Part shown: in pieces, positions 1 through 64,000 of the stretch
How positions within the stretch are numbered: position 1 is the first letter of the stretch
Layout: each line of letters opens with the position of its first letter
Source of the DNA: Candidatus Nitrosopumilus sp.
GTDB taxonomy: Archaea; Thermoproteota; Nitrososphaeria; Nitrososphaerales; Nitrosopumilaceae
DNA length: 64,000 bases
Reading direction: 5' to 3'
Assembly (NCBI GenBank): GCA_013215285.1
Contig: JABSRD010000006.1
Coordinates: 124,001 to 188,000 of the forward strand
The notes under the pieces: model-generated
What the model saw: the letters and a program-made list of their open reading frames with translations, nothing else
What the model was told of the DNA's origin: nothing
The model's database searches: none
Position numbers and translations under genes: made by a program

Positions 1-1718
1 GGTGAATGAAGTCTGTCTAGTTCTTCTTTGTACAGTACTGCTGATTCTCTTGATGAGGCAACAATCATTACCTTGTAACCATTATCTTGAATGTTGTTTG
101 TATAATGCTCTACAATATCAAATGCAATTTTTTTGATTCGTTGTGGGGCTTCAGCAATTTTTGCTTTAGTAACATATTCTTTTTTTAGTTGCTCTTTTAG
201 TTCTGGTGTCATGTTTTGCTCTGAACCAATTATTCTATCAAACAAAACATCGATTGACTCATCACCTTCCACAAACAGATTTGATAGTCTACCTACATAC
301 TTTATTGGAATTGTTGCACCATCTGCCTTTGATTCCTCAAATCCATACTTGTCAATTAAATCTCCAAAGACTTTGTACGTTGATCTATCTTCTTTGTCAA
401 TAGGTGTTCCAGAAAATCCAAAGTAAATTCCATTAGGCATTGCCTTATCCATTGCCCCCGCCCCTGTTCCAAACTGTGAACGATGTGCCTCATCAACTAG
501 AACAATGATTCTTTCATCAGTAGTATCAGTAATTTCCTCAAACTTTTGGATTGTAGTCATCATGGTTTTACCCTTGGGTGATTTTATGAACTCGGCAAGT
601 TGTTTTGACTTGTCAGCCTTTTCGGGGGATGGAAAACCAACTTCGGAGAATGTTGTGTGTATTTGCTTGTCTAATTGACGCCTGTCTGTGACTATGACTA
701 GAGGTAAATTGCCATATTCTATTGCCTGTCTTGCAACCCATTGCATAGTGAATGATTTACCTGAACCCTGAGTATGCCAGATAACTCCCCCTCGTCTATT
801 ATCCGCTGTCTTGATCTTTTCTGCACACTTTGTAACTGCTCTGTATTGTTGGTGCTTTGCAACAATTTTGATTCGTTTGTTGTCTATGGTTTGATAGAGA
901 ACATAATTTTTTAGTAAATCTAAAAGATGTGATCGTTCTAGCATTCCTGCGATGAGTATTTCTTGTTCTCTACTTTTTCCATATTTTTCCTCAACTTGTT
1001 GTATAGTTAATGGATAAGCACTTGACCATCTACTGTTTTGAAAGTGATTAACATCAGATGAAATTGTTCCATGTCTTGCCTGTGTTCCACAAGTTGCAAC
1101 AAGAATGTGATTGTAAAACATTAATTTCTCATAACCATTTCCAGTAGAACGATATTTCCTAAAGTTTTCTTTCTCTACTGCGTCTTCTAACCAGTTTCTT
1201 CTAAATGGTGACTTGCATTCTATAATTACAAGTGGAATACCATTTACATATAGAACAATGTCGGGGAAAATAGGATTCTTGAATCCTTGTAGTTCGAATT
1301 GGTTTGTAACAATAAAGTCATTATTATTTATATTTTCAAAGTCAAATAGTTTTACAGTTTTTTTAACAGTTCCAGTTTCATCATATTGATCAACTGTTAT
1401 TGGCTCTAATCCTCCTGTTTGTGATAGCCCAACTAGTTTCGCTCTAATCTTTTCATTTGTATCCATGGTGTCATATGTGAATGGAAATGAATCTTCTTTG
1501 ATTTGATTTAATGCGTCATCTATTCCATCTGAATCTAATTTAGGATTGATTCTTTGAATTGCTTCTCTTAATCTACCATACAGTAAAACTTCTGTAGTCT
1601 TTTTTCTTTCCTTGTTGAGGTCATTTTTTGATTTGTATTCATATCCCATTACAACTAGTTGTTCTAAGGCTGGAAGTTCAGAATGTTCTATTTCGTCGCC
1701 CGTACCTGTTACGAACAT
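1..1718 (-). CDS. hsdR: Type I restriction enzyme R subunit (HsdR), 3' end beyond window
   Basis: Motor and nuclease subunit of a type I restriction enzyme; it cleaves DNA after ATP-driven translocation. About 572 N-terminal residues are visible and the frame runs off the left edge, so the C-terminal part is missing from the window. Seen: a PD-(D/E)XK nuclease core around residues 150-175 (DIVLYVNG followed by IIECKSP), a Walker A P-loop HTQGSGKS near residue 315, and a DEAH box VLVDEAH near residue 407, as in superfamily 2 HsdR motors. The ATG overlaps the hsdS stop as TGATG, which implies translational coupling. The gene is last in an hsdM-hsdS-hsdR operon. Family assignment is firm; activity depends on the upstream hsdM, which is frameshifted. 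Confidence 0.95.
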   Translation of the reverse strand, partial: MFVTGTGDEIEHSELPALEQLVVMGYEYKSKNDLNKERKKTTEVLLYGRLREAIQRINPKLDSDGIDDALNQIKEDSFPFTYDTMDTNEKIRAKLVGLSQTGGLEPITVDQYDETGTVKKTVKLFDFENINNNDFIVTNQFELQGFKNPIFPDIVLYVNGIPLVIIECKSPFRRNWLEDAVEKENFRKYRSTGNGYEKLMFYNHILVATCGTQARHGTISSDVNHFQNSRWSSAYPLTIQQVEEKYGKSREQEILIAGMLERSHLLDLLKNYVLYQTIDNKRIKIVAKHQQYRAVTKCAEKIKTADNRRGGVIWHTQGSGKSFTMQWVARQAIEYGNLPLVIVTDRRQLDKQIHTTFSEVGFPSPEKADKSKQLAEFIKSPKGKTMMTTIQKFEEITDTTDERIIVLVDEAHRSQFGTGAGAMDKAMPNGIYFGFSGTPIDKEDRSTYKVFGDLIDKYGFEESKADGATIPIKYVGRLSNLFVEGDESIDVLFDRIIGSEQNMTPELKEQLKKEYVTKAKIAEAPQRIKKIAFDIVEHYTNNIQDNGYKVMIVASSRESAVLYKEELDRLHS

Positions 1719-3052
1719 CATACTTTTACTCTGACTTCGCCAGTTAACAGTTTCTGCATTAAAGATTTCTTTAGTCTCTCTAGTTTTTCTTTGTATTGTA
1801 TTTGTGAAGTGATTTGTGAATCAATATTAGATAGTACATATGTAATTTTTTTTATTTCATCCTGCTCAGGGATTGGAATTATCAGATTTTTGATATCAGA
1901 CATACGCAATCCCGGTTGTGCAGTTCTACTAGATCCTACAATATTCAAGATTTTTTGGGGTAAACCATATGCAAGAAACATTGATACAAACTTAACATAT
2001 TTTTTATTTTTTAGATTTATTCTAGCTAAAGCTTGGTTAAGATTTGCAGGACCATAATCTTCAGGCAATATACCTATCACTCCCAAATAGATTCCAGTCT
2101 TTGAAATAATAATATCTAGTGGTTTTGTTTGACTTTTTTCAAGTTCGTTATGTTTTTCTTTTGAAATAAAACTTAAATTGTATTTATTGACTAAAAGATT
2201 TTTTAAATTTTGAACTTTTAAAATTGGAATTCCTTTCTGTTTGTAATCATAATTATGTAATGAAAATCCCATTGGACCATCTTTAATCTCAATAGATATC
2301 GAATCAAGAGTATTATATTTCCAATTTTCGGGAATAATTAATTCTAAAAATCTAGGTATTATGTGTACTTTCTTGAATTTTTTATGATTAATTCCCCTTG
2401 TCAATAATTTCTGCATTAATCCTTTTTTGAGCACTGTATTTTGATCGATTATTTTTTCTGTATTGAAAATAAGATTATCAATATTTGATAATATAGAAGC
2501 AATTTTTTGTTGTTCTGGAAGAGGTGGAATTATAATTGTAATTGATTCTAGATTTGTTCTATTAATTCTTTGTCTGGTTGTTCCTGCAACATATTTTTTT
2601 ACATTGTTTAAATTTTTAGAATGATTTAATGTGTAAACTAAGTAATTTTGGTAAATTTTTTCTAAATCATATTTTAAGATACTAATATCCACTGCAACAA
2701 TATACGGATAAGGTAAAACTGGTGCAATACATGCTCTTCCTATTGGTGTAGGCATTCTGGAAATAAGAATATCTTTTCCCTGTTTGATTATTGTACATTT
2801 TAATTCGTTAGAAGTTTTTTTAGAAATATATTTTTGGGATTTATCTAAAAAAACTCCTAGCCCCATATCTCCAATTTGTAATAATCTTACTCCTTTTTCT
2901 GAATAATTTTTTTCTAAAATCCAATCGCCATCTTTGAGAGTAGTGTATTTGTTTAATGGGACTATTTCCCACTCTTGAGGAATTTCGTCATATGTTCCGA
3001 ATAATCCTTTTACTTTTTTGTAGCCTTTCTTAGGCTTTAGAACTTGGCTCAA
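1718..3052 (-). CDS. hsdS: Type I restriction-modification specificity subunit (HsdS)
   Basis: DNA-recognition subunit of the type I enzyme. The 444 residues show the usual two-fold layout: target recognition domain 1 (about residues 1-180), a helical spacer beginning PPLPEQQKIASILSNID, recognition domain 2 (about 225-385), and a second spacer (IPEQDEIKKITYVLSNID) ending in a KSLMQKLLTG repeat. The two KxLMQKLLT segments are the duplicated conserved regions that pack against HsdM. The start overlaps the end of the hsdM 3' frame by 4 nt. Recognition domains evolve fast, so the target site cannot be read from sequence. Length and architecture are normal. Confidence 0.93.
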   Translation of the reverse strand: MSQVLKPKKGYKKVKGLFGTYDEIPQEWEIVPLNKYTTLKDGDWILEKNYSEKGVRLLQIGDMGLGVFLDKSQKYISKKTSNELKCTIIKQGKDILISRMPTPIGRACIAPVLPYPYIVAVDISILKYDLEKIYQNYLVYTLNHSKNLNNVKKYVAGTTRQRINRTNLESITIIIPPLPEQQKIASILSNIDNLIFNTEKIIDQNTVLKKGLMQKLLTRGINHKKFKKVHIIPRFLELIIPENWKYNTLDSISIEIKDGPMGFSLHNYDYKQKGIPILKVQNLKNLLVNKYNLSFISKEKHNELEKSQTKPLDIIISKTGIYLGVIGILPEDYGPANLNQALARINLKNKKYVKFVSMFLAYGLPQKILNIVGSSRTAQPGLRMSDIKNLIIPIPEQDEIKKITYVLSNIDSQITSQIQYKEKLERLKKSLMQKLLTGEVRVKV

Positions 3053-3408
3053 AGTTTTATGTTTAATTCCTTAAGATCCGCTTCAACTAATTTCTTTAGT
3101 TTATCTTGTTCAGAGTATGTCTTTTTTAGATCATCATATGCTTCTTGAATGTCAATTTGCTCTTCAGGTTCAGAAATATCCACATATCTTGGCACATTGA
3201 GGTTAAACTCATTTTCTTCTAGTTCTGCAATATCTGCAACATGACAATACTTGTCAACATCTTCAAATTTGTCAAATGCTGAAACTATCTTCTTAATGTC
3301 TTGTGGTCGTAGTTTGTTTCTGTTCTTTCCTTCCTCAAAGTCCTTTGCACCATAAACGAACATGATCTTGTTCTTTCTTTTTGCAGGTTTGTTCTTGTTT
3401 AGAATCAT
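3049..3408 (-). CDS. hsdM: HsdM C-terminal fragment (split by a frameshift from the upstream part)
   Basis: These 119 residues are the C-terminal tail of the type I methyltransferase: KPAKRKNKIMFVYGAKDF, then GKNRNKLRPQDI, which in intact HsdM follow directly after the motif LPxxMFxGTxIPACI. Reading upstream in this frame gives TSIPACIMILNKNKP, the expected continuation, so it is not an independent gene by origin. Its ATG overlaps the TGA of the N-terminal part (ATGA), so it could still be made by termination-reinitiation as a second polypeptide. It ends with a 4-nt overlap into hsdS. Either a decayed gene, a split two-chain HsdM, or a sequencing error. Confidence 0.85.
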   Translation of the reverse strand: MILNKNKPAKRKNKIMFVYGAKDFEEGKNRNKLRPQDIKKIVSAFDKFEDVDKYCHVADIAELEENEFNLNVPRYVDISEPEEQIDIQEAYDDLKKTYSEQDKLKKLVEADLKELNIKL

Positions 3409-4556
3409 AATACACGCAGGAATACTAGTCCCCAGAACATCTTTTGAGGTAAAGCAATTATCCCTTCAATTACATCACCTTTGAGATGGTTTTCTTTATC
3501 ACCTACAATCATGTTCTTTCTAATTTTTCCTTCTTCCCCGCCTCGAAATAGAACCCCTTGTGAGCAAACAATGCATGCTTGACCTTTTTCATTTAGTGAA
3601 GATAGCATATGTAAAATAAAAGCATAATCTGCCTTGTCATTAGCTGGTGCAATTCCATAAGCAAATCTGTTGTACGGATCTTTTGATGCTGTTGCATTAT
3701 CCCAATCCATTGAAAATGGGAAATTAGCAAGCACTCTATCATATTGTTTTAATTTTCCCCCTTCTACAAGTTTAGGATCTTTTAGAGTATCTCCATGTTC
3801 TATTGTAAAGTCCTCCATTCCATGCAACACCATATTCATTTTACACATTCCAAAGTTTCCGTAATTGGATTCTTGTCCTTGTAAAACTAAATTGTTAATA
3901 TCACCACCATGATCTTTAACATATTGTCTTGAAATTACTAACATGCCACCAGAACCACAAGTAGGATCTGAAATTTTCATTCCCTCTTTTGGTTTCGCAA
4001 TGTGTACTAGCAGTTGAACGATTTCTCGGGGTGTAAAAAATTCACCACCTTTCTTTTTTGTTTCATCTGCAAATGTTTCTAATAGATATTCATATGCGTC
4101 ACCAAAGATGTCTTCCTTTTCTAAATTCTTATTTTTTAGAGATAATTCATTAAAGTGTGCAACTAGTTTTCGTAGTTTATCATCAGGGTATTTCTTTTTG
4201 TCATTATACTTTGTGTTAGTTAAAACACCTTCCAAGAGTGGAACTTCTTTTTCAATATCACGACATACATTATCAATTATTTCTCCAAGGTTTGATGGAG
4301 CGTCAGATAAAATATTCCATCGAGCAGATTCTGGAACAAAGAACTTGTGACGAAATTTTTGTTCTGCCTTTTTCTGGGAATTACCTTCACTCACTAGTTT
4401 TTCAATATTTTCCTCAAAGGTATCATTAAGTCTCTTTAGGAATAACAGGGTCATGACTGGTTGGCGGTATTCTTGGGCGTCAAGTGAACCTCGTAAAATG
4501 TCTGAGGCTTTCCACAAATGAGATTTTAGTGCCTCAAGTGTGATTTTGTCTGACAA
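3405..4556 (-). CDS. hsdM: Type I DNA methyltransferase subunit HsdM, N-terminal and catalytic part, frameshifted at its 3' end
   Basis: N6-adenine methyltransferase subunit. Start is TTG (no in-frame ATG upstream). Domains: helical HsdM N-terminal domain (about residues 5-130), then the SAM-dependent methylase core with motif I DPTCGSGGM near residue 197 and catalytic motif IV as ANFPFS near residue 279 (an NxPF variant of NPPF/Y). The frame breaks at LPQKMFWG, after which seven unrelated residues (LVFLRVL) precede TGA. One extra base in the run of four G (complement of 3430-3433) would restore WGTSIPACI and join it to the downstream fragment. Catalytic motifs are intact, so the defect removes only the C-terminal region contacting HsdS. 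Confidence 0.9.
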   Translation of the reverse strand: MSDKITLEALKSHLWKASDILRGSLDAQEYRQPVMTLLFLKRLNDTFEENIEKLVSEGNSQKKAEQKFRHKFFVPESARWNILSDAPSNLGEIIDNVCRDIEKEVPLLEGVLTNTKYNDKKKYPDDKLRKLVAHFNELSLKNKNLEKEDIFGDAYEYLLETFADETKKKGGEFFTPREIVQLLVHIAKPKEGMKISDPTCGSGGMLVISRQYVKDHGGDINNLVLQGQESNYGNFGMCKMNMVLHGMEDFTIEHGDTLKDPKLVEGGKLKQYDRVLANFPFSMDWDNATASKDPYNRFAYGIAPANDKADYAFILHMLSSLNEKGQACIVCSQGVLFRGGEEGKIRKNMIVGDKENHLKGDVIEGIIALPQKMFWGLVFLRVL

Positions 4557-4772
4557 TGAAATTAGGGTAAATACGTGACTAATATCAGTTATAATTCAAA
4601 ATCATGTTGGATATGATGATAGATTTTAGCAAGTATTCATTCTCCAAATAATGCAATTTTGATACATTTCAAACATAACCAATTTTGAATTATTGCACTT
4701 TCGTTATGACATTTTGAGCATCTATTCATTGTCTAATTCTCATTATTCTTAATTGCCATTATTCATTCACTC

Positions 4773-5756
4773 TTACTTTTTACTATGATAGATTTTCTGA
4801 ATGAAAGGAATTGCTTTTGTAATATCTTCAGAACTCTCTATTGCAGAGCGAAAATTGCCTATTCCATGATGCCCAACATTTGAGACGTCTTCAACAAACT
4901 CTGTAGTCTCAAGTAGAGTCATGTCACTTGTAGAGTAATTGAGAACAATTTTGTTTTTGAGTGCTTCTAGTGTACATATTGAAGAACCACCGTCTCTTAG
5001 AGAATGGCGAGCATAGATTTTCTTTTGTATAAACTCAACGTCTTCAAATGTATTTTCGATTGTTTCTTTTAGTTGATTCCACAATTTTTTTGTCTCATCA
5101 GTTGGGTATTGGTTATGATATTTTCCTGCAAGATAGTCTTCTTCAATGTATTCAGATAAGGTAATTCTTGGTTTGTTTGATTTTGGAGAATCTGGACTTT
5201 GAATTTGAGTGTCTCCTATTCTATTCAAAGAAATCATGTTGTCTTGATATTTTTTTATCTTATAGAGTTCTATTGGTAATCCTTGAAAACCACTAGCTCT
5301 TTTCTGATATTTTGTGTATTCAGGTGAAATGAAAATTACACGTGTCTCATCCCAGTGGATATCATTAATGTCTGCTGTTTTGTTTAATTTCTTGTTATAC
5401 AGTAAAACAAAGTTTTCTTTTCTCTCATGTAGTAATTGATAGTAACTTACTCCCTGATCAATTAGAGAGCGATTTTCAATTTTTTTATATTCTATTATGA
5501 CAAATGATTTTTTTTCAGAATCAAATGCTATAGTATCAGGTCTTAGATCATCTATCTGAAATTCAGAATCTACAAACTCTAGTCCTGAAAATATTGAATC
5601 TAGATTTTTTTCAACGAGATTCTGAATTGTTCTTTCTAAATCAAACGACTCTTCATGAATTTCTACTAGATTATTGTCTCTTGATTGAAAAATTCTCATA
5701 TGATTTTTTAAGACTTCTGAAAGATAAACCTGATCATAATTGTCACGGGTTTTCAA
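4773..5756 (-). CDS. PD-(D/E)XK nuclease-like protein with C-terminal DUF5655 domain
   Basis: Unknown role; 327 residues. The N-terminal half looks like a PD-(D/E)XK fold: LRPDTIAFD followed by FVIIEYKK (about residues 70-95), with the D and ExK positions present. The C-terminal hundred residues match the DUF5655 / COG3586 type (WNQLKETI, IYARHSLRDGG, then a Gly-rich GHHGIGNF). COG3586 proteins are often labelled predicted transport proteins on weak grounds; the nuclease-like core is the better clue. Start is TTG; the next in-frame ATG is 17 codons in. It lies about 215 bp upstream of hsdM on the same strand, so it may be a defence-island companion, but nothing shows cotranscription. Confidence 0.7.
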   Translation of the reverse strand: MKTRDNYDQVYLSEVLKNHMRIFQSRDNNLVEIHEESFDLERTIQNLVEKNLDSIFSGLEFVDSEFQIDDLRPDTIAFDSEKKSFVIIEYKKIENRSLIDQGVSYYQLLHERKENFVLLYNKKLNKTADINDIHWDETRVIFISPEYTKYQKRASGFQGLPIELYKIKKYQDNMISLNRIGDTQIQSPDSPKSNKPRITLSEYIEEDYLAGKYHNQYPTDETKKLWNQLKETIENTFEDVEFIQKKIYARHSLRDGGSSICTLEALKNKIVLNYSTSDMTLLETTEFVEDVSNVGHHGIGNFRSAIESSEDITKAIPFIQKIYHSKK

Positions 5757-5901
5757 AATAGATCTATCTTATTTTACACACAAAATGAAATGCTTTGTCT
5801 CGTTTAGAAAATCCCAAATGAACGGTGCAAGATCTATTTTTTATTATAACTCCACAAACTCAGTCGAACTAAAGCTAGAACAGTGTAACAAAATTACTAA
5901 C

Positions 5902-6414
5902 TTACTTTATTCTAAGTGTTAATACACCATTTCTGTATTTAAAATCAAAAATTTGCATTTCTTTTACACCTTCTATTGGAATTTCTTTTGAAAATCCCCC
6001 TGTTCCACGAATGTAAAGCATTCCATCTACCAACCTAACTGCAATTTTATCTTCAGGGCCTGGGACTTCAGCTACAAATACAAACTCTTCTTCACCTTTA
6101 ATCAGATCATAAACCCAATTTTTTGTTTCTTGTTCTCTCATCTTTGAGTATGGTGGTTCTTGATCTTTTGTCATCTTTTTTAGAACTTTAACCCAGTAAA
6201 TCATTGTTAATGCAGCCGCACCAATTAAGATGAAGCTTGTAAAGCCTGAATCAGATCTTTGTGTCATGATGTATATCATTCCTAAAAATAGAATTACAAT
6301 TATTGGAATTACAAAATTTAATGATTGTTCATTTGAATATGCTCCCTTATAGCTTGCCAAACAGTGAAAATCTGAGTTTGCCAAATATAAAGTATCTTTG
6401 GTTTTTATTACCAT
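5902..6414 (-). CDS. Membrane-anchored protein with a C-terminal Hsp20/CS-like domain
   Basis: 170 residues. Two hydrophobic segments (about 33-50 and 58-78) are followed by a soluble domain that resembles the small heat-shock / CS beta-sandwich: FVFVAEVPGPEDKIAVRL, then LYIRG, a basic turn, and the closing YRNGVLTLRI, which matches the family's terminal strand pattern (xNGVLxIxL). Small heat-shock proteins are normally cytosolic, so a membrane tether is unusual. The ATG start lies only 17 bp from the divergent start of the next gene, so the true start could be further in. Function inferred only: a membrane-localised chaperone or scaffold. Confidence 0.65.
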   Translation of the reverse strand: MVIKTKDTLYLANSDFHCLASYKGAYSNEQSLNFVIPIIVILFLGMIYIMTQRSDSGFTSFILIGAAALTMIYWVKVLKKMTKDQEPPYSKMREQETKNWVYDLIKGEEEFVFVAEVPGPEDKIAVRLVDGMLYIRGTGGFSKEIPIEGVKEMQIFDFKYRNGVLTLRIK

Positions 6415-6431
6415 TTTTTAAAATTCGATTA

Positions 6432-6653
6432 TTGACTAATGATGAAAAACCAATAAAACTTACAAAACGAGAAATTATACTGAGAGGAACTATTATTTCT
6501 GTTATCATTACAGTCCCTTCGCTTGTGGCATTTGTCATTATTTGGATTTTATTTGATAATTTGATATTTGGAGCAATTACAGGTGCAGTTATTCATTTTA
6601 TTGCAATGGGGTTTTCTTTCAAAATATCTAAAAAAATATTAATCAAAAAATAA
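6432..6653 (+). CDS. Small two-helix membrane protein, unknown function
   Basis: From a TTG start this gives about 73 residues: a short charged N-terminus (TNDEKPIKLTKREI), two hydrophobic helices (IISVIITVPSLVAFVIIWIL and a second with GAITGAVIHFIAMGF) and a Lys-rich tail. The frame is open further upstream, but that part overlaps the divergent Hsp20-like gene and has no protein-like character, so the TTG is preferred. No family recognised. The Lys-rich end suggests a cytoplasmic C-terminus. Confidence 0.5.
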   Translation: MTNDEKPIKLTKREIILRGTIISVIITVPSLVAFVIIWILFDNLIFGAITGAVIHFIAMGFSFKISKKILIKK

Positions 6654-6693
6654 CAGTATAGATCATTTAATTTTATAGTAATTTACATTAAAA

Positions 6694-7050
6694 ATGATGG
6701 ATTCTTCTAAAATTGAAAATGATTTGATTTCTGAGCTCAAATTAAATTCTATTCAGGCTAAAGTGTATTTGCTTGTTACATGTTATGGAAAAATGTCTCC
6801 AGTAACAATTGCTGAAAAATTAAAAATCCCTTTAGACGATGCACAAAAGGCATCCAAAGATCTATTATCTATTGGTGCATTCATAGACTTTTCTGAAATT
6901 GAATTTGAGGCAATGCATCCTAGATTTACTGTAGTTAACATGTATAGGAGAACGTGTGAACGAGAAAATATTGAATTTAAACGAAATAAAACAGTTGATA
7001 ATATTGGTGTAATTTTAGAAAAGCCATATGATGATGCAAGAACTAAATAA
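6694..7050 (+). CDS. TrmB-like winged-helix DNA-binding protein
   Basis: 118 residues. The N-terminal 75 residues have the pattern of a TrmB/Sugar-sensing regulator HTH: LKLNSIQAKVYLLVTCYG, MSPVTIAEKLKIP as the recognition segment, then DAQKASKDLLSIGAF as the wing-proximal helix. The rest (HPRFTVVNMYRRTCERENI) looks like the start of the linker found in TrmB family proteins, but the sugar-binding domain is absent. Two consecutive ATG codons; either may be used. Probably a transcription regulator; targets unknown. Followed closely by two small genes on the same strand. Confidence 0.65.
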   Translation: MMDSSKIENDLISELKLNSIQAKVYLLVTCYGKMSPVTIAEKLKIPLDDAQKASKDLLSIGAFIDFSEIEFEAMHPRFTVVNMYRRTCERENIEFKRNKTVDNIGVILEKPYDDARTK

Positions 7051-7071
7051 TGCTAATGATGGTGAACAGCA

Positions 7072-7470
7072 TTGAATATTGATACTGAAACTTGTAAACA
7101 TCAGCCTGTTTACTTTGGCGTTATAAACATCAACATAGATGAGAGAACTATTGGTTCAGTTGATGTATGGAGATGTGGTGTCTGTAAGAAACGATTTTGT
7201 GAAGAAAAGCAACTTGGAATTGAAGAAATAGCTGATCTAGTGGGAATGCCCAAGATTGATCCTGATGCAAAATGGGCAGTTACCATATGTAAATTACAAC
7301 AAGGAAAATACAAATGGAAATTAGTTAAAGTCAAAGAAAATGGTGAAATCAAACATGAGTGTTTGGATGAGAAAATTATTCCACTTAAAATTGAAAATTT
7401 TAAAGTTGAAGATGACCAACATTGGAGCTTTTTAATTGATGATAATGTTAACAAGGTTGTTGAAATTTAA
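7072..7470 (+). CDS. Conserved hypothetical protein with a CxxC knuckle
   Basis: 132 residues from a TTG start (in-frame stops lie just upstream, so this is the earliest possible start). A CGVCKK knuckle with a preceding CKH and a following C suggests a small zinc site in the first 50 residues; the rest is mixed alpha/beta with no family I recognise. It sits 21 bp after the TrmB-like gene and 8 bp before the next small gene, so the three may form an operon. Confidence 0.6.
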   Translation: MNIDTETCKHQPVYFGVININIDERTIGSVDVWRCGVCKKRFCEEKQLGIEEIADLVGMPKIDPDAKWAVTICKLQQGKYKWKLVKVKENGEIKHECLDEKIIPLKIENFKVEDDQHWSFLIDDNVNKVVEI

Positions 7471-7478
7471 TCTTTAAA

Positions 7479-7763
7479 ATGGAACTCAAAGTTCACATTA
7501 ATAATATTCATGGTAGTCAAATGGCTGCAAAGATTACTGGGAAATTCATTTTAGATAATAATGAATTTCGCTTTACTGCAATTGCATTTGGTAGAATAGG
7601 TGGACAAAATGTTGGTGCAAAGATTTCTAAAACTACTGAAAAAGAATTAGAAAAACTTGGATATGATACTGAAGAAGTCATAATAACACTTCAGAAAAAT
7701 CTGCTTCAAGGAGATTTGACTCTTCCAGAAGGACTCACAAAAGAATCATTTGTAGATGATTAA
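7479..7763 (+). CDS. Small conserved hypothetical protein
   Basis: 94 residues, acidic, no signal peptide or membrane segment. The sequence alternates short strands ([24 protein letters not shown]) with a helical C-terminal part ending in [13 protein letters not shown]. No family recognised. Its stop overlaps the stop of mtnP by 4 nt in a convergent arrangement, so there is no room for a separate terminator for either gene. Confidence 0.6.
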
Positions 7764-8551
7764 AATTCTGCTTCTTCTAATGCCTTAGCACAAGAACAAT
7801 CTCTAGTTTTAGGAATTTTATCTATTAACTCTGTTAAAATTTTCTTTGTTATTTCTACATTTTTTGAAAGTGTTTCTAATACTTCTTTTGCAGTTACAGG
7901 TTTTTCAGCCCAAACATCATAATCTGTAACTGTAGATATTGATGCATAACACATCTGTGCTTCTCTTGCTAGTTGACATTCTGGAACAAGTGTCATTCCA
8001 ATAATATCTGCACCTGTACTCCTATAGAATTTTGATTCGGCTTTAGTTGAAAATCGTGGACCTTCAATGCAAACATAAGTACAATCTTTATGTATTTTCA
8101 AATCTTCTTTGTCAGTCACTTGAATAATTGACGCTTGTAATTCTGGGCAAAAAGGATCAGCTACTGAGATATGAATTACTTTTCCTTCTTTTGAAAATGA
8201 TCCTTTTCTTGATTTTGTAAAATCTAAAAATTGTGATGGTAATGCAAAATGACCTGGTTCTAATTCTTTTTTTAGACTTCCTACTGCTGATGGTGCAATA
8301 ATTCTTGTAATTCCTAATTCTTTGAATGCCCAAATGTTTGCTTTAAAATTAATCATGTGTGGCGGTATTGTATGTTTTTTACCGTGTCTTGGAAGAAAAG
8401 CAATCTTTCTCCCTTTGAAAGTTCCAACTGTTATGGTGTCTGAAGGTTTTCCATATGGTGTATCCATATCAATTTCTTGAGTATTTTCAAGTAAACCTGA
8501 ATCATAAATCCCTGTACCACCAAAAATTCCAATCTCAACATCTTTTTCCAT
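7760..8551 (-). CDS. mtnP: S-methyl-5'-thioadenosine phosphorylase
   Basis: Phosphorolysis of methylthioadenosine to adenine and methylthioribose-1-phosphate. Seen: phosphate-binding start [41 protein letters not shown], the [13 protein letters not shown] substrate loop and [14 protein letters not shown], all classic MTAP/PNP-2 family motifs; 263 residues is the normal length. The gene overlaps apt by one nucleotide downstream of it, so adenine released here is recycled to AMP by its neighbour. MTA arises from polyamine synthesis and other SAM-consuming reactions. Confidence 0.95.
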
Positions 8552-9063
8552 TAATATTTCACCAGTGATTTACAATCATATTTGCTAATTCCTTTTTTTC
8601 CATTTAGTTCAGATAATTCTATGATGAATGCAAAACCTGTAATTTTTCCTCCCACTTTTTCAATTAATTTTGCTGATGCCTTTGCTGTACCACCAGTTGC
8701 AAGCAAGTCATCACAAATGAGTACTTTTTGTCCTTCTTTGATTATATCTTTTTGAATTTCTATTGTATCTTTACCATATTCAATTGTATATGATAATTTT
8801 ACAGTTTTTCCAGGTAATTTGCCTGCTTTTCTAATCATTATCATGCCTTTGTTGTATCTTGAGGCCAAAATACTAGCAAGAATGAACCCTCTTGATTCAA
8901 TTCCAGCAAAAACATCAATATTTTTAGGATGAAAATGTTTTGAAAATTCGTCTGCGATAAAGTCTAAAGATGCTGGATCTTTTAGTAGTGGGCTAAAATC
9001 TCTAAATAAAATACCTTTTTTGGGAAAATTTGGATATTCTGCAATTCTTTCTTTTAGATTCAT
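8551..9063 (-). CDS. apt: Adenine phosphoribosyltransferase
   Basis: Converts adenine plus PRPP to AMP in the cytoplasm. 170 residues with the family N-terminus ([18 protein letters not shown]), [11 protein letters not shown], and the PRPP-binding loop [14 protein letters not shown] near residue 118. It is first in a two-gene operon with mtnP, and the terminal base of one is the first of the other. The pairing supports a purine-salvage role rather than xanthine or hypoxanthine use. Confidence 0.95.
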
Positions 9064-9102
9064 GATTAATTGAATTATTTAGTAAAATAAAATTGTTTGA
9101 AA

Positions 9103-11268
9103 TCATCCAAGTAACTCAAACGTATTTTCTGCAGAATGAAATGCATCTTTTACTTTAACTGTATATGTTCCTGGTTCTGTATCTTTAGGAATTATCCAGG
9201 GTTGATTGATTTCACCATGATCTGAGGCCACAAATGACAATGTTTCTATTATTTTTCCATCATCTGCGATTATTTCAATTTCTACTGTTTGTTGAGCTCC
9301 TTGTACTTTGATTTGAATTGATTTTCCTAGTCCTGGAATTTCGATTCCATCTGTTATTGATACTATCATTCCTTTTTCTATTGTTCCTAAAACTTCAATC
9401 TCTATGGTATCAAAGTTTGAGCCACTTTGTGCCTTAATTTCCCACATACCTGCTTTTCCATCACTTGAAATTCTGAATGAACTTTCTGAAATCTTTCCAT
9501 TTTTATCTGAAAAAGTTTTTTTTACTTTAACCGTGTTTCCATCAGGATCTAACAAAGTAATAGTAAGTAGAACATTTGAAGAAGTATCCCCTAAAATTAG
9601 AATAGAATCCCCTGGAATGTAATTTATTTTTGTAGTGTTTATTTCTATATTTCCTGAACCTGTTTGTAATCCAACTGTAAATATTTCTACACTTTGTGCA
9701 CTTCCTTTACTAATAACTGCTGAATACACACCTGATGCATATCCTGTTAAATCAAGATCATATGTTCTTGTACCATCTGGTTGTAGTGTAATTGATATTG
9801 AATCTCCTAATATCTTATCAGAAGGATCAAGTATTAACAAACTAATAATCTCTGATGCTTTTCCTGTAATTGATATGGTTGCAATATCCCCTGCTTTGTA
9901 ATTTAACTGATCAAATTCTAAATTAACTGGAATTGTAGGTAATTGTCCAACTCCTGTAAAAATAAATTCTTTTTCTTTTTCTTGTGTTGCAATTACTGTG
10001 TATGTTCCTTTGATTGATGTTGTTTCAGTTTTGTATTCAAACTCAACATATCCTGATTCATCTACTTGAAATGTGTCTGAAAAAATTTCTTTTCCTAATG
10101 GATCTTTTAAAACAATTTCTATTGATTGGTTGGGTGAAGCAGTTCCATTAAACTTCATTATTTCGCCTTGATCAAATTTAATACTGGATGGTACAATGAT
10201 AATGACTTTATCTGATTCAACCGTCCAATGTTTTAGTATATTTTGTCTTCCATCTGTAATAGTTGCACTATATTTTCCAAATGGTGTGTCTAATGGAATA
10301 ATTATTGGCTCAGCTAGTTCCCAATTACCTTTACTATCTATTTCGCTTGTTCTTGAATTAATTATTTCTTCATCTGCTGTAGTGATTGTTGCTGTAATTG
10401 CACTACCTGGTTCACCGGTTCCAAAAATTTCTAAAAAGCCTCCTCTATGCATTATGTTTGGAATACCTTGAATTGTTAGTTTGATGTTTTCTGATTCTGG
10501 AATTCTGTTTTCATTTTCACCTAGTCGAAGACTAATCTTTCTTTCTTCACCATTTTGTGCTTTTACTTTGAAATCTACTCTATCCGCTTTTTGATCTTCA
10601 GAAATTTTCATTGTAGTCATAAAATGACCGTTTTCATCTGTTGTGAAACTTCCAATTTTCTTTGAATCAATGTAAAAATCAAATTCTTGTGACGCTGCAA
10701 ATTTATCTCCTGTGACTCTAATTGATGATCCAACATTTGGTTTTTCTGGAATCACTCTAAAAATTGATTCTGAATTAATTCCTATGTCATTTCCTGAAGT
10801 TTGATCTGATTTAATATCTGGATTTGTAACTACTTTAGTTATTTCCTTTGGCAATACTTTACCGATACTCATTTGTTTGTTTTCTTTATCAAGAGCTTTC
10901 CAATTGATTCCAGGTTTTGCTTTATCTGATTTGATTCCAAACTTTACTGATTCTCCTGGTTTGATTGATTCTGATGATGTAAAAATTATTACCCCCTGTG
11001 GTGTTTTTTCACCCACCCATCCTTTTTCTGTTTTAAATGATTTAAAATTAAAATCACTTCCAAGCCAAATTTTTAAAGTATTAACTTCTTTGTTTGAATT
11101 GTTTGTTAGTTCAATAATTGTTGTTTCCTCTAAGGCTACACTTTTTACATTGATTTCGTCTGCGTATGCATTTGATGGAATTAAAATTATTGTTATAGAA
11201 AATAACAATATGATTGAAAGGAAAATTCCTCTCACCGAGGACTTGTTCATGTAATTTAAATTTGTCAT
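9103..11268 (-). CDS. Large secreted protein built of Ig-like beta domains
   Basis: 721 residues. A signal peptide is clear (basic NKSSVRG, hydrophobic GIFLSIILLFSITIILI, then NAYADE as cleavage region); a start at the second Met, six codons in, is equally possible. The mature part looks like five to seven consecutive beta-sandwich domains of about 85-100 residues, each with a strand such as VGSSIRVTGD, GGFLEIFGTGEPG, GEIMKFNGTASPNQ or GDSILILGDTS followed by a TYTV/KYSATI-type closing strand. There is no C-terminal membrane helix. Proteins of this layout are common at thaumarchaeal cell surfaces; adhesion or S-layer association is inference. Confidence 0.75.
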   Translation of the reverse strand: MTNLNYMNKSSVRGIFLSIILLFSITIILIPSNAYADEINVKSVALEETTIIELTNNSNKEVNTLKIWLGSDFNFKSFKTEKGWVGEKTPQGVIIFTSSESIKPGESVKFGIKSDKAKPGINWKALDKENKQMSIGKVLPKEITKVVTNPDIKSDQTSGNDIGINSESIFRVIPEKPNVGSSIRVTGDKFAASQEFDFYIDSKKIGSFTTDENGHFMTTMKISEDQKADRVDFKVKAQNGEERKISLRLGENENRIPESENIKLTIQGIPNIMHRGGFLEIFGTGEPGSAITATITTADEEIINSRTSEIDSKGNWELAEPIIIPLDTPFGKYSATITDGRQNILKHWTVESDKVIIIVPSSIKFDQGEIMKFNGTASPNQSIEIVLKDPLGKEIFSDTFQVDESGYVEFEYKTETTSIKGTYTVIATQEKEKEFIFTGVGQLPTIPVNLEFDQLNYKAGDIATISITGKASEIISLLILDPSDKILGDSISITLQPDGTRTYDLDLTGYASGVYSAVISKGSAQSVEIFTVGLQTGSGNIEINTTKINYIPGDSILILGDTSSNVLLTITLLDPDGNTVKVKKTFSDKNGKISESSFRISSDGKAGMWEIKAQSGSNFDTIEIEVLGTIEKGMIVSITDGIEIPGLGKSIQIKVQGAQQTVEIEIIADDGKIIETLSFVASDHGEINQPWIIPKDTEPGTYTVKVKDAFHSAENTFELLG

Positions 11269-11341
11269 CTCTAACTTAAACCTTAAAGTATTTTTCCTAC
11301 TTTGCTATTTTTTAATTCAGTATGTTTCATGAGAAAACTTC

Positions 11342-13435
11342 TTAAGCTCTGGCCTTTTGAAATTTATCCAAATCCTGTTTTGTAGCAGCGTTTTGATATT
11401 GTCTTATTCTTTCAGCGATTAGTCTGTAAAGTGATCTGAATTGGTCTTTTGTTTTATCTGATAGGAAATTAGTCTCTTCAAGTGTAATTTTTTCACAAAT
11501 GTATCTTGTAATCTCTTCATTATCAAATTCACCCCAATCATCCTCTCTGTGCTCTTGCCATTTCTTTTTTAATTTCTCTAAAATCCCTTTATTCTCCTTT
11601 GATGCAATATCTTGAGGTGTGAGATTTGAATATCCTTCTTGTCTTAATTTAATTTCAAAAGTCTGGTTTACTGCGTGTAAATAGTCCTCAATAATGATAT
11701 AATCTTCAATTGATTCCAGTTTTTTACCCTCTCTCTCAAAAAAGATGGTTTGAATTGATGAGAATTCATTTGAGACTAATTGGGCTGAAATTTGCTTTGA
11801 TTCATCAGTATTATCTAATAAAACAAATGTTTTGTATCCATGATTTCTATAAAATATCGCTAAAGGTAAAACTGAATTTTTGTTGTATGCTGCAACAATA
11901 TTAAGTGGATTCATTGAAATATTTGGATCCTGTAGGAATTTATCAAAAGCATTAAGATACATTGCATCAGACATTGTCTCCACAATAATTACTGGTCTGG
12001 AATTTGTTCCGATTTCTCTATCTATAATTGATTCAACTAGACCTCTAGATAATCCATATAAAATTGGCGTTAATGTTTTATCATCTGCATTCCAATAGTC
12101 ATAAAAAATTCTACTGAGATGTTTTCTTTTATCTAATTCTACAACAAGTAAATTCCCTGGGGTATAATCAAATATCATAAATGGAGAATGTGTTGCATAC
12201 AAAACTTGATTTGAACCAGCTAAATTCTTTAACAAATCTGAAATTCCCATTTGTTGTGTGGGGTGAAGATTTCTTGCAGGCTCATCTAAAAGTAATATAG
12301 CTTCTTTTAGTTCAGATCTTTGTGTTTCAGCTGCAAAGTTTACAATAAAAGAAAATGTCCACTTGAAACCTTCAGCTCTTCTATTTAGTAATCCTGTGTT
12401 TGTAATTGTTCCATCTCTATGAACATCTGAAATTACAACACTCATTATATTTCCTGGATTATATCTCAAGTCAACATGGATAGGATCTCCTTTCCATGCT
12501 GGATTTAATTTACTGGTTAATCTATTACTTGCAGCATTTAGAAGTTTGATACATTTTGAGGGACTATTTTTTACCTCATCTAGTTTTTTGATATCTAATT
12601 CAGCTAGATAAAATAGATTTCTTACAGTCTCTGCTTTATCAAATTCTTCAATAAACTCAATTGAATTTGATTTATCTCCAGTTTCCTCTCTTAGATATTC
12701 ATTGAGATTGATATTGCCATAGATTTTTTTATAATCTGAAAAATAAACAAATCTTGGATGTAATTCAGATGAAATGAAATTCTGTAATGCTGTTTTTTCA
12801 CTTTCACCACTTAGAAGATTTGAAAATTGATTTTCTGGACTAGCATAGATTTTTTCCCATTCTTCAATAACTTTGGGTTCTTGAATAGCTATTACGTGAA
12901 ATTGATTACTAAATTCTGCCATTCCACTATCAAATGCTTCTTGATTTTTGGGAACTGGTCCTTCAAATAATGCTGTATCAATTTGTATTCTCAAATGATT
13001 TGGGATAGTATCTAAAAACTCAATAATTTGCTTTGAGAAATTTTCCCATGAATTAAGTGTCTTATTTTCATCCTCACCAAATTCAATATCTTCAAATTCG
13101 TATTGAACTTCATTTTTTTGATTAGTTCTAAATAATTTAATTTTTTTAATATCTGGTAAGCCTGGAAATTTTTCTTTAATTATGCTAATTTCATGTTGAT
13201 TTAACTCAAATTCGCCCTCTGCCAATCTAATCTCATTTTTGAGTTCTTCATCCATTTCATCACAAAGATCTAATTCAGAGACTTGTTCATCTCTATTCAA
13301 TAGTGTTAATGCTTGAAGGATGGTAGTTTTTCCACTCTCATTTCTTCCAACAAATGCTGCTAAATCACCAACTGTTATCTCTCCTGAATCATGAATACAT
13401 CGATATGCCCTAACTCTGAATTTTCTAAGTCGCAT
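11342..13435 (-). CDS. OLD-family ATPase with Toprim nuclease domain
   Basis: 697 residues. ABC/SMC-like ATPase with Walker A GRNESGKTT (residues 30-38), a Walker B with LLLDEPARNLHP, and the ATHSPFMI switch, followed by a Toprim domain (VIIVETMSDAMYL and VLLDNTDES carry the metal-binding E and D residues) in the last third. This matches overcoming-lysogenization-defect (OLD) nucleases. OLD proteins act in defence (alone or with a UvrD/PcrA-like helicase as Gabija) or in DNA processing. No adjacent helicase gene is present, so this is a stand-alone class 1-like member. It starts with ATG and is separated by about 100 bp from the divergent secreted-protein gene. Confidence 0.85.
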   Translation of the reverse strand: MRLRKFRVRAYRCIHDSGEITVGDLAAFVGRNESGKTTILQALTLLNRDEQVSELDLCDEMDEELKNEIRLAEGEFELNQHEISIIKEKFPGLPDIKKIKLFRTNQKNEVQYEFEDIEFGEDENKTLNSWENFSKQIIEFLDTIPNHLRIQIDTALFEGPVPKNQEAFDSGMAEFSNQFHVIAIQEPKVIEEWEKIYASPENQFSNLLSGESEKTALQNFISSELHPRFVYFSDYKKIYGNINLNEYLREETGDKSNSIEFIEEFDKAETVRNLFYLAELDIKKLDEVKNSPSKCIKLLNAASNRLTSKLNPAWKGDPIHVDLRYNPGNIMSVVISDVHRDGTITNTGLLNRRAEGFKWTFSFIVNFAAETQRSELKEAILLLDEPARNLHPTQQMGISDLLKNLAGSNQVLYATHSPFMIFDYTPGNLLVVELDKRKHLSRIFYDYWNADDKTLTPILYGLSRGLVESIIDREIGTNSRPVIIVETMSDAMYLNAFDKFLQDPNISMNPLNIVAAYNKNSVLPLAIFYRNHGYKTFVLLDNTDESKQISAQLVSNEFSSIQTIFFEREGKKLESIEDYIIIEDYLHAVNQTFEIKLRQEGYSNLTPQDIASKENKGILEKLKKKWQEHREDDWGEFDNEEITRYICEKITLEETNFLSDKTKDQFRSLYRLIAERIRQYQNAATKQDLDKFQKARA

Positions 13436-13539
13436 CTAGCGATATTTAGTCGGCTACGATTTAACTCATTCGTCAAATTGATCTCAAGTTTTCAAATTTT
13501 TCTAAATAGATATAAGGGAATTATAGATTTTAAAACAAA

Positions 13540-13998
13540 ATGGTATCTAAAAAAATTCTTGTTGTATTTGTAATGCCTGTAATTCTTTCATTAATTTTCG
13601 GTTCTGCAGTATTGGCTGAAGTTTTACAAAAACCTGATAGAGAATTAAATTTATGGCCCATGACATTTACAACAGGCTCTTCTAATCCCGCTGAAATTAA
13701 GATTATTGGCTTATCTTCACAATATTCTACTTCTGAACCTATAGAAATTACAGTCAGAATTAATGATTCTTCTTTTGATTGCGGAGATCTTTATGTGACA
13801 ATTCACACTCAAACAAATGATGTTATTACTCAGGGAGGATTTTTTGAGCAGTGCTTTGGGTCTGGAGGAAAAACACTTCCTATTGAAGATACATTTTCTA
13901 GAATCATTGACACTCCTGGTTCATATAAAATAGTCGTGGAAATGCTCTCAAAAGAACTCTTGAATATTTCAACAAGTGGAACATTTATTGTTCAATAG
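13540..13998 (+). CDS. Secreted beta-domain protein, thaumarchaeal hypothetical
   Basis: 152 residues beginning with a signal peptide (MVSKKILVVFVMPVILSLIF, cleavage near AVLAE). The mature 125 residues read as one beta-sandwich (EIKIIGLSSQYSTSEPIEI, VTIHTQTNDVI, GSYKIVVEML) like the domains in the large secreted protein nearby. Two Cys residues (DCGDL and EQCFGSGG) could form a disulfide. The function is unknown; location outside the membrane is the firm part. Confidence 0.7.
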   Translation: MVSKKILVVFVMPVILSLIFGSAVLAEVLQKPDRELNLWPMTFTTGSSNPAEIKIIGLSSQYSTSEPIEITVRINDSSFDCGDLYVTIHTQTNDVITQGGFFEQCFGSGGKTLPIEDTFSRIIDTPGSYKIVVEMLSKELLNISTSGTFIVQ

Positions 13999-14053
13999 AA
14001 TTGGATGTTGATATGATGAATATAAAATTAAATTTAAAAACTAGGGTGATTTG

Positions 14054-14740
14054 ATGGTAAAGAAAAAAGATACTCTAGTTAATGAAGCAGAAAAAATTAC
14101 GACTGAATTAGCTGAATTAAAAAAGAAAAAGAAAGTTTCAGGCTCATCAAAAGCCAAAAAAGCTGAAGCAAAACCTGCAAAGAAAACAGCCAAAAAAGCT
14201 GAAGCAAAACCTGCAAAGAAAACAGCCAAAAAAGCTGAAGCAAAACCTGTAAAAGAGAAAAAATTAACTAAAAAAGAATTAGAGGAAGCTAAAAAGGAAG
14301 CTGAAAAAACACTTGAAGAAGAATTAGAAGAACAACTTACTGATAAAGAAATTGAAAATTTCCAAATTGAAAAAGTCGATATGGAAAGACTAACAAACAA
14401 AGTATATGATATTTTAGCAGAACGTGAATCTGATGGAATGTTCCAAAGTGAATTATGGAAAAAACTTAAACTTTCAAGTCGTGATGGTTCTCGTTTAGCA
14501 TTAAAACTAGAACGAATGGGAACAATCACTAGAGAAAAACTTCTTGAAAAAGGTCGTTGGACTTACAGATTAATTATTAAAAAGAGTCCAGTTAGTACTC
14601 GATCAATTGAAAATGCCCCTTGCTTAGTTTGTCCTGTTGAACAAAAATGCTCAATTGATGGTGAAATAAGTCCTAAGAGTTGTCAATTGATTGAAGACTG
14701 GGTAATCGCTGAAATGAAAAAACCTGCGAAGTCCAAATGA
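14054..14740 (+). CDS. RPC34-like winged-helix protein with C-terminal Cys cluster and Lys/Ala-rich N-terminal tail
   Basis: 228 residues. The N-terminal third is a basic tail with a 36-nt tandem repeat (AEAKPAKKTAKK units). It is followed by an acidic coiled-coil (about 70-100) and a winged helix (FQSELWKKLKLSSRDGSRLALKLERMG) that resembles the archaeal orthologue of RNA polymerase III subunit RPC34 reported in Crenarchaeota and Thaumarchaeota. The end, APCLVCPVEQKCS then SPKSCQLIEDWV, supplies four Cys suited to the Fe-S cluster known from human RPC39. A TTG lies one codon upstream, but the ATG is preferred. It overlaps the RlmE-like gene by 4 nt. Probably a transcription factor acting with RNA polymerase. 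Confidence 0.75.
   Translation: MVKKKDTLVNEAEKITTELAELKKKKKVSGSSKAKKAEAKPAKKTAKKAEAKPAKKTAKKAEAKPVKEKKLTKKELEEAKKEAEKTLEEELEEQLTDKEIENFQIEKVDMERLTNKVYDILAERESDGMFQSELWKKLKLSSRDGSRLALKLERMGTITREKLLEKGRWTYRLIIKKSPVSTRSIENAPCLVCPVEQKCSIDGEISPKSCQLIEDWVIAEMKKPAKSK
14153..14250 (+). repeat. 36-nt in-frame tandem repeat, about 2.7 copies
   Basis: Unit boundaries fall at 14153, 14189 and 14225, and copies are nearly identical at the DNA level. In the RPC34-like frame the unit reads AKKAEAKPAKKT. Copy-number change would keep the frame. Such basic tails bind nucleic acid non-specifically; a role here is inference. Confidence 0.85.
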
Positions 14741-15330
14741 ACCTTAGGGATGCACGTAAAGACTATTATCGAAAATTAGCTCATGATAATGGTTTTCGAA
14801 GTCGCTCTTCATACAAACTATCAGAATTAAACAAATCTTATCGATTGATTGGTCCTGGATTTTATGTGCTTGATTTAGGATGTGCTCCAGGTGGTTGGAC
14901 ACAAGTCGCTGTAAAAATAGTGGGAAATAAAGGAAAAGTTATGGGTGTTGATTTGTCTTTTGTTGAAGAAATCCCTGGTGCATATTTGGTACGTGAAAAT
15001 ATTGAAGATGAACATCTAGTTGATGAAGTAATGACCTATTTTGGGCGTAAAGTTAACGCTGTAGTTTGTGATCTTTCTCCTCAAGTTAGTGGAAATTGGT
15101 CAGTTGATCATGCCAAGCAAATTTCGTTGAATTATGACTGTACAAAAATTATGGACAAAGTTTTAGCAAATAAAGGAAATGCTGTTTTCAAAATTTTTGA
15201 TGGTGAATATACTTTAGAGTTTAGAGATTATATCAAGAAAAAATTTGCTAGAATAAATCTTACAAAACCTAAAGCCAGTAGAACACAAAGTAGTGAATTA
15301 TACTGTGTTTGTCTTGGTTTTATTGGATAG
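14737..15330 (+). CDS. rlmE: RlmE/FtsJ-type 2'-O-ribose RNA methyltransferase
   Basis: SAM-dependent methylation of an rRNA (23S U2552 equivalent) ribose. 197 residues: the N-terminal RDYYRKLAHDNGFRSRSSYKL block, motif I VLDLGCAPGGWTQVA (about 48-62), CDLSPQVSGNW motif, and a KIFDGE segment followed by KPKASRTQSSELYCVC. The K-D-K-E tetrad residues are in their usual places (K in RSSYKL, D in VVCDLSP, K in AVFKIF, E in SSELY). It overlaps the RPC34-like gene by 4 nt and converges on trm1 with an 11-nt overlap of 3' ends. Confidence 0.93.
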   Translation: MNLRDARKDYYRKLAHDNGFRSRSSYKLSELNKSYRLIGPGFYVLDLGCAPGGWTQVAVKIVGNKGKVMGVDLSFVEEIPGAYLVRENIEDEHLVDEVMTYFGRKVNAVVCDLSPQVSGNWSVDHAKQISLNYDCTKIMDKVLANKGNAVFKIFDGEYTLEFRDYIKKKFARINLTKPKASRTQSSELYCVCLGFIG

Positions 15331-16468
15331 TTTGAAATATTTTAATTATTTCATTTATCTTTGCATCTGTTCTAAATCCTGTTGGACTAAATGCTGTAAC
15401 ACTAGCTACAAAATTATTTTTTTGTAAATGCAATATTGCTTTTTCTAGTTTTGGTGGTGATGATTTCATTTTTGATGCAATCTCATCTATTGTGTAATAT
15501 GTTCCAGGCATTTCAGATTCTGCAAGACACTTGGAAATTGTTTTTTCGCAAACTTTGTCTATTTCTAAATTTGGAATTTCAAGTAACATATTTTGAACAA
15601 ATTCTTTATCAAAAATTTTTCCAATCCATAAAGGACCTGCAATACTAATTTTTAATTTACATAATTCACATTCTTGTTCTTGTTCTAATGATATTTTTCT
15701 ATGACCGCAATTTTTACAATGTAAAATATATCCCAAGTTTTCTTGCTGATCAGGTCTGTTTAGAATTTTAACATATGTTCTATAGTAATGCATATTGCTT
15801 TCTACAAACATGGGGATCATTTCAACTCCTAATCTTGCGGCTACCATTCTAAGGCAACCCAGAATCAATCTAATTGCAATTTCATTTCCATATTCTACTC
15901 TAACTGGAACTCCGCCATACTTTCTCTTACATGCTTTTTGAAATAATCCATTCAGAACCTGAAGATCTGTGGCTGCTACTGATAAAATTCCACCATGCAT
16001 GGTGGCCCTAATACCACAATCAAAAAATGCTGCAGGCGAGCCAAATGGGTCTATATCTACAATTGAGCCTCTTTTTCCTTTTTTTGAATAATCACTAAAA
16101 AATCTACAAACTTCTTTTTCAGAAAATTCAATATTTGTTAGATCATTTAATTTGGATGAATATTCTGCCATTTTTAGAGCAGTTGGGTTTAGATCATTAA
16201 TTATTACGTTTTCAACTTTTAATTCATTTGAAACTCTTAATCCCCTTACCCCAATTCCTGATAATCCTTCTAAGAAAATTTTTGAACCTTCGAATTTTTT
16301 TAAAAATGCGGCATATGCAATTATTGAAAAATCTCTACTTAATCTTGCTCTTGGATTAAAAAATGCTGGTTCTTTTGGTGGAACTTTATCTGTCATTGAT
16401 TTTTTAGGTACTAGTATCTTTGTTTTACCTTCAACAATTTCTTGAAGACTTTCATTTGGAATTTCCAA
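15320..16468 (-). CDS. trm1: tRNA (guanine(26)-N2)-dimethyltransferase Trm1
   Basis: Makes m2,2G26 in tRNA. 382 residues with TKILVPK near the start, FFNPRARLSRDFS, LEGLSGIGVRGLR (SAM motif I), IVDIDPFGSPAAFFD as catalytic DPFG motif near residue 138, and ATDLQVLNG. A C-terminal zinc site is visible: HCKNCGH then CELCK, typical of archaeal Trm1. The start is a TTG; the next Met is 100 or more codons in, so the TTG is required to keep motif I. Divergent from rnhB with 60 bp between them. Confidence 0.95.
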   Translation of the reverse strand: MEIPNESLQEIVEGKTKILVPKKSMTDKVPPKEPAFFNPRARLSRDFSIIAYAAFLKKFEGSKIFLEGLSGIGVRGLRVSNELKVENVIINDLNPTALKMAEYSSKLNDLTNIEFSEKEVCRFFSDYSKKGKRGSIVDIDPFGSPAAFFDCGIRATMHGGILSVAATDLQVLNGLFQKACKRKYGGVPVRVEYGNEIAIRLILGCLRMVAARLGVEMIPMFVESNMHYYRTYVKILNRPDQQENLGYILHCKNCGHRKISLEQEQECELCKLKISIAGPLWIGKIFDKEFVQNMLLEIPNLEIDKVCEKTISKCLAESEMPGTYYTIDEIASKMKSSPPKLEKAILHLQKNNFVASVTAFSPTGFRTDAKINEIIKIFQTIQ

Positions 16469-16528
16469 TTACTTTCTATTTTTTCTAAACGTATAACGGT
16501 TTAATACTTGTGCTTTAAGATAAAATTT

Positions 16529-17149
16529 GTGCAAATTTGTGGAATTGATGATGCTGGACGTGGTTCAATGTTGGGACCATTAGTAATAGCTGGAATTTTA
16601 ACTGATAAAAAAAATTTGAGAAAACTTTCTTCATTAGGAGTTAAAGATTCTAAAAAACTTTCTCCAAAATTACGTGAATTTTTTTATAAAAAAATTATTG
16701 AACTTGTTGATGATTATTACATTACTAAAATTTCACCAAAATCAATAGACGCAAGTGTTCGAAAACATCATCTAAATAATTTGGAGGCAAAATATATGGC
16801 AAAAGTTGTTTCAAAATTAAATCCTGATATTTCGTATGTTGATTCATGTGATGTTAATCCTGGTAGATTTGGAAAAGAAATTTCTGCTCTATCTGATAAT
16901 CATAAGATAAAATCATATCATCATGCTGATAGCCGATTTGTTGTTGTTTCAGCTGCATCAATTCTTGCTAAAGTAACACGAGATAAGGCCATTGAAAAAT
17001 TAAGAAAAAATCATAATTTGGGAAGTGGGTATCCTTCAGATTCAGTTACCGTAAAATTTGTGACTAAATATTATAAAAAAAATAAAGTTATGCCTAGTTT
17101 CGTGCGTAAAAGTTGGAAGCCTGTTCAGAGAATTTTAGGCAATAATTAA
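16529..17149 (+). CDS. rnhB: Ribonuclease HII
   Basis: Cleaves RNA in RNA-DNA hybrids and at single embedded ribonucleotides. Seen: GIDDAGRGSMLGPLVIAG at the N-terminus with the first catalytic D and E replaced in the usual DEAGRG motif by D-D-A-G-R-G, the VDSCDVNP segment, HADSRFVVVSAASILAKVTRD, and LGSGYPSD. Note that the usual Glu of DEAGRG is Asp here, a conservative change. A TTG seven codons upstream keeps the frame, but the GTG chosen fits the family length and a TATA-like TTTAATAC about 27 bp upstream, consistent with a leaderless message. Ends 4 nt into the convergent fibrillarin gene. Confidence 0.93.
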   Translation: MQICGIDDAGRGSMLGPLVIAGILTDKKNLRKLSSLGVKDSKKLSPKLREFFYKKIIELVDDYYITKISPKSIDASVRKHHLNNLEAKYMAKVVSKLNPDISYVDSCDVNPGRFGKEISALSDNHKIKSYHHADSRFVVVSAASILAKVTRDKAIEKLRKNHNLGSGYPSDSVTVKFVTKYYKKNKVMPSFVRKSWKPVQRILGNN

Positions 17150-17820
17150 CCATTATACTTTGCAATTACCATTGCATGGTCTTTGTCATATGGGTGCAAA
17201 TCTATATTCTGTAAAACTTCAAATTTTTCTTCCAGTTTTTTAATCTCCTCTTCGATAATTCTTTTTGGTGCTTTTGTAACATCAATACTTCTTGTTTTTA
17301 TTACGAGGAAAAAATATCCGCCTTTTTTTAGAAACATTTTACAATTATTTATTGCAATTTCTGTTTGATCAGGTTGTGCTATATCTACATACACCACATC
17401 GACTTTTCCAAATACTGAAAAATATTCTTTTGGTCTTCTAGCATCTTGTAGAATTGGAATCACATTTTTTCTATATCCTGCCACCCTATCTAAAAAATCT
17501 CTTGCAACTCTACTTGCATGTTCAACTGCAAAAATTACTCCACTTGGACCTACAATATCTGAAATATGGCTAACTGTAGTTCCAGTTGATGCTCCTAAAT
17601 ACAGAACTTTGGTCTTATTTTCAAAAGGGAAATTTTTCAAATCATTCATTATCGATGCTGCTAATTTACTTCTAAACGCATCCCATAATCTATATTCTAT
17701 TCCTCTATTGATAATTAATTTTTCTTTGTAAACTTGATTACCTGGAACTAAATTTTCAGTAGCTAGTTTTTTTTCGCCTTCAGATTTTATCCAAAAATAT
17801 GATTGATTATCGTCTTCCAA
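17146..17820 (-). CDS. flpA: Fibrillarin-like rRNA/tRNA 2'-O-methyltransferase
   Basis: Catalytic subunit of archaeal C/D box sRNPs. A TTG start at 17820 gives 224 residues, the normal archaeal length, opening EDDNQSYFWIKS. Motifs: GIEYRLWDAFRSKLAASI, VLYLGASTGTTVSHISD (SAM motif I), VIFAVEHASRVARDFLD, VDVVYVDIAQPDQTE. The frame stays open for 52 more codons upstream, but that part is the out-of-frame reading of a 21-nt repeat in nop5 (EEEKVEI units) and is unlike any fibrillarin, so it is rejected. The start overlaps the end of nop5 by 14 nt, giving tight coupling with its partner. Confidence 0.92.
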   Translation of the reverse strand: MEDDNQSYFWIKSEGEKKLATENLVPGNQVYKEKLIINRGIEYRLWDAFRSKLAASIMNDLKNFPFENKTKVLYLGASTGTTVSHISDIVGPSGVIFAVEHASRVARDFLDRVAGYRKNVIPILQDARRPKEYFSVFGKVDVVYVDIAQPDQTEIAINNCKMFLKKGGYFFLVIKTRSIDVTKAPKRIIEEEIKKLEEKFEVLQNIDLHPYDKDHAMVIAKYNG

Positions 17821-19132
17821 ACTTTTCTCTCTTTTTATTTGAATCTGATCTTTCTCTATTTTCACCAAAGCTTGTTCTTCTTCTATCATCTCCACCTTCT
17901 CTTCTTCTATCTCCACCTTCTCTTCTTCTATCTCCACCTTCTCTTCTTCTATCTCCACCTTCTCTTCTATCTCCACCTACATCTCCAAATGATTGAGGTC
18001 TTCTGATATCTTTTTCAGTTGGATTTTCATATTTTTTACCTATTTCATCAACTCTAATGTTGAGTTTTTCAAGTAAGGTTTCGTTTATTCCCTCACCATA
18101 CACATCAACTCTTGCAGCAATGACTGCTTTTGCGGCAACAGCGCGTGCAATTTTTCCTCTTTGCCATCTTGGAGCAGCATGAACCATTGCATGTTGGAAT
18201 AACAATCCGTGTTTTGGTGGATTAGAACCCGTCTTTAGTGATCTAAACAATGCTTTTTCAGCACCTAGAACTTGTATTGTACTTGCAGGAAGTGATGCCA
18301 TTCTTTTGAGACTTCCAGCTCTTCCTAAAATTCTTGCACCAACTGCAGTTCCAAGTATTGCTGAAAGATTAGGTGCAATAACTCGCATTTCAGTTTCTAC
18401 GTGTTCTTCTAATTTTTTACGTAAATCATGAAAATCTAAAATTTGTTTTGCAATTGATTGCACTATTGCTAAATTAACATCTGTAATATCTCCACCTCTA
18501 CTTTTTGATGAAATTAAAGTTAACATTTCTACTTTAGATTCTGGAAAACCTGCATCCTCAAAAATTTGTTTTGTTAGTGATTCACGCTTTCCAGCAATTA
18601 CAATTTGTGAATATCCATTAATACTATCAATAATGTTGTCTAATTCTGGAAAATGCAATCCATACCATTCTCTTAGTCTTGAACTTAATGCATTTGCAAT
18701 CTTGTCAATTTCATCTAATGAATTAATTGCTTGAATAATGTGAAGATCTGGACTTGCTGATACTTCTGTAACTTTTGAAGATGATAATCCTAATGCAAAC
18801 TCTCTAAGTTTTCCTAATGTATCTTGTAAGTTACTAGCAAAACCTGAGTCAACGATTATTTGTGGTTTTTCTGATTGTACATATTCTAATTCAGAATCTT
18901 CCATAATTTGACAATCAATGGAATTTTTTTTCAAAATTGCAAGTAATGATTCGTCACTTACTGCAACCCCTCTTTGAATTTTAAATAGATAATTTAGAAG
19001 TTCATTTAACTTTGCTTCTTTACTTTTAATTGAAAGATACTCTTCAACATTTTTTGAGAATGGAAATGCCTTTTCAAGTTTTTTACCATCAAAAACTGAT
19101 ATTCCCAATTCTGTTAAAATTACAGAATACAT
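17807..19132 (-). CDS. nop5: C/D box sRNP scaffold Nop5 (Nop56/58 family) with an Arg/Gly-rich repeat tail
   Basis: Bridges L7Ae-bound guide RNA to fibrillarin. 441 residues: N-terminal fibrillarin-binding region (1-120), coiled coil, and NOP domain with the signature region around GARILGRAGSLKRMASLPASTIQVLGAEKA split as GSLKRMASLPASTIQVLG, then KHGLLFQH, and ARAVAAKAVIAARVDVYGE. The extra C-terminal 60 residues are a disordered (GGDRRRE)n tail made by a 21-nt tandem repeat, ending in a basic NKKREKFGRR. Eukaryotic Nop56/58 have KKE/D tails, so a charged tail has precedent, but this Arg-Gly type is unusual. Transcribed upstream of and overlapping flpA. Confidence 0.93.
   Translation of the reverse strand: MYSVILTELGISVFDGKKLEKAFPFSKNVEEYLSIKSKEAKLNELLNYLFKIQRGVAVSDESLLAILKKNSIDCQIMEDSELEYVQSEKPQIIVDSGFASNLQDTLGKLREFALGLSSSKVTEVSASPDLHIIQAINSLDEIDKIANALSSRLREWYGLHFPELDNIIDSINGYSQIVIAGKRESLTKQIFEDAGFPESKVEMLTLISSKSRGGDITDVNLAIVQSIAKQILDFHDLRKKLEEHVETEMRVIAPNLSAILGTAVGARILGRAGSLKRMASLPASTIQVLGAEKALFRSLKTGSNPPKHGLLFQHAMVHAAPRWQRGKIARAVAAKAVIAARVDVYGEGINETLLEKLNIRVDEIGKKYENPTEKDIRRPQSFGDVGGDRREGGDRRREGGDRRREGGDRRREGGDDRRRTSFGENRERSDSNKKREKFGRR
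17888..17977 (-). repeat. 21-nt in-frame tandem repeat in the nop5 3' region
   Basis: The core ATCTCCACC (plus strand) recurs at 17888, 17909, 17930 and 17951 with 21-nt spacing and again at 17969 with an 18-nt step. In nop5 it encodes GGDRRRE; the frame used by fibrillarin is also open through it. Length change by whole units would alter only the tail. Confidence 0.9.
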
Positions 19133-19217
19133 GAATAGTTGAATCTAAATCACCTTTAAAAAAGGTACCAGAATTACAAATCAACTGTTATATTCGAAAC
19201 TAGAGTCATTAATCAAA

Positions 19218-20129
19218 GTGGAACCCAATCTTGCAACTTCCATAGGTCCAATTCAACTTGAGAGACCAGTAATGCTAGCATCAGGAATTTTGGGAATCTC
19301 ATTAGATGTATTTAATCGACTATATCGTTCAGGAGCAGGCGCTGTTGTAACTAAATCTCTTAGTACGGAGCCTTGGGAAGGATATCCAAATCCAACTATC
19401 TTTGGTGTAAAGGGTGGAGGCTGGATTAATGCTGTAGGTCTATCAAATCCTGGAGCTCCAAATTTTGCTAAAATGATTGAATCTAATCATGATGTTCCAA
19501 TAGTGGTGAGTTTGGTCGGGTCAATTCCTGAAGATTTTGAAATGATGATTAAACAATTTGAAAATTGTAAAGTCATAGCGTATGAACTAAACTTATCTTG
19601 CCCACATGTTGCTAAAGTTGGATTAGAAGTAGGTGATGATCCAGAATTAGTAAAAAAAATTGTTAGTACTGTTAAAAATTCTACTAATACTCCTGTAATT
19701 GCTAAAGTTGGTTTAGGTACTACTAATTATCTAAACACTGTATATACTGCAATAGAATCTGGAATTGATGCAATTACTGCAATCAATACTGTTCGTGCAA
19801 TAGCAATTGATGTTGAAACAACACGACCAATTCTAAGTAACACATTTGGTGGATTATCTGGCACTCCAATAAAACCAATTGCATTAAGGTGTGTTTATGA
19901 GATTTCTTCAAAATATGATATACCAATTATTGGATGTGGTGGTATTTCTACTTGGGAAGATGCAATAGAATTTTTCTTGGCAGGAGCATCTGCAATTCAA
20001 CTTGGTAGCGCAATTGGTGATAATTGGGTTGATGTCTTTGATGACATTAACAAAGGAATATTACAATACATGGAAAGAAAAAATTATTCTACAATAAAGG
20101 ATATGGTGGGTCTTGCAAAGAAATCATAA
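19218..20129 (+). CDS. pyrD: Dihydroorotate dehydrogenase, catalytic subunit (class 1B)
   Basis: Fourth step of pyrimidine synthesis, dihydroorotate to orotate, FMN-dependent. 303 residues from a GTG start. Motifs: RPVMLASGILG, AVVTKSLSTEPWEGYPNP, INAVGLSNPGA, ELNLSCPHV (substrate loop), VIAKVGL, and the FMN phosphate site GCGGISTWEDAIEFFLAGASA. The catalytic base of class 1B is Cys; here the loop reads NLSCPHV with that Cys present. It overlaps pyrK by 17 nt, the standard PyrD-PyrK pairing that passes electrons to NAD+. Confidence 0.94.
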   Translation: MEPNLATSIGPIQLERPVMLASGILGISLDVFNRLYRSGAGAVVTKSLSTEPWEGYPNPTIFGVKGGGWINAVGLSNPGAPNFAKMIESNHDVPIVVSLVGSIPEDFEMMIKQFENCKVIAYELNLSCPHVAKVGLEVGDDPELVKKIVSTVKNSTNTPVIAKVGLGTTNYLNTVYTAIESGIDAITAINTVRAIAIDVETTRPILSNTFGGLSGTPIKPIALRCVYEISSKYDIPIIGCGGISTWEDAIEFFLAGASAIQLGSAIGDNWVDVFDDINKGILQYMERKNYSTIKDMVGLAKKS

Positions 20130-20925
20130 TCATCCAACAATTGTAACAATTGAAAAAGTAATTGATGAAACACCTACTGTTAGAACTTTGGTTTTTTCAG
20201 ATGAAGTAATGTCAACTGTTCTTCCTGGACAATTTGCTATGGTTTGGATTCCTGGAGTAAATGAATTACCTATGAGTATAATGATTTCAAAAGAATCTGG
20301 CAAAGCTGCATTTACTGTAAGAAAGCATGGATCTGCATCAACTGGTTTATTTAATATCAAAGTAGGAGAGCAAATTGGAATTAGAGGTCCATATGGAAAC
20401 TCTTTTGATGTTAAAGAAGGTAAACTTTTGCTAGTTGGTGGAGGAACTGGTCTTGTTCCTATGATGCGATTACTAACTTTTGTAAAACATACTGATGATG
20501 TTACTATTCTAATTGGTGCAAAGTCAAAAGACGAGGTCTTCTTTGAATCTTTGGCAAATAGTCTTTTGGAAAATAATCCTCACAAAGTAATTGTTTCAAC
20601 TGATGATGGTAGTTATGGTGAAAAAGGATTTGTTACTGATTTAGTTGAAAAATTAGTCAATGACACGCACTTTGATGCAGTGTATGTATGTGGACCTGAA
20701 ATCATGATGTACAAAACTGTTCAATCTGCTTATTCTAAAGGAATGTTTGTTCAAGCTAGTCTTGAGCGAATGATGAAATGTGGAGTTGGAATTTGTGGTA
20801 GTTGTTGTGTTGGGGAGGATCTTGTTTGTAGAGATGGCACAATATTTGATGGGCAACATCTATCACAAAACAAAGAATTTGGTTATTTCCATAGAAATAA
20901 GGCTGGAATTTTGGAAAATTACTAA
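20113..20925 (+). CDS. pyrK: Dihydroorotate dehydrogenase electron transfer subunit
   Basis: FAD and 2Fe-2S subunit linking PyrD to NAD+. 270 residues from a TTG start inside the pyrD end. An FAD-binding beta barrel (LPGQFAMVWIPG, GIRGPYGN), a Rossmann-like NAD domain (LLVGGGTGLVPM), and the Cys cluster KCGVGICGSCCVG plus a later Cys in LVCRDG, which bind the 2Fe-2S centre. Length and order are normal for the family. Confidence 0.93.
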   Translation: MQRNHNHPTIVTIEKVIDETPTVRTLVFSDEVMSTVLPGQFAMVWIPGVNELPMSIMISKESGKAAFTVRKHGSASTGLFNIKVGEQIGIRGPYGNSFDVKEGKLLLVGGGTGLVPMMRLLTFVKHTDDVTILIGAKSKDEVFFESLANSLLENNPHKVIVSTDDGSYGEKGFVTDLVEKLVNDTHFDAVYVCGPEIMMYKTVQSAYSKGMFVQASLERMMKCGVGICGSCCVGEDLVCRDGTIFDGQHLSQNKEFGYFHRNKAGILENY

Positions 20926-20978
20926 GTTTGGCTAGCAAGGTTTAAAATAAATCACAAAATTCTTTCCGTGAAGGATAT

Positions 20979-22703
20979 ATGGGAACTCCAAAGATCGTTT
21001 TAACTGCTGATCGTACTTTAATGTCTCCTTATCGAGGATTATCTTTAGCAACATTTTTTGGATGTGCACCAGCCATTGATCCTCATAGAGATAAGAAGAG
21101 TTTTTGGTACAAAATTCTTGGAAATCAGGTTACTCCAAAAATTCTATTTGATTTTATTTGTAATTATATTCCTCACACAAATGGTGTTGCAAATTATGCT
21201 CCATATGGATTAAGAAAATTAGAAGCTGGACTATTGCGAGATGGATTTAGCAGACAAGAGGTAGTAGTTGCTCACCCTGATCATATTGAACAATTCATTG
21301 GACCTGATACAGAAGTTATTGGGACATATGAAATGGATCCTCTTGGAATGGGTCCAGTTACTATGACATTTACTTATGGCAGAAAACAAATTTCTTATGA
21401 TGAATTTTACAATGCTGAACTACATCATAGAATTAAAGCTGCAAAACTAAAAACTGGAAGTAAAGCCAAAGTTATTTCAGGTGCATCTGGGACTTGGCAA
21501 TACAATTATGATCCTGCAAAAATTGAGGAATTTGGAATTTATGCAATTTTAGAAGGTGAACTTGGAGGAATTGCACCCGAAATTGATGGACATGCTGGAC
21601 GATTTTTCAACTATTTGATTAATGGTGACTTTGATAATATGGATCCATTCAGAAAACGAAGTGATTTCAAAGTTAACATTAAAGAATTTGAAAGAGATAG
21701 TAAAAAAATTCATGGGCGATTTGTTAATTTTTGGGATAGACCTGACATAGATGAAATTCCAGATATTGTTGAACCAAGTATGCATGGAATGATTGAGGTG
21801 ATGCGTGGATGTGGTAGAGGTTGTAAATTTTGTGATGTTACATTAAGATCATTGAGATATTATCCGCCAGAGAAAGTTGTAAGAGAAATTGAAGTTAATA
21901 TGAAAAAAGGTGGTGCAAAATCTGCATGGATTCATAGTGATGATATTTTTGTTTATGGAATGGATCCACGAACTGCAAAAGGAATGGAACCAAATAGAGA
22001 AGCACTTGAAGAATTGTTTACCGCAATTATGTCTACTGGTGTTGAACACACAAATCCTACACATGGAACATTGGCAGGTGCAATAGCTGATGAAAAACTT
22101 CTTCCAAATCTCTCAAAAATCATAAAGGCTGGTCCTAGTAATTTGATTGGTGTTCAAGCTGGACTTGAGACTGGAAGTTTGAGATTAATTGGTAAATATG
22201 CTGATAGAAAACTTGCACCTTATGATCCATCTGAATGGCATTGGGTTGTTAAAGAAGGCGTAAAGGCAATGAATGAAAATTATTGGGTTCCAGCATTTAC
22301 ATTAATCATGGGTCTTGATAATGATGAAACTCCTGAAGATTCATGGGATACTATTCGTTTACTTAGTGAATTAGAACATGAACAACCAGACTCAATGTTT
22401 ACTGCTACTGCATTAACATTTGTTCCAATTGGATTGTTAGAACAATCTAAATTCTTTAACATTGGACAAGAAATGACTCCTGCACAATTAGGTGTATTAT
22501 ACAAAACATGGCAGCACAACTTCAAATATGCTATTCAAAAATTCATGACTAAGACTGGTAACAAAGGTCCTCAAAGATATGCCTTTAATGCTCTTGCAAG
22601 AAGTCTTGGCGGTATTCCACTAGGTGCAATGGAAAAATATGCACGCAGGAAAAGTCCTGAACACGAAAGAGTTATTGAAATTATTAAAAACAAGTACTGG
22701 TAG
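20979..22703 (+). CDS. Radical SAM protein with N-terminal B12-binding-like region
   Basis: 574 residues. The radical SAM CxxxCxxC triad is GCGRGCKFCD near residue 280, followed by a typical IHSDDIFVYG strand. The N-terminal 250 residues (GLSLATFFGCAPA, LRKLEAGLLRDGF, VVAHPDHIEQFIG) have the layout of a cobalamin-binding-like region seen in COG1032-type proteins. Substrate is unknown; such proteins methylate or otherwise modify unreactive carbons. Conserved in thaumarchaea as far as I recall (knowledge, not shown here). ATG start with a TATA-like region about 30 bp upstream. Confidence 0.75.
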   Translation: MGTPKIVLTADRTLMSPYRGLSLATFFGCAPAIDPHRDKKSFWYKILGNQVTPKILFDFICNYIPHTNGVANYAPYGLRKLEAGLLRDGFSRQEVVVAHPDHIEQFIGPDTEVIGTYEMDPLGMGPVTMTFTYGRKQISYDEFYNAELHHRIKAAKLKTGSKAKVISGASGTWQYNYDPAKIEEFGIYAILEGELGGIAPEIDGHAGRFFNYLINGDFDNMDPFRKRSDFKVNIKEFERDSKKIHGRFVNFWDRPDIDEIPDIVEPSMHGMIEVMRGCGRGCKFCDVTLRSLRYYPPEKVVREIEVNMKKGGAKSAWIHSDDIFVYGMDPRTAKGMEPNREALEELFTAIMSTGVEHTNPTHGTLAGAIADEKLLPNLSKIIKAGPSNLIGVQAGLETGSLRLIGKYADRKLAPYDPSEWHWVVKEGVKAMNENYWVPAFTLIMGLDNDETPEDSWDTIRLLSELEHEQPDSMFTATALTFVPIGLLEQSKFFNIGQEMTPAQLGVLYKTWQHNFKYAIQKFMTKTGNKGPQRYAFNALARSLGGIPLGAMEKYARRKSPEHERVIEIIKNKYW

Positions 22704-22743
22704 TTATACAAATACATAAATTTACTAATTTGCAATAATTACC

Positions 22744-22926
22744 ATGGCAACACACGGTTCACTTACCAAAGCAGGTAAAGTACGAGGACAAACTCCAAAA
22801 GTTGAAGGACGGAAAATTGTAGGTACTAGTTCTAGTGTTGCAAACAAAAGTAAGTTCAAAAAACGATTTGCTCTTGGAAGATATCCTGGACAGAATAAAC
22901 CAGGACAACGAAGAAAGAGACGTTAG
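22744..22926 (+). CDS. rps30e: Small ribosomal subunit protein eS30
   Basis: 60 residues, strongly basic, with GSLTKAGKVRGQTPKV and the FALGRYPGQNKPGQRRKRR end diagnostic of S30e (in eukaryotes the ubiquitin-fusion protein Fau). No ubiquitin-like leader is present, as expected in archaea. The mobile element begins 43 bp after its stop, so its terminator region is short and now abuts the insertion. Confidence 0.9.
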   Translation: MATHGSLTKAGKVRGQTPKVEGRKIVGTSSSVANKSKFKKRFALGRYPGQNKPGQRRKRR

Positions 22927-22951
22927 TCAAATTTAACCAAAATTTCTCATT

Positions 22952-23287
22952 TCAATCATTTCTAAAACAGGTGCTGTTACCTCTGCGGTAGTTGTTATCG
23001 GTGTTACTTTGCGGTTGGTCAGATTCATCATTAAAATAATCATTTTGTTTGTTAAATGTATTTACAGCTAGTTGTTTTTCTTCTAAAAGAAATTTAGTAT
23101 TTTGAAGTATTTGTTCTAACTGATCACGTCTTGGAATAATCACGTTATATTTTTCACCATATTTTAGTAATTGAATTGTACTACCTATCAAATGCTGTGA
23201 TAGTATACCATTTATACGAATAATCCTATTCATATTCTTGTTAGTTTCTACAATTTTCTCTAAAGAATCAATCATGGCTAGTCTCAC
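22952..23287 (-). CDS. Passenger gene of the mobile element: helical hypothetical protein
   Basis: 111 residues, mostly alpha-helical (IDSLEKIVETNKNMNRIIR, LLKYGEKYNVIIPRRDQLEQ); no family recognised. It is third in the minus-strand operon headed by the RHH gene and overlaps the previous gene by 20 nt. Its last residues (NNYRRGNSTCF) are encoded by the terminal inverted repeat, and the stop codon lies 18 bp outside the element in host DNA, so the C-terminus depends on the insertion site. Confidence 0.55.
   Translation of the reverse strand: MRLAMIDSLEKIVETNKNMNRIIRINGILSQHLIGSTIQLLKYGEKYNVIIPRRDQLEQILQNTKFLLEEKQLAVNTFNKQNDYFNDESDQPQSNTDNNYRRGNSTCFRND
22962..22969. repeat. Left target site duplication of the mobile element
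   Basis: CTAAAACA immediately outside the left terminal repeat; the same 8 bp, same orientation, abut the right terminal repeat. Eight-base duplications are characteristic of several DDE families, including IS6. Confidence 0.9.
22970..23018 (+). repeat. Left terminal inverted repeat (49 bp) of the mobile element
   Basis: Begins GGTGCTGTTACCTC; the complement is matched at 36 of 49 ungapped positions by the right end, with the outer 14 perfect. Two TGTTAC boxes start 27 bp apart (22975 and 23002), mirrored by GTAACA boxes 27 bp apart at the right end, which look like paired transposase-binding sites. Confidence 0.9.
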
Positions 23288-23654
23288 TCACATGTTTAAA
23301 ATAACTATTAATCCATTTTAAACCCTCATCATTTTCACTATTTTTTAATTTTATTCCATGCTCTTCTAATACTTTGTATATTTCACTAAATCTTTCACGA
23401 TTCAAACAATGATAAACGTATAATGCTTCAATATCACCATTCATACTATCTAATGATGAAAATAGACGATTACTTGTTATCTTAATCATTTCTAATAACG
23501 CTGTACTATCTTCTGTGGAATAGATAGGAGATTTTATTTTGTTTATAATTTTAAGATTTTTTGCCACAGACCTTCTACTTTGCTCAAAGTGTTCTTTAAC
23601 ATCTGAAGATAGAACTCTATCCCGTGTATCTCTGTAATATTTACCCATATCCAT
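23268..23654 (-). CDS. Passenger gene of the mobile element: helical hypothetical protein
   Basis: 128 residues, predicted almost wholly helical (VKEHFEQSRRSVAKNLKIIN, TALLEMIKITSNRLFSSLD, ERFSEIYKVLEEHGIKL). No catalytic motif, signal peptide or membrane segment. Its ATG shares one base with the TAA of the upstream RHH gene (TAATG), so the two are probably translated together. Partner or effector of the RHH protein is a guess only. Confidence 0.6.
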   Translation of the reverse strand: MDMGKYYRDTRDRVLSSDVKEHFEQSRRSVAKNLKIINKIKSPIYSTEDSTALLEMIKITSNRLFSSLDSMNGDIEALYVYHCLNRERFSEIYKVLEEHGIKLKNSENDEGLKWINSYFKHVSETSHD

Positions 23655-23824
23655 TATTTTTTCTTCCTTTGTTTTTTAACCCATTCCTCTAGGGCTTCTT
23701 CTAATCCGTCTTGTATACTTCCTTTTTTAAATCCAAATTTATTAAATGTAATTTCTCTAAACTCTTTCTCTAATTTTTCATTTATTGTGGAATTGATTCT
23801 TATGTTTTTACTTTGTTTTTGCAT
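23654..23824 (-). CDS. Ribbon-helix-helix DNA-binding protein, likely repressor of the element
   Basis: 56 residues from the ATG at 23824: a strand (KNIRINSTIN) then helices (EKLEKEFREITFNKFG and GLEEALEEWVKKQRKKK), the compact RHH/MetJ-Arc layout. The 77-bp gap to the divergent transposase contains a perfect 10-bp inverted repeat, the kind of operator RHH dimers bind. Heads a three-gene overlapping operon. An autorepressor that also controls the transposase is the simplest reading, but this is inference. Confidence 0.65.
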   Translation of the reverse strand: MQKQSKNIRINSTINEKLEKEFREITFNKFGFKKGSIQDGLEEALEEWVKKQRKKK

Positions 23825-23859
23825 ATACTTGTTAATAATTTAGTTCTTTATAAACATAC

Positions 23860-23898
23860 ACGTATATGTTTATATTATACATTTGTGTACATATACGT
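23860..23898. promoter_or_regulatory. Palindromic operator candidate between RHH gene and transposase
   Basis: ACGTATATGT (23860-23869) and its exact reverse complement ACATATACGT (23889-23898) are separated by 19 bp. TATA-like TTTATAAA (about 23848) suits the RHH gene and TATATTATA (about 23871) suits the transposase, so a protein on the palindrome would cover both promoters. Confidence 0.65.
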
Positions 23899-23901
23899 AT
23901 A

Positions 23902-25032
23902 ATGGTAGAAAACAAAAGACAAGAGAAAGGCAAAGCAATAGCCCTAAAATCTGACCTAATTAGATTGTCAGACTTCCATTATCATGTTCATTCACAGACT
24001 AGCAATAGAGATTATGAAGTTATCAAAGTAGCAGATAAATGGACTTGTAACTGTGCAGACTGCAAATTTAGGCACGTATGCTGTAAGCACATTCATGCAG
24101 TAGAGATTAGCATACACATGAGAATTGAGGCACGAGAAAAAACCAAAGTTACATTATCACCAATTATTTCTACTAAAACAACTACAGAGTGTAATTTCTG
24201 TCATGGTACAAACATAACTAAAAATGGTATTAGACGTAATAAAATAGGTAACATTCAAAGATTCTCATGTGTAGACTGTCATAGGACATTCTCAATTAAT
24301 TTAGGATTTGAAAAGATGAAGTCAAGCCCAGAAGCTATTACTAACGCTCTACAGTTGTATTTTACGGGTGAATCTTTACGCAACGTTCAGAAATTCCTAA
24401 AACTACAAGGCGTTCAAGTATCTCACAAAACTATCTATCTGTGGATTGTAAAATATACTAAACTAATGAAGGCTCACCTAGATAAGATAACCCCACAAGT
24501 AGGGGATTCATGGCGAGCTGATGAGGTGTATGTTAAGATTCGAGGTGAGCTAAAGTATGTATTCTCTTTAATGGATTCTGAAACTAGATTTTGGATAGCC
24601 CAAGAGGTAGCAAACAGAAAAGAGGGACATGACGCCTCTAGTTTGTTTCGTGCTGGAAAAAAAATTACTGGAACAAAGCCTAAAGTGATAATCACGGATG
24701 GTCTTCATTCATACTCTGAAGCGTACAGAAAAGAGTTTTGGACTATACAAAGAGAGAATAGAACTATACACATTCGTAACGTACACCTTCAAGGTGACAT
24801 GAACAATAACCAAATGGAAAGATTGAATGGAGAGTTTAGAGACAGGGAGAAAGTTATGAGGGGAATCAAAAAAGTTGACGGTGCAATTATTGACGGTTAT
24901 CAGTTGTATCATAATTATGTACGACCTCACATGGCATTAGATGGCAAGACACCAGCTGACAAGTGCGGGATTATAATTGAGGGGAATAACAAATGGTTAA
25001 CTTTGATTCAGAATGCGAGTAAAGAAATCTAA
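23902..25032 (+). CDS. DDE transposase with SWIM zinc finger and zinc ribbon
   Basis: 376 residues from the ATG at 23902; upstream open codons overlap the operator and are not used. Order: SWIM finger (WTCNCADCKFRHVCCKHIH, about residues 48-66), zinc ribbon CNFCHG...CVDCHRTF (about 95-120), helix-turn-helix (SLRNVQKFLKLQGVQVSHKT), then the DDE core: D in WRADEVYVKI, D in VIITDGLHSY, E in NNQMERLNGE with 39 residues between the last two. The C-terminal NYVRPHMALDGKTPA is typical of IS6-like and related families. The SWIM finger is an uncommon addition for a compact transposase. The stop overlaps that of the convergent winged-helix gene by 4 nt. Confidence 0.92.
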   Translation: MVENKRQEKGKAIALKSDLIRLSDFHYHVHSQTSNRDYEVIKVADKWTCNCADCKFRHVCCKHIHAVEISIHMRIEAREKTKVTLSPIISTKTTTECNFCHGTNITKNGIRRNKIGNIQRFSCVDCHRTFSINLGFEKMKSSPEAITNALQLYFTGESLRNVQKFLKLQGVQVSHKTIYLWIVKYTKLMKAHLDKITPQVGDSWRADEVYVKIRGELKYVFSLMDSETRFWIAQEVANRKEGHDASSLFRAGKKITGTKPKVIITDGLHSYSEAYRKEFWTIQRENRTIHIRNVHLQGDMNNNQMERLNGEFRDREKVMRGIKKVDGAIIDGYQLYHNYVRPHMALDGKTPADKCGIIIEGNNKWLTLIQNASKEI

Positions 25033-25346
25033 CGAGTTAAATGATTTTCAACATTGTTTAACAATTTTTCAACATTGTTTAACAATTTTTCAACATCTAA
25101 TTCTTTTACTAATTGAATGCCGAAATCAGTCAAGGTATAAGCAAAATAATTTTTACCTATATCTGTAATCTGTGCTTTTGATGTAACGTAATTCGAAGTT
25201 TTGAGTTTGTTTAGTCTATTTACTAATGAAGTATCTGAGACATTTAGTTTTAATTTTAAATCACCATATCTTAAACCATTTTTTGATTTGTTTAATAGAT
25301 TTAGAGTTTCTAAAATAATATGATCTAGATAATCGCTCTTTTCCAC
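25029..25346 (-). CDS. Winged-helix protein in the mobile element
   Basis: 105 residues. A winged helix spans about 5-80 (LNLLNKSKNGLRYGDLKLKL, SDTSLVNRLNKLKTSNYV, then a TDIGKNYFAYTLTDFG wing), resembling small archaeal HTH regulators. The C-terminus repeats VEKLLNN twice, encoded by a 21-nt direct repeat. Transcription is towards the transposase, ending 4 nt inside it. A second regulator of the element is likely; targets unknown. Confidence 0.65.
   Translation of the reverse strand: MEKSDYLDHIILETLNLLNKSKNGLRYGDLKLKLNVSDTSLVNRLNKLKTSNYVTSKAQITDIGKNYFAYTLTDFGIQLVKELDVEKLLNNVEKLLNNVENHLTR
25046..25096 (-). repeat. 21-nt direct repeat at the end of the winged-helix gene
   Basis: Two full copies (25046-25066 and 25067-25087) and a 9-nt partial third. 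In frame it encodes NNVEKLL units, so copy number changes only the tail length. Confidence 0.85.
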
Positions 25347-25436
25347 TACTATTAGTAACTTACCACGCTTTTTATTATTTGCTAATCCTTTTTAATAAAA
25401 GATAACTCTTAAAAAGAAGTACACTACACGCTAGGC

Positions 25437-25556
25437 ATGACAAAAAAATATGTCTACGTAGATTGTCACAAGGTAGCAGACGGAACCACGTCTTGTACAA
25501 GAGTGCTAAAAGCACCAGCTGCCAAAGATAGTGCTAAATTCACTAAAAGAGAATAA
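25437..25556 (+). CDS. Small basic ORF in the mobile element (39 residues)
   Basis: Starts MTKKYVYVDCHKVADGTTSC and ends KFTKRE. Two Cys. It has a TATA-like TTTTAATAAAA about 45 bp upstream and convergent RHH gene downstream. Too short to assign; protein-like composition and a clean ATG make it worth listing. Confidence 0.4.
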   Translation: MTKKYVYVDCHKVADGTTSCTRVLKAPAAKDSAKFTKRE

Positions 25557-25636
25557 AACGACTAGGAGTTATTTGCCCGCAAAACAAATAATCCGATTCC
25601 CTTTTTTTAGAGCATAATGATCTAAAAGTCTTTTCA

Positions 25637-25771
25637 TTATTGCAACTGCTTCTTCACACAAAACTCAAACCCATGACTACGATTGAAAAACTCACCCGCC
25701 TCTATCTTTTCATCCAGTAACTCCAAAACTTCAGAGCCTACAGATATTGTAATCCTCTCACGCTTTGTCAT
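25637..25771 (-). CDS. CopG-like ribbon-helix-helix protein in the mobile element
   Basis: 44 residues: ERITISVGSEVLELLDEKI is a textbook RHH strand-helix, followed by EAGEFFNRSHGFEFCVKKQL. The stop overlaps a further 22-codon frame (ATG at 25637, TAATG junction, ending at 25569) that I cannot support as a gene. Divergent from the exported-protein gene with 54 bp between starts, which it may control. It is the second RHH protein in the same element. Confidence 0.6.
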   Translation of the reverse strand: MTKRERITISVGSEVLELLDEKIEAGEFFNRSHGFEFCVKKQLQ

Positions 25772-25825
25772 AACTATAATACAGTTTTATGTAAATTTAA
25801 ATAGGAATATGATAACTGTATACAA

Positions 25826-26164
25826 ATGAATACTTTAATGGTATTATTGGTGGTTTTAGGCACAATAGGAATACTAACATCTTTTGTTTATGCCGAAGAT
25901 GAAAACAATCTATTAGATAAGATCATACAATTAGAAAACCAAATAGAATCAAAAGATGCAATAATCTTTGAACAAATCAAGGTAATTTCTGAGCTTGCCA
26001 AAAACTACAAGCCCGTCTATGAATCTTTCTCATTAGAAAAATTCCCAGACACAGATGGATTCAATCCAGCATGGCTAGAAGGCGAAAGAGAAAAGATTCT
26101 CAAAACCTGTCTAGAATCATCTAAAATGGGTTTTGAAAACAATTATTGCAAGTATGTGCAATAG
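25826..26164 (+). CDS. Small exported protein carried by the mobile element
   Basis: 112 residues. A signal peptide (MNTLMVLLVVLGTIGILTSF, cleavage near VYAED) is followed by a heptad-like coiled coil (LLDKIIQLENQIESKDAIIF) and a C-terminal part with two Cys (TCLESSKMGF and NNYCKYV). Function unknown. Its presence inside the transposon indicates a passenger gene rather than a transposition function. TATA-like AAATAGGAATAT lies about 25 bp upstream. Confidence 0.6.
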   Translation: MNTLMVLLVVLGTIGILTSFVYAEDENNLLDKIIQLENQIESKDAIIFEQIKVISELAKNYKPVYESFSLEKFPDTDGFNPAWLEGEREKILKTCLESSKMGFENNYCKYVQ

Positions 26165-26190
26165 TTAATTTCTTTCTTTTTTTGTGCCTA

Positions 26191-26239
26191 CCAACCGAAA
26201 GGTAACAGGTTCAATAACCCCCTAGGAGGTAACAGCACC
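26191..26239 (-). repeat. Right terminal inverted repeat (49 bp) of the mobile element
   Basis: Runs from CCAACCG to GAGGTAACAGCACC; pairs with the left end at 36 of 49 positions without gaps. GTAACA boxes at 26202 and 26229 (27 bp apart) mirror those at the left end. Confidence 0.9.
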
Positions 26240-26247
26240 CTAAAACA
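26240..26247. repeat. Right target site duplication of the mobile element
   Basis: CTAAAACA abutting the right terminal repeat, identical to the 8 bp at the left end. Confidence 0.9.
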
Positions 26248-26252
26248 ATAAC

Positions 26253-26284
26253 CTTATAAAGTACTGGTACCGTACTATACGGTA
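26253..26284 (+). promoter_or_regulatory. radA promoter with TATA box and start-site palindrome
   Basis: TATA-like CTTATAAAG sits 24-31 bp before the ATG, which fits a leaderless message. TACCGTA-CTA-TACGGTA (26268-26284) is a perfect 7-bp inverted repeat whose last base is the A of the ATG, so a bound protein would block initiation. The mobile element ends 13 bp upstream of the TATA box. Confidence 0.6.
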
Positions 26285-27519
26285 TGGTAGAAGATTTAAG
26301 ATTAGATAGTTTAGAGGGCGTAGGTCCTGTAACTACAAGAAAATTATCCGATGCAGGTATCCACAACGTCATGGATCTCATCGTTAGAGGTCCAGTTGAA
26401 ATTGCAGATATAACTGGAATGGAAAAAGATACCGCAGAAAAAATTGTCGATAAAGCCAGACAACATTTAGTGGAAGGTGGATTACTTTCAAAAGACTTTG
26501 TTAGTGCAACTGAAATTTACAAACGACGACAAAGTATTGGTAAAATTACAACTGGTACAAACTGTCTTGATACACTATTTGATGGTGGTATTGAAACTCA
26601 GGCATTAACAGAAGTTTATGGAGAATTTGGTTGTGGTAAAACACAATTTGCTCATACAATGTCTGTAATGGTTCAAAAAACCAAAGAAGAAGGTGGTCTT
26701 GAAGGCACTGTATTGTACATTGATACTGAAAATACTTTCAGACCTGAGAGAATTGTAACTATTGCTAAAGCTCATGGAATGGATCCAGACAAAGTTCTAG
26801 ATAATATCATTGTAGCTCGTGCATATAATAGCGCACATCAGACATTGATTCTAGAAGAATCTGGTGCAATAATTAAGGAAAACAATGTGAAATTATTAAT
26901 TGTAGATTCTGCTGTTGGTTTATTCCGTGCTGAATATCTTGGACGAGGTACATTAGCTGCCAGACAACAAAAACTAAATCATTTTGTTCATTTGTTAGTA
27001 AGGATTGCAGAAACCTATGACTGTGCTGCACTTGCAACTAACCAAGTCATGGCATCACCTGATGTGTTCTTTGGAGATCCAACACGTCCAGTTGGTGGAA
27101 ATGTAGTTGCACATACAAGTACATACAGAATATACTTTAAGAAATCAGGCAAAAAACGAATTGCTAGAATGGTAGATAGTCCTCACCATCCTGAAGAGGA
27201 AGTAATCTTTGCTCTAGGTGAAGCAGGTGTTATTGATCCTGAAGAAGCAGAGAAAAAGACAAAAAAGTATACCAAAAAAGTAAAAGAGCCAGAAGTTGAA
27301 ACTATTACGGAAACACCAAAAGTTGAAACTATTACGGAAACACCAAAAGTTGAAACTATTACGGAAACACCAAAAGTTGAAACTATTACGGAAACACCAA
27401 AAGTTGAAACTATTACGGAAACACCCGAAACTAAATCTACTGCAAAAACCTCTAAATCAAAAACTGTAAAATCTACAGTAGATGCTGAATCTAATGATTC
27501 AGAACCAATAGAAGAGTAA
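26284..27519 (+). CDS. radA: DNA repair and recombination protein RadA with a repetitive C-terminal tail
   Basis: Archaeal Rad51/RecA recombinase. N-terminal helix-hairpin-helix domain (about 5-65: LEGVGPVTTRKLSDAG), Walker A GEFGCGKT at 113-120, Walker B VKLLIVDSAVGLF, L1/L2 region with AALATNQVM and DPTRPVGGNVVAH. The core ends at about residue 330, the usual length. The remaining 80 residues are a tail holding five copies of a nine-residue VETITETPK repeat and a Ser/Thr/Lys-rich end. This tail is unusual for RadA. Its promoter abuts the mobile element. Confidence 0.96.
   Translation: MVEDLRLDSLEGVGPVTTRKLSDAGIHNVMDLIVRGPVEIADITGMEKDTAEKIVDKARQHLVEGGLLSKDFVSATEIYKRRQSIGKITTGTNCLDTLFDGGIETQALTEVYGEFGCGKTQFAHTMSVMVQKTKEEGGLEGTVLYIDTENTFRPERIVTIAKAHGMDPDKVLDNIIVARAYNSAHQTLILEESGAIIKENNVKLLIVDSAVGLFRAEYLGRGTLAARQQKLNHFVHLLVRIAETYDCAALATNQVMASPDVFFGDPTRPVGGNVVAHTSTYRIYFKKSGKKRIARMVDSPHHPEEEVIFALGEAGVIDPEEAEKKTKKYTKKVKEPEVETITETPKVETITETPKVETITETPKVETITETPKVETITETPETKSTAKTSKSKTVKSTVDAESNDSEPIEE
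27295..27425 (+). repeat. 27-nt in-frame tandem repeat in radA
   Basis: Units begin at 27295, 27322, 27349, 27376 and 27403, essentially identical in DNA; each encodes VETITETPK. The last is degenerate at its end. Confidence 0.95.
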
Positions 27520-27613
27520 TTCTTCTCTTTTCTCTTATCTTTTAATTTTAAATTTATTTTATTTTCAATACTATTGATTAAATTATAATATCATTTGAGA
27601 TTATTACTATATC

Positions 27614-28675
27614 ATGACAGATCTTTACCGTTTACTTCCAGAAGAGATGGAACAATTAGTAATTGATATGGGTTATCCTAGATATAGAGCAGACCAAATT
27701 TTACTTCCACTATATTATCAATTTCCAAAAAACTTTGAAGATATCCCACAACTTCCAAAACAACTGCGAGAAGACCTAATTGAAGCAGGATATACAATAG
27801 GTTCTGCAAAAGAGACTCATCGCATAGTAAGTGAGGATGGGGATACAACAAAACTACTCTTACAACTGTCAGAAACATCTGTTGAGACGGTATTAATGCA
27901 ATATTCTTCATCAAAAATAGGTGGACATCCAAGATCAACCATTTGTGTATCCACTCAAATTGGATGTGCAATGGGTTGTGTATTTTGTGCAACAGGACAA
28001 ATGGGATTTGAAACAAATCTTGCAGCTGAAGATATAGTGTCTCAAGTAATTCATTTTGCAGAAATTTTACAACAGAGGGGAGAACATGTAACAAACTTAG
28101 TTTTTATGGGAATGGGAGAACCTATGGCAAATTACGATGAGATGATCCGTGCTGTAAAAATTTTAACTCATGATAGAGGTTTTGGACTTGGACAACGTCA
28201 CATCACAATTTCTACAATTGGCATTACATCTGGAATAGACAAACTAGCTGAAGAAAATCTACAGATAGGTCTTGCAATATCTCTTCATGCTCCAAATAAT
28301 GAGTTAAGGAAAAAATTAGTTCCTACTGCAGGACCTAATTCCGTTGAAGATATTATTGATGCAGGTAGACGATACTTTGAAAAAACTGGACGTCGTGTGA
28401 CCTTTGAATACGCACTCATGGCAGGAGTTAATGATTCTCCTGAAATTGCAAAAGAATTAGCTTCACTTTTAGAAGGTAATGGTTCACATGTGAATTTAAT
28501 TCCAATTAATCCAACTGCTGGAAATTTTAAGCGACCAACACAAGAAAGTATAATTAAATTTGAACAAATTTTATCTGATGCTGGTGTGAATTGTACTGTT
28601 CGTGTTGAGAAAGGTACTGAGATTTCAGCTGCATGTGGCCAACTCCGAACTGACATTGTAAATTCCTCAAAATAG
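27614..28675 (+). CDS. rlmN: RlmN-type radical SAM 23S rRNA/tRNA adenine C2-methyltransferase
   Basis: 353 residues. N-terminal MEQLVIDMGYPRYRADQI helical part, radical SAM cluster CAMGCVFCATG near residue 120, NLVFMGMGEPMANYD, SLHAPNNELRKKLVP, and the catalytic C-terminal Cys in EISAACGQL, which forms the methyl-Cys intermediate in RlmN and Cfr. The overall pattern is bacterial RlmN, a family rare in archaea, so ancient transfer from bacteria is likely. Target A2503 is known for bacteria; its equivalent here is inferred. TATA-like region about 25 bp before the ATG. Confidence 0.92.
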   Translation: MTDLYRLLPEEMEQLVIDMGYPRYRADQILLPLYYQFPKNFEDIPQLPKQLREDLIEAGYTIGSAKETHRIVSEDGDTTKLLLQLSETSVETVLMQYSSSKIGGHPRSTICVSTQIGCAMGCVFCATGQMGFETNLAAEDIVSQVIHFAEILQQRGEHVTNLVFMGMGEPMANYDEMIRAVKILTHDRGFGLGQRHITISTIGITSGIDKLAEENLQIGLAISLHAPNNELRKKLVPTAGPNSVEDIIDAGRRYFEKTGRRVTFEYALMAGVNDSPEIAKELASLLEGNGSHVNLIPINPTAGNFKRPTQESIIKFEQILSDAGVNCTVRVEKGTEISAACGQLRTDIVNSSK

Positions 28676-28715
28676 TTCTAAGTGTTAAAATAGGGCTTTC
28701 AGAAGTTTCACACTC

Positions 28716-29015
28716 ATGGCAACTAAGAAAACCTCTGGTCGTTCACATGGATTTAAGCATAAATCTAGATCAGTTATGACAAAAAAGGCACCAAGAGGAG
28801 TCTCATTTTTGTTACGTGAATATCATGAAGGTCAACAAGCACTTGTCATTATTGATCCAAGACAGCACAAAGGATTACCACATAGACGATACCACGGCAA
28901 AGTGGGTGTTGTCACAAACGTTGGTAGACGTGCAATAACACTTGATGTGAAATTAGGAAATAAAACAAAAACCTTAATCACTAGATTAGATCATATCAAA
29001 CCATTCGGTGTATAA
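28716..29015 (+). CDS. rpl21e: Large ribosomal subunit protein eL21
   Basis: 99 residues with GRSHGFKHKSRSVMTKK, the REYHEGQQALVIIDPRQHKG block and GRRAITLDV, matching archaeal L21e throughout. It opens the conserved archaeal run L21e, RpoF, DUF655, KsgA, HemK; the rpoF start lies 3 bp after its stop. Confidence 0.95.
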   Translation: MATKKTSGRSHGFKHKSRSVMTKKAPRGVSFLLREYHEGQQALVIIDPRQHKGLPHRRYHGKVGVVTNVGRRAITLDVKLGNKTKTLITRLDHIKPFGV

Positions 29016-29017
29016 TC

Positions 29018-29344
29018 ATGGAAGAAATAAAAAAGAAACAATCAATCTCTCTATCAGAAGTTAAAGAAATTTTAGGTAAAGTAGATGTTGAAGAGATGGA
29101 TCAAATTCAACGTTGGACATATGATTATGTTTCAAAGTTTGAAGTCATTGACGCTAAAGATGCAAAAGACATGAAAAAACAACTTGTTAAAGAATGTGAA
29201 TTAACAGATGATGAAGCTGTTGAAATTGTAAACATTAGACCAACAAGTTTAGCTGAATTACGTTCTTTTACATTTGGTTGGAAAAAACTTATTCTTGCTG
29301 AAACACTTGCAAAAATATTGAAGATCATCAAGGATCATTCGTAA
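29018..29344 (+). CDS. rpoF: RNA polymerase subunit Rpo4/RpoF (Rpb4 family)
   Basis: 108 residues: SLSEVKEILGKVDVEEMDQ at the N-terminus and an HRDC-like end with ECELTDDEAVEIVNIRPTS. It forms the stalk with RpoE (Rpb7), which is not in this window. Position right after L21e is the usual archaeal arrangement and supports the call. Confidence 0.9.
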   Translation: MEEIKKKQSISLSEVKEILGKVDVEEMDQIQRWTYDYVSKFEVIDAKDAKDMKKQLVKECELTDDEAVEIVNIRPTSLAELRSFTFGWKKLILAETLAKILKIIKDHS

Positions 29345-29366
29345 TTTTTTTAGGAGTATTTTTATT

Positions 29367-29933
29367 TTGGACAGGGCACAATCCCCACCTAGAAAATATG
29401 AAGAACACGCATATGTTTTAGACTTTGACCCTAGAGGAAAATCATCTACTGTAAGAGGACGAGATGGAATTATAGTAACAGCTATCGGAGAAGATCGTTT
29501 AACTCTTTTAGAAATCCTTGGAGTTCCAAATTCTACGTTTGAGGTGGGAGAGAAAATCTATATCGGAAAAGAAGGGCGTACTAAAGTTTTGTCTGTTTTA
29601 GGAAAGATGGACTATGATCATATATCATCAACATCACATAGTGAATTAGAAAATGTAGTAGAAACTATTGTTACTATTAATGAATCCAGATTTGTAGACT
29701 ATCTAAATAATGCACAACCATTAACTCCAAGAATTCATGCACTTGAATTAATTCCAGGAATAGGAAAAACCTACATGAAAACAATGCTTGAAGAACGAGA
29801 ACAGAAAAAATTTGAAAGCTATCAAGATTTACAAGATAGAGTTGGATTTAAAGATCCAATAAAACATATTTCAGAACGAATTCTAGATGAAATTACTGGT
29901 CAAAGTAGAATGAATCTCTTTGTTAAGCGATGA
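29367..29933 (+). CDS. DUF655 RNA-binding-like protein
   Basis: 188 residues from a TTG start. N-terminal S1/OB-like segment (EHAYVLDFDPRGKSS, VTAIGEDRLTLLEI) and a C-terminal helix-hairpin-helix (LELIPGIGKTYMKTMLEER) as in the DUF655 family. It overlaps rsmA by 4 nt and follows rpoF by 22 bp. Conserved gene order with translation and transcription genes suggests an RNA-related job; biochemical function is unknown. Confidence 0.85.
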   Translation: MDRAQSPPRKYEEHAYVLDFDPRGKSSTVRGRDGIIVTAIGEDRLTLLEILGVPNSTFEVGEKIYIGKEGRTKVLSVLGKMDYDHISSTSHSELENVVETIVTINESRFVDYLNNAQPLTPRIHALELIPGIGKTYMKTMLEEREQKKFESYQDLQDRVGFKDPIKHISERILDEITGQSRMNLFVKR

Positions 29934-30637
29934 TAAAACGAAAACGACTCGGACAACACTTCCTAAACTCAAATTCAATAGCTCAATCGATTGTTTCAGA
30001 GGCTAAAATCACAAAAAATGACGTTGTATTTGAGTTAGGAACAGGACTGGGAATTCTAACTCCGTTATTGTGTAATAAAGCCAATAAGGTAATTTCAGTT
30101 GACGCTGATGAAACATTAGTTAGAAGAGCTAAATCTACTTTTTCTGAAATTGATAACCTTGTTTTAAAGTCAGGTGATGGTTTTAAGAACAAAGATTCTT
30201 TTTCTATTTTTGTATCTAACCTACCTTACTCTAGAAGTAAAGATGCAATTGAATGGCTTGCTCAAACTTCTTTTTCGCATGGTGTCATTATGGTTCAAAA
30301 AGAATTTGCTGAAAAACTAGTTGCAAAACCATCAAAAAATCGAAAAGCGATAAGCATTATTGCAAATTATGCTTTTGAAATTAAACTTCTTTCTAAGGTG
30401 GGAAAAAATAATTTTTCTCCTCCTCCAAAAATTGATTCGGTAGTCCTGAAAATTACCCAAAAAACTACCATAAGCAAAGATCTTATCCAAATAATTAACA
30501 AAATTTTTTCATATAGACGTAAAACAGTCAAAAATATTCTAAAACAATTCAACAAAGAAACTGTAATAGATAAACGAGTAGATGACCTTTCAGGAGATGA
30601 AATAATTAATCTTGCAAATCAAATCCTTGAAAAATGA
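29930..30637 (+). CDS. rsmA: 16S rRNA dimethyladenosine transferase (KsgA/Dim1)
   Basis: Dimethylates two adjacent adenines near the 3' end of 16S rRNA. 235 residues: RLGQHFLNSNSIAQSIV, SAM motif VFELGTGLGILTPLL, VISVDADETLV, catalytic NLPYSRSKDAI, and FFSPPPKIDSVVLKI as NFSPPPKIDSVVLKI. Slightly shorter than bacterial KsgA, with a trimmed C-terminal domain. It overlaps its neighbours on both sides. Confidence 0.94.
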   Translation: MIKRKRLGQHFLNSNSIAQSIVSEAKITKNDVVFELGTGLGILTPLLCNKANKVISVDADETLVRRAKSTFSEIDNLVLKSGDGFKNKDSFSIFVSNLPYSRSKDAIEWLAQTSFSHGVIMVQKEFAEKLVAKPSKNRKAISIIANYAFEIKLLSKVGKNNFSPPPKIDSVVLKITQKTTISKDLIQIINKIFSYRRKTVKNILKQFNKETVIDKRVDDLSGDEIINLANQILEK

Positions 30638-31145
30638 TGAATATCCTCCTTCTGAGGATACTTTTTTCATAGTAGATAATATTGAAAATGAAAAAGGTGA
30701 TTTTGCATTAGATATAGGAAGTGGTTCTGGGTATCTGACAAAATTACTTTCTGAAAATTTTTCATTTGTTGTTGGAACAGACATTAACTGTGAAGTTTTA
30801 AAACACCAAACATACAAAACAAAAAATCTCATTTGTTGTAATAGTTCAGACGCATTAAAAATAAAATTCGATCTAATTGTTTGTAATTTGCCATATCTTG
30901 CAACTGACGAGATTTTGGATGTTGCAACAGATGGTGGACATGAAGGATTTGAGATTCCCAAAAAAATAATTGATTCAGCATACAAAAATATCAAAAAAAA
31001 TGGCAAATTCATTTTTGTTACATCATCATTATCTAATTATCAAAAATTAATCGATTACACCAGCAAATTAGGCTTGAAAACTAGAATTATGGCAAAAAAG
31101 AAACTTTTCTTTGAAGAATTAATTCTTGTAGAAGCAATAAACTAA
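30627..31145 (+). CDS. HemK/PrmC-like N5-glutamine or N6-adenine methyltransferase
   Basis: About 172 residues from a TTG at 30627 (another TTG at 30612 is possible). Starts YPPSEDTFFIVDNIE, the mark of the archaeal/eukaryotic Mtq2-HemK branch; SAM motif LDIGSGSGYLTKLL; catalytic CNLPYL in place of NPPY. Mtq2 methylates the GGQ glutamine of release factor eRF1; the archaeal enzyme probably acts on aRF1. The start is embedded in the rsmA end, as in the conserved archaeal cluster. Confidence 0.88.
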   Translation: MKNDEYPPSEDTFFIVDNIENEKGDFALDIGSGSGYLTKLLSENFSFVVGTDINCEVLKHQTYKTKNLICCNSSDALKIKFDLIVCNLPYLATDEILDVATDGGHEGFEIPKKIIDSAYKNIKKNGKFIFVTSSLSNYQKLIDYTSKLGLKTRIMAKKKLFFEELILVEAIN

Positions 31146-32177
31146 TTATTTTCTAAGTTTTTCTTTTGCGTAAGTGATTATTGCATCTGTCATTTGTGTT
31201 GTTGATGCACTACCGCCAATATCCCATGTAACTGCTTTTCCTTCATTAATTACTTGATCAGTTGCAGCAAAGATTGCATCTCTGATTTCTTTTTCACCAA
31301 GATATTCTGCCATCCAAGCTCCTGATAGAACTGTTGCAGTGGGGTTTACTTTATTTTGTCCTGCAAATTGTGGTGCACTTCCATGTGCTGCCTCAAACAT
31401 TGCAAAATCATCTCCCATATTTGCAGAATAAATTAATCCAATTGAACCAACTAATCCAGAAGCCAATTCAGAAATAATATCCATAAATAAATTGGTACTG
31501 ACAAGAACTGTACCATTGAATTGCTCTGGTGCTACAACCATTTGTTGTGCCATATTGTCAATGTAAATTTCTGATAACTCGACATCTGTACCTTCTACTG
31601 CTTTTTGAGCTGAATCCCAAAATATCCCATCTGTTTGCTTTAGAATATTTCTTTTAGTAATTGCAACCATTTTTTTCATATTATTTTCTTTTGCCCAACT
31701 CATTGCAGAATTTAAGAATCTATCACAACCTTGTCTTGTAATTTTTCTAATTGCAATTGCTACATCATCTGTAATTTTTACTTCAATACCTGTGTACAAT
31801 CCTTCTGTTGCTTCTCTAAAACAAACACAATCAAGTTTTCTATCTGGTGTTAATCTATCATAAGTTTTTGTTGGTCTAATGTTAGAATATAATTCAAATT
31901 TTTGACGTAATGTTACTGCAACACTTCTTGGAGCTTCTGGAATTGGCATTGTTGTGGTCGGACCCTTAAAACATGCATCTGAGTCCTCTAAAATTTTCAT
32001 TGTACTGTCTGGAATGTATGATTTATCCTTTCTACCATTTTTGTCCCATTGCTCTGAACCTACATCACAAAGAATAATCTCTGATTGAAGATTACACTCT
32101 TTCAAAACTTTTAGCATTGAATCTACAACTTCGGGTCCAATACCGTCTCCTTTCATAACTGCAGCTTTTTTACTCAA
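31146..32177 (-). CDS. icd: Isocitrate/isopropylmalate dehydrogenase family, likely NAD(P)-isocitrate dehydrogenase
   Basis: 343 residues from a TTG start. GDGIGPEVV at the N-terminus, the substrate triad region NIRPTKTYD, FREATEGLYTG with EGLYTG typical of isocitrate-type members, the IxKxNILKQTDG segment, and the metal/cofactor part EAAHGSAPQFAGQNKVNPT. Members that act on isopropylmalate or homoisocitrate look similar; the EGLYTG motif favours isocitrate. Supplies 2-oxoglutarate, which feeds glutamate dehydrogenase further along the window. Confidence 0.82.
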   Translation of the reverse strand: MSKKAAVMKGDGIGPEVVDSMLKVLKECNLQSEIILCDVGSEQWDKNGRKDKSYIPDSTMKILEDSDACFKGPTTTMPIPEAPRSVAVTLRQKFELYSNIRPTKTYDRLTPDRKLDCVCFREATEGLYTGIEVKITDDVAIAIRKITRQGCDRFLNSAMSWAKENNMKKMVAITKRNILKQTDGIFWDSAQKAVEGTDVELSEIYIDNMAQQMVVAPEQFNGTVLVSTNLFMDIISELASGLVGSIGLIYSANMGDDFAMFEAAHGSAPQFAGQNKVNPTATVLSGAWMAEYLGEKEIRDAIFAATDQVINEGKAVTWDIGGSASTTQMTDAIITYAKEKLRK

Positions 32178-32276
32178 AACTGCAAGATTTTGAGGTGTTT
32201 ATTATTTAATTCTACCTTACTTTTTGTAATATTTTTTAGTGATGATTTAATAGCTAATTTAACAAAATTAACTCAA

Positions 32277-33023
32277 ATGCAAATAGTTCAGATATCTGAT
32301 CTTCATGTTGGTTCTCAATTTTTACAAGAAAAGTTTGACATCCTAGTTGATGAAGTTAATGAACTAAATCCTGATGTAATTGTAATTACAGGTGATTTAA
32401 CAAATCAAGGATTGATGAAAGAATATAAAAAATGTAAATCACTACTAGAAAAATTTAACACTAAAAAAATAATTACTATTAGTGGAAATCATGATTATCG
32501 AAACACAGGTTATTTATTATTCAAAAAATTTTTTCCATTTGAAACTATTAATGAATTAGATGATGATGTTGTATTAGTCACAGTTGGAACTGCTAGACCT
32601 GATAGAAATGAAGGTGAAGTTGGATATAGACAAAATTTGTGGTTGGAGAGAACTATGAAAAAATACAAAGACAAGATAAAGATTGTAGCAATGCATCATC
32701 ATTTGATTGCAATTCCTGATACTGGATCTGATCAACGTACTGTTGTTGATGCAGGTGATGTCCTAAGAACAATTTTAGATTCTAATGTTGATGTAGTTTT
32801 GTGTGGTCACAAGCATCGACCATGGGTTTGGAATTTTAAAACACTAACAGTTGTTAATGCTGGAACTGCTACGTCTGAACGCGTTCGTGGATTTTTTGAA
32901 AATACTTACAATATTCTTACTATTTCTAACAAAACAGTACAAGTTGATCTCAAAATTGTGGGTGGAAAACGACACCCCATTGATGAAATCATGAATAATG
33001 ATAGCCAGTTTGAGAACGAGTGA
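32277..33023 (+). CDS. Calcineurin-like metallophosphoesterase (CpdA/YfcE type)
   Basis: About 248 residues from the ATG at 32277, where MQIVQISDLHVGS opens; the frame is open for 29 codons upstream but without protein character. The five metal motifs are present in order: DLHVG, GDLTN, GNHDYR, HHHLIAIPD and GHKHRPW. This is the 3',5'-cyclic phosphodiesterase-like branch, though many members act on other phosphoesters. Divergent from the isocitrate dehydrogenase gene with about 100 bp between them. Confidence 0.85.
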   Translation: MQIVQISDLHVGSQFLQEKFDILVDEVNELNPDVIVITGDLTNQGLMKEYKKCKSLLEKFNTKKIITISGNHDYRNTGYLLFKKFFPFETINELDDDVVLVTVGTARPDRNEGEVGYRQNLWLERTMKKYKDKIKIVAMHHHLIAIPDTGSDQRTVVDAGDVLRTILDSNVDVVLCGHKHRPWVWNFKTLTVVNAGTATSERVRGFFENTYNILTISNKTVQVDLKIVGGKRHPIDEIMNNDSQFENE

Positions 33024-33056
33024 ATTTATTTACAGATTAATTCTAGGCCTCTTTAT

Positions 33057-33143
33057 GCGGGGGTCGCCTAGCTCGGTAGGGCGTGAGATTGCTAATTTCA
33101 TGTTCGCAAGGACTCGTGGGTTCAAATCCCTCTCCCCGCGCCA
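33057..33143 (+). tRNA. tRNA-Ser (GCT anticodon), CCA encoded
   Basis: Class II tRNA of 87 nt. Acceptor GCGGGGG pairs with TCCCCGC (last pair G-T), D-arm GCCTAGCTCGGTAGGGC, anticodon stem TGAGA/TTTCA around loop TTGCTAA (anticodon GCT), a long variable arm (TGTTCGCAAGGACTC) as in serine tRNAs, a T-arm with TTCAAAT, discriminator G and an encoded CCA. One T-T mismatch in the T stem. Confidence 0.93.
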
Positions 33144-33185
33144 TTAAAAATTAAACTTAATAGACCGATTTGAGAAGTTCAATCT

Positions 33186-33347
33186 ATGGGACGAAGAAAA
33201 AGTCAAAAAATCATTCGTACTGGTCCAAAAAATGCAACTACTGGTATGTGTCCTGTTTGTAAAACCATTGGTAAAATATTCCTTCTTGGCTCACCTGGAA
33301 ATGAAAGAGCAAAATGTGAAAAATGTCGCCAAGAATTTGAACTATAA
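33186..33347 (+). CDS. Elf1-like transcription elongation zinc-ribbon protein
   Basis: 53 residues. MGRRKSQKIIR is the conserved start of Elf1 (eukaryotic Elf1/Elof1 begins MGRRKSKRK), followed by CPVCKTIGKIFLLG and CEKCRQEF, the four-Cys zinc ribbon with a 20-residue spacing. Archaeal Elf1 homologues are known from this phylum and Crenarchaeota. Short gene right after tRNA-Ser, ATG start with its own AT-rich upstream. Confidence 0.82.
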   Translation: MGRRKSQKIIRTGPKNATTGMCPVCKTIGKIFLLGSPGNERAKCEKCRQEFEL

Positions 33348-33422
33348 TTCAAAAATCTGGAGCCTACCAATCAAAACATCTACCCATAACTTTTTAATAC
33401 AAATTTTTCCTGATAAATAATT

Positions 33423-33593
33423 ATGAGTTCAGACGCTGAAACCATCTATGAGAGAGTTGCAAAACTTGAAGATGAAATTGCATTGCTCAGAAGCGAAATT
33501 GATATTGTCAAAGGTGCAATGAGAAATAAACTTGCTCGTCATGAAATATCAATGATCAAAAAAGGTCAAGATGTAGACTCTATCATTGATTAA
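33423..33593 (+). CDS. Small coiled-coil protein (56 residues)
   Basis: Starts MSSDAETIYERVAKLEDEI and continues as heptads (IALLRSEIDIVKGAMRNKLA), ending SMIKKGQDVDSIID. A short coiled coil with no other domain; no function assigned. A TATA-like ATACAAATTTTTCC lies about 25 bp upstream. Its end overlaps the convergent gene by 4 nt, which supports a real, compact gene. Confidence 0.6.
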   Translation: MSSDAETIYERVAKLEDEIALLRSEIDIVKGAMRNKLARHEISMIKKGQDVDSIID

Positions 33594-34408
33594 TTTTTTG
33601 TCTTTATACTTCTAATCAATTCTAAAATAAAATCTACATCTTCTGCATTTGGATTAATTTCTAAATATTTATTCAAATATTTTAATGCACTTTCAGAATT
33701 ATGTAATCTTTCTTCTAAAATTCCTTTATCTCTTATATCTTCAGGAGATTCTGGTTCAATAGATAAAACCATGTTAACACATCGAAGTGCTTTGTCATAA
33801 ACAAATGATTGCACATAGGAATTTTTCAAATTACGAGCTAATCTCACAAGAATTTGTTCATCTTCTATTTCATCTAGAAAATCTGGTTTAAACTTTAATT
33901 GTTCATCAAAATTATTATCTAGAATATCTTGCAAATCATCTACATCTAATAGCCGTCCATCATAAAATGGATCCAAAATCATTTCTTCATTATATTTTAC
34001 CAGTATATGACTTGGGAATCCAACAATTTTAAGATCTAATCCTATAAACTTTGCAATCTCTACATAAAGAATTGAAATAGTAATTGGCAACCCTGATTTT
34101 TTATCAATCACTTTATTTAGAAAATTATTTTTTGGATCAAAATAATCACTATCATCACCACTAAAACCTAAACTCTCAAAAAGATGTTCATTTAGCATTG
34201 AAATTAGATACGTTGGATTTTTGACATCACTAATTGATTCTTTTAGAGTTTTCCCTATTTCCTCAATTTTTTGAATATATTCATCTACATTTAGATCTGG
34301 ATATTCTAAAATCTGAGCAAATTTTAGACATTTTTCAACTAGATTGAAGTTAGGATTCTTTACACATGAAAACCACTCTGCAACAAATGGATCAAATTTT
34401 TCTTCCAA
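33590..34408 (-). CDS. SirB1-type transglutaminase-like protein with C-terminal tetratricopeptide repeat
   Basis: 272 residues. The SirB1 family core spans about 35-190 with NNFLNKVIDKKSGLPITISIL, a GLPITIS motif, VGFPSHILVK and ILDPFYDGRLL. A C-terminal TPR-like pair (about 200-265: YDKALRCVNMVLSIEPESP, ALKYLNKYLEINPNA) is standard for the family. The family is conserved widely and not characterised; catalytic Cys of transglutaminases is not evident here. Starts 4 nt after the neighbouring gene end. Confidence 0.8.
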   Translation of the reverse strand: MEEKFDPFVAEWFSCVKNPNFNLVEKCLKFAQILEYPDLNVDEYIQKIEEIGKTLKESISDVKNPTYLISMLNEHLFESLGFSGDDSDYFDPKNNFLNKVIDKKSGLPITISILYVEIAKFIGLDLKIVGFPSHILVKYNEEMILDPFYDGRLLDVDDLQDILDNNFDEQLKFKPDFLDEIEDEQILVRLARNLKNSYVQSFVYDKALRCVNMVLSIEPESPEDIRDKGILEERLHNSESALKYLNKYLEINPNAEDVDFILELIRSIKTKN

Positions 34409-34411
34409 TTA

Positions 34412-35608
34412 TCACTGGCTCAATTTTTTGAGATATAATTGAGGATCCTTCAATTCTCTGGTATTTGGGGGAATTTCAATCATTTTTTTGAAGGTGTCTT
34501 TGCCTAATTTTTCATACACTATTTTGGCAAAGTCCTTTCCCATACTCTTTCTGACCTGATATGATGAGAAATCTGTCCCCATAAACGTAGTAAGATAATT
34601 TTGGAAATCTTGATCATCTTTTAAGATATTCTCAATTGCAAATCCTGCCATTCCCTCCATTGCAGTAAATGCTGCATGGTGTTGCTGAATTGGAACAAGC
34701 CATCTCTTGTAAATATCTAAAAGTTGTGGAATTAACTCTCCTATCTTTGGATCTATTTCTACATGTGTAAATGTCATAACATCTGGTCCAATCTGTTCAA
34801 TTAAGAAATGATCTGGATTCAAAAAGAAAAATAGATTTGCTTTTTTTGCAAATGGAAAATCATCTGGTACTGCTTGTAATTGACAATATTCTGAAAGCTT
34901 GTTGATAGTTTCAGAATCCAGAGATAAAATTATCCTTGCTAATTCTTCATTGATTCGATTAACTTCTATGGCAGCATTTTTATTAATTTGTTGTAAATTC
35001 TCTTGTACAGAATGAATCAATTCCTCTAACACTGTCATTTTTACTGCACCAAGATATCCCGAGTTTACATTTTCAAATCTTGACTCATATGGTTCACCTT
35101 GTTTGTGGAGAATTATTTGTGGATATCTTGACAAAATGAATTTGTTCAAATAAATTATATCATCAAGATAATCCCCATACGTTGTTGTAATTTTAGAAAT
35201 ATACTGTATGGCATATGTTGAATATACTAAATATTTTGCAGTGTCCTTTTTCATTAGCTCTGCAATTTTATTTCTATTTTCTTTTGCGACTGCGGTAAAT
35301 AATTCAGTAACAAATTCCTTTGCATCTTTGTCTGCAAATACCTTTTTACCTTTTAATTTCTTTAATTCTTCTAATTCTGGAAACTCTAATTGAATATTAT
35401 CTGAAACTTTAATGCCCAAAAATTCTTCTACCTTGTTTTTTAATATTGGTAAAACTTCTTTTGCAATATCTTCTAGTTTTTTGAATTGAACTTTTTCTGC
35501 AATATCATCATTGGCTTTTACTGCTAATTCTGCAATCTCTCTTTCCTCATCAATTTCAACTGATAATTGTCCAAATAGTGCTTCAGTAAACTCTACAAAT
35601 TCTCCCAT
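34412..35608 (-). CDS. Conserved helical hypothetical protein
   Basis: 398 residues, mostly alpha-helical, no membrane segment or signal peptide. Acidic N-terminus (SVEIDEEREIAELAVKANDD), a long middle helix set, then EELIHSVQENLQQ, reminiscent of but not matching HExxH zinc motifs, so I do not call it a protease. Nothing recognised with certainty. Upstream gene in a pair with the SirB1-like gene, 3 bp apart, so a shared transcript is probable. Confidence 0.6.
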   Translation of the reverse strand: MGEFVEFTEALFGQLSVEIDEEREIAELAVKANDDIAEKVQFKKLEDIAKEVLPILKNKVEEFLGIKVSDNIQLEFPELEELKKLKGKKVFADKDAKEFVTELFTAVAKENRNKIAELMKKDTAKYLVYSTYAIQYISKITTTYGDYLDDIIYLNKFILSRYPQIILHKQGEPYESRFENVNSGYLGAVKMTVLEELIHSVQENLQQINKNAAIEVNRINEELARIILSLDSETINKLSEYCQLQAVPDDFPFAKKANLFFFLNPDHFLIEQIGPDVMTFTHVEIDPKIGELIPQLLDIYKRWLVPIQQHHAAFTAMEGMAGFAIENILKDDQDFQNYLTTFMGTDFSSYQVRKSMGKDFAKIVYEKLGKDTFKKMIEIPPNTRELKDPQLYLKKLSQ

Positions 35609-35766
35609 TTTGCATCAAATCATGAAATACTACATTTAACATTATCTTGATATTTTGTATTCGAGAACTAGAATATTTTTAATGATATTACCTCATGTTT
35701 GTATATCTAAAATTTTTTTACAAAATTGGATCTAGTTTTTTTTAATTAATCAAGTAATTATCAAAA

Positions 35767-36018
35767 TTACTTTTTGATATCTTCGTCTTTTTTTGTTTCT
35801 GAAACTGCACATGTTTGATTACAACTTCCACATCCATTTTTTCTTGTTCCAAACCAAACTAAACCTAATGACATTAGAAGATAAAGTAACATGATATTTG
35901 GAAATCCTAATAATGAATCACCTTCTGCAATATCTCCATATATTACAATTACAAACATGATGATAGCTGCAATACCTGAAATTTTGTTTATTTTATCTTT
36001 ATTTCCCATGTTGTACAT
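35767..36018 (-). CDS. Small membrane protein with Cys motif
   Basis: 83 residues: two membrane helices (ISGIAAIIMFVIVIYGDI and LGFPNIMLLYLLMSLGLVWF), then RKNGCGSCNQTCAVSE, a Cys-rich cytoplasmic or extracytoplasmic knob (CGSC plus C) and a charged tail. Could bind metal. No family named. Confidence 0.55.
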   Translation of the reverse strand: MYNMGNKDKINKISGIAAIIMFVIVIYGDIAEGDSLLGFPNIMLLYLLMSLGLVWFGTRKNGCGSCNQTCAVSETKKDEDIKK

Positions 36019-36065
36019 TTACAAATTCTTTGTATTTAATAAAATTACCAAATCAAAGTATACAA

Positions 36066-36224
36066 TCAATTGTTGAATCCACATGAATCACAATTGAATT
36101 TCTTTTTAGCTTTGTGAGCTTTTTCAATATGACGTAATGTTCTTTGAGAATCTGAAAATTACATATTACACTTTGGGCAAATATTACCTATGATTATCTC
36201 CTTTTTGCGTGAAAACAAACCCAT
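36066..36224 (-). pseudogene. C2H2-like zinc finger gene with an in-frame stop (TAA at codon 22)
   Basis: Reading from the ATG at 36224 gives MGLFSRKKEIIIGNICPKCNM, then TAA (36159-36161), then the same frame continues FSDSQRTLRHIEKAHKAKKK and CDSCGFNN to TGA. The part after the stop completes the zinc site (CPKC, HIEKAH) and a second CDSCG pair, so the stop splits one protein-like sequence. A single base change from GAA would explain it. Total 53 codons; related small zinc proteins are common in this lineage. Confidence 0.6.
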
Positions 36225-36333
36225 ACTTTTTGTAAATATTGTACAGTTAAAACTATTTTTCCAATTAAACCATAAATTATCGCTAAAACTTCATTTAATT
36301 TTATTTAAATGGGGATGACTCAATTTGTATTTG

Positions 36334-36894
36334 ATGCCTCTTACAAAACCCGTAGTTGAAATTGTCAATGTTGTAGCATCAGCTACAATAGACCAAAAAT
36401 TAGATCTAACCAAGATTCAAAAAAAATTTCCTTTGGTAGAATATAATCCTGAACTATTTCCTGGTGCAGTGTTTCGTCTCAAAAGTCCTAAAACCTCCAC
36501 ATTGCTTTTCAGTACTGGTAAGATGGTATGTACTGGTTCAAAATCAGAAGCACTCGCAGTAAAGGCAGTAGATTTGGTAGTTGCTGAATTAAGAAAAGGT
36601 GGAATTAAAATTAAAAAAAATGCAGTCACAACAGTTCAAAATATCGTATCATCAATTAATCTAGGTGGAAGAGTTCATCTTGAAAAAGCTGCACGAACAT
36701 TACCTCGAAGTATGTATGAACCAGAACAGTTCCCGGGAGTAATTCACAGAATGCTTGATCCAAAAGTTGTGATTCTAATTTTTGCATCAGGTAAATTGGT
36801 ATGTACTGGAGGTAAAACTGAGAAAGATGTGTATCGTTCAGTGCATAATTTACATAGTTTACTTGAAGAAAAAGACTTGATGTTGTACGATTAA
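36334..36894 (+). CDS. tbp: TATA-box binding protein, copy 1
   Basis: 186 residues from the ATG at 36334. Two imperfect repeats of the saddle fold: VVEIVNVVASATIDQKLDL and VENIV-like TVQNIVSSINLGGRVHLEKA, with FPGAVFRLKSPKTSTLLF and FPGVIHRMLDPKVVILIF, each followed by SGKLVCTG-type strand. It is a full archaeal TBP. A second copy lies at 44149; the two are about 85-90% identical by eye. A TATA-like element lies about 30 bp upstream. Confidence 0.95.
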   Translation: MPLTKPVVEIVNVVASATIDQKLDLTKIQKKFPLVEYNPELFPGAVFRLKSPKTSTLLFSTGKMVCTGSKSEALAVKAVDLVVAELRKGGIKIKKNAVTTVQNIVSSINLGGRVHLEKAARTLPRSMYEPEQFPGVIHRMLDPKVVILIFASGKLVCTGGKTEKDVYRSVHNLHSLLEEKDLMLYD

Positions 36895-36897
36895 ATT

Positions 36898-37359
36898 TTA
36901 AGAATAATATTCCTTAACCCCTTTATCAGTAGGGTGTAATTCTGTTTTGACACCTGTTAATCCTTGTTTCTTGAGTACTTTTAGCATACCGTCTTTTTCT
37001 AAATCTTCTAGTATCGAATCAAGTTCTTTGATGTCTATTCTTGTATTTTTTTGAATATTTTCAAATGTAAATGATCTTCTGTTTATTTCTCCTAAAACAC
37101 GCATTTTGTTTGTTTTAGGTTCGGAAAATTCTTCACGAGGTTTGTTTGGGAATTCATCAAAACTTGGTCGGAATTGTTTTTCTTGAACTGTTTGAAATGG
37201 ATTATTTTCCTCAGTTGTCTGAGATGGATTACTCTCTTGAACTCTTTGAAATGGTGAATCACCTTTTCTAATTTTAGCTATTACTCTTGGAAGAATTCTA
37301 GCTAATGGGACTGCCAAAAAAATAATCAAATAAACCCATGAAAAATCTCCCATTGCCAT
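36898..37359 (-). CDS. Membrane-anchored winged-helix protein
   Basis: 153 residues. One N-terminal helix (SWVYLIIFLAVPLARILPRV) anchors a linker rich in Glu/Pro/Asn (about 35-85) and a winged helix (MRVLGEINRRSFTFENIQKN, ELDSILEDLEKDGMLKVLKK) at the C-terminus. A DNA-binding domain tethered at the membrane is unusual and recalls one-component signal transducers. Ends 4 bp after tbp1 in convergent orientation. Confidence 0.6.
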   Translation of the reverse strand: MAMGDFSWVYLIIFLAVPLARILPRVIAKIRKGDSPFQRVQESNPSQTTEENNPFQTVQEKQFRPSFDEFPNKPREEFSEPKTNKMRVLGEINRRSFTFENIQKNTRIDIKELDSILEDLEKDGMLKVLKKQGLTGVKTELHPTDKGVKEYYS

Positions 37360-37463
37360 AAATTTATGATGTTTATAGCCAGATAAATTTGTTAAGTTAT
37401 TCCCGCCAATACCTATGCGTGATTTCTATTGGTATAATAGAGGGAATTGTATACGAATCGTAA

Positions 37464-38324
37464 TTGTCAAAGTATCAAAATCCCGGTGTAAATGTGAATC
37501 CATCAGCTGTTAAACTAGTATTAATTGGAGTTATTCTTCTTATTGTAATTGGTGTAGTTGCATCATCTGCTGTACAAATTGTAGATGCTGGAAATAGAGG
37601 TGTTCTATTAAATTGGAACGCAGTTAATTTAGACAATGCACCATTAGGTGAGGGATTACACTTTGTAATGCCATTTGCAGACTCTGTTGTACAATTAGAA
37701 GTTAGAACATTGAAATTTATTAAAGCAACATCTGCAGCATCTGCAGACCTTCAAACAGTATCAACTGAAATTACAGTTAACTATAATCCTCAACCTGAAA
37801 GAGTTCACTATTTGTATAAGGAAATAGGATTGGATTATGAAAATAGAGTAATTTCACCAACTGTAGAAGAAGTTGTAAAACAAGTTACTGCAAACTATAA
37901 TGCAGAAGAATTAATCACAAAAAGACCTCAAGTAAAGGCAGACATCACAGAACAGATTAGCTCACGTTTGAGTGATTTTAATATTGAGACTCAAATCGTA
38001 TCAATTACTGACTTTCAGTTTTCAGCATTATTTGCCCAAGCCATTGAATCTAAAGTAGAGGCAGAGCAAAAGGCATTCAAAGCAGAAAATGATCTTAAAA
38101 GAATTGAAGTAGAGGCAAGACAGCATGCAGCACAGGCAGAAGGTCTTGCTGCAGCAAACATTGCTGAAGCAAACGGTGAAGCAGCAGCAATTAAAATTAT
38201 CAATGAAGCACTTGCAAGTAATCCAAATTATTTAGAGTGGCTACAAACCCAACAATGGGATGGAAAACTACCTCTAGTAATCGGTAGTGGCGGAACTCCA
38301 TTCATTCAAATTCCAATAGACTAA
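37464..38324 (+). CDS. SPFH/prohibitin-family membrane protein
   Basis: 286 residues from a TTG start: N-terminal membrane helix (VKLVLIGVILLIVIGVVASS), the PHB/SPFH domain (VDAGNRGVLLNWNAVNLD, LRTLKFIKATSAASADLQ as VRTLKFIKA, ITVNYNPQPERVHYLYK), and an Ala/Glu-rich coiled coil (VEAEQKAFKAENDLKRIEVE). Prohibitins form ring-like membrane scaffolds; the type is well conserved from archaea to mitochondria. Confidence 0.9.
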   Translation: MSKYQNPGVNVNPSAVKLVLIGVILLIVIGVVASSAVQIVDAGNRGVLLNWNAVNLDNAPLGEGLHFVMPFADSVVQLEVRTLKFIKATSAASADLQTVSTEITVNYNPQPERVHYLYKEIGLDYENRVISPTVEEVVKQVTANYNAEELITKRPQVKADITEQISSRLSDFNIETQIVSITDFQFSALFAQAIESKVEAEQKAFKAENDLKRIEVEARQHAAQAEGLAAANIAEANGEAAAIKIINEALASNPNYLEWLQTQQWDGKLPLVIGSGGTPFIQIPID

Positions 38325-38345
38325 GTTTTTTTTAGAATTTTTAAT

Positions 38346-38645
38346 TTATTTTTCAGTCTTTGATTTATCTCTAATTGCATCATACATTACAAGAAATTGA
38401 TCAGGTTCGTGTTGTCTGTAGTTTTTTTCCATTTTTTGGATTTCTTTAGATGATATTTGCTCTCCTTTGTTACTGTAATACTCTTCAATAATTTGTGCTG
38501 GAGTTTTTTTGATATTATATTTCCGAAGTGTTTGATTGACAGATCTTTTGCACAATAAATCATACATGACTAATCTATACACAAGATATCCTGACAAACC
38601 CACAATTATGACAATAAAGATGGGAATTATGAAAACACTTACCAT
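38346..38645 (-). CDS. Small single-pass membrane protein
   Basis: 99 residues: one N-terminal helix (VFIIPIFIVIIVGLSGYLVY) and a basic, helical cytoplasmic domain (SVNQTLRKYNIKKTPAQIIE, YRQHEPDQFLVMYD). No family recognised. Converges with the SPFH gene, 21 bp apart. Confidence 0.55.
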   Translation of the reverse strand: MVSVFIIPIFIVIIVGLSGYLVYRLVMYDLLCKRSVNQTLRKYNIKKTPAQIIEEYYSNKGEQISSKEIQKMEKNYRQHEPDQFLVMYDAIRDKSKTEK

Positions 38646-38781
38646 GATAAATTAATAGTTGTTTCAGTATTTCATTGTTATTCTTTTCCACTAATTTAAT
38701 CAATAATTGACATGTTCTGCGTATTCTAAGCTGATAAAACTTTTAATTTATTATTTAATTAGAAACATAGGTAAAATCAAA

Positions 38782-39318
38782 ATGAGTGCAACAAATCAAC
38801 TTCGTGCAGACCATGATCAGGTTAAACGTCTACAAAAAATAGTTGCAAAATGTGCTGAGGAATTATACAAAGGTACAGACATACCATTTTCAGACATTGA
38901 AAAAATTACAATTGTAATATCTGAATTTGTAGATGCAATTCACCATTCAAGAGAGGAAAATTCATACTTTCCATGTGTAGCAAGCTATGACTCACTAAAA
39001 GAAGAAATCCGTAAATTCATGATAGAGCATGAATTTGGAAGAAACATTGCAAGGCAAATTTCAAATAATTTACGTAGATGGAAAAAAGGTGAGGATGCAC
39101 GAGAACCAGTAGCACGGTATTTGCGAACATATTCGATATATCTGTATGATCATCTAAACAAGGAAAACAAATTTTTTGATGAGGCAGAAGCACATGTGTT
39201 AGCAAAAGAAGAAGAAATAGAAATGTATGAACAATATAGATCAGTTATTGCTATAACAAAAAAAGTAGAAGATATGATAATTGAAATTGATTTGTTAGAA
39301 TCAAAACCTTGGTTTTAG
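38782..39318 (+). CDS. Hemerythrin-like (HHE) protein
   Basis: 178 residues from the ATG at 38782; the open frame upstream is non-coding in character. A four-helix HHE layout: LRADHDQVKRLQKIV, FVDAIHHSREENSYFP (H-HxxxE), IEHEFGRNIARQISN, YLYDHLNKENKFFDEAE (HxxxE). Five His/Glu metal ligands for a di-iron site are in place. Members sense or handle O2, NO or iron; in nitrifiers a role in NO handling is often suggested, but this is inference. Confidence 0.82.
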   Translation: MSATNQLRADHDQVKRLQKIVAKCAEELYKGTDIPFSDIEKITIVISEFVDAIHHSREENSYFPCVASYDSLKEEIRKFMIEHEFGRNIARQISNNLRRWKKGEDAREPVARYLRTYSIYLYDHLNKENKFFDEAEAHVLAKEEEIEMYEQYRSVIAITKKVEDMIIEIDLLESKPWF

Positions 39319-39342
39319 TATACTCGATTTATTATTGAAATA

Positions 39343-40059
39343 TTAACCATACATTGCATTTTTGAGATGCTTTGAATCTTTTTGAGTTTTTTTGATCAGC
39401 TTTTCAACTTTGGCAGTTTCATTAGTAATTATTTTTAGATTACATGGAAGTTTTGGAATTAACCTACCTATTGTTAAACATAATTTTGCACCATGTGCCA
39501 AGTCTGTACTCTTGACACTTTTTTCAGTAAATAACAAAACTATGACATCTTGATTAGAAAATCTCCCTTGAACTAGTAACATTCCTGGAATTCCACGCAT
39601 AGTTGCATTCAAAGTAATATCAATCCCAATTTTTTTTATCATATCTCTTGCACTATCTGTACTGGCTATTGCACCAATTCCATTTGGAATTTTTATTCCA
39701 GTAACTTTCATACTACTGATAATTTGTTTACACTGATGTTTTTTTGCATATTGTAAAATTGCTGCAGCAATTTCTTTTGAAATTGATTCAGATAACTGAA
39801 AATGAGATAGAAATACTGCAACTTTGAGTTTTTCATTAACAAATATACTAACTGGATAATTCGGTACTCCATCTTTAATGATACTCACTGGGGAAAAAAC
39901 ATCTGAATCCATAAAACCTGCAAATTCAAAGTTTGAGGTTCTGACCAATGATTCAGCAGCTATACTACCAGCATATCCCTCATATGGGAATCCATCTATT
40001 ATGTAACCATCTTTTAGATCAAAATCTTTAATTTCTGTAATTGTAATGTTTGAACCCAT
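39343..40059 (-). CDS. PAC2-family proteasome assembly chaperone-like protein
   Basis: 238 residues: DGYIIDGFPYEGYAGSIAA start, LRVAVFLSHFQL-type (LKVAVFLSHFQL), a GIGAIASTDSARDMIK segment and MRGIPGMLLVQGRF. Archaeal PbaA/PbaB-like ATP-grasp-independent chaperones assist 20S proteasome assembly; psmA lies at 54.2-54.9 kb. Assigned from the PAC2 pattern; which paralogue it is cannot be decided. Confidence 0.8.
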   Translation of the reverse strand: MGSNITITEIKDFDLKDGYIIDGFPYEGYAGSIAAESLVRTSNFEFAGFMDSDVFSPVSIIKDGVPNYPVSIFVNEKLKVAVFLSHFQLSESISKEIAAAILQYAKKHQCKQIISSMKVTGIKIPNGIGAIASTDSARDMIKKIGIDITLNATMRGIPGMLLVQGRFSNQDVIVLLFTEKSVKSTDLAHGAKLCLTIGRLIPKLPCNLKIITNETAKVEKLIKKTQKDSKHLKNAMYG

Positions 40060-40305
40060 TAATCATTATGATGCATCAATCTCTAAAATTGTTTTGAAAA
40101 CATGGTTCTTTTATGTAATGTGGATGAATTTTTCAAAAATTGCCTAGTTATGCATAGTTTAGAGGTGTATGTGGATTCAGTTAGATGTCATCTCTTTTCT
40201 CACACCTATCTACATCTCATTTTATCCTCCAGACAGGTTCAAGCCTCTATAGTTCTACTTCAAAATTAAGATCATTTTTAATTCTTAGTTGGTTTTGAAT
40301 GTATT

Positions 40306-40416
40306 ATGGCTTTTACTAGATGTGTCAAATGTGGAGAACTTAGATTTGATACAAAAATTAACCTTTGTGCAAATTGTGGTCATCGAATTACAAAGGTTGC
40401 AAAGTCATTTGAGTAA
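40306..40416 (+). CDS. Small zinc-ribbon protein (36 residues)
   Basis: MAFTRCVKCGELRFDTKINL then CANCGHRI: two CxxC knuckles 12 residues apart. A competing reading frame over the same DNA (40289-40489) has no protein character. Thaumarchaea carry many such mini zinc ribbons. About 245 bp of apparently empty sequence lies upstream, with TATA-like elements only. Confidence 0.55.
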   Translation: MAFTRCVKCGELRFDTKINLCANCGHRITKVAKSFE

Positions 40417-40515
40417 AATTAGAAAAGTTATCCCTGAACGGGTTGATGATTGTTGTTCTACAGAATGCTCAATTCAACTAGAGCATTAAAGTAATGGTAT
40501 AATTAAAAAAATCAC

Positions 40516-40887
40516 GTGGAAAATAAAATTTTTGATTATCCACAAATTTGTGATAAAATAAAAAATCTTGATGAAAAAATTCAGTTTGTTAGTGTAATAA
40601 ATGAGAAAGGAAATTTAGTCACAGGAGGTACAAGTGATGATTCTGAATCTGTTCAAAATAAAAGATTCTATGAAGATTTGTATGAAGAAGTTGCAACAAG
40701 AGTCAAATTGCGTAAGGAATTTGATATGGTTTTAGGCAAATTAAAAGGTAGTATCATAATTAGAAATAGAGTCATAACAATGAGTATTCCAATAAAAAAT
40801 GATATCTTGTTTGTGTCTGCAGATACATCAATAAATTATAGTGTACTTTTAGAAAAAATACTCAATGAAATTCTAGTTCAAAATTAG
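40516..40887 (+). CDS. Conserved thaumarchaeal hypothetical protein, roadblock/PAS-like fold
   Basis: 123 residues from a GTG start. N-terminal helix (ICDKIKNLDEKIQFVSVIN), strand with turn (EKGNLVTGGTSDD), a long charged helix (RFYEDLYEEVATRVKLRKEF) and strands (SIIIRNRVITMSIPIKND). I recall a family of this kind (DUF6659-like) in Nitrosopumilales, but I cannot confirm it. The alternating pattern suggests a sensor-like alpha/beta domain. No catalytic residues stand out. Confidence 0.55.
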   Translation: MENKIFDYPQICDKIKNLDEKIQFVSVINEKGNLVTGGTSDDSESVQNKRFYEDLYEEVATRVKLRKEFDMVLGKLKGSIIIRNRVITMSIPIKNDILFVSADTSINYSVLLEKILNEILVQN

Positions 40888-41013
40888 ATGAATATTCAGA
40901 GTTAAATTTTGAAGAGTATCGAACTAAAACAGTTCTATGATTTTATCATACAATTAATTTCAAATATAAACTAAATGAAAATCCTTAATATGCATTGATT
41001 AACTAATACAATT

Positions 41014-41127
41014 ATGAAATATTGCCATGATTGTTTAACTCCGATTAATAGTCATTCAAGAGAAGAATACTGTGCTATCTGTAAAAAGGCCAGAGATCTT
41101 AAAGCAGAATCTATATCTCAGGATTGA
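41014..41127 (+). CDS. Small Cys-rich zinc-knuckle protein (37 residues)
   Basis: MKYCHDCLTPINSHSREEY followed by CAICKKARDLKAES: two CxxC pairs, an internal His. A small zinc protein of the kind repeated in this genome region. ATG start with a TATA-like TTAATATGC about 30 bp upstream. Confidence 0.5.
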   Translation: MKYCHDCLTPINSHSREEYCAICKKARDLKAESISQD

Positions 41128-41187
41128 TTTCTTAGCTAAACTATCAAATGGTGTTTTTACATTGAATGTTTATGGTATTGATAAAAA

Positions 41188-41682
41188 ATGTTGACAACAA
41201 TCTTAGTTGGCTCAAGTGGGTGTGGCAAGTCGACTCATGCCAAAACATTGAATCAGGTAATTTGTTCCACGGACAAATATGTAGAAGAGCAGGCAAATAC
41301 ACTTGGAATCAGTTATGATAACGCATTCAAGATGTCACAATCAACTGATATCTTTAAGAAATTTACAAAGTATTTTTACGAGGATATAGAATACTGTATA
41401 AAAAATAACATTGATTTTGTGATTGACAGAACTAATCTAGGCTCTGAAATAAGGTGCAATCTTATTCTGAAACTCAGAAAAATGGCAAAAAGATATGGAA
41501 AACCAATCATCATCAAAGGAGTCTATTTTGTTATACCTGAGAATGTTATTTGGCAAAGATTGGAACATAGAAAAGTTTTAGAAAACAAATCAATCCCTTC
41601 GACGCTAATCAGAGAACAAATTGAAAAATATGAGCTGCCTACAATCGAGGAAGGGTTTGATCACTTGATCAAAAAACTATGA
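41188..41682 (+). CDS. P-loop kinase of the polynucleotide-kinase-like type
   Basis: 164 residues. Walker A GSSGCGKSTHAK near the start, a DKYV segment, FVIDRTNLGSEIR (the DRTN motif of the Pnk / AAA_33 zinc-free kinase group), and a lid with HRKVLENKSIP and basic residues. Such kinases act on nucleic acid 5' ends, tRNA or small metabolites. Substrate unknown. Separated by 61 bp from the small Cys-rich gene, on the same strand. Confidence 0.75.
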   Translation: MLTTILVGSSGCGKSTHAKTLNQVICSTDKYVEEQANTLGISYDNAFKMSQSTDIFKKFTKYFYEDIEYCIKNNIDFVIDRTNLGSEIRCNLILKLRKMAKRYGKPIIIKGVYFVIPENVIWQRLEHRKVLENKSIPSTLIREQIEKYELPTIEEGFDHLIKKL

Positions 41683-41705
41683 AAGTTACTGCACAATTAA
41701 AACCA

Positions 41706-43070
41706 TTAATTGGTAAATTCTCTATTCATGACTTGAATATCATCATCATCAAGTTTGTTCCTAAACATTACCAATCTTCGTAAAGCCTCAAAGTTTGCTA
41801 TAACTGCCAGAATTATTAGTATTGCCGGAATTTGATTAGTCAAAGCACCAATTGTTATGAGTAACAGTCTTACATCTCTACCCATCCTAAACTTTGAATT
41901 TTTTTCCATTTCACCATCTTTAAAAATTGAATCATACTTGTCACTAGTGTAGCTATTAAGGAAGCTTCCAATTACTGCAAAAAATCCAATTATCCATATT
42001 GTGATGTCACCGTTGATACTCCAGTAACCATAGACTAGCCCCAAAATAATGGCAGCATCCACATATCTATCTAAAACTGAATCAAGCCAACCTCCATACT
42101 TTGATTGTCTTAGCTTGAGACGTGCTACTTCCCCATCACATCCATCCACTATGGAATGAATGTGAATAATTATTCCTCCTAAAATTAAATAAAAATATTC
42201 TCCACTAAAGAAAAAAGATGCACCAACTAAACCAATAACTGTACTTAGAATTGAAATTTGGTTTGGTGTAATTCCAGTCTTTAACAACAACTTTGTGATT
42301 CTCAGTGAAACTGGTCTGTTGAGAATCTTTGATACTGGTCCGTCTGTATTTTTTTTGAGTTTGTTACAAATGAGTATCTCTGCATTCCTTCTGCCTGTTT
42401 TATCATCAACGTCAATCCAGAAATTATCCTCAAGTTCCATGTATTTCATCTTGTGTCTTTGTGCTAGAATTTTTATTCCCCCAGAAAGACCCTCATCTCC
42501 TTCAGAGATACTTTGTTCTAATACATCAAAAATTACAGGATTGCATATGAATATCCCCGTATCTATACAGTCATAATCACTCAGATCCTTACCAACTGTT
42601 TCAATCCTATGATCAATAGTTCGAACCTTTGTAGCATCATCCATGTTTAGATGATCTCCTGGATTTTTATCAACACAAAGAATACATTCATCTTTTTCAA
42701 TCTTTGTTTTTAATAATCGATTTAATATTATGTGGTCATAGTTATGATCAGCCATTAATAGTACAAATGGTTCATTAAAATGATCTTTAGCTTTTAGGAC
42801 TGAAAATGCATTGCCTTTGGTCCACGAGTCATTTTGAACGTACTTTATTTTTACGCCATATTTTTTTCCATCAGAGAGTTTTTTTCTGATCTTCTCACCG
42901 TTGTATCCTGTGACAATACAAAATTCTTTAATGCCTGATTTTTTTGCAGTAAGTATCACTCGTTCTATAAGACCTAGACCAAGAAGTGTTACCAATGGTT
43001 TGGTATCACCAATAGGTCTTAGTCTTTTCCCCTGACCTGCTGCAATAATTAACGCTTTCATTTTTATCAT
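41706..43070 (-). CDS. Bifunctional nucleotidyltransferase / CDP-alcohol phosphatidyltransferase (IPCT-DIPPS type)
   Basis: 454 residues. N-terminal NTP-transferase (AAGQGKRLRPIGDTKPLVTL, residues 7-26; CTP-binding; DHNYD) and C-terminal CDP-alcohol transferase with DGCDGEVARLKLRQ and GGWLDSVLDRYVD, the full D-x2-DG-x2-AR-x8-G-x3-D-x3-D motif (about residues 300-330). Four to five hydrophobic helices follow. The same fusion makes di-myo-inositol phosphate phosphate in hyperthermophiles; here a lipid head-group role is equally likely. It overlaps the upstream phosphatase by 4 nt, so the two are one operon. Confidence 0.82.
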   Translation of the reverse strand: MIKMKALIIAAGQGKRLRPIGDTKPLVTLLGLGLIERVILTAKKSGIKEFCIVTGYNGEKIRKKLSDGKKYGVKIKYVQNDSWTKGNAFSVLKAKDHFNEPFVLLMADHNYDHIILNRLLKTKIEKDECILCVDKNPGDHLNMDDATKVRTIDHRIETVGKDLSDYDCIDTGIFICNPVIFDVLEQSISEGDEGLSGGIKILAQRHKMKYMELEDNFWIDVDDKTGRRNAEILICNKLKKNTDGPVSKILNRPVSLRITKLLLKTGITPNQISILSTVIGLVGASFFFSGEYFYLILGGIIIHIHSIVDGCDGEVARLKLRQSKYGGWLDSVLDRYVDAAIILGLVYGYWSINGDITIWIIGFFAVIGSFLNSYTSDKYDSIFKDGEMEKNSKFRMGRDVRLLLITIGALTNQIPAILIILAVIANFEALRRLVMFRNKLDDDDIQVMNREFTN

Positions 43071-43876
43071 AATTTATTAATTTCAGACATTATTTCATCT
43101 AGAGTTTCTTGATTTGCTGCACCCACAAACGACAATCTAGTCATGGTTCCAAAATCTGAATCTAATGGTTGTGCGTGTGCATCCACAATTAAACCACCTG
43201 ATTCTTTGATTAGCAGATACCCTGCTGCCATATCCTGCACTCTGATTTTATCTCGTAAATCAATGAGAATATCTATTGAACCTTTGGAGAGATATGCCAT
43301 CTCAAGTGCATTTGCTCCAAAATGTCTTGTAGGGCCGTGATGTTCAAAAATTGGTTGTAATTTTTTCAAAAGTTCTGGAGTTGCACCTGATGTATTTACC
43401 CCCACAATTTTGTATGCTGTCTCTTTGTTTTGTACATGAATTTTAGTCTTATTCAAAAATGCACCTTTTCCTTTTGATGCCCAATATTGTTCCCCATTTG
43501 ATAGATTGGTAACTACTGCATCTGTAATGGAACTTAGTTTGTTATCTGTGGCAAATGCTAAGGAGCAACAAAAGAATGGAATACCGTTAACTGCGTTAGC
43601 TGTTCCATCAATTGCATCCATTATCACATATCCTTTTGGATTATCATTAATTTCTACATGTCCACACTCTTCACCTAAAACAACACAATTGAAATTAATT
43701 TGTTTTAGATAATCTAGAACTGTTTTTTCAGCTACGATGTCAATTTTTTGTGAAATATCCCCCCCAACACCTCTGCCAAAATCCCCACCAGCACCTTCTG
43801 TTCCAGCTAGATTTTTTACATTATCATAAACTTGCTGTGAGATATTACGTAAGATTTCAATTACTTCCTCAACCAT
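43067..43876 (-). CDS. Inositol-monophosphatase family phosphatase
   Basis: 269 residues. Metal and substrate motifs: VVLGEECGHVE, GYVIMDAIDGTANAVNG (D-x2-DGT core) and IRVQDMAAGYLLIKESGGLI. Family members remove phosphate from inositol phosphate, fructose-1,6-bisphosphate or PAP. Given the overlapping IPCT/DIPPS gene, inositol or inositol-containing phosphate is the most likely substrate, for either inositol supply or the final DIPP dephosphorylation. Confidence 0.85.
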   Translation of the reverse strand: MVEEVIEILRNISQQVYDNVKNLAGTEGAGGDFGRGVGGDISQKIDIVAEKTVLDYLKQINFNCVVLGEECGHVEINDNPKGYVIMDAIDGTANAVNGIPFFCCSLAFATDNKLSSITDAVVTNLSNGEQYWASKGKGAFLNKTKIHVQNKETAYKIVGVNTSGATPELLKKLQPIFEHHGPTRHFGANALEMAYLSKGSIDILIDLRDKIRVQDMAAGYLLIKESGGLIVDAHAQPLDSDFGTMTRLSFVGAANQETLDEIMSEINKL

Positions 43877-43990
43877 ACTTAATCAAATTATAGTTTAATC
43901 TAGAATACAAGTGTTAAGATTGTAAATAGTTATTATTCAACATCTGTGTATCTAATAGTATATTGTGTTCTTAGAAATTAACTCTACAAA

Positions 43991-44086
43991 TTATTTTCTA
44001 AAACATTTACAATCACAGTCAAACATTCCTGCTTTTCCCATGCATTGATCGTGATGTTCACGAGAACATTCCAGACAAGCAACCAT
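43991..44086 (-). CDS. Tiny Cys/His-rich protein (31 residues)
   Basis: Starts MVACLECSREHHDQCMG and ends CDCKCFRK: six Cys and two His in 31 residues, so metal binding is nearly certain if expressed. It sits alone in the 272-bp gap between the phosphatase start and tbp2. Short, but the spacing of Cys (CxxC, CxC) is not random. Confidence 0.5.
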   Translation of the reverse strand: MVACLECSREHHDQCMGKAGMFDCDCKCFRK

Positions 44087-44148
44087 GAAATAATTTTATA
44101 AATATATAATAAATCTCTTTAAATTGCATATGTGATAGTTTACAATAC

Positions 44149-44709
44149 ATGACTGCCACTAAACCCGTAGTTGAAATCGTAAACGTTGTAGCATCAGCTA
44201 CAATAGACCAAAAATTAGATCTAATCCAGATTCAAAAAAAATTCCCTGATGTGGAGTATAATCCTGAACAATTCCCAGGAGCTGTTTTTCGTATAAAAAA
44301 TCCAAAGACTGCTACACTACTTTTCTGTACTGGAAAAATGGTTTGTACTGGAGCCAAATCAGAAGAATTGGCAATTAAAGCAGTAGGAATTGTAGTTCAA
44401 AAACTTCGAAAAGAAGGAATTAAAATCAAAAAAGATGCAATAGTTACAGTTCAAAATATCGTATCATCAATCAATCTAGGTGGAAGAATCCATTTGGAGC
44501 AAGCTGCAAGAACATTACCTCGAAGTATGTATGAACCTGAACAGTTCCCGGGAGTAATTCATAGAATGGTTGATCCAAAGACTGTCATTTTGTTATTTGC
44601 ATCAGGGAAACTAGTTTGCACTGGAGCCAAGACTGAATCTGATGTGTACCGTTCAGTGCATAATCTTCATAATATGCTTGAAGAAAAAGGCTTGATGCTG
44701 TATGATTAG
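44149..44709 (+). CDS. tbp: TATA-box binding protein, copy 2
   Basis: 186 residues, full two-repeat TBP closely related to the copy at 36334 (same KPVVEIVNVVASATIDQKLDL opening, same TVQNIVSSINLGGR middle). Differences are scattered and conservative. It lies 60 bp upstream of TFB, and a TATA-like element (AATATATAA) precedes it. Two TBPs in one strain allow promoter-class choice, shown in haloarchaea; here that is inference. Confidence 0.94.
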   Translation: MTATKPVVEIVNVVASATIDQKLDLIQIQKKFPDVEYNPEQFPGAVFRIKNPKTATLLFCTGKMVCTGAKSEELAIKAVGIVVQKLRKEGIKIKKDAIVTVQNIVSSINLGGRIHLEQAARTLPRSMYEPEQFPGVIHRMVDPKTVILLFASGKLVCTGAKTESDVYRSVHNLHNMLEEKGLMLYD

Positions 44710-44769
44710 AATTGTATGTGAGATAACTTGTGGTTTATTTATCCAAACTAATCTACGTTATTTGATATA

Positions 44770-45669
44770 ATGTCTCAACAAATTCAAAATAAAGAAAAAT
44801 GTTCAAGATGTGGAAAAAATAACCTAGTTACTGAATCTGGAGAATTGTTTTGTAGCTCATGTGGATTTGTAATTGCTGAAAAAATTTCAGATAGTGGACC
44901 AGAAAGAATGTTTTCAGATACCTCTGTAAACAAATCCCGTACTGGTGATAGAACATCACTCACTAGACATGATCAAGGTCTTAGTACAATAATTAATCCA
45001 CTCAACAAGGATGCATCTGGAAAACCATTATCGGCATTAATGAAAGCATCACTTAATCAACTTCGAAAATTGAATAGCAGAAGTAGTGTTAATCCTTCTG
45101 TTGATAGAAATCTTCAACAGGCATTAAGTGAACTTCTCAAAATGAAAGAGAAACTATCTTTGTCTGATGCAGTAGCTGAAAAGGCAGCATATATTTACAG
45201 AAAAGCACTTGAGCGAAAATTGGTAAGAGGTCGTTCAATTTCTGCACTAATAGCTTCTTCCTTGTATGCTGCATGTCGTGAATCAGGAATACCGAGAACA
45301 CTAAAAGAAGTTTCAAGTGCAATTAATATCACAAAAAAAGATTTGTCTGCATGTTATAGGTTAATACTAAAAGAATTAGATTTGAAGATGCCAGTAGTTG
45401 ATTCAGTTTCGTGCATTGCAAAAATTGCAAGCATTGCTAATTTGTCTGAAAAAACAAAACGTTATGCAATAAAATTTCTTAAAAAAGCAGAACAAGAACA
45501 AATTCTTGCAGGAAAAGATCCAATGGGGATGGCAGGATCGGCATTATACTTGGCCAGCATTATGACTGATGAACACATTACACAGAAAGATATTGCTATG
45601 GCTGCTGGAACCACAGAGGTAACAATTAGAAATAGATGCAAAAATCTAAGATCTTTGAATGTATCATAA
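44770..45669 (+). CDS. tfb: Transcription initiation factor TFB
   Basis: 299 residues. N-terminal zinc ribbon (CSRCGKNNLV and CSSCGFVI), B-reader/linker region (GPERMFSDTSVNKSRTG), then two cyclin-like repeats ending with a GTTEVTIRNRCKNL recognition helix. This is a TFIIB-type factor that places RNA polymerase after TBP binding. Its close pairing with tbp2 suggests coordinate supply. Confidence 0.94.
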   Translation: MSQQIQNKEKCSRCGKNNLVTESGELFCSSCGFVIAEKISDSGPERMFSDTSVNKSRTGDRTSLTRHDQGLSTIINPLNKDASGKPLSALMKASLNQLRKLNSRSSVNPSVDRNLQQALSELLKMKEKLSLSDAVAEKAAYIYRKALERKLVRGRSISALIASSLYAACRESGIPRTLKEVSSAINITKKDLSACYRLILKELDLKMPVVDSVSCIAKIASIANLSEKTKRYAIKFLKKAEQEQILAGKDPMGMAGSALYLASIMTDEHITQKDIAMAAGTTEVTIRNRCKNLRSLNVS

Positions 45670-45752
45670 TCAGATTTGTAATATAGTTATTTTTGAGGGT
45701 CTTTAGGCTCAATGAGGGGTTATGTGGGGATGACATTAAACAGAATTATGTG

Positions 45753-45867
45753 TGCCGGGGGCGGGTTTCGAACCCGCGACCTCCAGATTATGAGTATTGC
45801 CTTAGTTGGAGAACCGTTAGAGTTTACCAATTGAACTGGCACTCTAACCAGGCTGAGCTACCCCGGC
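45753..45867 (-). tRNA. tRNA-Met (CAT) with a 40-nt intron before the anticodon
   Basis: Acceptor GCCGGGG/CCCCGGC, D-arm TAGCTCAGCCTGGTTAGAG, T-arm GCGGG-TTCGAAA-CCCGC and discriminator A are complete. The anticodon stem is CCAGA/TCTGG around CTCATAA, but the 5' half is interrupted: after CCAG comes a 40-nt insert (starting TTCAATTGG, ending GGCAAT) before ACTCATAA. Excision leaves a 75-nt tRNA. The junction is best placed at position 30/31, which is not the canonical 37/38 site. CCA is not encoded. Elongator Met is most likely; an Ile2 identity (modified CAT) cannot be excluded. Confidence 0.88.
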
Positions 45868-45926
45868 ATAGTAGATATCTGACAAATTGGGAAATTAAAT
45901 GCTACGTATGGAATTTTAATCAATTT

Positions 45927-47603
45927 TTACTGTTTAGCAATCTCTGACCAATTCAATTTTTCATTTTGAACCCAGAGGAATTTCTTTTGTAATGCTGATG
46001 TGTACATTTTCTCCCATTCGGCCCCCACCTCATCAGTCCATGCTTTGACAATACGGGGATCTATGTAGTTTCTTAAAGATGTTCCAAGATTGTAATCTTT
46101 TGTTTTTTCAGACAAATTAATTTGTAACTTTAATTTCTCTGTCTTTTCTTTATGTTTCAGTTTTTGTTTTTTGATTTGCTCATTTAATGTCTTGATTCTT
46201 TTCACTTTACTTTTTTTCTGAGTATCTGTTTTTGATTCTGTTGATTCAACTTTTTTAAGAGTTTCTTTAGTTTTATTCCAAACTGCATCTTTCTCAACTT
46301 TTTTGAGAGTATCTCTTTTCTTTTGTAGTGTTTGTTCATACGTCTTTGGTATGGTTCTCTTGTGATTACACATCATTGCAGCTTCTAGATTTGCTAATTT
46401 TGCATGGTATATTTTCTCATTAGCTGTTTTTCCTTTCATATTATCATGCTCTACAAGATATTTTTTGACTACAGCTGATGCAAGATATGTTCTGAATACT
46501 TTGGCAGTTAGGCCTTTTACGATACTGGAATAATATACATTGACATGTCTTGAAGTAATGTCGTCAAAAATCTCATCTTTTGGTTTTTTCTTTTCAATGA
46601 GTTTCTTTAGATTTGCCTGAAATTGTTTATCATGACCTTCAGCAACAACTGTTTCTTGCCATCTGACACTATCTTTACCTAGGAAATCAAATTCAATAGT
46701 ATTTGCAGTAATTTTGATATGTTCTTTTCTTAGAGTAGTGGCACCAACTGTATCTGCTTCTTCTGGATCTTTTTCGTCTCCTACCCTCATTGCAGTTCTA
46801 TAAATCAAATAACACGCTGTAGCAATTCTACTAATTTTTGGATCTTTACTTTTCATATTTTTTACAATTCTATCTTTTATTTTGTCAATTTCTTTTGCAA
46901 GCTTTACTGCTTTTTCGTATTTTGCTTTATCCCTATCTTGTTTTAATCCAGCACTATCAGAAAGCCAAACATACTTTCTTTTTTGTGTGAGAAAATCCAT
47001 CCAATTAGCTAACCACATAGAATCTTTATCATGAATTATTTTGCCCCATTTCCCTTCAGGAACTTTGGCTTCTTTTCCAAGGTTTAGTGTAACATCTTTT
47101 GCAGTGACATGAGGTTTCCATTTACCTCTAAGTGGATGCTCACCTCTTCCGATGAATATTCCGGGTGGTTCGGCCATATAGTTTCCAACTTCAACTTCTT
47201 TTCCATCCATGATGGCAATACCATATTTTGTTTTCAGTTTTTCACGTAATTCTTTTCTTTTTACAGCAAGGGCTTTCTTTTCCTCTTTTGTCATCATCTC
47301 TTTGAGATCTTTTTCTTTGTCAACTATTTTGTATGCATTTGAAAAATCAATATCTTCATAAGAAATTTTTTTAAATTTTGAATCTAGAGTTTTAGCAAAA
47401 TCTGCTGTAAAGTTTTTTTGGAAAACTTTGTCTTGAGCATATGGTGTGTCTTTCTTTTTTGCCCATTGGTAAATCATCTCTTCTTGACCAATGTTGAGAT
47501 CTATACTATCTCCCTTAATTTTCAACTTGATTCCTTGAGCTTCATAAGCTGGGGGGAATAAGATTCCATTATGTTGTAGAGTTTTCCATTTCATTCTTTT
47601 CAC
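45927..47603 (-). CDS. top1B: DNA topoisomerase IB
   Basis: Relaxes DNA supercoils by single-strand passage through a tyrosine-DNA bond. 558 residues of the eukaryotic type: N-terminal core (LQHNGILFPPAYE), RTAMRVGDEKD and LGKDSVRW with catalytic Arg/Lys, CNHKRTIPKTYEQ and the active-site Tyr513 in LRNYIDPRIV. A coiled-coil linker (about 415-480) is present. Type IB of this kind is a hallmark of Thaumarchaeota and supports the lineage call. The tRNA-Met lies 60 bp beyond its stop. Confidence 0.95.
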   Translation of the reverse strand: MKRMKWKTLQHNGILFPPAYEAQGIKLKIKGDSIDLNIGQEEMIYQWAKKKDTPYAQDKVFQKNFTADFAKTLDSKFKKISYEDIDFSNAYKIVDKEKDLKEMMTKEEKKALAVKRKELREKLKTKYGIAIMDGKEVEVGNYMAEPPGIFIGRGEHPLRGKWKPHVTAKDVTLNLGKEAKVPEGKWGKIIHDKDSMWLANWMDFLTQKRKYVWLSDSAGLKQDRDKAKYEKAVKLAKEIDKIKDRIVKNMKSKDPKISRIATACYLIYRTAMRVGDEKDPEEADTVGATTLRKEHIKITANTIEFDFLGKDSVRWQETVVAEGHDKQFQANLKKLIEKKKPKDEIFDDITSRHVNVYYSSIVKGLTAKVFRTYLASAVVKKYLVEHDNMKGKTANEKIYHAKLANLEAAMMCNHKRTIPKTYEQTLQKKRDTLKKVEKDAVWNKTKETLKKVESTESKTDTQKKSKVKRIKTLNEQIKKQKLKHKEKTEKLKLQINLSEKTKDYNLGTSLRNYIDPRIVKAWTDEVGAEWEKMYTSALQKKFLWVQNEKLNWSEIAKQ

Positions 47604-47671
47604 TTCAAAATTGCGGACTTTGACAAAAACTCGACTTTATGTGTATATCAATTTAACGTACAAGTGAGATG

Positions 47672-48502
47672 TTAACCTGGAAATAGCTCTTTACTCATGT
47701 ATTTCTCAAATTCTAAGTCTGTTTTTTCCTTTTTTGCCTCCAAAAACATGGCAGCATCAGCACCCACAACATATCGCGGTAAAACCTCCTCAGCGTTAAT
47801 TGCCTTAATCACTGCATTTGCAACTTGAGAAGGTGCAGTTCCAAGCTCTGACATCATTTTAAGACCTGCAAGAATATGTTCTGTTAATTCTTTGTATTTT
47901 GGATCAGCATTTGATTCTGGGATTTTCATTGAATTAAAAAAATCTGTCTTGATAACTCCTGGTTCAATTAAAGTAGTTTTAATTCCAAATTGATCCAGTT
48001 CATATCTGAGACATTCACTTAATCCTTCTAGTGCAAATTTTGTACTAATGTAAGCTGAAGATCCTGGTAGACCTATCCTACCTACAACTGAGCTAATATT
48101 TACAATAATTCCTGACTTTTGATTTCTCATAATTGGAGCTACTTCTTGAATGATTCTCACAATGCTGAAAAAATTTGTCTCAAATTGTTTTCTAAAATCA
48201 TCAACTGATACATCTTCTGTGCATCCAAATTGACCATACCCTGCATTGTTTACTAGTACATCTAATCTTTTATCTTCAGAAATTATTTTTTTAATTGCTG
48301 CAACAATTGACTCTTCTTTATTGACATCTAACTCTATTACATTAATTGAAAGATTTTCTTTTTTTGCTGCATATTCTAATTCTCCAGATTTTCCAACATC
48401 TCTCATGCTTGCAAAAGTATGATACCCATCTCTTGCAAGTGCCAATACTGTTTCTAACCCAATCCCTGATGAACTACCTGTGACAAGAGCTACTTTTTCC
48501 AT
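47672..48502 (-). CDS. Short-chain dehydrogenase/reductase
   Basis: 276 residues of the classical SDR: TGSSSGIGLETVLA (NADP-binding), NNAGYGQFG, the catalytic Ser...Tyr-x3-Lys (SSVVGRIGLPGSSAYISTK), and a NIVEPGVIKTDFF-type (TLIEPGVIKTDFF) substrate loop. Many substrates are possible; the sequence gives no specific one. Separated by 41 bp from the helicase gene. Confidence 0.88.
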   Translation of the reverse strand: MEKVALVTGSSSGIGLETVLALARDGYHTFASMRDVGKSGELEYAAKKENLSINVIELDVNKEESIVAAIKKIISEDKRLDVLVNNAGYGQFGCTEDVSVDDFRKQFETNFFSIVRIIQEVAPIMRNQKSGIIVNISSVVGRIGLPGSSAYISTKFALEGLSECLRYELDQFGIKTTLIEPGVIKTDFFNSMKIPESNADPKYKELTEHILAGLKMMSELGTAPSQVANAVIKAINAEEVLPRYVVGADAAMFLEAKKEKTDLEFEKYMSKELFPG

Positions 48503-48544
48503 GTTGGTGTTAAATTACTGTTATATTTATCCCATTTTGATTTA

Positions 48545-51055
48545 TCATACTAGAGGCCTATCTCCTTCTACAGGATCAATTAATTCTGTTTTTTCACCAT
48601 CATTAATTCTCTCTAGAATCTCTAATGCGGAATATTTGTGTAAGAACTCATTGTTATTTCCACATCTGTATGAAAATGTACATCTGGGACAACCAGCTTC
48701 ATTTTGACATGGACATTCTTTTACGATAAACATACTTCTTTCTAGTGCTTTTTCAAATCTATCATAGAGAGCTTTACTTGCACCACTACCTCCTATGGCT
48801 CCATCATAGATGAAAATCAAGCCTGACGTGCCTAGAGATATGCCTCCCAAGTCTTGAGATACTCCCCCTGTGATCATATTGCTTCCCTCAATTACAACAT
48901 GTTCTGTAGCATGATATCCGCTGGCTTCTGCATAATCTTCATCTTCTGCTTTCTCAATTATTTTGAGAGGTCTCGGTGCATGAAATACAATTCCTTTTGT
49001 AATAAAGTCATATTCTAATGGTGTTTCAAGTTCCACTTTTTCTCCCTGAGTAATTTCTTGTCCTAGTTCTATGTTGACATAACCGTACACCTTCTTTTGT
49101 ATATGCAATTTACAAAATGCTACTTCAACACCATTTGCTTTTCTACTCTCAAAAATGGTTTCAATTGTTGGCCATTCCTCTGTAAGTGATTTTGTATAAT
49201 ATGGATAGTCTTTTGGAATTCTTTGTAGTTTAGCATAATTTTTCTCTGGATAATCAAACTCTTTTACTTTGTAACGAGTACCTGCCAAAAAATAGATTGC
49301 GTCTTTATGTAATTCTTCTAATGCAATTGGTAATACTCTATCTCCTACTTTTTTTCCATTTAGAAAAATATCTATTGACTTTCCAATACCTCTAATGCTA
49401 TATTCATTTAACATGGAATTAATTTTATCAAAATTTGGAATAATTCTATTATTAAAGACTGTAAGATTTTCTTTGATAATGTGATGTTCTATTACTTCTT
49501 GGTGTTCTTTTAATTCATGTTTTGAAATTGGTCTATCGCATGCCATTGCTAAAACTTGGAACTCTTCTACAAATGGATTTTTAGGATCAATGTATGTTTT
49601 TTCTACATCTTCAAAATAATCATCAGGATGATTTTTGTAATATTGAGAAATTGGATCATTTCCTAATGCCAAAAATGCATATCCTCTTTGTCCTTTTCTT
49701 GCGGCTCTTCCAATTCGCTGAATTAATCGATTTACTGGGATGGTTGATGATATCACACAGTCCACATTTCCAACATCTATGCCTAATTCAAGCGTAGGAG
49801 TACATGAAATTGCTTGTATCTTATCTTCTTTGAACTGCTTTTCAACTGAAGTTCTATAATTTGCCATTAATCCTGCTCTGTGAACTTTGATGTTGACTTT
49901 TTGTTTTTTTGCTTGAATTGCTAAAAGTTCAGAATTCAAATGTGAATTATTAAACACCATTGTTTTGTGATTTTTTTCAGTCAATTTTCTTGTCAGTTCA
50001 ACCATTAATGCTCTTTGAGTTCTAAGTGATGGAAATAACATTACAAAATCTGTCATACCTTTTTTTCCAGAACCATGAATGACTTGCATCTTTTCACCAA
50101 ACAACTGCTGACAGAATTCTTTTGAATTTTCAAGTGTAGCTGATGCTGCCACAAATTGTAATTTATCACTACAAATTCTTTTGAGTCTTTTTATGATATA
50201 ATGTACATTTGACCCAAAAATTCCAGAATATACATGCGCTTCATCTACCACCAAAATTTTTGTTGATGCTAATAATGTTGAAAATTTAGTTTGGTGCCAA
50301 AGGTGATAGTGTAACACATCAAAATTTGTAATTAGAATGTGAGGAGGATTATCTATTATTTTTCTTCTATCTACTTGATTTGTATCCCCATCAAAAACTT
50401 TAACATCAATACCCATCTTTTCTACAAATTTCTGAATTTTTGGATATTGATCTCGTGATAAAGCTTTTGTAGGATATACAAAAATTGCAAAGACATTTCC
50501 ATCTATTGCATCTTTTTTTATTTTTTGAATTACTGGAATTAAAAATGCCTCTGTTTTTCCTGATGCGGTAGGTGCTTCAATTACAACATTTTCTCCAAAT
50601 GTAATTTCTTGAATTGCCTCTTCTTGAAATTTGTAAAATTGTTCTATCTTTAACTCCTTTAGATGATTAGATATGGATTCATCTAGTCCCAATTCCTCAA
50701 CTTTACACCCCATTTTAGGCTCAGGATTTTTCAATATCTTGTATTCTGAAATATAGTCTTTTTTTGAAAATAAAATTTCCCTTGTAATTTTATCTGGATT
50801 GTTATCCCCAATCATTTCATTAATTTCGTTCTCTCCTCTGACTATTCCCTCCTCTTTTAGCTCTTCAGATAGCCCTTTTTCAGTAACTAAACCTTGATCA
50901 AATCTTGAAAGAAATTCAAGGAATACCTCATCAATATTTTTTGAATATTCTAGTAGATCTTCAATTCCACATTTTCCACAAGAGACATGCATTTTTTTGT
51001 TGAATGTTTTTTGAATCTCTATTTTTGACTTACATTTTGGACATGAGAATTTCAA
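48545..51055 (-). CDS. MrfA/Hrq1-type DEAD-box helicase with C-terminal DUF1998 zinc domain
   Basis: 836 residues. N-terminal zinc ribbon (CPKCKSKIE, CGKCGIE), superfamily 2 helicase with EAPTASGKTEAFLIPV (Walker A), DEAHVYSG, SATLENSKEF, and RIGRAARKGQRG, then DUF1998 / MZB domain with four Cys (CPCQNEAGCPRCTFSYRC). The MrfA/Hrq1 branch in bacteria and yeast unwinds DNA with 3' overhangs and repairs mitomycin-type lesions. Divergent from the DNA methyltransferase, 62 bp between starts. Confidence 0.87.
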   Translation of the reverse strand: MKFSCPKCKSKIEIQKTFNKKMHVSCGKCGIEDLLEYSKNIDEVFLEFLSRFDQGLVTEKGLSEELKEEGIVRGENEINEMIGDNNPDKITREILFSKKDYISEYKILKNPEPKMGCKVEELGLDESISNHLKELKIEQFYKFQEEAIQEITFGENVVIEAPTASGKTEAFLIPVIQKIKKDAIDGNVFAIFVYPTKALSRDQYPKIQKFVEKMGIDVKVFDGDTNQVDRRKIIDNPPHILITNFDVLHYHLWHQTKFSTLLASTKILVVDEAHVYSGIFGSNVHYIIKRLKRICSDKLQFVAASATLENSKEFCQQLFGEKMQVIHGSGKKGMTDFVMLFPSLRTQRALMVELTRKLTEKNHKTMVFNNSHLNSELLAIQAKKQKVNIKVHRAGLMANYRTSVEKQFKEDKIQAISCTPTLELGIDVGNVDCVISSTIPVNRLIQRIGRAARKGQRGYAFLALGNDPISQYYKNHPDDYFEDVEKTYIDPKNPFVEEFQVLAMACDRPISKHELKEHQEVIEHHIIKENLTVFNNRIIPNFDKINSMLNEYSIRGIGKSIDIFLNGKKVGDRVLPIALEELHKDAIYFLAGTRYKVKEFDYPEKNYAKLQRIPKDYPYYTKSLTEEWPTIETIFESRKANGVEVAFCKLHIQKKVYGYVNIELGQEITQGEKVELETPLEYDFITKGIVFHAPRPLKIIEKAEDEDYAEASGYHATEHVVIEGSNMITGGVSQDLGGISLGTSGLIFIYDGAIGGSGASKALYDRFEKALERSMFIVKECPCQNEAGCPRCTFSYRCGNNNEFLHKYSALEILERINDGEKTELIDPVEGDRPLV

Positions 51056-51117
51056 GATCTATTTGATTAGAATTGATTAGTGATTTATTGTTAATCTATA
51101 TCAATGACATTATTAAG

Positions 51118-51918
51118 ATGGAGTTAGTCTTGAATTCAAAAATGAATAAAATAGAAATTAACAAAATTTACAATCAAAATTGTATTGATGGCATGAATTT
51201 AATTCCTAAAAATAAAATTGATCTTGTAATTACTGATCCACCTTTTGCAATTAATTTTAAGGCAAAAAAAGCAAATTATAACAGAATTTCATCTAGAGTT
51301 CTTTCAGGATATAATGAAATTAAACCTGAGGATTACTATGATTTTACATTTGCATGGATGAGTGAAATTTTTAGAATTCTAAAGGATTCTGGTAGCATGT
51401 ATGTTTTTTCAGGATGGAATAATCTTAAAGATATTTTACGTGCACTAGATGATGTTGGATTTGTTACGATAAATCATATCATTTGGAAATATCAGTTTGG
51501 TGTAGTAACAAAAAAGAAATTTGTCACTTCTCATTATCATTGTCTTTATGTCTGTAAAGATGATAAGAAGCGAAAATTTTTCCCATTTCTTAGGTTCAAA
51601 AAAGATGATAAAACAAAAGATGGACGTAGTCTTCATTATAGAGACAAGGAAGATGTATGGGATATCAAAAGAGAATATTGGACTGGGGATGAAAAAACAC
51701 CCACAAAACTTCCTTCTGAATTAATTAAAAAATTATTAGAATATTCTAGTGAAAAAAAAGACATCGTATTTGATCCATTTCTTGGTTCAGGACAAGTAGC
51801 TGTAGTAAGTAAATCCCTTAACAGACAATTTCTTGGATTTGAAATCGTTCCTGATTATTACAAATTTGCTAAAAAACGACTTGATACAAACACATACAGA
51901 ATCAAGAAATCAAAATAA
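51118..51918 (+). CDS. Orphan DNA methyltransferase (N4-cytosine / N6-adenine, beta class)
   Basis: About 266 residues. Motif IV DPPF (VITDPPFAIN) precedes motif I (FDPFLGSGQVAVVSK), the beta-type order of DNA methylases. The target-recognition segment lies between (ALDDVGFVTINHIIWKYQFG and KEDVWDIKREYW). No restriction endonuclease gene is adjacent, so this is a solitary methylase, although the hsd system is 46 kb away. Start chosen for its TATA-like box about 27 bp upstream; an ATG eight codons in (51142) is possible. Confidence 0.85.
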   Translation: MELVLNSKMNKIEINKIYNQNCIDGMNLIPKNKIDLVITDPPFAINFKAKKANYNRISSRVLSGYNEIKPEDYYDFTFAWMSEIFRILKDSGSMYVFSGWNNLKDILRALDDVGFVTINHIIWKYQFGVVTKKKFVTSHYHCLYVCKDDKKRKFFPFLRFKKDDKTKDGRSLHYRDKEDVWDIKREYWTGDEKTPTKLPSELIKKLLEYSSEKKDIVFDPFLGSGQVAVVSKSLNRQFLGFEIVPDYYKFAKKRLDTNTYRIKKSK

Positions 51919-51919
51919 A

Positions 51920-52264
51920 TTATTCACTTTTTTCTGTTTCTTTTTTCTTTTTCTGACCCATCTTCTCTGAAATCATTTTTCTTAATTCGTCGTCTGTTTT
52001 TTCCACGTTCACTCCCATTGATTTGGCCATGGTTTCTAGCTTTTCCCGTTCTGTTCCCACTGGTCCTGTAATTTTTGGTGATTCGTCTTCTCCTATTTTC
52101 ATTTGCTCTTGGATTTCATTTTTTGCTTTATTGTATTCATTAACTGCTTTTCCAAGTTTTTTTGCTACACCTGGAAGCTTTCCTGTTCCTAAAACCAAAA
52201 CTATTGCTACAAAAATAATGATCATCCATTCGCTTCCAGCAATATTCAATGAAAAATCAAACAT
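51920..52264 (-). CDS. tatA: Twin-arginine translocase component TatA/Hcf106
   Basis: 114 residues: a single N-terminal membrane helix (SEWMIIIFVAIVLVLGTGKL) with the conserved LPGVAKKLGKAVNEYNKA amphipathic helix, then a Lys/Glu-rich tail. TatA multimers form the pore for folded-protein export; tatC is not in the window. Converges with the methyltransferase, 2 bp between ends. Confidence 0.88.
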   Translation of the reverse strand: MFDFSLNIAGSEWMIIIFVAIVLVLGTGKLPGVAKKLGKAVNEYNKAKNEIQEQMKIGEDESPKITGPVGTEREKLETMAKSMGVNVEKTDDELRKMISEKMGQKKKKETEKSE

Positions 52265-52326
52265 GTTCTATACTACTATAATTTGAAATTAAACGTAATG
52301 TTCAAGTTTTATGCCTATAATCAATT

Positions 52327-53481
52327 TCAGCTTTGGATTCTTTGTGGCTCTAGTTTCTTTCTTGACATTATAGCAAACAGTGTAACTCCTATTCCTATCA
52401 CACAAAATATCAGATAAGGTGTTTCATCTCCAAATGATTCCGTGATTGGACCGCCAATTATTGGCCCTATAGCCCAACCTATTCCAAAAACTGTTTCATA
52501 TGCACCAATCAATCTTCCTGAAACTTCTTTTCTAGTTTTACTCAAAATTATTTCTAATGTCAAGGGGAAAAATATGCTAAACCCAAATCCCATTAGAATC
52601 AATGAAATTGCAAAACCAATTATTGAATCTGCAACAACTGATATGGCTAATCCAATTGACACTGACATTGTTGCAGCAATCAAAGTCTGACTTGAATATT
52701 TTGAAAACTTTCCAACTAATGCAAGAGATACAACACGTGATATTCCAAAAACAAAATATAATAACAAAATATCTGTAGTCCCCATTCCATTGTCATTTAG
52801 AAATGCTGGATAGATTGTGAGAATTATTCCAAAAGAAGATGTACAGAAAATCAATAAGATTATCACTTCTGGAAATCTTTTCATCTCCTTAATTGATGAA
52901 AAAGATAATCGTTCATGATGAGTTCTAACTCTTTTTCTTGAGATAACTAGTGCAGAAATTATTGCAGTAGCCAGAATAAATGCTGTAATCTGAAATAGAA
53001 TTCTGTAGGTAATATCAAGACCTTCCAGGAATACTGTACCAAGTAATGGACCTACCATAAACCCAATAACGAAAAACATTGTAAACCAGGAGATATTTTT
53101 GACTCTGTTTTTTTCTGTACTCTCAGTAGCGATTATTGCTTGACATGGTGGCCAAAAAAACGCATGAGCTACACCTGTCATTATTCGGAATCCCATAATT
53201 TCTGGAATTGATTGTGCAATTGATAGAAGATAGATTGATGCAGAATTGATAGCAGCTCCTATTGCAAGTAGGTATCCACTGTTAAACCTGTCAAGAAGAA
53301 TTCCTACAAAAAGTGGGATGAACATGTAAGGGATGAAATTAGCTAGTCCGATTAATCCAAGTTCAGAATATGTTGCACCAATTACATTTTTTGCAAATAT
53401 TGGTAAAATTGGACCATGTAATCCATACGAAATTCCTATGATTAAACCAGTGATGTTTACTAGAATTAAAACTCTATTCAT
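52327..53481 (-). CDS. Major facilitator superfamily transporter
   Basis: 384 residues, twelve hydrophobic segments, with the MFS motif A-like FVGILLDRFNSGYLLA after helix 2 and GAYETVFGIGWAIGP in the C-terminal half. The residue pattern does not fix a substrate. Its start overlaps the end of the upstream methyltransferase by 4 nt (ATGA), so cotranscription is likely. Confidence 0.85.
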   Translation of the reverse strand: MNRVLILVNITGLIIGISYGLHGPILPIFAKNVIGATYSELGLIGLANFIPYMFIPLFVGILLDRFNSGYLLAIGAAINSASIYLLSIAQSIPEIMGFRIMTGVAHAFFWPPCQAIIATESTEKNRVKNISWFTMFFVIGFMVGPLLGTVFLEGLDITYRILFQITAFILATAIISALVISRKRVRTHHERLSFSSIKEMKRFPEVIILLIFCTSSFGIILTIYPAFLNDNGMGTTDILLLYFVFGISRVVSLALVGKFSKYSSQTLIAATMSVSIGLAISVVADSIIGFAISLILMGFGFSIFFPLTLEIILSKTRKEVSGRLIGAYETVFGIGWAIGPIIGGPITESFGDETPYLIFCVIGIGVTLFAIMSRKKLEPQRIQS

Positions 53482-54167
53482 TTGTATGCTGCAATCATTA
53501 TTGCGCCACCCATAAGGTCTTTCTCAAATTCTACTTTGGAAAATTTCTCTAACAACAATCCTTCAAGCTTTTTGTTTTGAGGCCATCTTTTGTATGTACC
53601 ATACAATTTTCCAAACTTTAATCCTAATTTACCTCCTGCAATAAATGCGAGAATGGGTAGAATACATCTAAGATAAAATGAAACACCTATTCTAAAAAAT
53701 AACTCATCTGGTTTTCCTAAATCTACAATAACAAATCTTCCATCTTTTTTCAAAACTCTATGAATTTCTGAAATTGCAATTCTTAAATTAATTGCATCCC
53801 TCAATGAATATCCACATAGTACTGCATCAAACTCTTCATTTCTAAATGGAATATGTTCAAAAACTCCATTTGCCATATCTGGTGAATTTTCAAAATATGT
53901 GCTTGTATTTTTGAGCATAGGGACCAGAGGATCAAACAATGTAATTGTTATTTTTCCATCAGTTAGTTCCATTGCTGTTTTTGACATGTTACCAAAACCA
54001 GAACCTGCATCTAAAATTTTATTTCCCGGAAACACCCTTTTTGAAATTCCACGTTTTCTATGCTCAACGTCTTTACCTAGTGATATGATTGAATTTACTT
54101 TATCATAAATGGGGATAATTTCTCGAAGTACATCCATTACTTCCCCCCAATAACTTCCTAAACCCAT
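53478..54167 (-). CDS. UbiE/MenG-like SAM-dependent methyltransferase
   Basis: 229 residues: YDKVNSIISLGKDVEHRKRG as in UbiE-type enzymes, motif I ILDAGSGFGNMSKTA, DAVLCGYSLRDAINLRIAI, and HRVLKKDGRFVIVDLGKPD. Quinone-ring methylation would fit the aerobic membrane chemistry of the lineage, but small-molecule or lipid methylation is equally possible. Followed directly by an MFS gene. Confidence 0.78.
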   Translation of the reverse strand: MGLGSYWGEVMDVLREIIPIYDKVNSIISLGKDVEHRKRGISKRVFPGNKILDAGSGFGNMSKTAMELTDGKITITLFDPLVPMLKNTSTYFENSPDMANGVFEHIPFRNEEFDAVLCGYSLRDAINLRIAISEIHRVLKKDGRFVIVDLGKPDELFFRIGVSFYLRCILPILAFIAGGKLGLKFGKLYGTYKRWPQNKKLEGLLLEKFSKVEFEKDLMGGAIMIAAYK

Positions 54168-54218
54168 AATCTATCGTCTTTGAATACTTGTTTGAATATG
54201 TTTCAAATCAAAAAACTT

Positions 54219-54944
54219 CTATTTTGTAGAAAACTTTGTTGCGTTTTGAGAATAATTTTTTAAATCAGATTCTGAAACCTTCTCAAAAGTTTTTGTTTCA
54301 TTTGTAATTTTTGCCATTTTGATGTGTTTGATTGCATCTTTTTCTTCTGATTTTAGATTAATTGCTGCAACAGCTAATGATACTGCTTCTTCTAAACCCA
54401 TATCTGCATTGTAATATTTTTCAAAGAATTCATTTACTTCATCAGCACCTGCTCCAATTGCAATTGCTGCAAATTGTATGTATGTTCCACTAGGATCAAT
54501 TACATAGATTGATTGACCTTTTTGATCAACTCCTGCAATAATCATAGAAACTCCATTTGGACGTACTCCTCCATACTGTGTAAATTGATGTGCTTGATCT
54601 GCTAGATGTTTTGCAATTGTTGCTACTTCAACAGATTCATCATATGTCATTTTAGTTCCTTGTGAAAAGAATCTTGCACCATCTACCTGAATACGTGCAT
54701 CTGGGATGTATCCAGCTGCTGCAATTCCTATATGAGTATCCACTTGGAATATTTTTTGTGTTATATTTGCTGTTTGTAATGTTCGTGGCTTTTCCTCCAC
54801 TGCTATGATTATTCCATCTTTACTACAAATACCAATTGCTAAAGTTCCTCTTTTTACAGTCTCCATAGCGTATTCTACTTGGTAAATTCTACCATCTGGA
54901 GAATACATGGTAGGAGTCATATCATAACCGCGGGATGACATCAT
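54219..54944 (-). CDS. psmA: Proteasome alpha subunit
   Basis: 241 residues: YDMTPTMYSPDGRIYQVEYA is the diagnostic alpha N-terminus, then GICSKDGIIIAVEEKP, IGIAAAGYIPDARIQ, and GGVRPNGVSMIIAGVD. Archaeal alpha rings gate the 20S proteasome. Two consecutive Met codons at the start; either may be used. The PAC2-family gene at 39-40 kb is a potential assembly partner. Confidence 0.95.
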   Translation of the reverse strand: MMSSRGYDMTPTMYSPDGRIYQVEYAMETVKRGTLAIGICSKDGIIIAVEEKPRTLQTANITQKIFQVDTHIGIAAAGYIPDARIQVDGARFFSQGTKMTYDESVEVATIAKHLADQAHQFTQYGGVRPNGVSMIIAGVDQKGQSIYVIDPSGTYIQFAAIAIGAGADEVNEFFEKYYNADMGLEEAVSLAVAAINLKSEEKDAIKHIKMAKITNETKTFEKVSESDLKNYSQNATKFSTK

Positions 54945-54993
54945 AATATCACGAGTTCATTCCTAGTCAATTTAAGGGTAATTGTCCTGTATG

Positions 54994-55013
54994 AATATGG
55001 AAAAGATCTGGAA
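54994..55013 (+). repeat. Solo copy of a 20-nt sequence shared with the MITE-like element
   Basis: Identical over 20 nt to 60052-60071, which spans the inner part of the MITE right end (GGAAAAGATCTGGAA) plus five bases inside it. Could be a fragment left by an earlier copy of that element, or a shared protein-binding site. Confidence 0.65.
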
Positions 55014-55136
55014 GCATTCCAAAAGAGTGTCTTTGTAGTTTCTATTTTTCATGATTTATTGATCGATTGAAAAATTTGAGGACTTTTTTCTAATGTTTTT
55101 GTGGATGAATTTTTGAATAAAGTGACATTTAATTTC

Positions 55137-55156
55137 GTAATCTTGTATAGGATTAT
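55137..55156. promoter_or_regulatory. GTAATC-N8-GATTAT inverted repeat, copy 1
   Basis: CGTAATC, eight bases, GATTATG. About 190 bp upstream of psmA and 140 bp beyond the 3' end of the NirK-like gene. Same spacing as the four other copies. Confidence 0.6.
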
Positions 55157-55294
55157 GTAAATTCGCAATCTAAGAGATATTGCTCTTAGATGGTAAAAAT
55201 GAATTCAGATGAGTATAAAATTTGGGGTTTAATGTAATTCTAGAGTTTATCTAATCTGGCTTAGCTAAATAAAATAAAAAAGAAAAAAGTGATT

Positions 55295-56650
55295 TTAGAT
55301 TTCACTATTGTTGATTTTTGGACTTACAAGTGCATTGAATGCATTTAGATCCTCAAGGGTTCCGCCTATACCATCCTCATTCCAATCAGCATCACATACC
55401 ACTCCAAGTGGTATTCCTGCAACAGTTGGAAGGTCATCAACACCATTAACATCACATGCTAAAACTGCAAAGGCTCCGCCTTTGACAACATCATTTAGTT
55501 TGTGTGTTACTCCAACATATATCCCACTTGATGGGAATATAGTTTCGGTAGTTGAAGATGATCCTGGTGGGACAGTCCATGATTCTTCATTTGACACTGG
55601 TGTCATGAGTTTTTTAGGTGATGAACCATCTCTGACATCCATTTGTGCTGCAATAAAGTGCAATGCTAAGAAGTTATTTGGACCTGGGTTTGTAATGTAC
55701 CAACGTGTGATTTCACCAGTCGGAGCTAAGATTGGTGCTCCATCTACTACTAATGGATCAAGACTCAATGGATTTAGAACTACAATTCCATGATCACCAT
55801 CATTCCAATCAGCACCAATGAATGGTGCATAGTTGAATGCTTGTCCATTTGTTACCATGATATTATTATCACCTGCAACAAATGCACCTAGATCAAATGA
55901 ATGGTTATTTCCTATAGAATTACCATTTTCGTCAACTTCAGGTGTTGTGTACATATCTGCAAACATTACATTGTATTCAACTGCTGGTGCCTTATCAGCG
56001 CCTACTGGTTGAACTACAATATTTCCATACATTCCATTATTGATGTGAGTCCACAAATTCATCAATCCATTATCTGTACAATGGTACAGATAAGAGCCTG
56101 AATCTTCTGCTGTCCAAATCCAAGTCTTTGAATGACCTTGTTGAATTGGACCAGAGTTCACATGTTCATTCCCAGTTAGTGCATGTTGATCAATACTGTG
56201 AATGTGTTGATTGTCAATGTCACTCACTAGAGTAACTTGAACTGTATCACCTAGATCAACGGATATTGATGGACCGGGAGCTGATGCGTTTGCTACTGCA
56301 GCATCTGCACAGTTATAGTGTGGACCAGAGTGATCTTGTCCGTTAACTGTATCATGAGATCTTACATTATCTGATAGATCTGTAACTAATTCCATGTCTT
56401 CCTCATCTATCAATACAAATGTCCATGATTCAGGATAGAAAACTCCAACAGAGCTTCCTACAATTAATGAATCAATGTCATTGTCTGGGTAGATTAGTTG
56501 TCCATCTGTCTCGTATGCACAGAGAACAAATGATTTATCAATTTGTGTCTCTGGAATAGAATGTGCTTGTACGTTATTTGTAAATCCTACAAATACCATT
56601 GATACTGCAAATAAAACAGCAAATGATACTGCAAGTATTTTTTTCGTCAT
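55295..56650 (-). CDS. NirK-like two-domain copper oxidase with a dockerin/EF-hand-like tail
   Basis: 451 residues. Signal peptide (KKILAVSFAVLFAVSMVFVG, cleavage near VQAHS). Two cupredoxin domains: H151, C191, H202 and M207 form a type 1 copper site, H156, H190 and H331 the type 2 site; D154 sits three after H151 as the catalytic Asp of NirK (His95, Asp98, His100 spacing). This is therefore nitrite-reductase-like, as known in ammonia-oxidising archaea, rather than a laccase. The C-terminus adds a Ca-binding-like DADWNEDG and a helix. Expected outside the membrane. Copy 2 of the repeat motif lies about 110 bp upstream. Confidence 0.85.
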   Translation of the reverse strand: MTKKILAVSFAVLFAVSMVFVGFTNNVQAHSIPETQIDKSFVLCAYETDGQLIYPDNDIDSLIVGSSVGVFYPESWTFVLIDEEDMELVTDLSDNVRSHDTVNGQDHSGPHYNCADAAVANASAPGPSISVDLGDTVQVTLVSDIDNQHIHSIDQHALTGNEHVNSGPIQQGHSKTWIWTAEDSGSYLYHCTDNGLMNLWTHINNGMYGNIVVQPVGADKAPAVEYNVMFADMYTTPEVDENGNSIGNNHSFDLGAFVAGDNNIMVTNGQAFNYAPFIGADWNDGDHGIVVLNPLSLDPLVVDGAPILAPTGEITRWYITNPGPNNFLALHFIAAQMDVRDGSSPKKLMTPVSNEESWTVPPGSSSTTETIFPSSGIYVGVTHKLNDVVKGGAFAVLACDVNGVDDLPTVAGIPLGVVCDADWNEDGIGGTLEDLNAFNALVSPKINNSEI

Positions 56651-56755
56651 TAAAACATTGTACTTGATTTTAATAATATAAGTTGTTTATAAATTAAGAT
56701 GATCGGATCTTCATTTTATTAGTCTGTTTTATCATAATAAAATATACAATTTTTC

Positions 56756-56775
56756 GTAATCCATAGTAAGATTAC
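56756..56775. promoter_or_regulatory. GTAATC-N8-GATTAC inverted repeat, copy 2 (most symmetric)
   Basis: Extends to TTCGTAATC and GATTACGAA, a perfect 9-bp inverted repeat, 106-125 bp upstream of the NirK-like start. Confidence 0.65.
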
Positions 56776-56890
56776 GAATTATGTTCCAACCATTCTATGA
56801 TCTCAAAAATATCTCCATATATCAAATTTGGATAAAATGGGATGCACTTACGCATAACGTAGATTAATTAAAATAAAAAATGAATTGATG

Positions 56891-57196
56891 TTAGAGTGCT
56901 CTTTTAACAGGTACGTTGTTGTCTATTGTAATCCATGAACCAAATCCATTCCCATATCCAGATAAGCAATGTTTGCCAGGTGGGCAGATTAATTTTTCAC
57001 AAACTAATCCATCCAGATTATCATCAGCTGCAATTGCTGCTCTAAGATCATGTGCACGAGACGTCTCTACTAGTTCAAAGACTTGAGGACATCCCAATCT
57101 TACGACAGGACGATCTGCCATTGCTGGAACAATTGCACTCATACCCATAACCACTGCAATCATAACTATTGTAGTAATTGCTAATGTTTTATTCAT
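56891..57196 (-). CDS. Small secreted Cys-containing protein
   Basis: 101 residues: signal peptide (MNKTLAITTIVMIAVVMGMS, cleavage near AMADR) and a mature part with four Cys (LGCPQVF, LVCEKLICPPGKHCLSG) and a DDNLDGLVC loop that recalls Ca-binding excalibur-like motifs. No family confirmed. It lies upstream of the NirK-like gene on the same strand with 240 bp between; copy 3 of the repeat motif is about 90 bp before its own start. Confidence 0.65.
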   Translation of the reverse strand: MNKTLAITTIVMIAVVMGMSAIVPAMADRPVVRLGCPQVFELVETSRAHDLRAAIAADDNLDGLVCEKLICPPGKHCLSGYGNGFGSWITIDNNVPVKRAL

Positions 57197-57286
57197 TAAT
57201 AATTTACGAGATTATGAAGTTAATAAAAGAATCTTTTTGTCCAAAATAAATATTACATTAATAGATCTTAAAACAATCATTATTAC

Positions 57287-57306
57287 GTAATCTACCTAAG
57301 GATTAT
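57287..57306. promoter_or_regulatory. GTAATC-N8-GATTAT inverted repeat, copy 3
   Basis: ACGTAATC, spacer, GATTATGAA; 91-110 bp upstream of the small secreted protein gene and 28 bp beyond the end of the next gene. Confidence 0.6.
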
Positions 57307-57334
57307 GAATGGTAAACGAGTTTTCGTTTAATCA

Positions 57335-57706
57335 TCAATGTTTCCAATTTTGTGCCTCAATCATACAATCAGAATAGTATTTTTCACTTACATAGTCACA
57401 AACTCTCTCTTGATATTTTCTAAAGAATTTACCCAGACAATCATATTGGTCTTTTTCATCTTCAAGTAATGAAACACACATTCCAGGGTCTCTTTTCATG
57501 TATGCAATGTTACTTATACAAAATTTTGGTTCATCAAAATTAAAACACATTTGAGGATTATCAAAATTTAATGCAGAATCAACTTTTTTGGCAATAGATT
57601 TTTCTGAAGAAGAAAATCCCAATGAATCAATTGCAGAAAAAGCAACAACTATGACTATACTTAACATCATAAATCCTCCAATAGTTAATCCAAGCTGAGG
57701 CTTCAC
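57335..57706 (-). CDS. Exported or membrane-anchored Cys-rich protein
   Basis: 123 residues. An N-terminal hydrophobic segment (LGLTIGGFMMLSIVIVVAFS) acts as signal or anchor; the remainder has six Cys (NPQMCFNFDEPKFC, DPGMCVSLL, QYDCLGKF, ERVCDYV, YSDCM), probably three disulfides outside the membrane. Unknown family. Copy 4 of the repeat motif lies about 210 bp upstream, nearer to the divergent RHH gene. Confidence 0.6.
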   Translation of the reverse strand: MKPQLGLTIGGFMMLSIVIVVAFSAIDSLGFSSSEKSIAKKVDSALNFDNPQMCFNFDEPKFCISNIAYMKRDPGMCVSLLEDEKDQYDCLGKFFRKYQERVCDYVSEKYYSDCMIEAQNWKH

Positions 57707-57916
57707 TTTATTAGATTAATTAGTAATATTTGTAATAAAATCGTGGGTTTTTAATTTCAAAGAACAGTATTTTATATGTAAAAATCGAAAATTAATCTAA
57801 GACTCTAAAATTTTTCATATAACCAACATATTGGAATAATCATCATCCTAATGATCATGAAAGAGAACGTATAGTAAAATTCATGAAATATACTCAAGCT
57901 AAATCATACAATTTAC

Positions 57917-57936
57917 GTAATCTCTACTAGGATTAC
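57917..57936. promoter_or_regulatory. GTAATC-N8-GATTAC inverted repeat, copy 4
   Basis: ACGTAATC, spacer TCTACTAG, GATTACGAA; 59-78 bp upstream of the small RHH gene, the placement expected for an operator or activator site. Confidence 0.65.
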
Positions 57937-57994
57937 GAAGCTTGATCAAAATGAAAGACATGTGAGATAAAAGAATATGATTGTGAATTAAAAT

Positions 57995-58138
57995 ATGTCA
58001 AAAAGAGTTACAGTTATGATTGATGATGATTTGGATAAAAAATTAAGATTACTCCAGGCAAAAGAAATTGTAAAATCTACAAAATCAGTAAGCTTCTCTA
58101 GTACTTTGAATGATGTTTTACGTAAGAGACTCAAGTGA
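57995..58138 (+). CDS. Small ribbon-helix-helix-like regulator (47 residues)
   Basis: KRVTVMIDDDLDKKLRLLQA is an RHH strand followed by the first helix; SVSFSSTLNDVLRKRLK gives the second helix. Too short for another DNA-binding fold. The repeat motif lies just upstream, and it is the only regulator among the five motif copies, so it is a candidate binder. ATG with a TATA-like AAAATA upstream. Confidence 0.6.
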   Translation: MSKRVTVMIDDDLDKKLRLLQAKEIVKSTKSVSFSSTLNDVLRKRLK

Positions 58139-58199
58139 ATAGAGAAAGGTCGTATCAATTTTGGAAAATACACCTATACGATAGTTATGTAGAATTTAC

Positions 58200-58219
58200 G
58201 TAATCTATCTAACGATGAC
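58200..58219. promoter_or_regulatory. GTAATC-N8-GATGAC inverted repeat, copy 5 (one mismatch)
   Basis: ACGTAATC, spacer TATCTAAC, GATGACG. In the 250-bp gap between the ends of the RHH gene and the convergent HxlR-type gene, so no promoter role is obvious for this copy. Confidence 0.5.
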
Positions 58220-58390
58220 GCAACAATACAATCAAAACATAGGCATGAAATTCTATGATCATACAAACTAGTAGAAAGTACAAGAATCTACAATTACAAA
58301 ATAGTACTGCATACGGAGTTGTACTTGTTGTATTATGGTAAATCATAGGTGTATTGTTTATGAAATTCTAGGCGTATGGGAATTGAACTA

Positions 58391-58825
58391 TCAATCATAA
58401 ACTTCTGAAAGAAACTCAGTCCCAAAGTATTGTTTTACATGTCTTGGTTTTTTATCTTTGAAGATTTTTTCTGGTTCATACTGAAACGAAAATTCTGCCA
58501 TAAGAGCTAAAATAGGATCAAGTGCTTTTCCTTTCTTAGTTAGTGAATATTCAACATTCAATGGACGTTGTTGTGTTACATTTCTTTCAATCAAGCCATA
58601 TTCTTCTAATTCTTTTAGCCTGATTGATAATGTCTTTGTGTTAATTCCTTCAATAGAACCCAGAAACTGACTGAATTTGGATTGTTTTAACAACATCATA
58701 TTTCGAATTATATTTAGTGCAAATTTTTGTTGAAAAATCTTCAAACTATTATTGATTGGACACCCTTTCAAACCCCAATTTTTCAAATGTTCTTTTAGGG
58801 TTATCATTTCTAATTTTTGTGCCAT
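58391..58825 (-). CDS. HxlR-family winged-helix regulator
   Basis: 144 residues: WGLKGCPINNSLKIFQQKFALNI then MLLKQSKFSQFLGSIEGINTKTLSIRLKELEEYGLI and VEYSLTKKGKALDPIL split as shorter motifs, in order Cys near the N-terminus, recognition helix NTKTLSIRLKELEEYG, wing RPLNVEYSLTKKG. HxlR proteins respond to thiol- or electrophile-type signals, often through that Cys. Two palindromes lie between it and the divergent gene, so autoregulation and control of the neighbour are likely. Confidence 0.85.
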   Translation of the reverse strand: MAQKLEMITLKEHLKNWGLKGCPINNSLKIFQQKFALNIIRNMMLLKQSKFSQFLGSIEGINTKTLSIRLKELEEYGLIERNVTQQRPLNVEYSLTKKGKALDPILALMAEFSFQYEPEKIFKDKKPRHVKQYFGTEFLSEVYD

Positions 58826-58880
58826 GTTACCTTAATGTAACTTACTGTATTAATACTTGCTTTTCTACATATAGTGTAGA
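58826..58880. promoter_or_regulatory. Two palindromes in the HxlR divergent promoter
   Basis: GTTAC-CTTAAT-GTAAC (58826-58841) abuts the HxlR start, and TCTACA-TATAG-TGTAGA (58864-58880) ends one base before the divergent ATG at 58881. Both are perfect on the arms and could be operator half-site pairs. Confidence 0.55.
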
Positions 58881-59500
58881 ATGGTAAGTCATGCTACATT
58901 ACAGAACCTGATCTCTTCAGATGTATTAAAAAAAATCTGTATGGATGAAGGAGTTGATGATGTAGGATTCGTTGAGATAGACGAAGGGCTTTGGGTTCAG
59001 TTAAAGAAGAAGTTTTGGCATTATATCCAAAAACTAAAACCATAATTTCAATTTGTATTCGTACTAATCCAGAAAATATTCAAGGCATATCTAGATCATT
59101 AGCTAATGAAGAATTCCACAAAAATTATGATGAAGTTTCGGGAGGTATAATTAAAATGAAAAAAAGTTCTACTACTCATACATATTATGGTCAGACCGTG
59201 TTGATGTATCCTCTCGAGGGAGATTATGGTTTTCTATTTCTTACTCCTGATTTAACTAACAATGTTTCATCTACTCCAATGGGTGATGGTATAGTCGAAC
59301 TTCACATAGAAAGCCTGAGTTTACATGAACACATAGAAGATGATGCATTATTCCACGTGTATGCTTCCAATCCAAGCGCAAATCAAGAATTTGGTGAAAT
59401 TGCACAAGCATTTTCATATATTGTCATAGCAATAGGAATATTACAATTGCGAAAAGAACTTGTCAAAGGTTTGATTTGGATTAGAAATATAAAAAACTAA
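58881..59500 (+). pseudogene. Frameshifted gene resembling the N-terminus of an epoxyqueuosine reductase-like protein
   Basis: From the ATG at 58881 the frame reads through DDVGFVEIDEG and stops soon after; the next frame continues VKEEVLALYPKTKTIISICI and SRSLANEEFHKNYDEVSGG. Together they match the start of COG1600-like/QueG-type proteins (GFVEID, then a PxTKTIIS strand, then SLANxEFH). One extra G in the run at 58986-58988 would rejoin them as EGALGSVKEE. After about residue 95 the sequence is unlike a QueG core (no Cys for 4Fe-4S clusters), so the gene also looks truncated or fused. Divergent from the HxlR gene, and probably its target. Confidence 0.6.
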
Positions 59501-59658
59501 AAACAAATGATCAGCAAATTTTCGTTAGGATGTTTATCAAATTTCCAACAACACCAATTTGTAAAATCTTTCTAGTTGCAATGATGTACCGTCTGTTTTA
59601 TCGCCTAAGAGGGGGGCATTCTATTTTTTGTGATTATCTATAATCTCCTTTGTAAACT

Positions 59659-60081
59659 AAAACCCTATTTCCGGATCTTTTCCAAAAAACCCTATTTCCG
59701 GAAATAGAATTTCTAATTATTAGAAAAATTATTCTCATAAAACCACTCAAAATTCCAGTTTTGATACATCTTGTAGATCTACTAATCATAAATGCGATAT
59801 ATCCAAGAATCTACAAACTATTATTTGAAAATCTATACCTGATTAATTGAACGATCTATTCGTAGCAATTTCAAAGCTAATGATTCTACACTTTTCTATT
59901 CGTATGTTTTTTCTATAGCTATAACTTAGCTATGACTGTAGCTACCATTTAGGGTATCAAAAGCTATGACTAGAGATATGACTATGATTGTAGCTTTTAG
60001 AAAAGATACCTCTAAGATACCATGAAGGTATCTTCTTAGTCGTTAAAGTGCAATATGGAAAAGATCTGGAAATAGGGTTTT
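59659..60081. mobile_element. MITE-like element with 25-bp terminal inverted repeats
   Basis: Left end AAAACCCTATTTCCGGATC and right end (GGAAAAGATCTGGAAATAGG) pair at 24 of 25 positions over 59659-59683 and 60057-60081. The interior is non-coding, with a second copy of the first 17 bases (59686-59702), the 16-bp palindrome CTATTTCCGGAAATAG (59692-59707), a GGTATC...GATACC hairpin with AAGCTA/TAGCTT arms (59953-60010) and AAGATACC-ATGAA-GGTATCTT (60014-60034). No target duplication can be seen with confidence. It may move with a transposase coded elsewhere. Confidence 0.65.
59692..59707. repeat. 16-bp perfect palindrome inside the MITE-like element
   Basis: CTATTTCCGGAAATAG reads identically on both strands; it embeds the core of the element end (CCCTATTTCCGG). 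Confidence 0.85.
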
Positions 60082-60113
60082 AAGTAAAATTAACTTTATT
60101 CCTTTTAGGAAAT

Positions 60114-60497
60114 ATGACTAATCAACTATTAGAGTTCAAAGAAATTATCAAGTCAAAACAAATTTCTGAACAAAGAAAGCCTGACAAACAAACTAGAATA
60201 CTACTACTTTACTTATTTACTAGTACTAGGGGTGGATTAACTAGATTACGTATCATCATTCATTTACTTGAAAAATCATACAACACCCATCAACTAGCAC
60301 AAAAACTTGATCTTGATTACAAAGCAGTTCAACATCACATGAGAGTTTTAGAGAAAAATAATATGGTCTCAAAAATTGGTGAAAAATATGGTGCAATCTT
60401 TCACTTGTCAAATTTTCTTGAAATGAATATCAATGCATTAGATGAGGCAATTGATAAACTAGATAAAAAAATGAATCACAAAAAGGTGTACATGTAA
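60114..60497 (+). CDS. ArsR-like winged-helix regulator
   Basis: 127 residues. A charged N-terminal stretch, then a winged helix (GGLTRLRIIIHLLEKSYNTH, LAQKLDLDYKAVQHHMRVLE, KNNMVSKIGEKYGAIFHL) with the HHMRVLE recognition helix seen in ArsR-type regulators, then a short helix (NALDEAIDKLDKKM). No Cys for metal sensing. The signal is unknown. It begins 32 bp after the right end of the MITE-like element. Confidence 0.75.
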   Translation: MTNQLLEFKEIIKSKQISEQRKPDKQTRILLLYLFTSTRGGLTRLRIIIHLLEKSYNTHQLAQKLDLDYKAVQHHMRVLEKNNMVSKIGEKYGAIFHLSNFLEMNINALDEAIDKLDKKMNHKKVYM

Positions 60498-60544
60498 TTT
60501 TATCCATGCATTGACTTTTTAGAAACTTGTGTATCTGATAAATT

Positions 60545-60775
60545 GTGACTGATTCTGAAATTCACTGTGATGTTTGTGGAATCAAACTCCTTGATTCTGA
60601 ATGGGATTCCCACATTGATACTACTGAACACAAAGAAAAAGCCTTAATCCAAATCATGGAAGATAAAATTGGAAAACAAATCTCTCCAGATATTCGTGAT
60701 GAAACAACTGAAATTTTAGAAGAATTAGAACTTGAACATAAAAATGAATTTGATAATGATGTATCTGTAAATTAA
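60545..60775 (+). CDS. Small C2H2-type zinc finger protein
   Basis: 76 residues from a GTG start: IHCDVCGIKLLDSEWDSHID then EH gives a C2H2-like site (CxxC and HxxxxxH), followed by an acidic helical tail (IRDETTEILEELELEHKN). May bind nucleic acid or protein. Same strand as the ArsR-like gene and 47 bp from it; converges on the next gene with 2 bp between. Confidence 0.6.
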   Translation: MTDSEIHCDVCGIKLLDSEWDSHIDTTEHKEKALIQIMEDKIGKQISPDIRDETTEILEELELEHKNEFDNDVSVN

Positions 60776-60777
60776 AT

Positions 60778-61281
60778 CTATTTTTTAAAAATTTCTTCTT
60801 CTAAAAGCTCATCATACTCTTCTACCATTCTCATTGATAGGATGACACTTGGAATCACAGGCTCACCTTTTGGTTTTATTGCTTCTAATCCTAAACCTTC
60901 ATTTGCAGTTTCTACACTCATCATTATTTGCAGTTCATCTTCTCTGAATAATGGAATCATTGATTGATTAACCATTACATCTTTTGATGTTCCATGGTAT
61001 AGGTTTGCCCTAATGTTGGAATTTGGAATATCTTCACCATTTTTTCTTAACCAGATGTCTATATATCGTGAAGTATTACCTTTCTTCCTTCCAATTTGAG
61101 GAGCAACTATTACAAAATATAATCCTGATTGTTTTATTTTGATTATGTCGTTATCTTTTGTTGTATAGTGTTGAATTCCAACAATTGCATCATTAACATT
61201 AAACGAAATTGGAATCCCAGTTTTTGCTTTTTTTGGTCTTTGATCAATATTGCAAGACAATTGTGCAAAGTCTCTGATCAT
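60778..61281 (-). CDS. C1q/TNF-like jelly-roll protein
   Basis: 167 residues with a single beta-rich domain: IKIKQSGLYFVIVAPQIGR, then IDIWLRKNGEDIPNSN, MVNQSMIPLFREDELQIM, and a closing PSVILSMRMVEEY. This strand pattern, with a WLRKNG turn, resembles bacterial and phage C1q-like trimer domains. No signal peptide is visible, so a cytoplasmic or virus-related role is possible. The Cys-free sequence has no catalytic site. Confidence 0.55.
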   Translation of the reverse strand: MIRDFAQLSCNIDQRPKKAKTGIPISFNVNDAIVGIQHYTTKDNDIIKIKQSGLYFVIVAPQIGRKKGNTSRYIDIWLRKNGEDIPNSNIRANLYHGTSKDVMVNQSMIPLFREDELQIMMSVETANEGLGLEAIKPKGEPVIPSVILSMRMVEEYDELLEEEIFKK

Positions 61282-61408
61282 AACTCTTAGAACCTCTGTA
61301 CAGCTTATAAGCTATTCGTAGATTTTTATTAAAATTTTTAATATATTCATATGTCATTATTTTTTCGATCGCAGAAACACACTTAAACAAATAACGACCA
61401 AGAAAAAA

Positions 61409-62698
61409 TTGATCACTTTGGTAAAGTTTGATGTAGATCCTTTTGCAAATTCAGTAAAACAAATCAATGATGCATGTGATATTTTAGGAATTAATGATAA
61501 AGGCGTTAGAGAATATCTTGCAATGCCAAATAAAATGATGAGAGTTAAGATTCCAGTGAGAATGGATAATGGAAAAATTCGTATTTTTACTGGATTTAGA
61601 AGTCAACACAATAATGATCGTGGACCATACAAAGGTGGAATTAGATATTTTGATCCTGAGGGTGGTGTTGAATATATGGAACGAGAAGTGATGGCACTTT
61701 CTTCATGGATGACATGGAAATGTGCAATTGCTGGTATTCCACTTGGAGGAGGTAAGGGTGCAATTTACATAAATCCAAAAAAAGAAAAATTTAGTCGAAT
61801 TGAAATGTCTCGTATAACTAGAAGATTTGCATTTATGATTTCAGAAATTATAGGACCTCAAAAAGATATTCCAGCTCCTGATGTTTACACTACTGGTAAG
61901 GAGATGGCACAAATCATGGATACTTATGGTAAACTAAATGGTGTTACACATCAACCAGCAGTAATTACAGGAAAACCAATAGCATTAGGTGGTTCTCTTG
62001 CAAGAAATGTTGCAACTGGTTTAGGAACAGCATATTGTGTTCGAGAAGCTGCCCAAAAAATTGGTTTTTCTTTGAAAGACGCCAAAGTTGCTATCCAAGG
62101 ATTTGGAAATGCAGGAACTTTTGCTGGTGAATATTTGGAGAAAATGGGATGTATCATTATTGGAGCATCTGATTCAAAAGGTAGTATTATCAATACTAAA
62201 GGAATGAAGATGAAAGACTTGGAAAAATGGAAAGCCAAAAAAGGTACAGTCGTTGGATTCCCAGGAAGTACAAAAGTTACTACTGAAAAATTACTTACAT
62301 CAAAATGTGATATTCTTATTCCAGCAGCTTTAGAACACCAAATCAACGCAGCAATTGCAAAAAAGATTCAATGTAAAATTATTGGCGAATCTGCAAATGG
62401 ACCAACTCTTCCAGAGGCAGATCCTATTTTGTACAAAAAAGGAATTATTGTAGTTCCAGATATTTTAGCTAATGCAGGTGGTGTTACCATTTCTTATTAT
62501 GAATGGGTTCAAAATAACACTGGTCAATATTGGGGATTTGTTCAAGTTGCAAAACTCATGGAAAATCATTTGGTTACTGGATTCAAAGATGCTTATGAAC
62601 TAAGCCTGAAAAAGAAAGTCGATATGAGGCGTGCTTGTATGGCTATTGCTGTAAAGCGTGTAATGGAAGCATTTGAGCTTCGTGGCATCTGGCCTTAG
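61409..62698 (+). CDS. gdhA: Glutamate dehydrogenase
   Basis: Reversible conversion of 2-oxoglutarate and ammonium to glutamate. 429 residues from a TTG start: KGGIRYFDPEGGVEYMEREV, MTWKCAIAGIPLGGGKGAIY (substrate Lys in GGGKGA), GPQKDIPAPDVYT, AVITGKPIALGGS, and the cofactor fold VAIQGFGNAGTFAG. Hexameric archaeal type. In an ammonia oxidiser this is the main route to assimilate ammonium. Convergent with the Toprim gene, with 4 nt overlap. Confidence 0.95.
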   Translation: MITLVKFDVDPFANSVKQINDACDILGINDKGVREYLAMPNKMMRVKIPVRMDNGKIRIFTGFRSQHNNDRGPYKGGIRYFDPEGGVEYMEREVMALSSWMTWKCAIAGIPLGGGKGAIYINPKKEKFSRIEMSRITRRFAFMISEIIGPQKDIPAPDVYTTGKEMAQIMDTYGKLNGVTHQPAVITGKPIALGGSLARNVATGLGTAYCVREAAQKIGFSLKDAKVAIQGFGNAGTFAGEYLEKMGCIIIGASDSKGSIINTKGMKMKDLEKWKAKKGTVVGFPGSTKVTTEKLLTSKCDILIPAALEHQINAAIAKKIQCKIIGESANGPTLPEADPILYKKGIIVVPDILANAGGVTISYYEWVQNNTGQYWGFVQVAKLMENHLVTGFKDAYELSLKKKVDMRRACMAIAVKRVMEAFELRGIWP

Positions 62699-63069
62699 AT
62701 TAGATACGATTCATAACAAACTAGTTGTTCAATAAATTTAATTTTCCCATTTGTTATTGCCATTAGTTTTCTTTTGTAAGTGATGTCTATCTTTGTTCTT
62801 CTTTGCAATAATTGAATTGTCTTTTCAGTAAGTTGTCTTCCCTGTCTGTCTCTATCAAAAAGTAATATGAGATTTTCATATTTTGCAACAGAGTCAGTAA
62901 AATTTACCATTCCTCCAAATTTATGAAATTCTAAAATTTTACCCGTATACCCAATCTTTCTTAATGCAATAGAATCTCTTTTTCCTTCAACAACTACTGT
63001 TTCTTCAATAGAATTTAATTGAAAAATAAAATCTTTCAATTCTATAATTTCTTGTTCTGTTACGAGCAT
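62695..63069 (-). CDS. Toprim-domain protein (RNase M5 / primase-like)
   Basis: 124 residues: an N-terminal VVVEGKRDSIALRKIG with the Toprim Glu, GKILEFHKFGG, and NLILLFDRDRQGRQLTEK with the DxD pair. Small stand-alone Toprim proteins of this sort (archaeal DUF, RNase M5-like) cut or bind structured RNA or DNA; function here is unknown. The start is GTG or ATG at the 5' end; the frame is compact. Confidence 0.75.
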   Translation of the reverse strand: MLVTEQEIIELKDFIFQLNSIEETVVVEGKRDSIALRKIGYTGKILEFHKFGGMVNFTDSVAKYENLILLFDRDRQGRQLTEKTIQLLQRRTKIDITYKRKLMAITNGKIKFIEQLVCYESYLI

Positions 63070-63118
63070 ATTGTTTACTTTGTTTTAACATATTAAGCAC
63101 TTTTGATAATTAAAAATA

Positions 63119-63802
63119 ATGTCTGATGTTTTACTTGTACAAAATACTAGAATTGAAGGATCTGGATACTTGGGTGATCTTTTAAAAAATGATGGTTTTG
63201 AAATTACATCAGTTAATGCAAAAAATGAAGAACTTCCAAAGAAAGATTTTTCACTAGTAGTAATTTTAGGTGCGCCTGAAAGTGCAAATGATGACTTGCT
63301 TTATCTTTTGGCAGAACAACAACTCATCAAAGACTGTGTTGAAAAAAATATTCCTGTTTTAGGAATTTGTTTAGGTTCCCAACTAATTGCAAAAACTTTT
63401 GGTGCCAAAATATATCGCGGACCAAAAAAAGAAATTGGATTTTATAATGATTTGAAAATTTCCAATGATTCTTCACTTTTCTCTGGATTCAAAAATCCAT
63501 TTACTGTGTTTCATTGGCATTCTGACACATTTGATTTGCCTGAAAATGCCATTAGACTAGTCTCATCTGAGCACTATCCAAACCAAGCATTTCAATACAA
63601 GAGTGCAGTTGGATTACAATTTCATTTGGAAGTAAATGAGGACATGGTTAATTTGTGGCTTGATAACACTGAGGAAAAATTACAAAAAATCCCCGATATT
63701 GATCCACAAAAAATTCGCTCAGAAATTAATGAAAATATTTCAAATGTAAAATCAAATATGCAGAATTTTTACAACAATTTCAAATCATCTTTCAATCTTT
63801 GA
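63119..63802 (+). CDS. Class I glutamine amidotransferase (GuaA N-domain-like)
   Basis: 227 residues. The catalytic triad is visible: Cys in LGICLGSQLIAK, His in VGLQFHLEV and Glu two after it (HLE). This resembles the GATase domain of GMP synthase and stand-alone amidases, but no synthetase domain follows in the frame. The typical partner would be a separate ligase. Substrate unknown; release of ammonia from glutamine is the expected chemistry. Confidence 0.8.
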   Translation: MSDVLLVQNTRIEGSGYLGDLLKNDGFEITSVNAKNEELPKKDFSLVVILGAPESANDDLLYLLAEQQLIKDCVEKNIPVLGICLGSQLIAKTFGAKIYRGPKKEIGFYNDLKISNDSSLFSGFKNPFTVFHWHSDTFDLPENAIRLVSSEHYPNQAFQYKSAVGLQFHLEVNEDMVNLWLDNTEEKLQKIPDIDPQKIRSEINENISNVKSNMQNFYNNFKSSFNL

Positions 63803-63844
63803 CCAAAGTTTAATATACTTAATTCTAATTTTATCGATAGAACG

Positions 63845-64000
63845 ATGACTGCTGTTAAGAAAATTTTTGAAGACACCATTCAAACCGATCATAAAGTCAT
63901 CACTGAGGAATTATCAAAATCAATTCTCAAAACTTATGGTGTCAAAGTTCCACCTTTTGCACTTGTAACTTCTGTTGAAGAAGCAGTAAAACAAGCAAAG
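63845..64000 (+). CDS. ADP-forming acyl-CoA synthetase ATP-grasp subunit, 5' part only
   Basis: First 52 codons before the window ends. [21 protein letters not shown] followed by VEEAVKQAK is the ATP-grasp-like N-terminus of the beta subunit of ADP-forming CoA ligases. In thaumarchaea the 3-hydroxypropionate/4-hydroxybutyrate carbon-fixation cycle uses enzymes of this type for 3-hydroxypropionate and 4-hydroxybutyrate, but specificity cannot be read here. A TATA-like TTTAATATACTT lies about 26-37 bp upstream of the ATG. Confidence 0.7.

Follow-up and report, generated by a model that had tools for sequence, protein, structure and literature searches.

An archaeal IS6-type transposon with cargo inserted 6 bp upstream of the radA TATA box, and probable fixed-register promoter insertion in its family

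The window (the whole 64-kb stretch of DNA that was analyzed) comes from an ammonia-oxidizing-type archaeon and carries an intact IS6-type cargo transposon whose insertion point lies precisely 6 bp before the radA TATA box, and insertion at this fixed register beside BRE-TATA promoters is very probably a property of its widespread archaeal family; we put the probability of this reading at roughly 90%. Comparison of sequences establishes the ends of the element, its target duplication, the empty sites, the fixed register, tandem re-use of the site and hits on radA by divergent transposases. Host genes are apparently left unbroken by the insertions.

Structure of the element

The transposon measures 3,270 bp (22970-26239). 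Its terminal inverted repeats (TIRs; 22970-23019 on the plus strand and 26190-26239 on the minus strand) are 50 nt each and 74% complementary, and their outer 14 nt, GGTGCTGTTACCTC, match perfectly; the left TIR has the IS6-like start GGTGCTGTTACC. An exact 8-bp target duplication, CTAAAACA, flanks the element. Its left copy (22962-22969) corresponds to the single octamer in the empty sites of relatives, and its right copy (26240-26247) adjoins the radA promoter. Duplications of 8 bp are typical of the IS6 family. Ends were sought at 161 family hits, with displaced "duplications" put through the same procedure as a null. In at least 95% of tests this null yielded no candidate; its 99th percentile was 34 and its maximum 39, and the element scored 37. 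We rejected a chance origin of the ends and duplication on the basis of this null and of the empty sites. A pattern search of the same genome for the outer 14 bp with up to two mismatches found 10 places, versus 4 for the reversed control, and the only matches with zero mismatches are the two ends of this element.

An earlier note on this DNA had proposed an intact DDE transposon with passengers, terminal repeats with a perfect outer 14 bp and an exact 8-bp duplication on both sides, and the ends, transposase, extra ORFs and empty sites bear this out. The resemblance to IS6 that it saw is likewise supported by the transposase model NF033587, the GG..CTGT ends and the duplication. Its remark that such ends were not known is not supported: GG..CTGT is given as the IS6 end pattern in a review (Varani 2021, PMC7986276), and by the NCBIfam cut-off the transposase is of IS6 type.

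The transposase (23902-25032, plus strand, 376 amino acids) combines a SWIM-type CxC..CxH motif, a zinc ribbon and a DDE core. A further in-frame ATG lies upstream, at 23866. The protein scores 128 bits against NF033587 (cut-off 125) and 68.5 bits against Pfam DDE_Tnp_IS240 (cut-off 27). The Pfam SWIM model itself gives 13.6 bits, below its cut-off of 19.6. In alignments of 13 and 21 homologues, C49, C51, C61 and H63 of the SWIM-type motif and C97, C100, C123 and C126 of the zinc ribbon are invariant. From conservation, we propose D207, D266 and E306 as the residues of the DDE core. The AlphaFold model is poor (mean pLDDT 64.4), and a search of solved structures with the transposase profile returned none at E<=1. 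Assignment to the Mutator type found no backing: the Pfam matches at E<=1 include no Mutator model, and the score against NCBIfam IS256 is 20.5 bits (cut-off 150). Nor is the protein close to the short bacterial transposases, as the stricter IS6/IS26 definition of Harmer and Hall would require: the 15 bacterial plasmid matches listed for P0001 are 24-30% identical.

Several further ORFs lie beside the transposase. On the minus strand are a 111-amino acid ORF (22952-23287), whose 3' end extends across the left TIR and the duplication and on into host sequence; a 128-amino acid ORF without a family (23268-23654); a 56-amino acid RHH-like protein divergent from the transposase (23654-23824; weak match, 19.1 bits against a cut-off of 27.2); a 105-amino acid winged-helix-like protein (25029-25346; weak match, HxlR, 19.4 bits against 20.8); and a 44-amino acid CopG-like RHH protein (25637-25771; RHH_1, 20.0 bits, just under the cut-off of 20.5). 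The plus strand holds an uncertain 39-amino acid ORF (25437-25556) and a 112-amino acid protein without a family (25826-26164), in which an N-terminal hydrophobic, signal-like stretch was recognized by eye. Neither the 39-amino acid ORF nor the 44-amino acid RHH protein has a relative in the fetched loci. The claim of passenger genes was sound. Of their proposed labels, both RHH proteins and the winged helix scored below cut-off, and no convincing match turned up in the Pfam search for either "helical" protein or for the exported protein. Relatives of the 56-amino acid protein occur in two other resolved elements, and 47 of 79 elements have a small divergent ORF of one sort or another; we infer that this small DNA-binding-like protein regulates the transposase. 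No relative among the elements and loci compared carries the same cargo set, and none was seen with the same gene block lacking the ends.

Occupied and empty radA sites

The radA core promoter (26248-26261, plus strand) consists of a BRE stretch, ATAACC (26248-26253), and a TATA box, TTATAAAG (26254-26261), followed by the radA ATG at 26284. Among 37 genomes of the genus that were searched, 30 radA loci could be read, our own included: 21 are empty, 4 are occupied, 3 hold relics that stop at this same base, and the remaining 2 are truncated by the end of a contig. In the 21 empty loci the rps30e-radA spacer spans 81-88 bp and contains the octamer just once, at the corresponding position, as had been predicted for relatives lacking the block. 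It is exactly CTAAAACA in six (G002, G005, G007, G008, G016 and G020) and a variant in the others. Further occupied radA sites were found in G094, G071 and G118 and, in another genus, in G192; in G359, G318 and G158, elements lie upstream of Rad51-family genes confirmed by Pfam. The octamers at radA differ among several species (TGTTTTAG, TGTTTCGA, TGTTCTAG, TGTTTGAC) and agree within each locus.

A fixed register at BRE-TATA promoters

Many of the compared genomes are fragmented assemblies. Ends were accepted for 80 of the 161 hits (74 of the 121 covering at least 300 residues), and related elements could be traced from one end to the other at 78 sites. Counting from the duplicated octamer, we define register 0 as octamer, 6 bp, TATA. 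A motif search seeded with a TATA consensus learned nAATAYTTAWAWA, which has the form of an archaeal BRE-TATA element. When tested on held-out sites, register 0 was the best of 41 registers at 47 of 78 sites (expected 1.9; best other register 3) and, with one site per cluster, at 30 of 59 (expected 1.4; best other register 5). A matrix trained on the same 59 sites scored at least 4 at 40 of them, versus 0.9% of random positions. At radA in the window, the promoter matrix gives 6.7 bits at register 0. This fixed-register insertion beside the radA promoter, common to the family, had been missed in the earlier note.

Target genes include radA, TFB, EF-1A and ribosomal protein L3. Two Methanoperedens sites out of sample (L294 and L295) both lie at register 0. 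Of 30 IS6 loci from the wider phylum, 5 were resolved and 4 are at register 0, these 4 being re-finds, from the same order, of sites already counted. The fifth, a short SWIM-less IS6 element of 667 bp (L265, in G043), is not at register 0. A promoter call at register 0 is absent from 18 of the 78 sites; TFB at L084 and radA at L172 also have no promoter call. Ribosomal protein S13 (L192), a nucleotidyltransferase (L218) and a carboxyltransferase (L126) were rejected as targets because, by the promoter matrix, they are on the wrong side or have no call.

Plasmids gave at least 5000 matching records and phages 28, all below 60% identity and with no single region covering 80% of the query. Among 15 loci on viral contigs, 12 match the C-terminal part only; one copy (L311) is not at a promoter, L312 lacks credible ends and L310 lacks resolved ends.

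Elements of the IS5 group, for which we take PF01609 as the marker, were intended as a negative control. With 13 of 30 loci resolved, 5 lie near a TATA at register +1, that is, shifted by 1 bp; a stricter pass resolved 7 of 30, with none at register 0 and up to 4 at one other register. The control is therefore not negative, and promoter targeting is not unique to the IS6-type family. When the fetched loci were screened de novo for further IS families, 32 raw candidates emerged, versus 19 in an offset null, and none gave a usable control family.

Tandem arrays

In 15 of 60 elements, the base that follows the duplication on the distal side is the first of a TIR-like end, which is never so on the promoter flank; orientation is 31:29. 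In G013 (locus L058), four identical octamers lie between radA and rps30e, at 7634, 9980, 14445 and 16940, and in G031 two transposases far apart in the tree abut at the same octamer. The radA label needs four changes on the transposase tree, or two if only well-supported branches are counted, and radA has been hit by divergent transposases.

Mechanism and alternatives

In our reading, the transposase places its element at a single fixed register beside BRE-TATA core promoters, those of housekeeping genes among them, and does so in both orientations. The insertion point is directly upstream of the BRE, 6 bp before the TATA, which leaves BRE, TATA and gene start in place. A later element can insert at this very base, so that it separates the older element from the promoter, and so build a tandem array. 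That one ancestral radA insertion was inherited by many species is the least probable alternative. Although one well-supported set of transposases has 12 of its 17 rows at radA, we rejected vertical inheritance, because 21 of 30 genus loci are empty, octamers vary among several species yet agree within a locus, members of a single array occupy separate parts of the transposase tree, and this tree already points to several independent gains. Scarcely more credible is survival of random insertions only just upstream of promoters, without targeting. Insertions in genes would indeed be lost, and several targets are essential-type genes; however, survival predicts a permissive zone rather than a single-base peak. 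This peak, the near-background counts at other registers and the 15 of 60 elements abutting another TIR-like end exactly at the duplication led us to reject selection as the explanation.

How the register is found is a separate matter. By analogy with Ty3 integrase and TFIIIB, what guides the transpososome may be the promoter with TBP and TFB bound to it and not the sequence of naked DNA, and transposition may be replicative as in IS26. The IS5-group sites near TATA, shifted by 1 bp, hint at the bound promoter as a beacon. Tentatively, at a little under even odds, we suggest that archaeal IS6-type cargo transposons, as counterparts of Ty3, use the TBP/TFB-bound core promoter as an integration beacon; promoters would be re-usable attachment sites where elements collect in order of age with the newest nearest the gene, and unrelated IS families may have converged on this beacon. 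Two alternatives bear on this guidance step and not on the fixed register. It is possible, if somewhat doubtful, that the transposase itself reads a BRE/TATA-like AT-rich motif without a transcription factor and hits promoters because they contain it. What the data directly show is no more than a sequence motif. However, an ORF of at least 100 amino acids starts 22-75 nt from the octamer (median 37 nt) at 22 of 39 scoring sites, versus 1,642 of 8,610 scoring positions elsewhere in the same loci (19.1%), a roughly threefold excess at equal motif matches to which loss of insertions in genes could contribute; and the apparently unrelated IS5-group elements show the same motif at a shifted register. 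We regard as unlikely a general preference of DDE elements with 8-9-bp duplications for bent DNA beside a TBP-bound TATA, without specific adaptation of the transposase. The 5 of 13 IS5-group elements of the same order at register +1 favor it, but that sample is small and is the sole other family compared, and a single sharp register is not obviously expected from a generic bend.

If correct, our reading describes a prokaryotic DDE transposon that targets the TBP/TFB-type promoter shared by archaea and eukaryotes, so that an integrase's search for initiation complexes would become testable in a minimal system. It would also account for the tolerance of compact archaeal genomes to cargo transposons next to housekeeping genes. 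Transposon ends and cargo, DNA methyltransferases among it, could be located by rule, and the same principle suggests a basis for inserting DNA beside a chosen archaeal promoter.

Comparison with known systems

The transposase model, GG..CTGT ends and 8-bp duplications are those of the IS6 family and its archaeal branch, as described in two papers (Varani 2021, PMC7986276; Harmer and Hall 2019, PMC6807381). Unlike the members described there, the elements here have an N-terminal SWIM-type motif and zinc ribbon, measure 2.0-6.5 kb with cargo, insert at promoters in a fixed register and form tandem arrays. The transposase is generally the sole gene according to the IS6 review, which in the part concerned names one passenger-carrying member, ISDsp3 (PMC7986276); several further ORFs are present here. 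A catalogue from the same host group lists 244 thaumarchaeal IS in 13 families, described there as typically having 1-2 genes, unlike the cargo-bearing element here (Krupovic 2019, PMC6563490); words beginning with promoter, cargo or SWIM are absent from its main text. In the open-access literature, surveyed by titles and the starts of abstracts, preprints being outside its scope, we recognized no archaeal transposons at a fixed BRE/TATA distance.

Closest in behavior are TnGBS, ISLre2 and ISKra4 (p-MULT), which have Mutator-like transposases and also insert at a fixed distance upstream of promoters (Guerillot 2014, PMC3942029, in the sections concerned). They differ in targeting bacterial sigma-A promoters, 15-17 bases upstream of the -35, in their unrelated transposase, in mostly oriented insertion and in including some conjugative elements (same sections of PMC3942029). 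Those sections propose contact of p-MULT with the RNA polymerase initiation complex, mention Ty3, and offer only as speculation that ISH6 favors promoter or intergenic regions (PMC3942029). The p-MULT trait of a fixed distance upstream of promoters recurs here in an archaeal BRE/TATA form.

Yeast Ty3 is a retrotransposon that inserts at Pol III genes, its integrase guided by TFIIIB through a tether shown experimentally. The elements here differ from it in these respects, and resemble it in integrating, as we propose, at a constant position with respect to an initiation complex that contains TBP.

The radA element and its empty site

The window element (22970-26239), an IS6-type cargo transposon, lies between rps30e (22744-22926) and radA (26284-27519). 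The earlier note had described it as bounded by terminal inverted repeats and an 8-bp target duplication, and both are present: the repeats span 50 nt, are 74% complementary and are perfect over the outer 14 nt, and the octamer CTAAAACA is exact on each side. The predicted empty site was also found. In a search set consisting of the genome containing the window and 60 relatives, 37 of the 61 belong to the genus, and upstream DNA of radA was obtained for 30 of these 37. In 21 of the 30, a short rps30e-radA spacer of 81-88 bp (stop codon included) carries a single octamer at the same place, which in six is exactly CTAAAACA; downstream of the octamer at empty sites come 6 bp and then TTATAAAG. 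Intact elements occupy four of the 30 loci (the window's own genome and genomes G013, G031 and G034), and three others hold relics (G009, G010, G035) whose terminal repeat stops at the same base; two loci are cut by contig ends (G001, G003). Further searches showed radA to be occupied in G094, G071, G118 and also, in another genus, in G192. It is near certain that the window element and its empty site are real.

A palindrome, TACCGTACTATACGGTA, lies in the radA promoter (window 26268-26284), where it reaches the start codon and is largely kept in relatives. It has no second exact copy in the same genome, and a sequence resembling it lies 3' of the TATA box at a recurrent insertion site beside a gene for a 128-aa protein. 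Palindromes of this type are possibly an operator common to the two promoters.

The transposase matches DDE_Tnp_IS240 (Pfam) and also passes the NCBIfam IS6 cut-off. The Cys/His residues of its SWIM-type motif and the Cys residues of its zinc ribbon are invariant in two alignments (13 and 21 homologues), but the Pfam SWIM match is below cut-off. The labels assigned to the cargo proved weak, with several small DNA-binding-like proteins and others belonging to no Pfam family.

A family of cargo-carrying elements

The transposase has 12 matches in its own genome, and 23 of the 61 genomes have matches; searches of 95 genus members and of 400 genomes of the order gave 27 (E <= 1e-20) and 74 (E <= 1e-75), respectively. 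Element ends were sought for 161 hits longer than 240 nt, drawn from fetched loci (L numbers) chosen for better, more complete hits. In a null of displaced duplications, four per hit, at least 95% of tests yielded no candidate, the 99th percentile score was 34 and the maximum 39; the threshold was set at 33. Ends were accepted for 80 of the 161 hits; among the 121 hits that span 300 residues or more, the figure is 74. These accepted hits represent 79 distinct places, or 78 after removal of one composite of two neighbours. Together with the middle element of G013, the 78 measure 1,970-6,533 bp (median 3,168).

Transposase fragments retaining only the C-terminus are commoner than those retaining only the N-terminus (45 versus 5 hits, the 45 counting redundant hits and fragments truncated where a locus ends), on viral contigs too. 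Detection bias may contribute, because the C-terminus is strongly conserved. Such fragments (for example, L037-L042, L151, L152, L157 and L313-L324) mostly lack resolvable ends.

Among the window element's genes, only the transposase and a 56-aa RHH-like protein have counterparts in other resolved elements; the two shortest ORFs, checked separately, matched only copies of the same locus. A small ORF (at most 95 aa) divergent to the transposase and within 350 nt of it occurs in 47 of 79 elements. Many of these ORFs resemble MazE/AbrB, RHH or zinc-ribbon proteins, and some others, few in number, seem spurious; two of nine small proteins submitted exceeded a Pfam cut-off (MazE_antitoxin). The remaining cargo differs between elements. 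Related DNA methylase-type proteins occur in eight (L073, L080, L083, L140, L141, L142, L194 and L220; the one member tested is N6_N4_Mtase), and related type IIG restriction-methylase-like proteins, one of them tested, in L137 and L211.

Insertion at promoters in a fixed register

With both flanks pooled without orientation, the A/T fraction, measured outward from the octamer, is 0.83 at position 7, 0.88 at position 9 and 0.51-0.68 beyond position 12. A weight matrix seeded with a TATA consensus was trained with one fifth of the sites held out for scoring. Of the 41 registers compared, register 0 (octamer, 6 bp, TATA) scored highest at 47 of the 78 held-out sites (1.9 expected). When sites with similar flanks were clustered and each cluster was represented once, it scored highest at 30 of 59 (1.4 expected), and no other register did so at more than 5. 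A matrix trained on the full 59 gives 40 of them a score of at least 4, which 0.9% of random positions in these loci also reach. The learned motif, nAATAYTTAWAWA, takes the form of an archaeal promoter, with an A-rich BRE and a TATA box. At 22 of the 39 scoring sites, an ORF of at least 100 aa has its start at a distance of 22-75 nt; among scoring positions in other parts of these loci, 1,642 of 8,610 have one. We regard insertion at promoters in a fixed register as strongly supported.

Candidatus Methanoperedens and an uncultured archaeon have relatives with 54-56% identity (29 loci). Ends were checked in 17 of these, and eight were resolved and nine not; among the eight, L294 (Methanoperedens) and L295 (uncultured archaeon) are independent of the earlier set and have register 0 promoters. 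A viral-contig copy, L311, does not lie at a promoter.

Target genes

A simple rule gave 59 neighbouring ORFs, of which 20 were picked by eye for Pfam analysis (four had no family), and targets are named only where the promoter matrix points at the gene. They encode RadA/Rad51 (L161, L166 and L214, plus the genus radA sites), TFB (L073, L219 and, by likeness, L191), EF-1A (L140), ribosomal protein L3 (L213), SufB (L207), topoisomerase IB (L195), a beta-CASP protein (L211), a class IV aminotransferase (L076), a radical SAM enzyme (L141) and a metallophosphoesterase (L179). Because they were chosen by eye, their "housekeeping" character is an impression from a selected sample. Two further sites recur, one at a ~290-aa protein whose N-terminus is signal-like (L055, L061, L128, L133 and L187; by flank, L131 and L303) and the other at the 128-aa protein (L062, L064, L065 and L177).

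Repeated use of the same promoter

Promoters were called for 60 elements. In 15 of them, TIR-like sequence starts immediately after the duplication on the side distal to the promoter; on the promoter side this occurs in none of the 60. The two transposase orientations with respect to the gene are about equally frequent (31:29). When the neighbour's far end was scanned by script for the identical octamer, there was a single match among the 15 (G031), so in the other 14 either the older copy of the octamer is altered or the adjacent element has degenerated. G031 has two elements abutting at the octamer, and their transposases share 40% and 66% identity with that of the window element. In G013, four identical octamers divide the elements between radA and rps30e, and the outermost, adjoining rps30e, is detected as a transposase fragment alone. 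From this array geometry, we infer that elements accumulate in time order, the newest closest to the promoter.

In a tree of 79 transposases, whose bootstrap is not fully settled, the radA label has to change four times, and well-supported branches by themselves require two of these changes; the well-supported set that includes the window element has 12 of 17 rows at radA. In the window's own genome (C22:48-53 kb; L052 8099-13231), four whole or partial transposase relatives cluster in both orientations, possibly a decayed array.

Possible basis of targeting

PF01609 elements (IS5 group) of the same order were intended as a negative control, and 13 of 30 loci were resolved. None of the 13 lies at register 0, and five score at least 4 at register +1, the same arrangement shifted by 1 bp (other registers, 0-1). 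These five (L221, L231, L234, L241 and L245) are ~1 kb elements with 8-9-bp duplications, 7 bp from TATA-like boxes. Thus a second, apparently unrelated group tends to the same promoter target with a 1-bp shift. This peak weakens the case that targeting is done by the SWIM module and speaks for a beacon provided by the host, either the complex at the promoter or the bent DNA within it. Guidance of the transposition complex by a TBP/TFB-bound core promoter is plausible, at about even odds. Promoter-directed insertion has a precedent in bacteria, where PMC3942029 describes it for an unrelated transposase family.

Follow-up and report, generated by a model that had tools for sequence, protein, structure and literature searches.

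Palindromic 28-bp sites with ordered centre types probably delimit gene cassettes in Nitrosopumilaceae

The stretch of DNA analysed here (the window, 64,000 nucleotides of a Candidatus Nitrosopumilus sp. contig) contains five copies of the motif GTAATC-N8-GATTAY, starting at positions 55137, 56756, 57287, 57917 and 58200, with one gene between each pair of successive copies (cassettes 1 to 4). The five sites lie on the + strand. Site 1 (55133–55160, centre type TTGTATAG) is downstream of the gene of a 451-aa NirK-like multicopper oxidase (cassette 1, 55295–56650, − strand; Cu-oxidase_3, 4.3e-10). Site 2 (56752–56779, CATAGTAA), site 3 (57283–57310, TACCTAAG) and site 4 (57913–57940, TCTACTAG) enclose two − strand genes for probably exported proteins of 101 aa (cassette 2, 56891–57196) and 123 aa (cassette 3, 57335–57706), neither of which matched Pfam. 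Between site 4 and site 5 (58196–58223, terminal type TATCTAAC with a GATGACGCAACAATACAA flank that is also the terminal flank of integrase-bearing arrays) lies the gene of a 47-aa RHH-like protein (cassette 4, 57995–58138, + strand), a recurrent cassette in other arrays. Since this protein matched neither Pfam nor NCBIfam, the RHH label was given by inspection. The original prediction of five copies with a fixed N8 spacer holds for all positions and for four exact copies, whereas the fifth carries one mismatch (GATGAC). The perfect 9-bp inverted repeat that it described was borne out in the arms of site 2 (TTCGTAATC/GATTACGAA), and copies 1 and 5 were correctly placed outside promoters, which is a key clue to a role other than that of operators.

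The array lies within a 5,058-bp insert bounded by two exact copies of a 20-bp direct repeat, AATATGGAAAAGATCTGGAA (54994–55013 and 60052–60071, spacing 5058), between psmA and an HTH gene at 60114. In 17 relatives this locus is unoccupied: psmA is followed by the same HTH gene at 105–131 bp and then by gdhA, and the psmA-HTH intergenic region of relatives holds a single copy or close variant of the 20-bp target sequence. Without the insert, the psmA-HTH spacing of the window would be 111 bp. These observations are best explained by entry of the 5-kb insert, with its array, in a separate event at the 20-bp sequence. The target sequence recurs, inverted, at 59658–59684; this third copy hints at a second, nested event. 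Two + strand ORFs that overlap in different frames beside HxlR (58881–59045 and 58991–59500) may be one frame-disrupted gene. The ORF pair and HxlR are also found together in G016 at another locus, where they occur without sites, so that synteny on the HxlR side was uninformative.

A genome-wide motif scan, as had been proposed, gave different answers for the short and long forms of the motif. In the 1.66-Mb window genome, the short pattern, searched with a tolerance of one mismatch, stayed near background (22/26, reversed control 18/14). CGTAATC-N8-GATTAYG was concentrated at this locus, with four of its six places within these 3 kb and none for the reversed control. Because the short motif is near background, longer arms were used for searching. 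The consensus of 190 sites is the dif-like TTWCRTAATCY-N6-RGATTAYGWAA, in which two symmetric 11-bp arms, inverted to each other, enclose a central region. Conservation reaches beyond the motif first described: a T occupies position -1 in 94% of these sites, although this position played no part in selecting them, and the resulting site is 28 bp long with an 11-6-11 architecture. The strict pattern is present in 33 of 250 genomes of the family, mostly MAGs, and the reversed control gave one match across all 250. Relatives within Nitrosopumilaceae carry dozens of sites, with a maximum of 41 per genome. ORFs of 100 aa or more make up 70% of the DNA, yet only 3 of 192 sites fall within one.

The sites are found at both the 3' and the 5' ends of genes. 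The median distance between them is 662 bp, and in most cases a single short host-type gene, or a few of them, lies in between. Arrays in G016, G015, G047, G049, G104 and other genomes enclose unrelated genes, for methyltransferases, a histidine kinase, CheY, GNAT, P-II, a chemotaxis receptor and ferredoxin-type proteins. Defence-like cargo resembling SIR2, OLD/Gaj, Ari-type and NYN proteins was also identified (L147, L136 and L166, in G104, G049 and G035). The nitrogen/copper theme suggested for the locus thus does not extend to other arrays, whose cargo runs from methyltransferases and signalling proteins to defence-like genes. The NirK-like oxidase itself scored 96.7 bits against the Cu nitrite reductase model, under the cut-off of 296.3, and no second match at E<=1e-60 was detected in 95 genomes of the genus; together, these results make it look like accessory cargo.

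The original prediction offered either a regulon or a short interspersed repeat, and its repeat half was right. As a regulon, the sites would be operators for a regulator, perhaps the 47-aa RHH-like protein, that controls the NirK-like and exported-protein genes. Sites 2, 3 and 4 do precede start codons by about 60–210 bp, a palindrome is a suitable target for a dimeric regulator, and the RHH-like gene recurs near sites: most loci with a homologue of it have a site about 60–200 bp away. However, this gene is itself a recurrent cassette, the sites are not confined to promoters but flank 3' ends equally, and they bracket genes without a shared function in dozens of loci. Operators also leave unexplained the ordered centre types, the breaks of similarity at sites and the adjoining tyrosine recombinase described below. 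Site position, typed order and breakpoints led us to reject the regulon, which we regard as very improbable.

The central 8 bp of the sites fall into types that recur in one order and one orientation across arrays: TTGTATAG, CATAGTAA, TAACTACA, then TACCTAAG or TCATATAC, TCTACTAG, TACCTAAC or TATCTAAC, and TGGTACTA. The order in the window agrees (TTGTATAG, CATAGTAA, TACCTAAG, TCTACTAG, TATCTAAC). Repeated ordered pairs of types were observed 31 times, against a mean of 6.8 and a maximum of 15 in 5,000 shuffles. The ranked concordance of type order, 89 to 3, is descriptive only, because the ranks were derived from the same data. Typed sites are nearly all in one orientation in the 24 scored arrays. 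The two commonest typed slots hold nine cargos each, and no pair of these is related at E<=1e-3. Direct duplicates of one type occur in L058, L064 and L147. A second set of centre types was found in G049, G104, G102, G103 and similar genomes; the arrays with defence-like cargo in L147, L136 and L166 carry this set. Common descent of the arrays may account for part of the fixed order.

Sequence similarity between arrays often breaks exactly at the sites. When arrays were compared, 85 of 593 alignment ends fell at a site in both sequences, while in the control 15 of 593 random points fell at a site in one sequence. Individual breaks are abrupt and lie within the site. L064 and L069, for example, share 1,924 bp at 99.7% identity as far as a TAACTACA site, past which they are unrelated. 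In G047, a 541-bp cassette occurs at two loci with 98% identity, each copy flanked by sites on both sides. Swaps at the level of cassettes were observed between loci and between species, and none between strains. Some swaps alter the centre type (TACCTAAG versus TAACTACA), indicating that matching is not strict or that centres mutate.

A tyrosine recombinase family of about 302 aa adjoins the arrays; one member is encoded in G032 (L109:1109–2014), and G016 has a homologue. A site lies 3' of the recombinase gene in 13 of 16 loci and 5' of it in none. Four of five loci of this family have a site within 1.5 kb, compared with 0 of 25 loci of other tyrosine recombinases (P 2e-4), and sites are present in 8 of the 10 genomes that carry the family (P 1.5e-6). 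The expected catalytic positions (Arg, Lys, Arg, and Tyr within HYTDYS) are invariant, and the fold of the predicted structure (mean pLDDT 86.9) matches XerA, IntI4, lambda Int and Cre, XerA and IntI4 being the nearest solved proteins by sequence. The family scores far under the cut-offs of both the integron-integrase model (37–41 bits, cut-off 265) and XerA_Arch (76–82 bits, cut-off 220). Its close relatives, searched for in 84,980 species genomes, were found in Nitrosopumilus and other Thaumarchaeota/Nitrososphaerota MAGs only. A search of the window genome found no recombinase of this family, and some genomes have sites and no Pfam integrase match at E<=1e-3, among them the complete G092 (L157, L158) with 11 sites.

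Two further explanations bear on these data. The first is that the sites are passive short interspersed repeats or terminators at which homologous recombination shuffles neighbouring genes. Their palindromic, intergenic nature fits, as does the lack of a detectable recombinase of the array-associated family in several site-bearing genomes. Nevertheless, 28 bp is short for homologous recombination, and passive repeats explain neither the typed order nor the presence of sites 3' of one recombinase family and not of others; we give this explanation little credence. The second, which we consider improbable though less so, is accretion: whole integrase-bearing elements would have inserted one after another, each leaving an attachment site, and the single-gene intervals would be decayed remnants. 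The recombinase gene often follows a D5/SF3-like helicase-primase gene, of a kind typical of integrative elements, and the site 3' of the recombinase gene would suit such elements. On the other hand, most intervals (median 662 bp) contain a single short gene of host type or a few such genes, both copies of the intact 541-bp cassette have a site at either end, and a fixed type order is unexpected from random accretion.

The end of the arrays is also conserved. L064, L069 and L109 share one layout: terminal site, leader of about 300 bp, site and integrase. The leader is non-coding and measures about 290–300 bp (L064:6617–6905, L109:777–1075). Positions 58222–58378 of the window (+ strand) are 81–83% identical to these leaders of G016 and G032, and cover the first half of the stretch that in relatives runs from the terminal site to the site next to the integrase. 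Five arrays without an integrase in view, that of the window included, keep only the first 130–155 bp of the leader, as if this were a natural boundary. A structured RNA in the leader was considered and dropped: the predicted fold is strong in L064 (z -4.9) but not in the window (z -1.1), and two-sided change was observed in only 1 of 35 pairs.

Taken together, the motifs are probably not operators but the sites at which site-specific recombination exchanges the cassettes of an address-coded array. The 28-bp site, with its two inverted 11-bp arms and central region, would be the target of a single tyrosine recombinase, presumably of the family that adjoins the arrays, and the window sites would bound four one-gene cassettes of an integrase-less array. 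Cassettes could move between arrays or replicons through sites with matching centres. Because the centre type changes from each site to the next, in a fixed order, a cassette would fit only the matching slot, in a natural form of recombinase-mediated cassette exchange. The route may be cointegration followed by resolution, and same-type duplicates would reflect insertion at one site. We lean, with more reserve, towards a dedicated Nitrosopumilaceae system that combines a lineage-specific tyrosine recombinase, ordered central addresses and slot-confined cassettes, as a natural analogue of cassette exchange by engineered recombinase systems.

The best explanation is a system that works like the pdif/xrs modules of Acinetobacter and like integrons, and falls under neither definition. 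The closest tested precedent is that of Acinetobacter, in which XerCD sites flank adaptive genes (PMC6449649, PMC11705084). Recombination of xrs cassettes was reported only between related centres and gives plasmid cointegrates that can be resolved via a second compatible pair (PMC11705084), a rule that would explain the typed slots found here. Both systems have sites of the 28-bp class with two arms and a short centre (11-6-11 in our 190 sites) around one or a few adaptive genes, and in both neighbouring sites have different centres. They differ in that the pdif/xrs modules are moved by host XerCD, have distinct XerC and XerD arms and often inverted flanking sites, and are mostly on plasmids, whereas the present arrays have a dedicated recombinase of a different family at the array end, symmetric arms and one orientation with a fixed type order, and are on chromosomal contigs.

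Integrons, including archaeal ones (PMC9668308), likewise consist of arrays of mostly single-gene cassettes, with an integrase at one end next to a conserved leader (attI-like in position; L064, L069 and L109 here) and many arrays without integrase (CALIN-like). Their attC sites recombine as folded single strands with extrahelical bases, whereas ours, judged by their consensus, are short symmetric 11-6-11 palindromes that do not resemble attC. The present recombinase scores far under the integron-integrase cut-off, gene orientations are mixed, and sites are typed and ordered. Archaeal XerA/dif (PMC2958812, PMC8371274) shares the 11-6-11 site, and XerA structures are the nearest solved ones to the recombinase; dif occurs once per circular chromosome, in contrast to up to 41 sites per genome here, and the recombinase is under the XerA cut-off. 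Thaumarchaea are reported to lack xerA (PMC2958812, PMC8371274). Integrated mobile elements of Thaumarchaea resemble the present loci in having a tyrosine integrase beside replication genes and islands at direct repeats, but cassette arrays are not described in that study (PMC6563490), which lists mobile integrons as undetected in archaea and considers that counterparts may await discovery.

We found no report of such arrays in the open-licence literature, and this is apparently a so far unreported, ordered gene-cassette system of ammonia-oxidising archaea. Few marine microbes are as abundant as these archaea, and, to our knowledge, the route by which they gain adaptive genes is poorly known. 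If correct, the present reading provides a counterpart of mobile integrons whose ordered, type-matched sites differ from integron sites, and through which archaea would trade accessory genes such as that of a copper enzyme. The NirK-like gene would then be mobile accessory cargo and no evidence of core nitrite metabolism. The recombination rules would be testable and might give orthogonal site sets.

As for a viral vehicle, which was considered and rejected, IMG/VR contigs contained neither a relative of the recombinase nor any exact match to sites of two common types. Where divergent members of the recombinase family occur (L115, L112 and L121), the sites near them have different, still palindromic arms (CTTAATC/GATTAAG, GGTAATC/GATTACC and GCGCCATC/GATGACGC), which suggests that arms and enzyme change together. 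In the window genome (G000), P-II-like genes (L054:6169–6537 and L056:6373–6717) adjoin solitary sites, and in G016 one cassette bracketed by sites is a P-II gene (L065:7235–7603).
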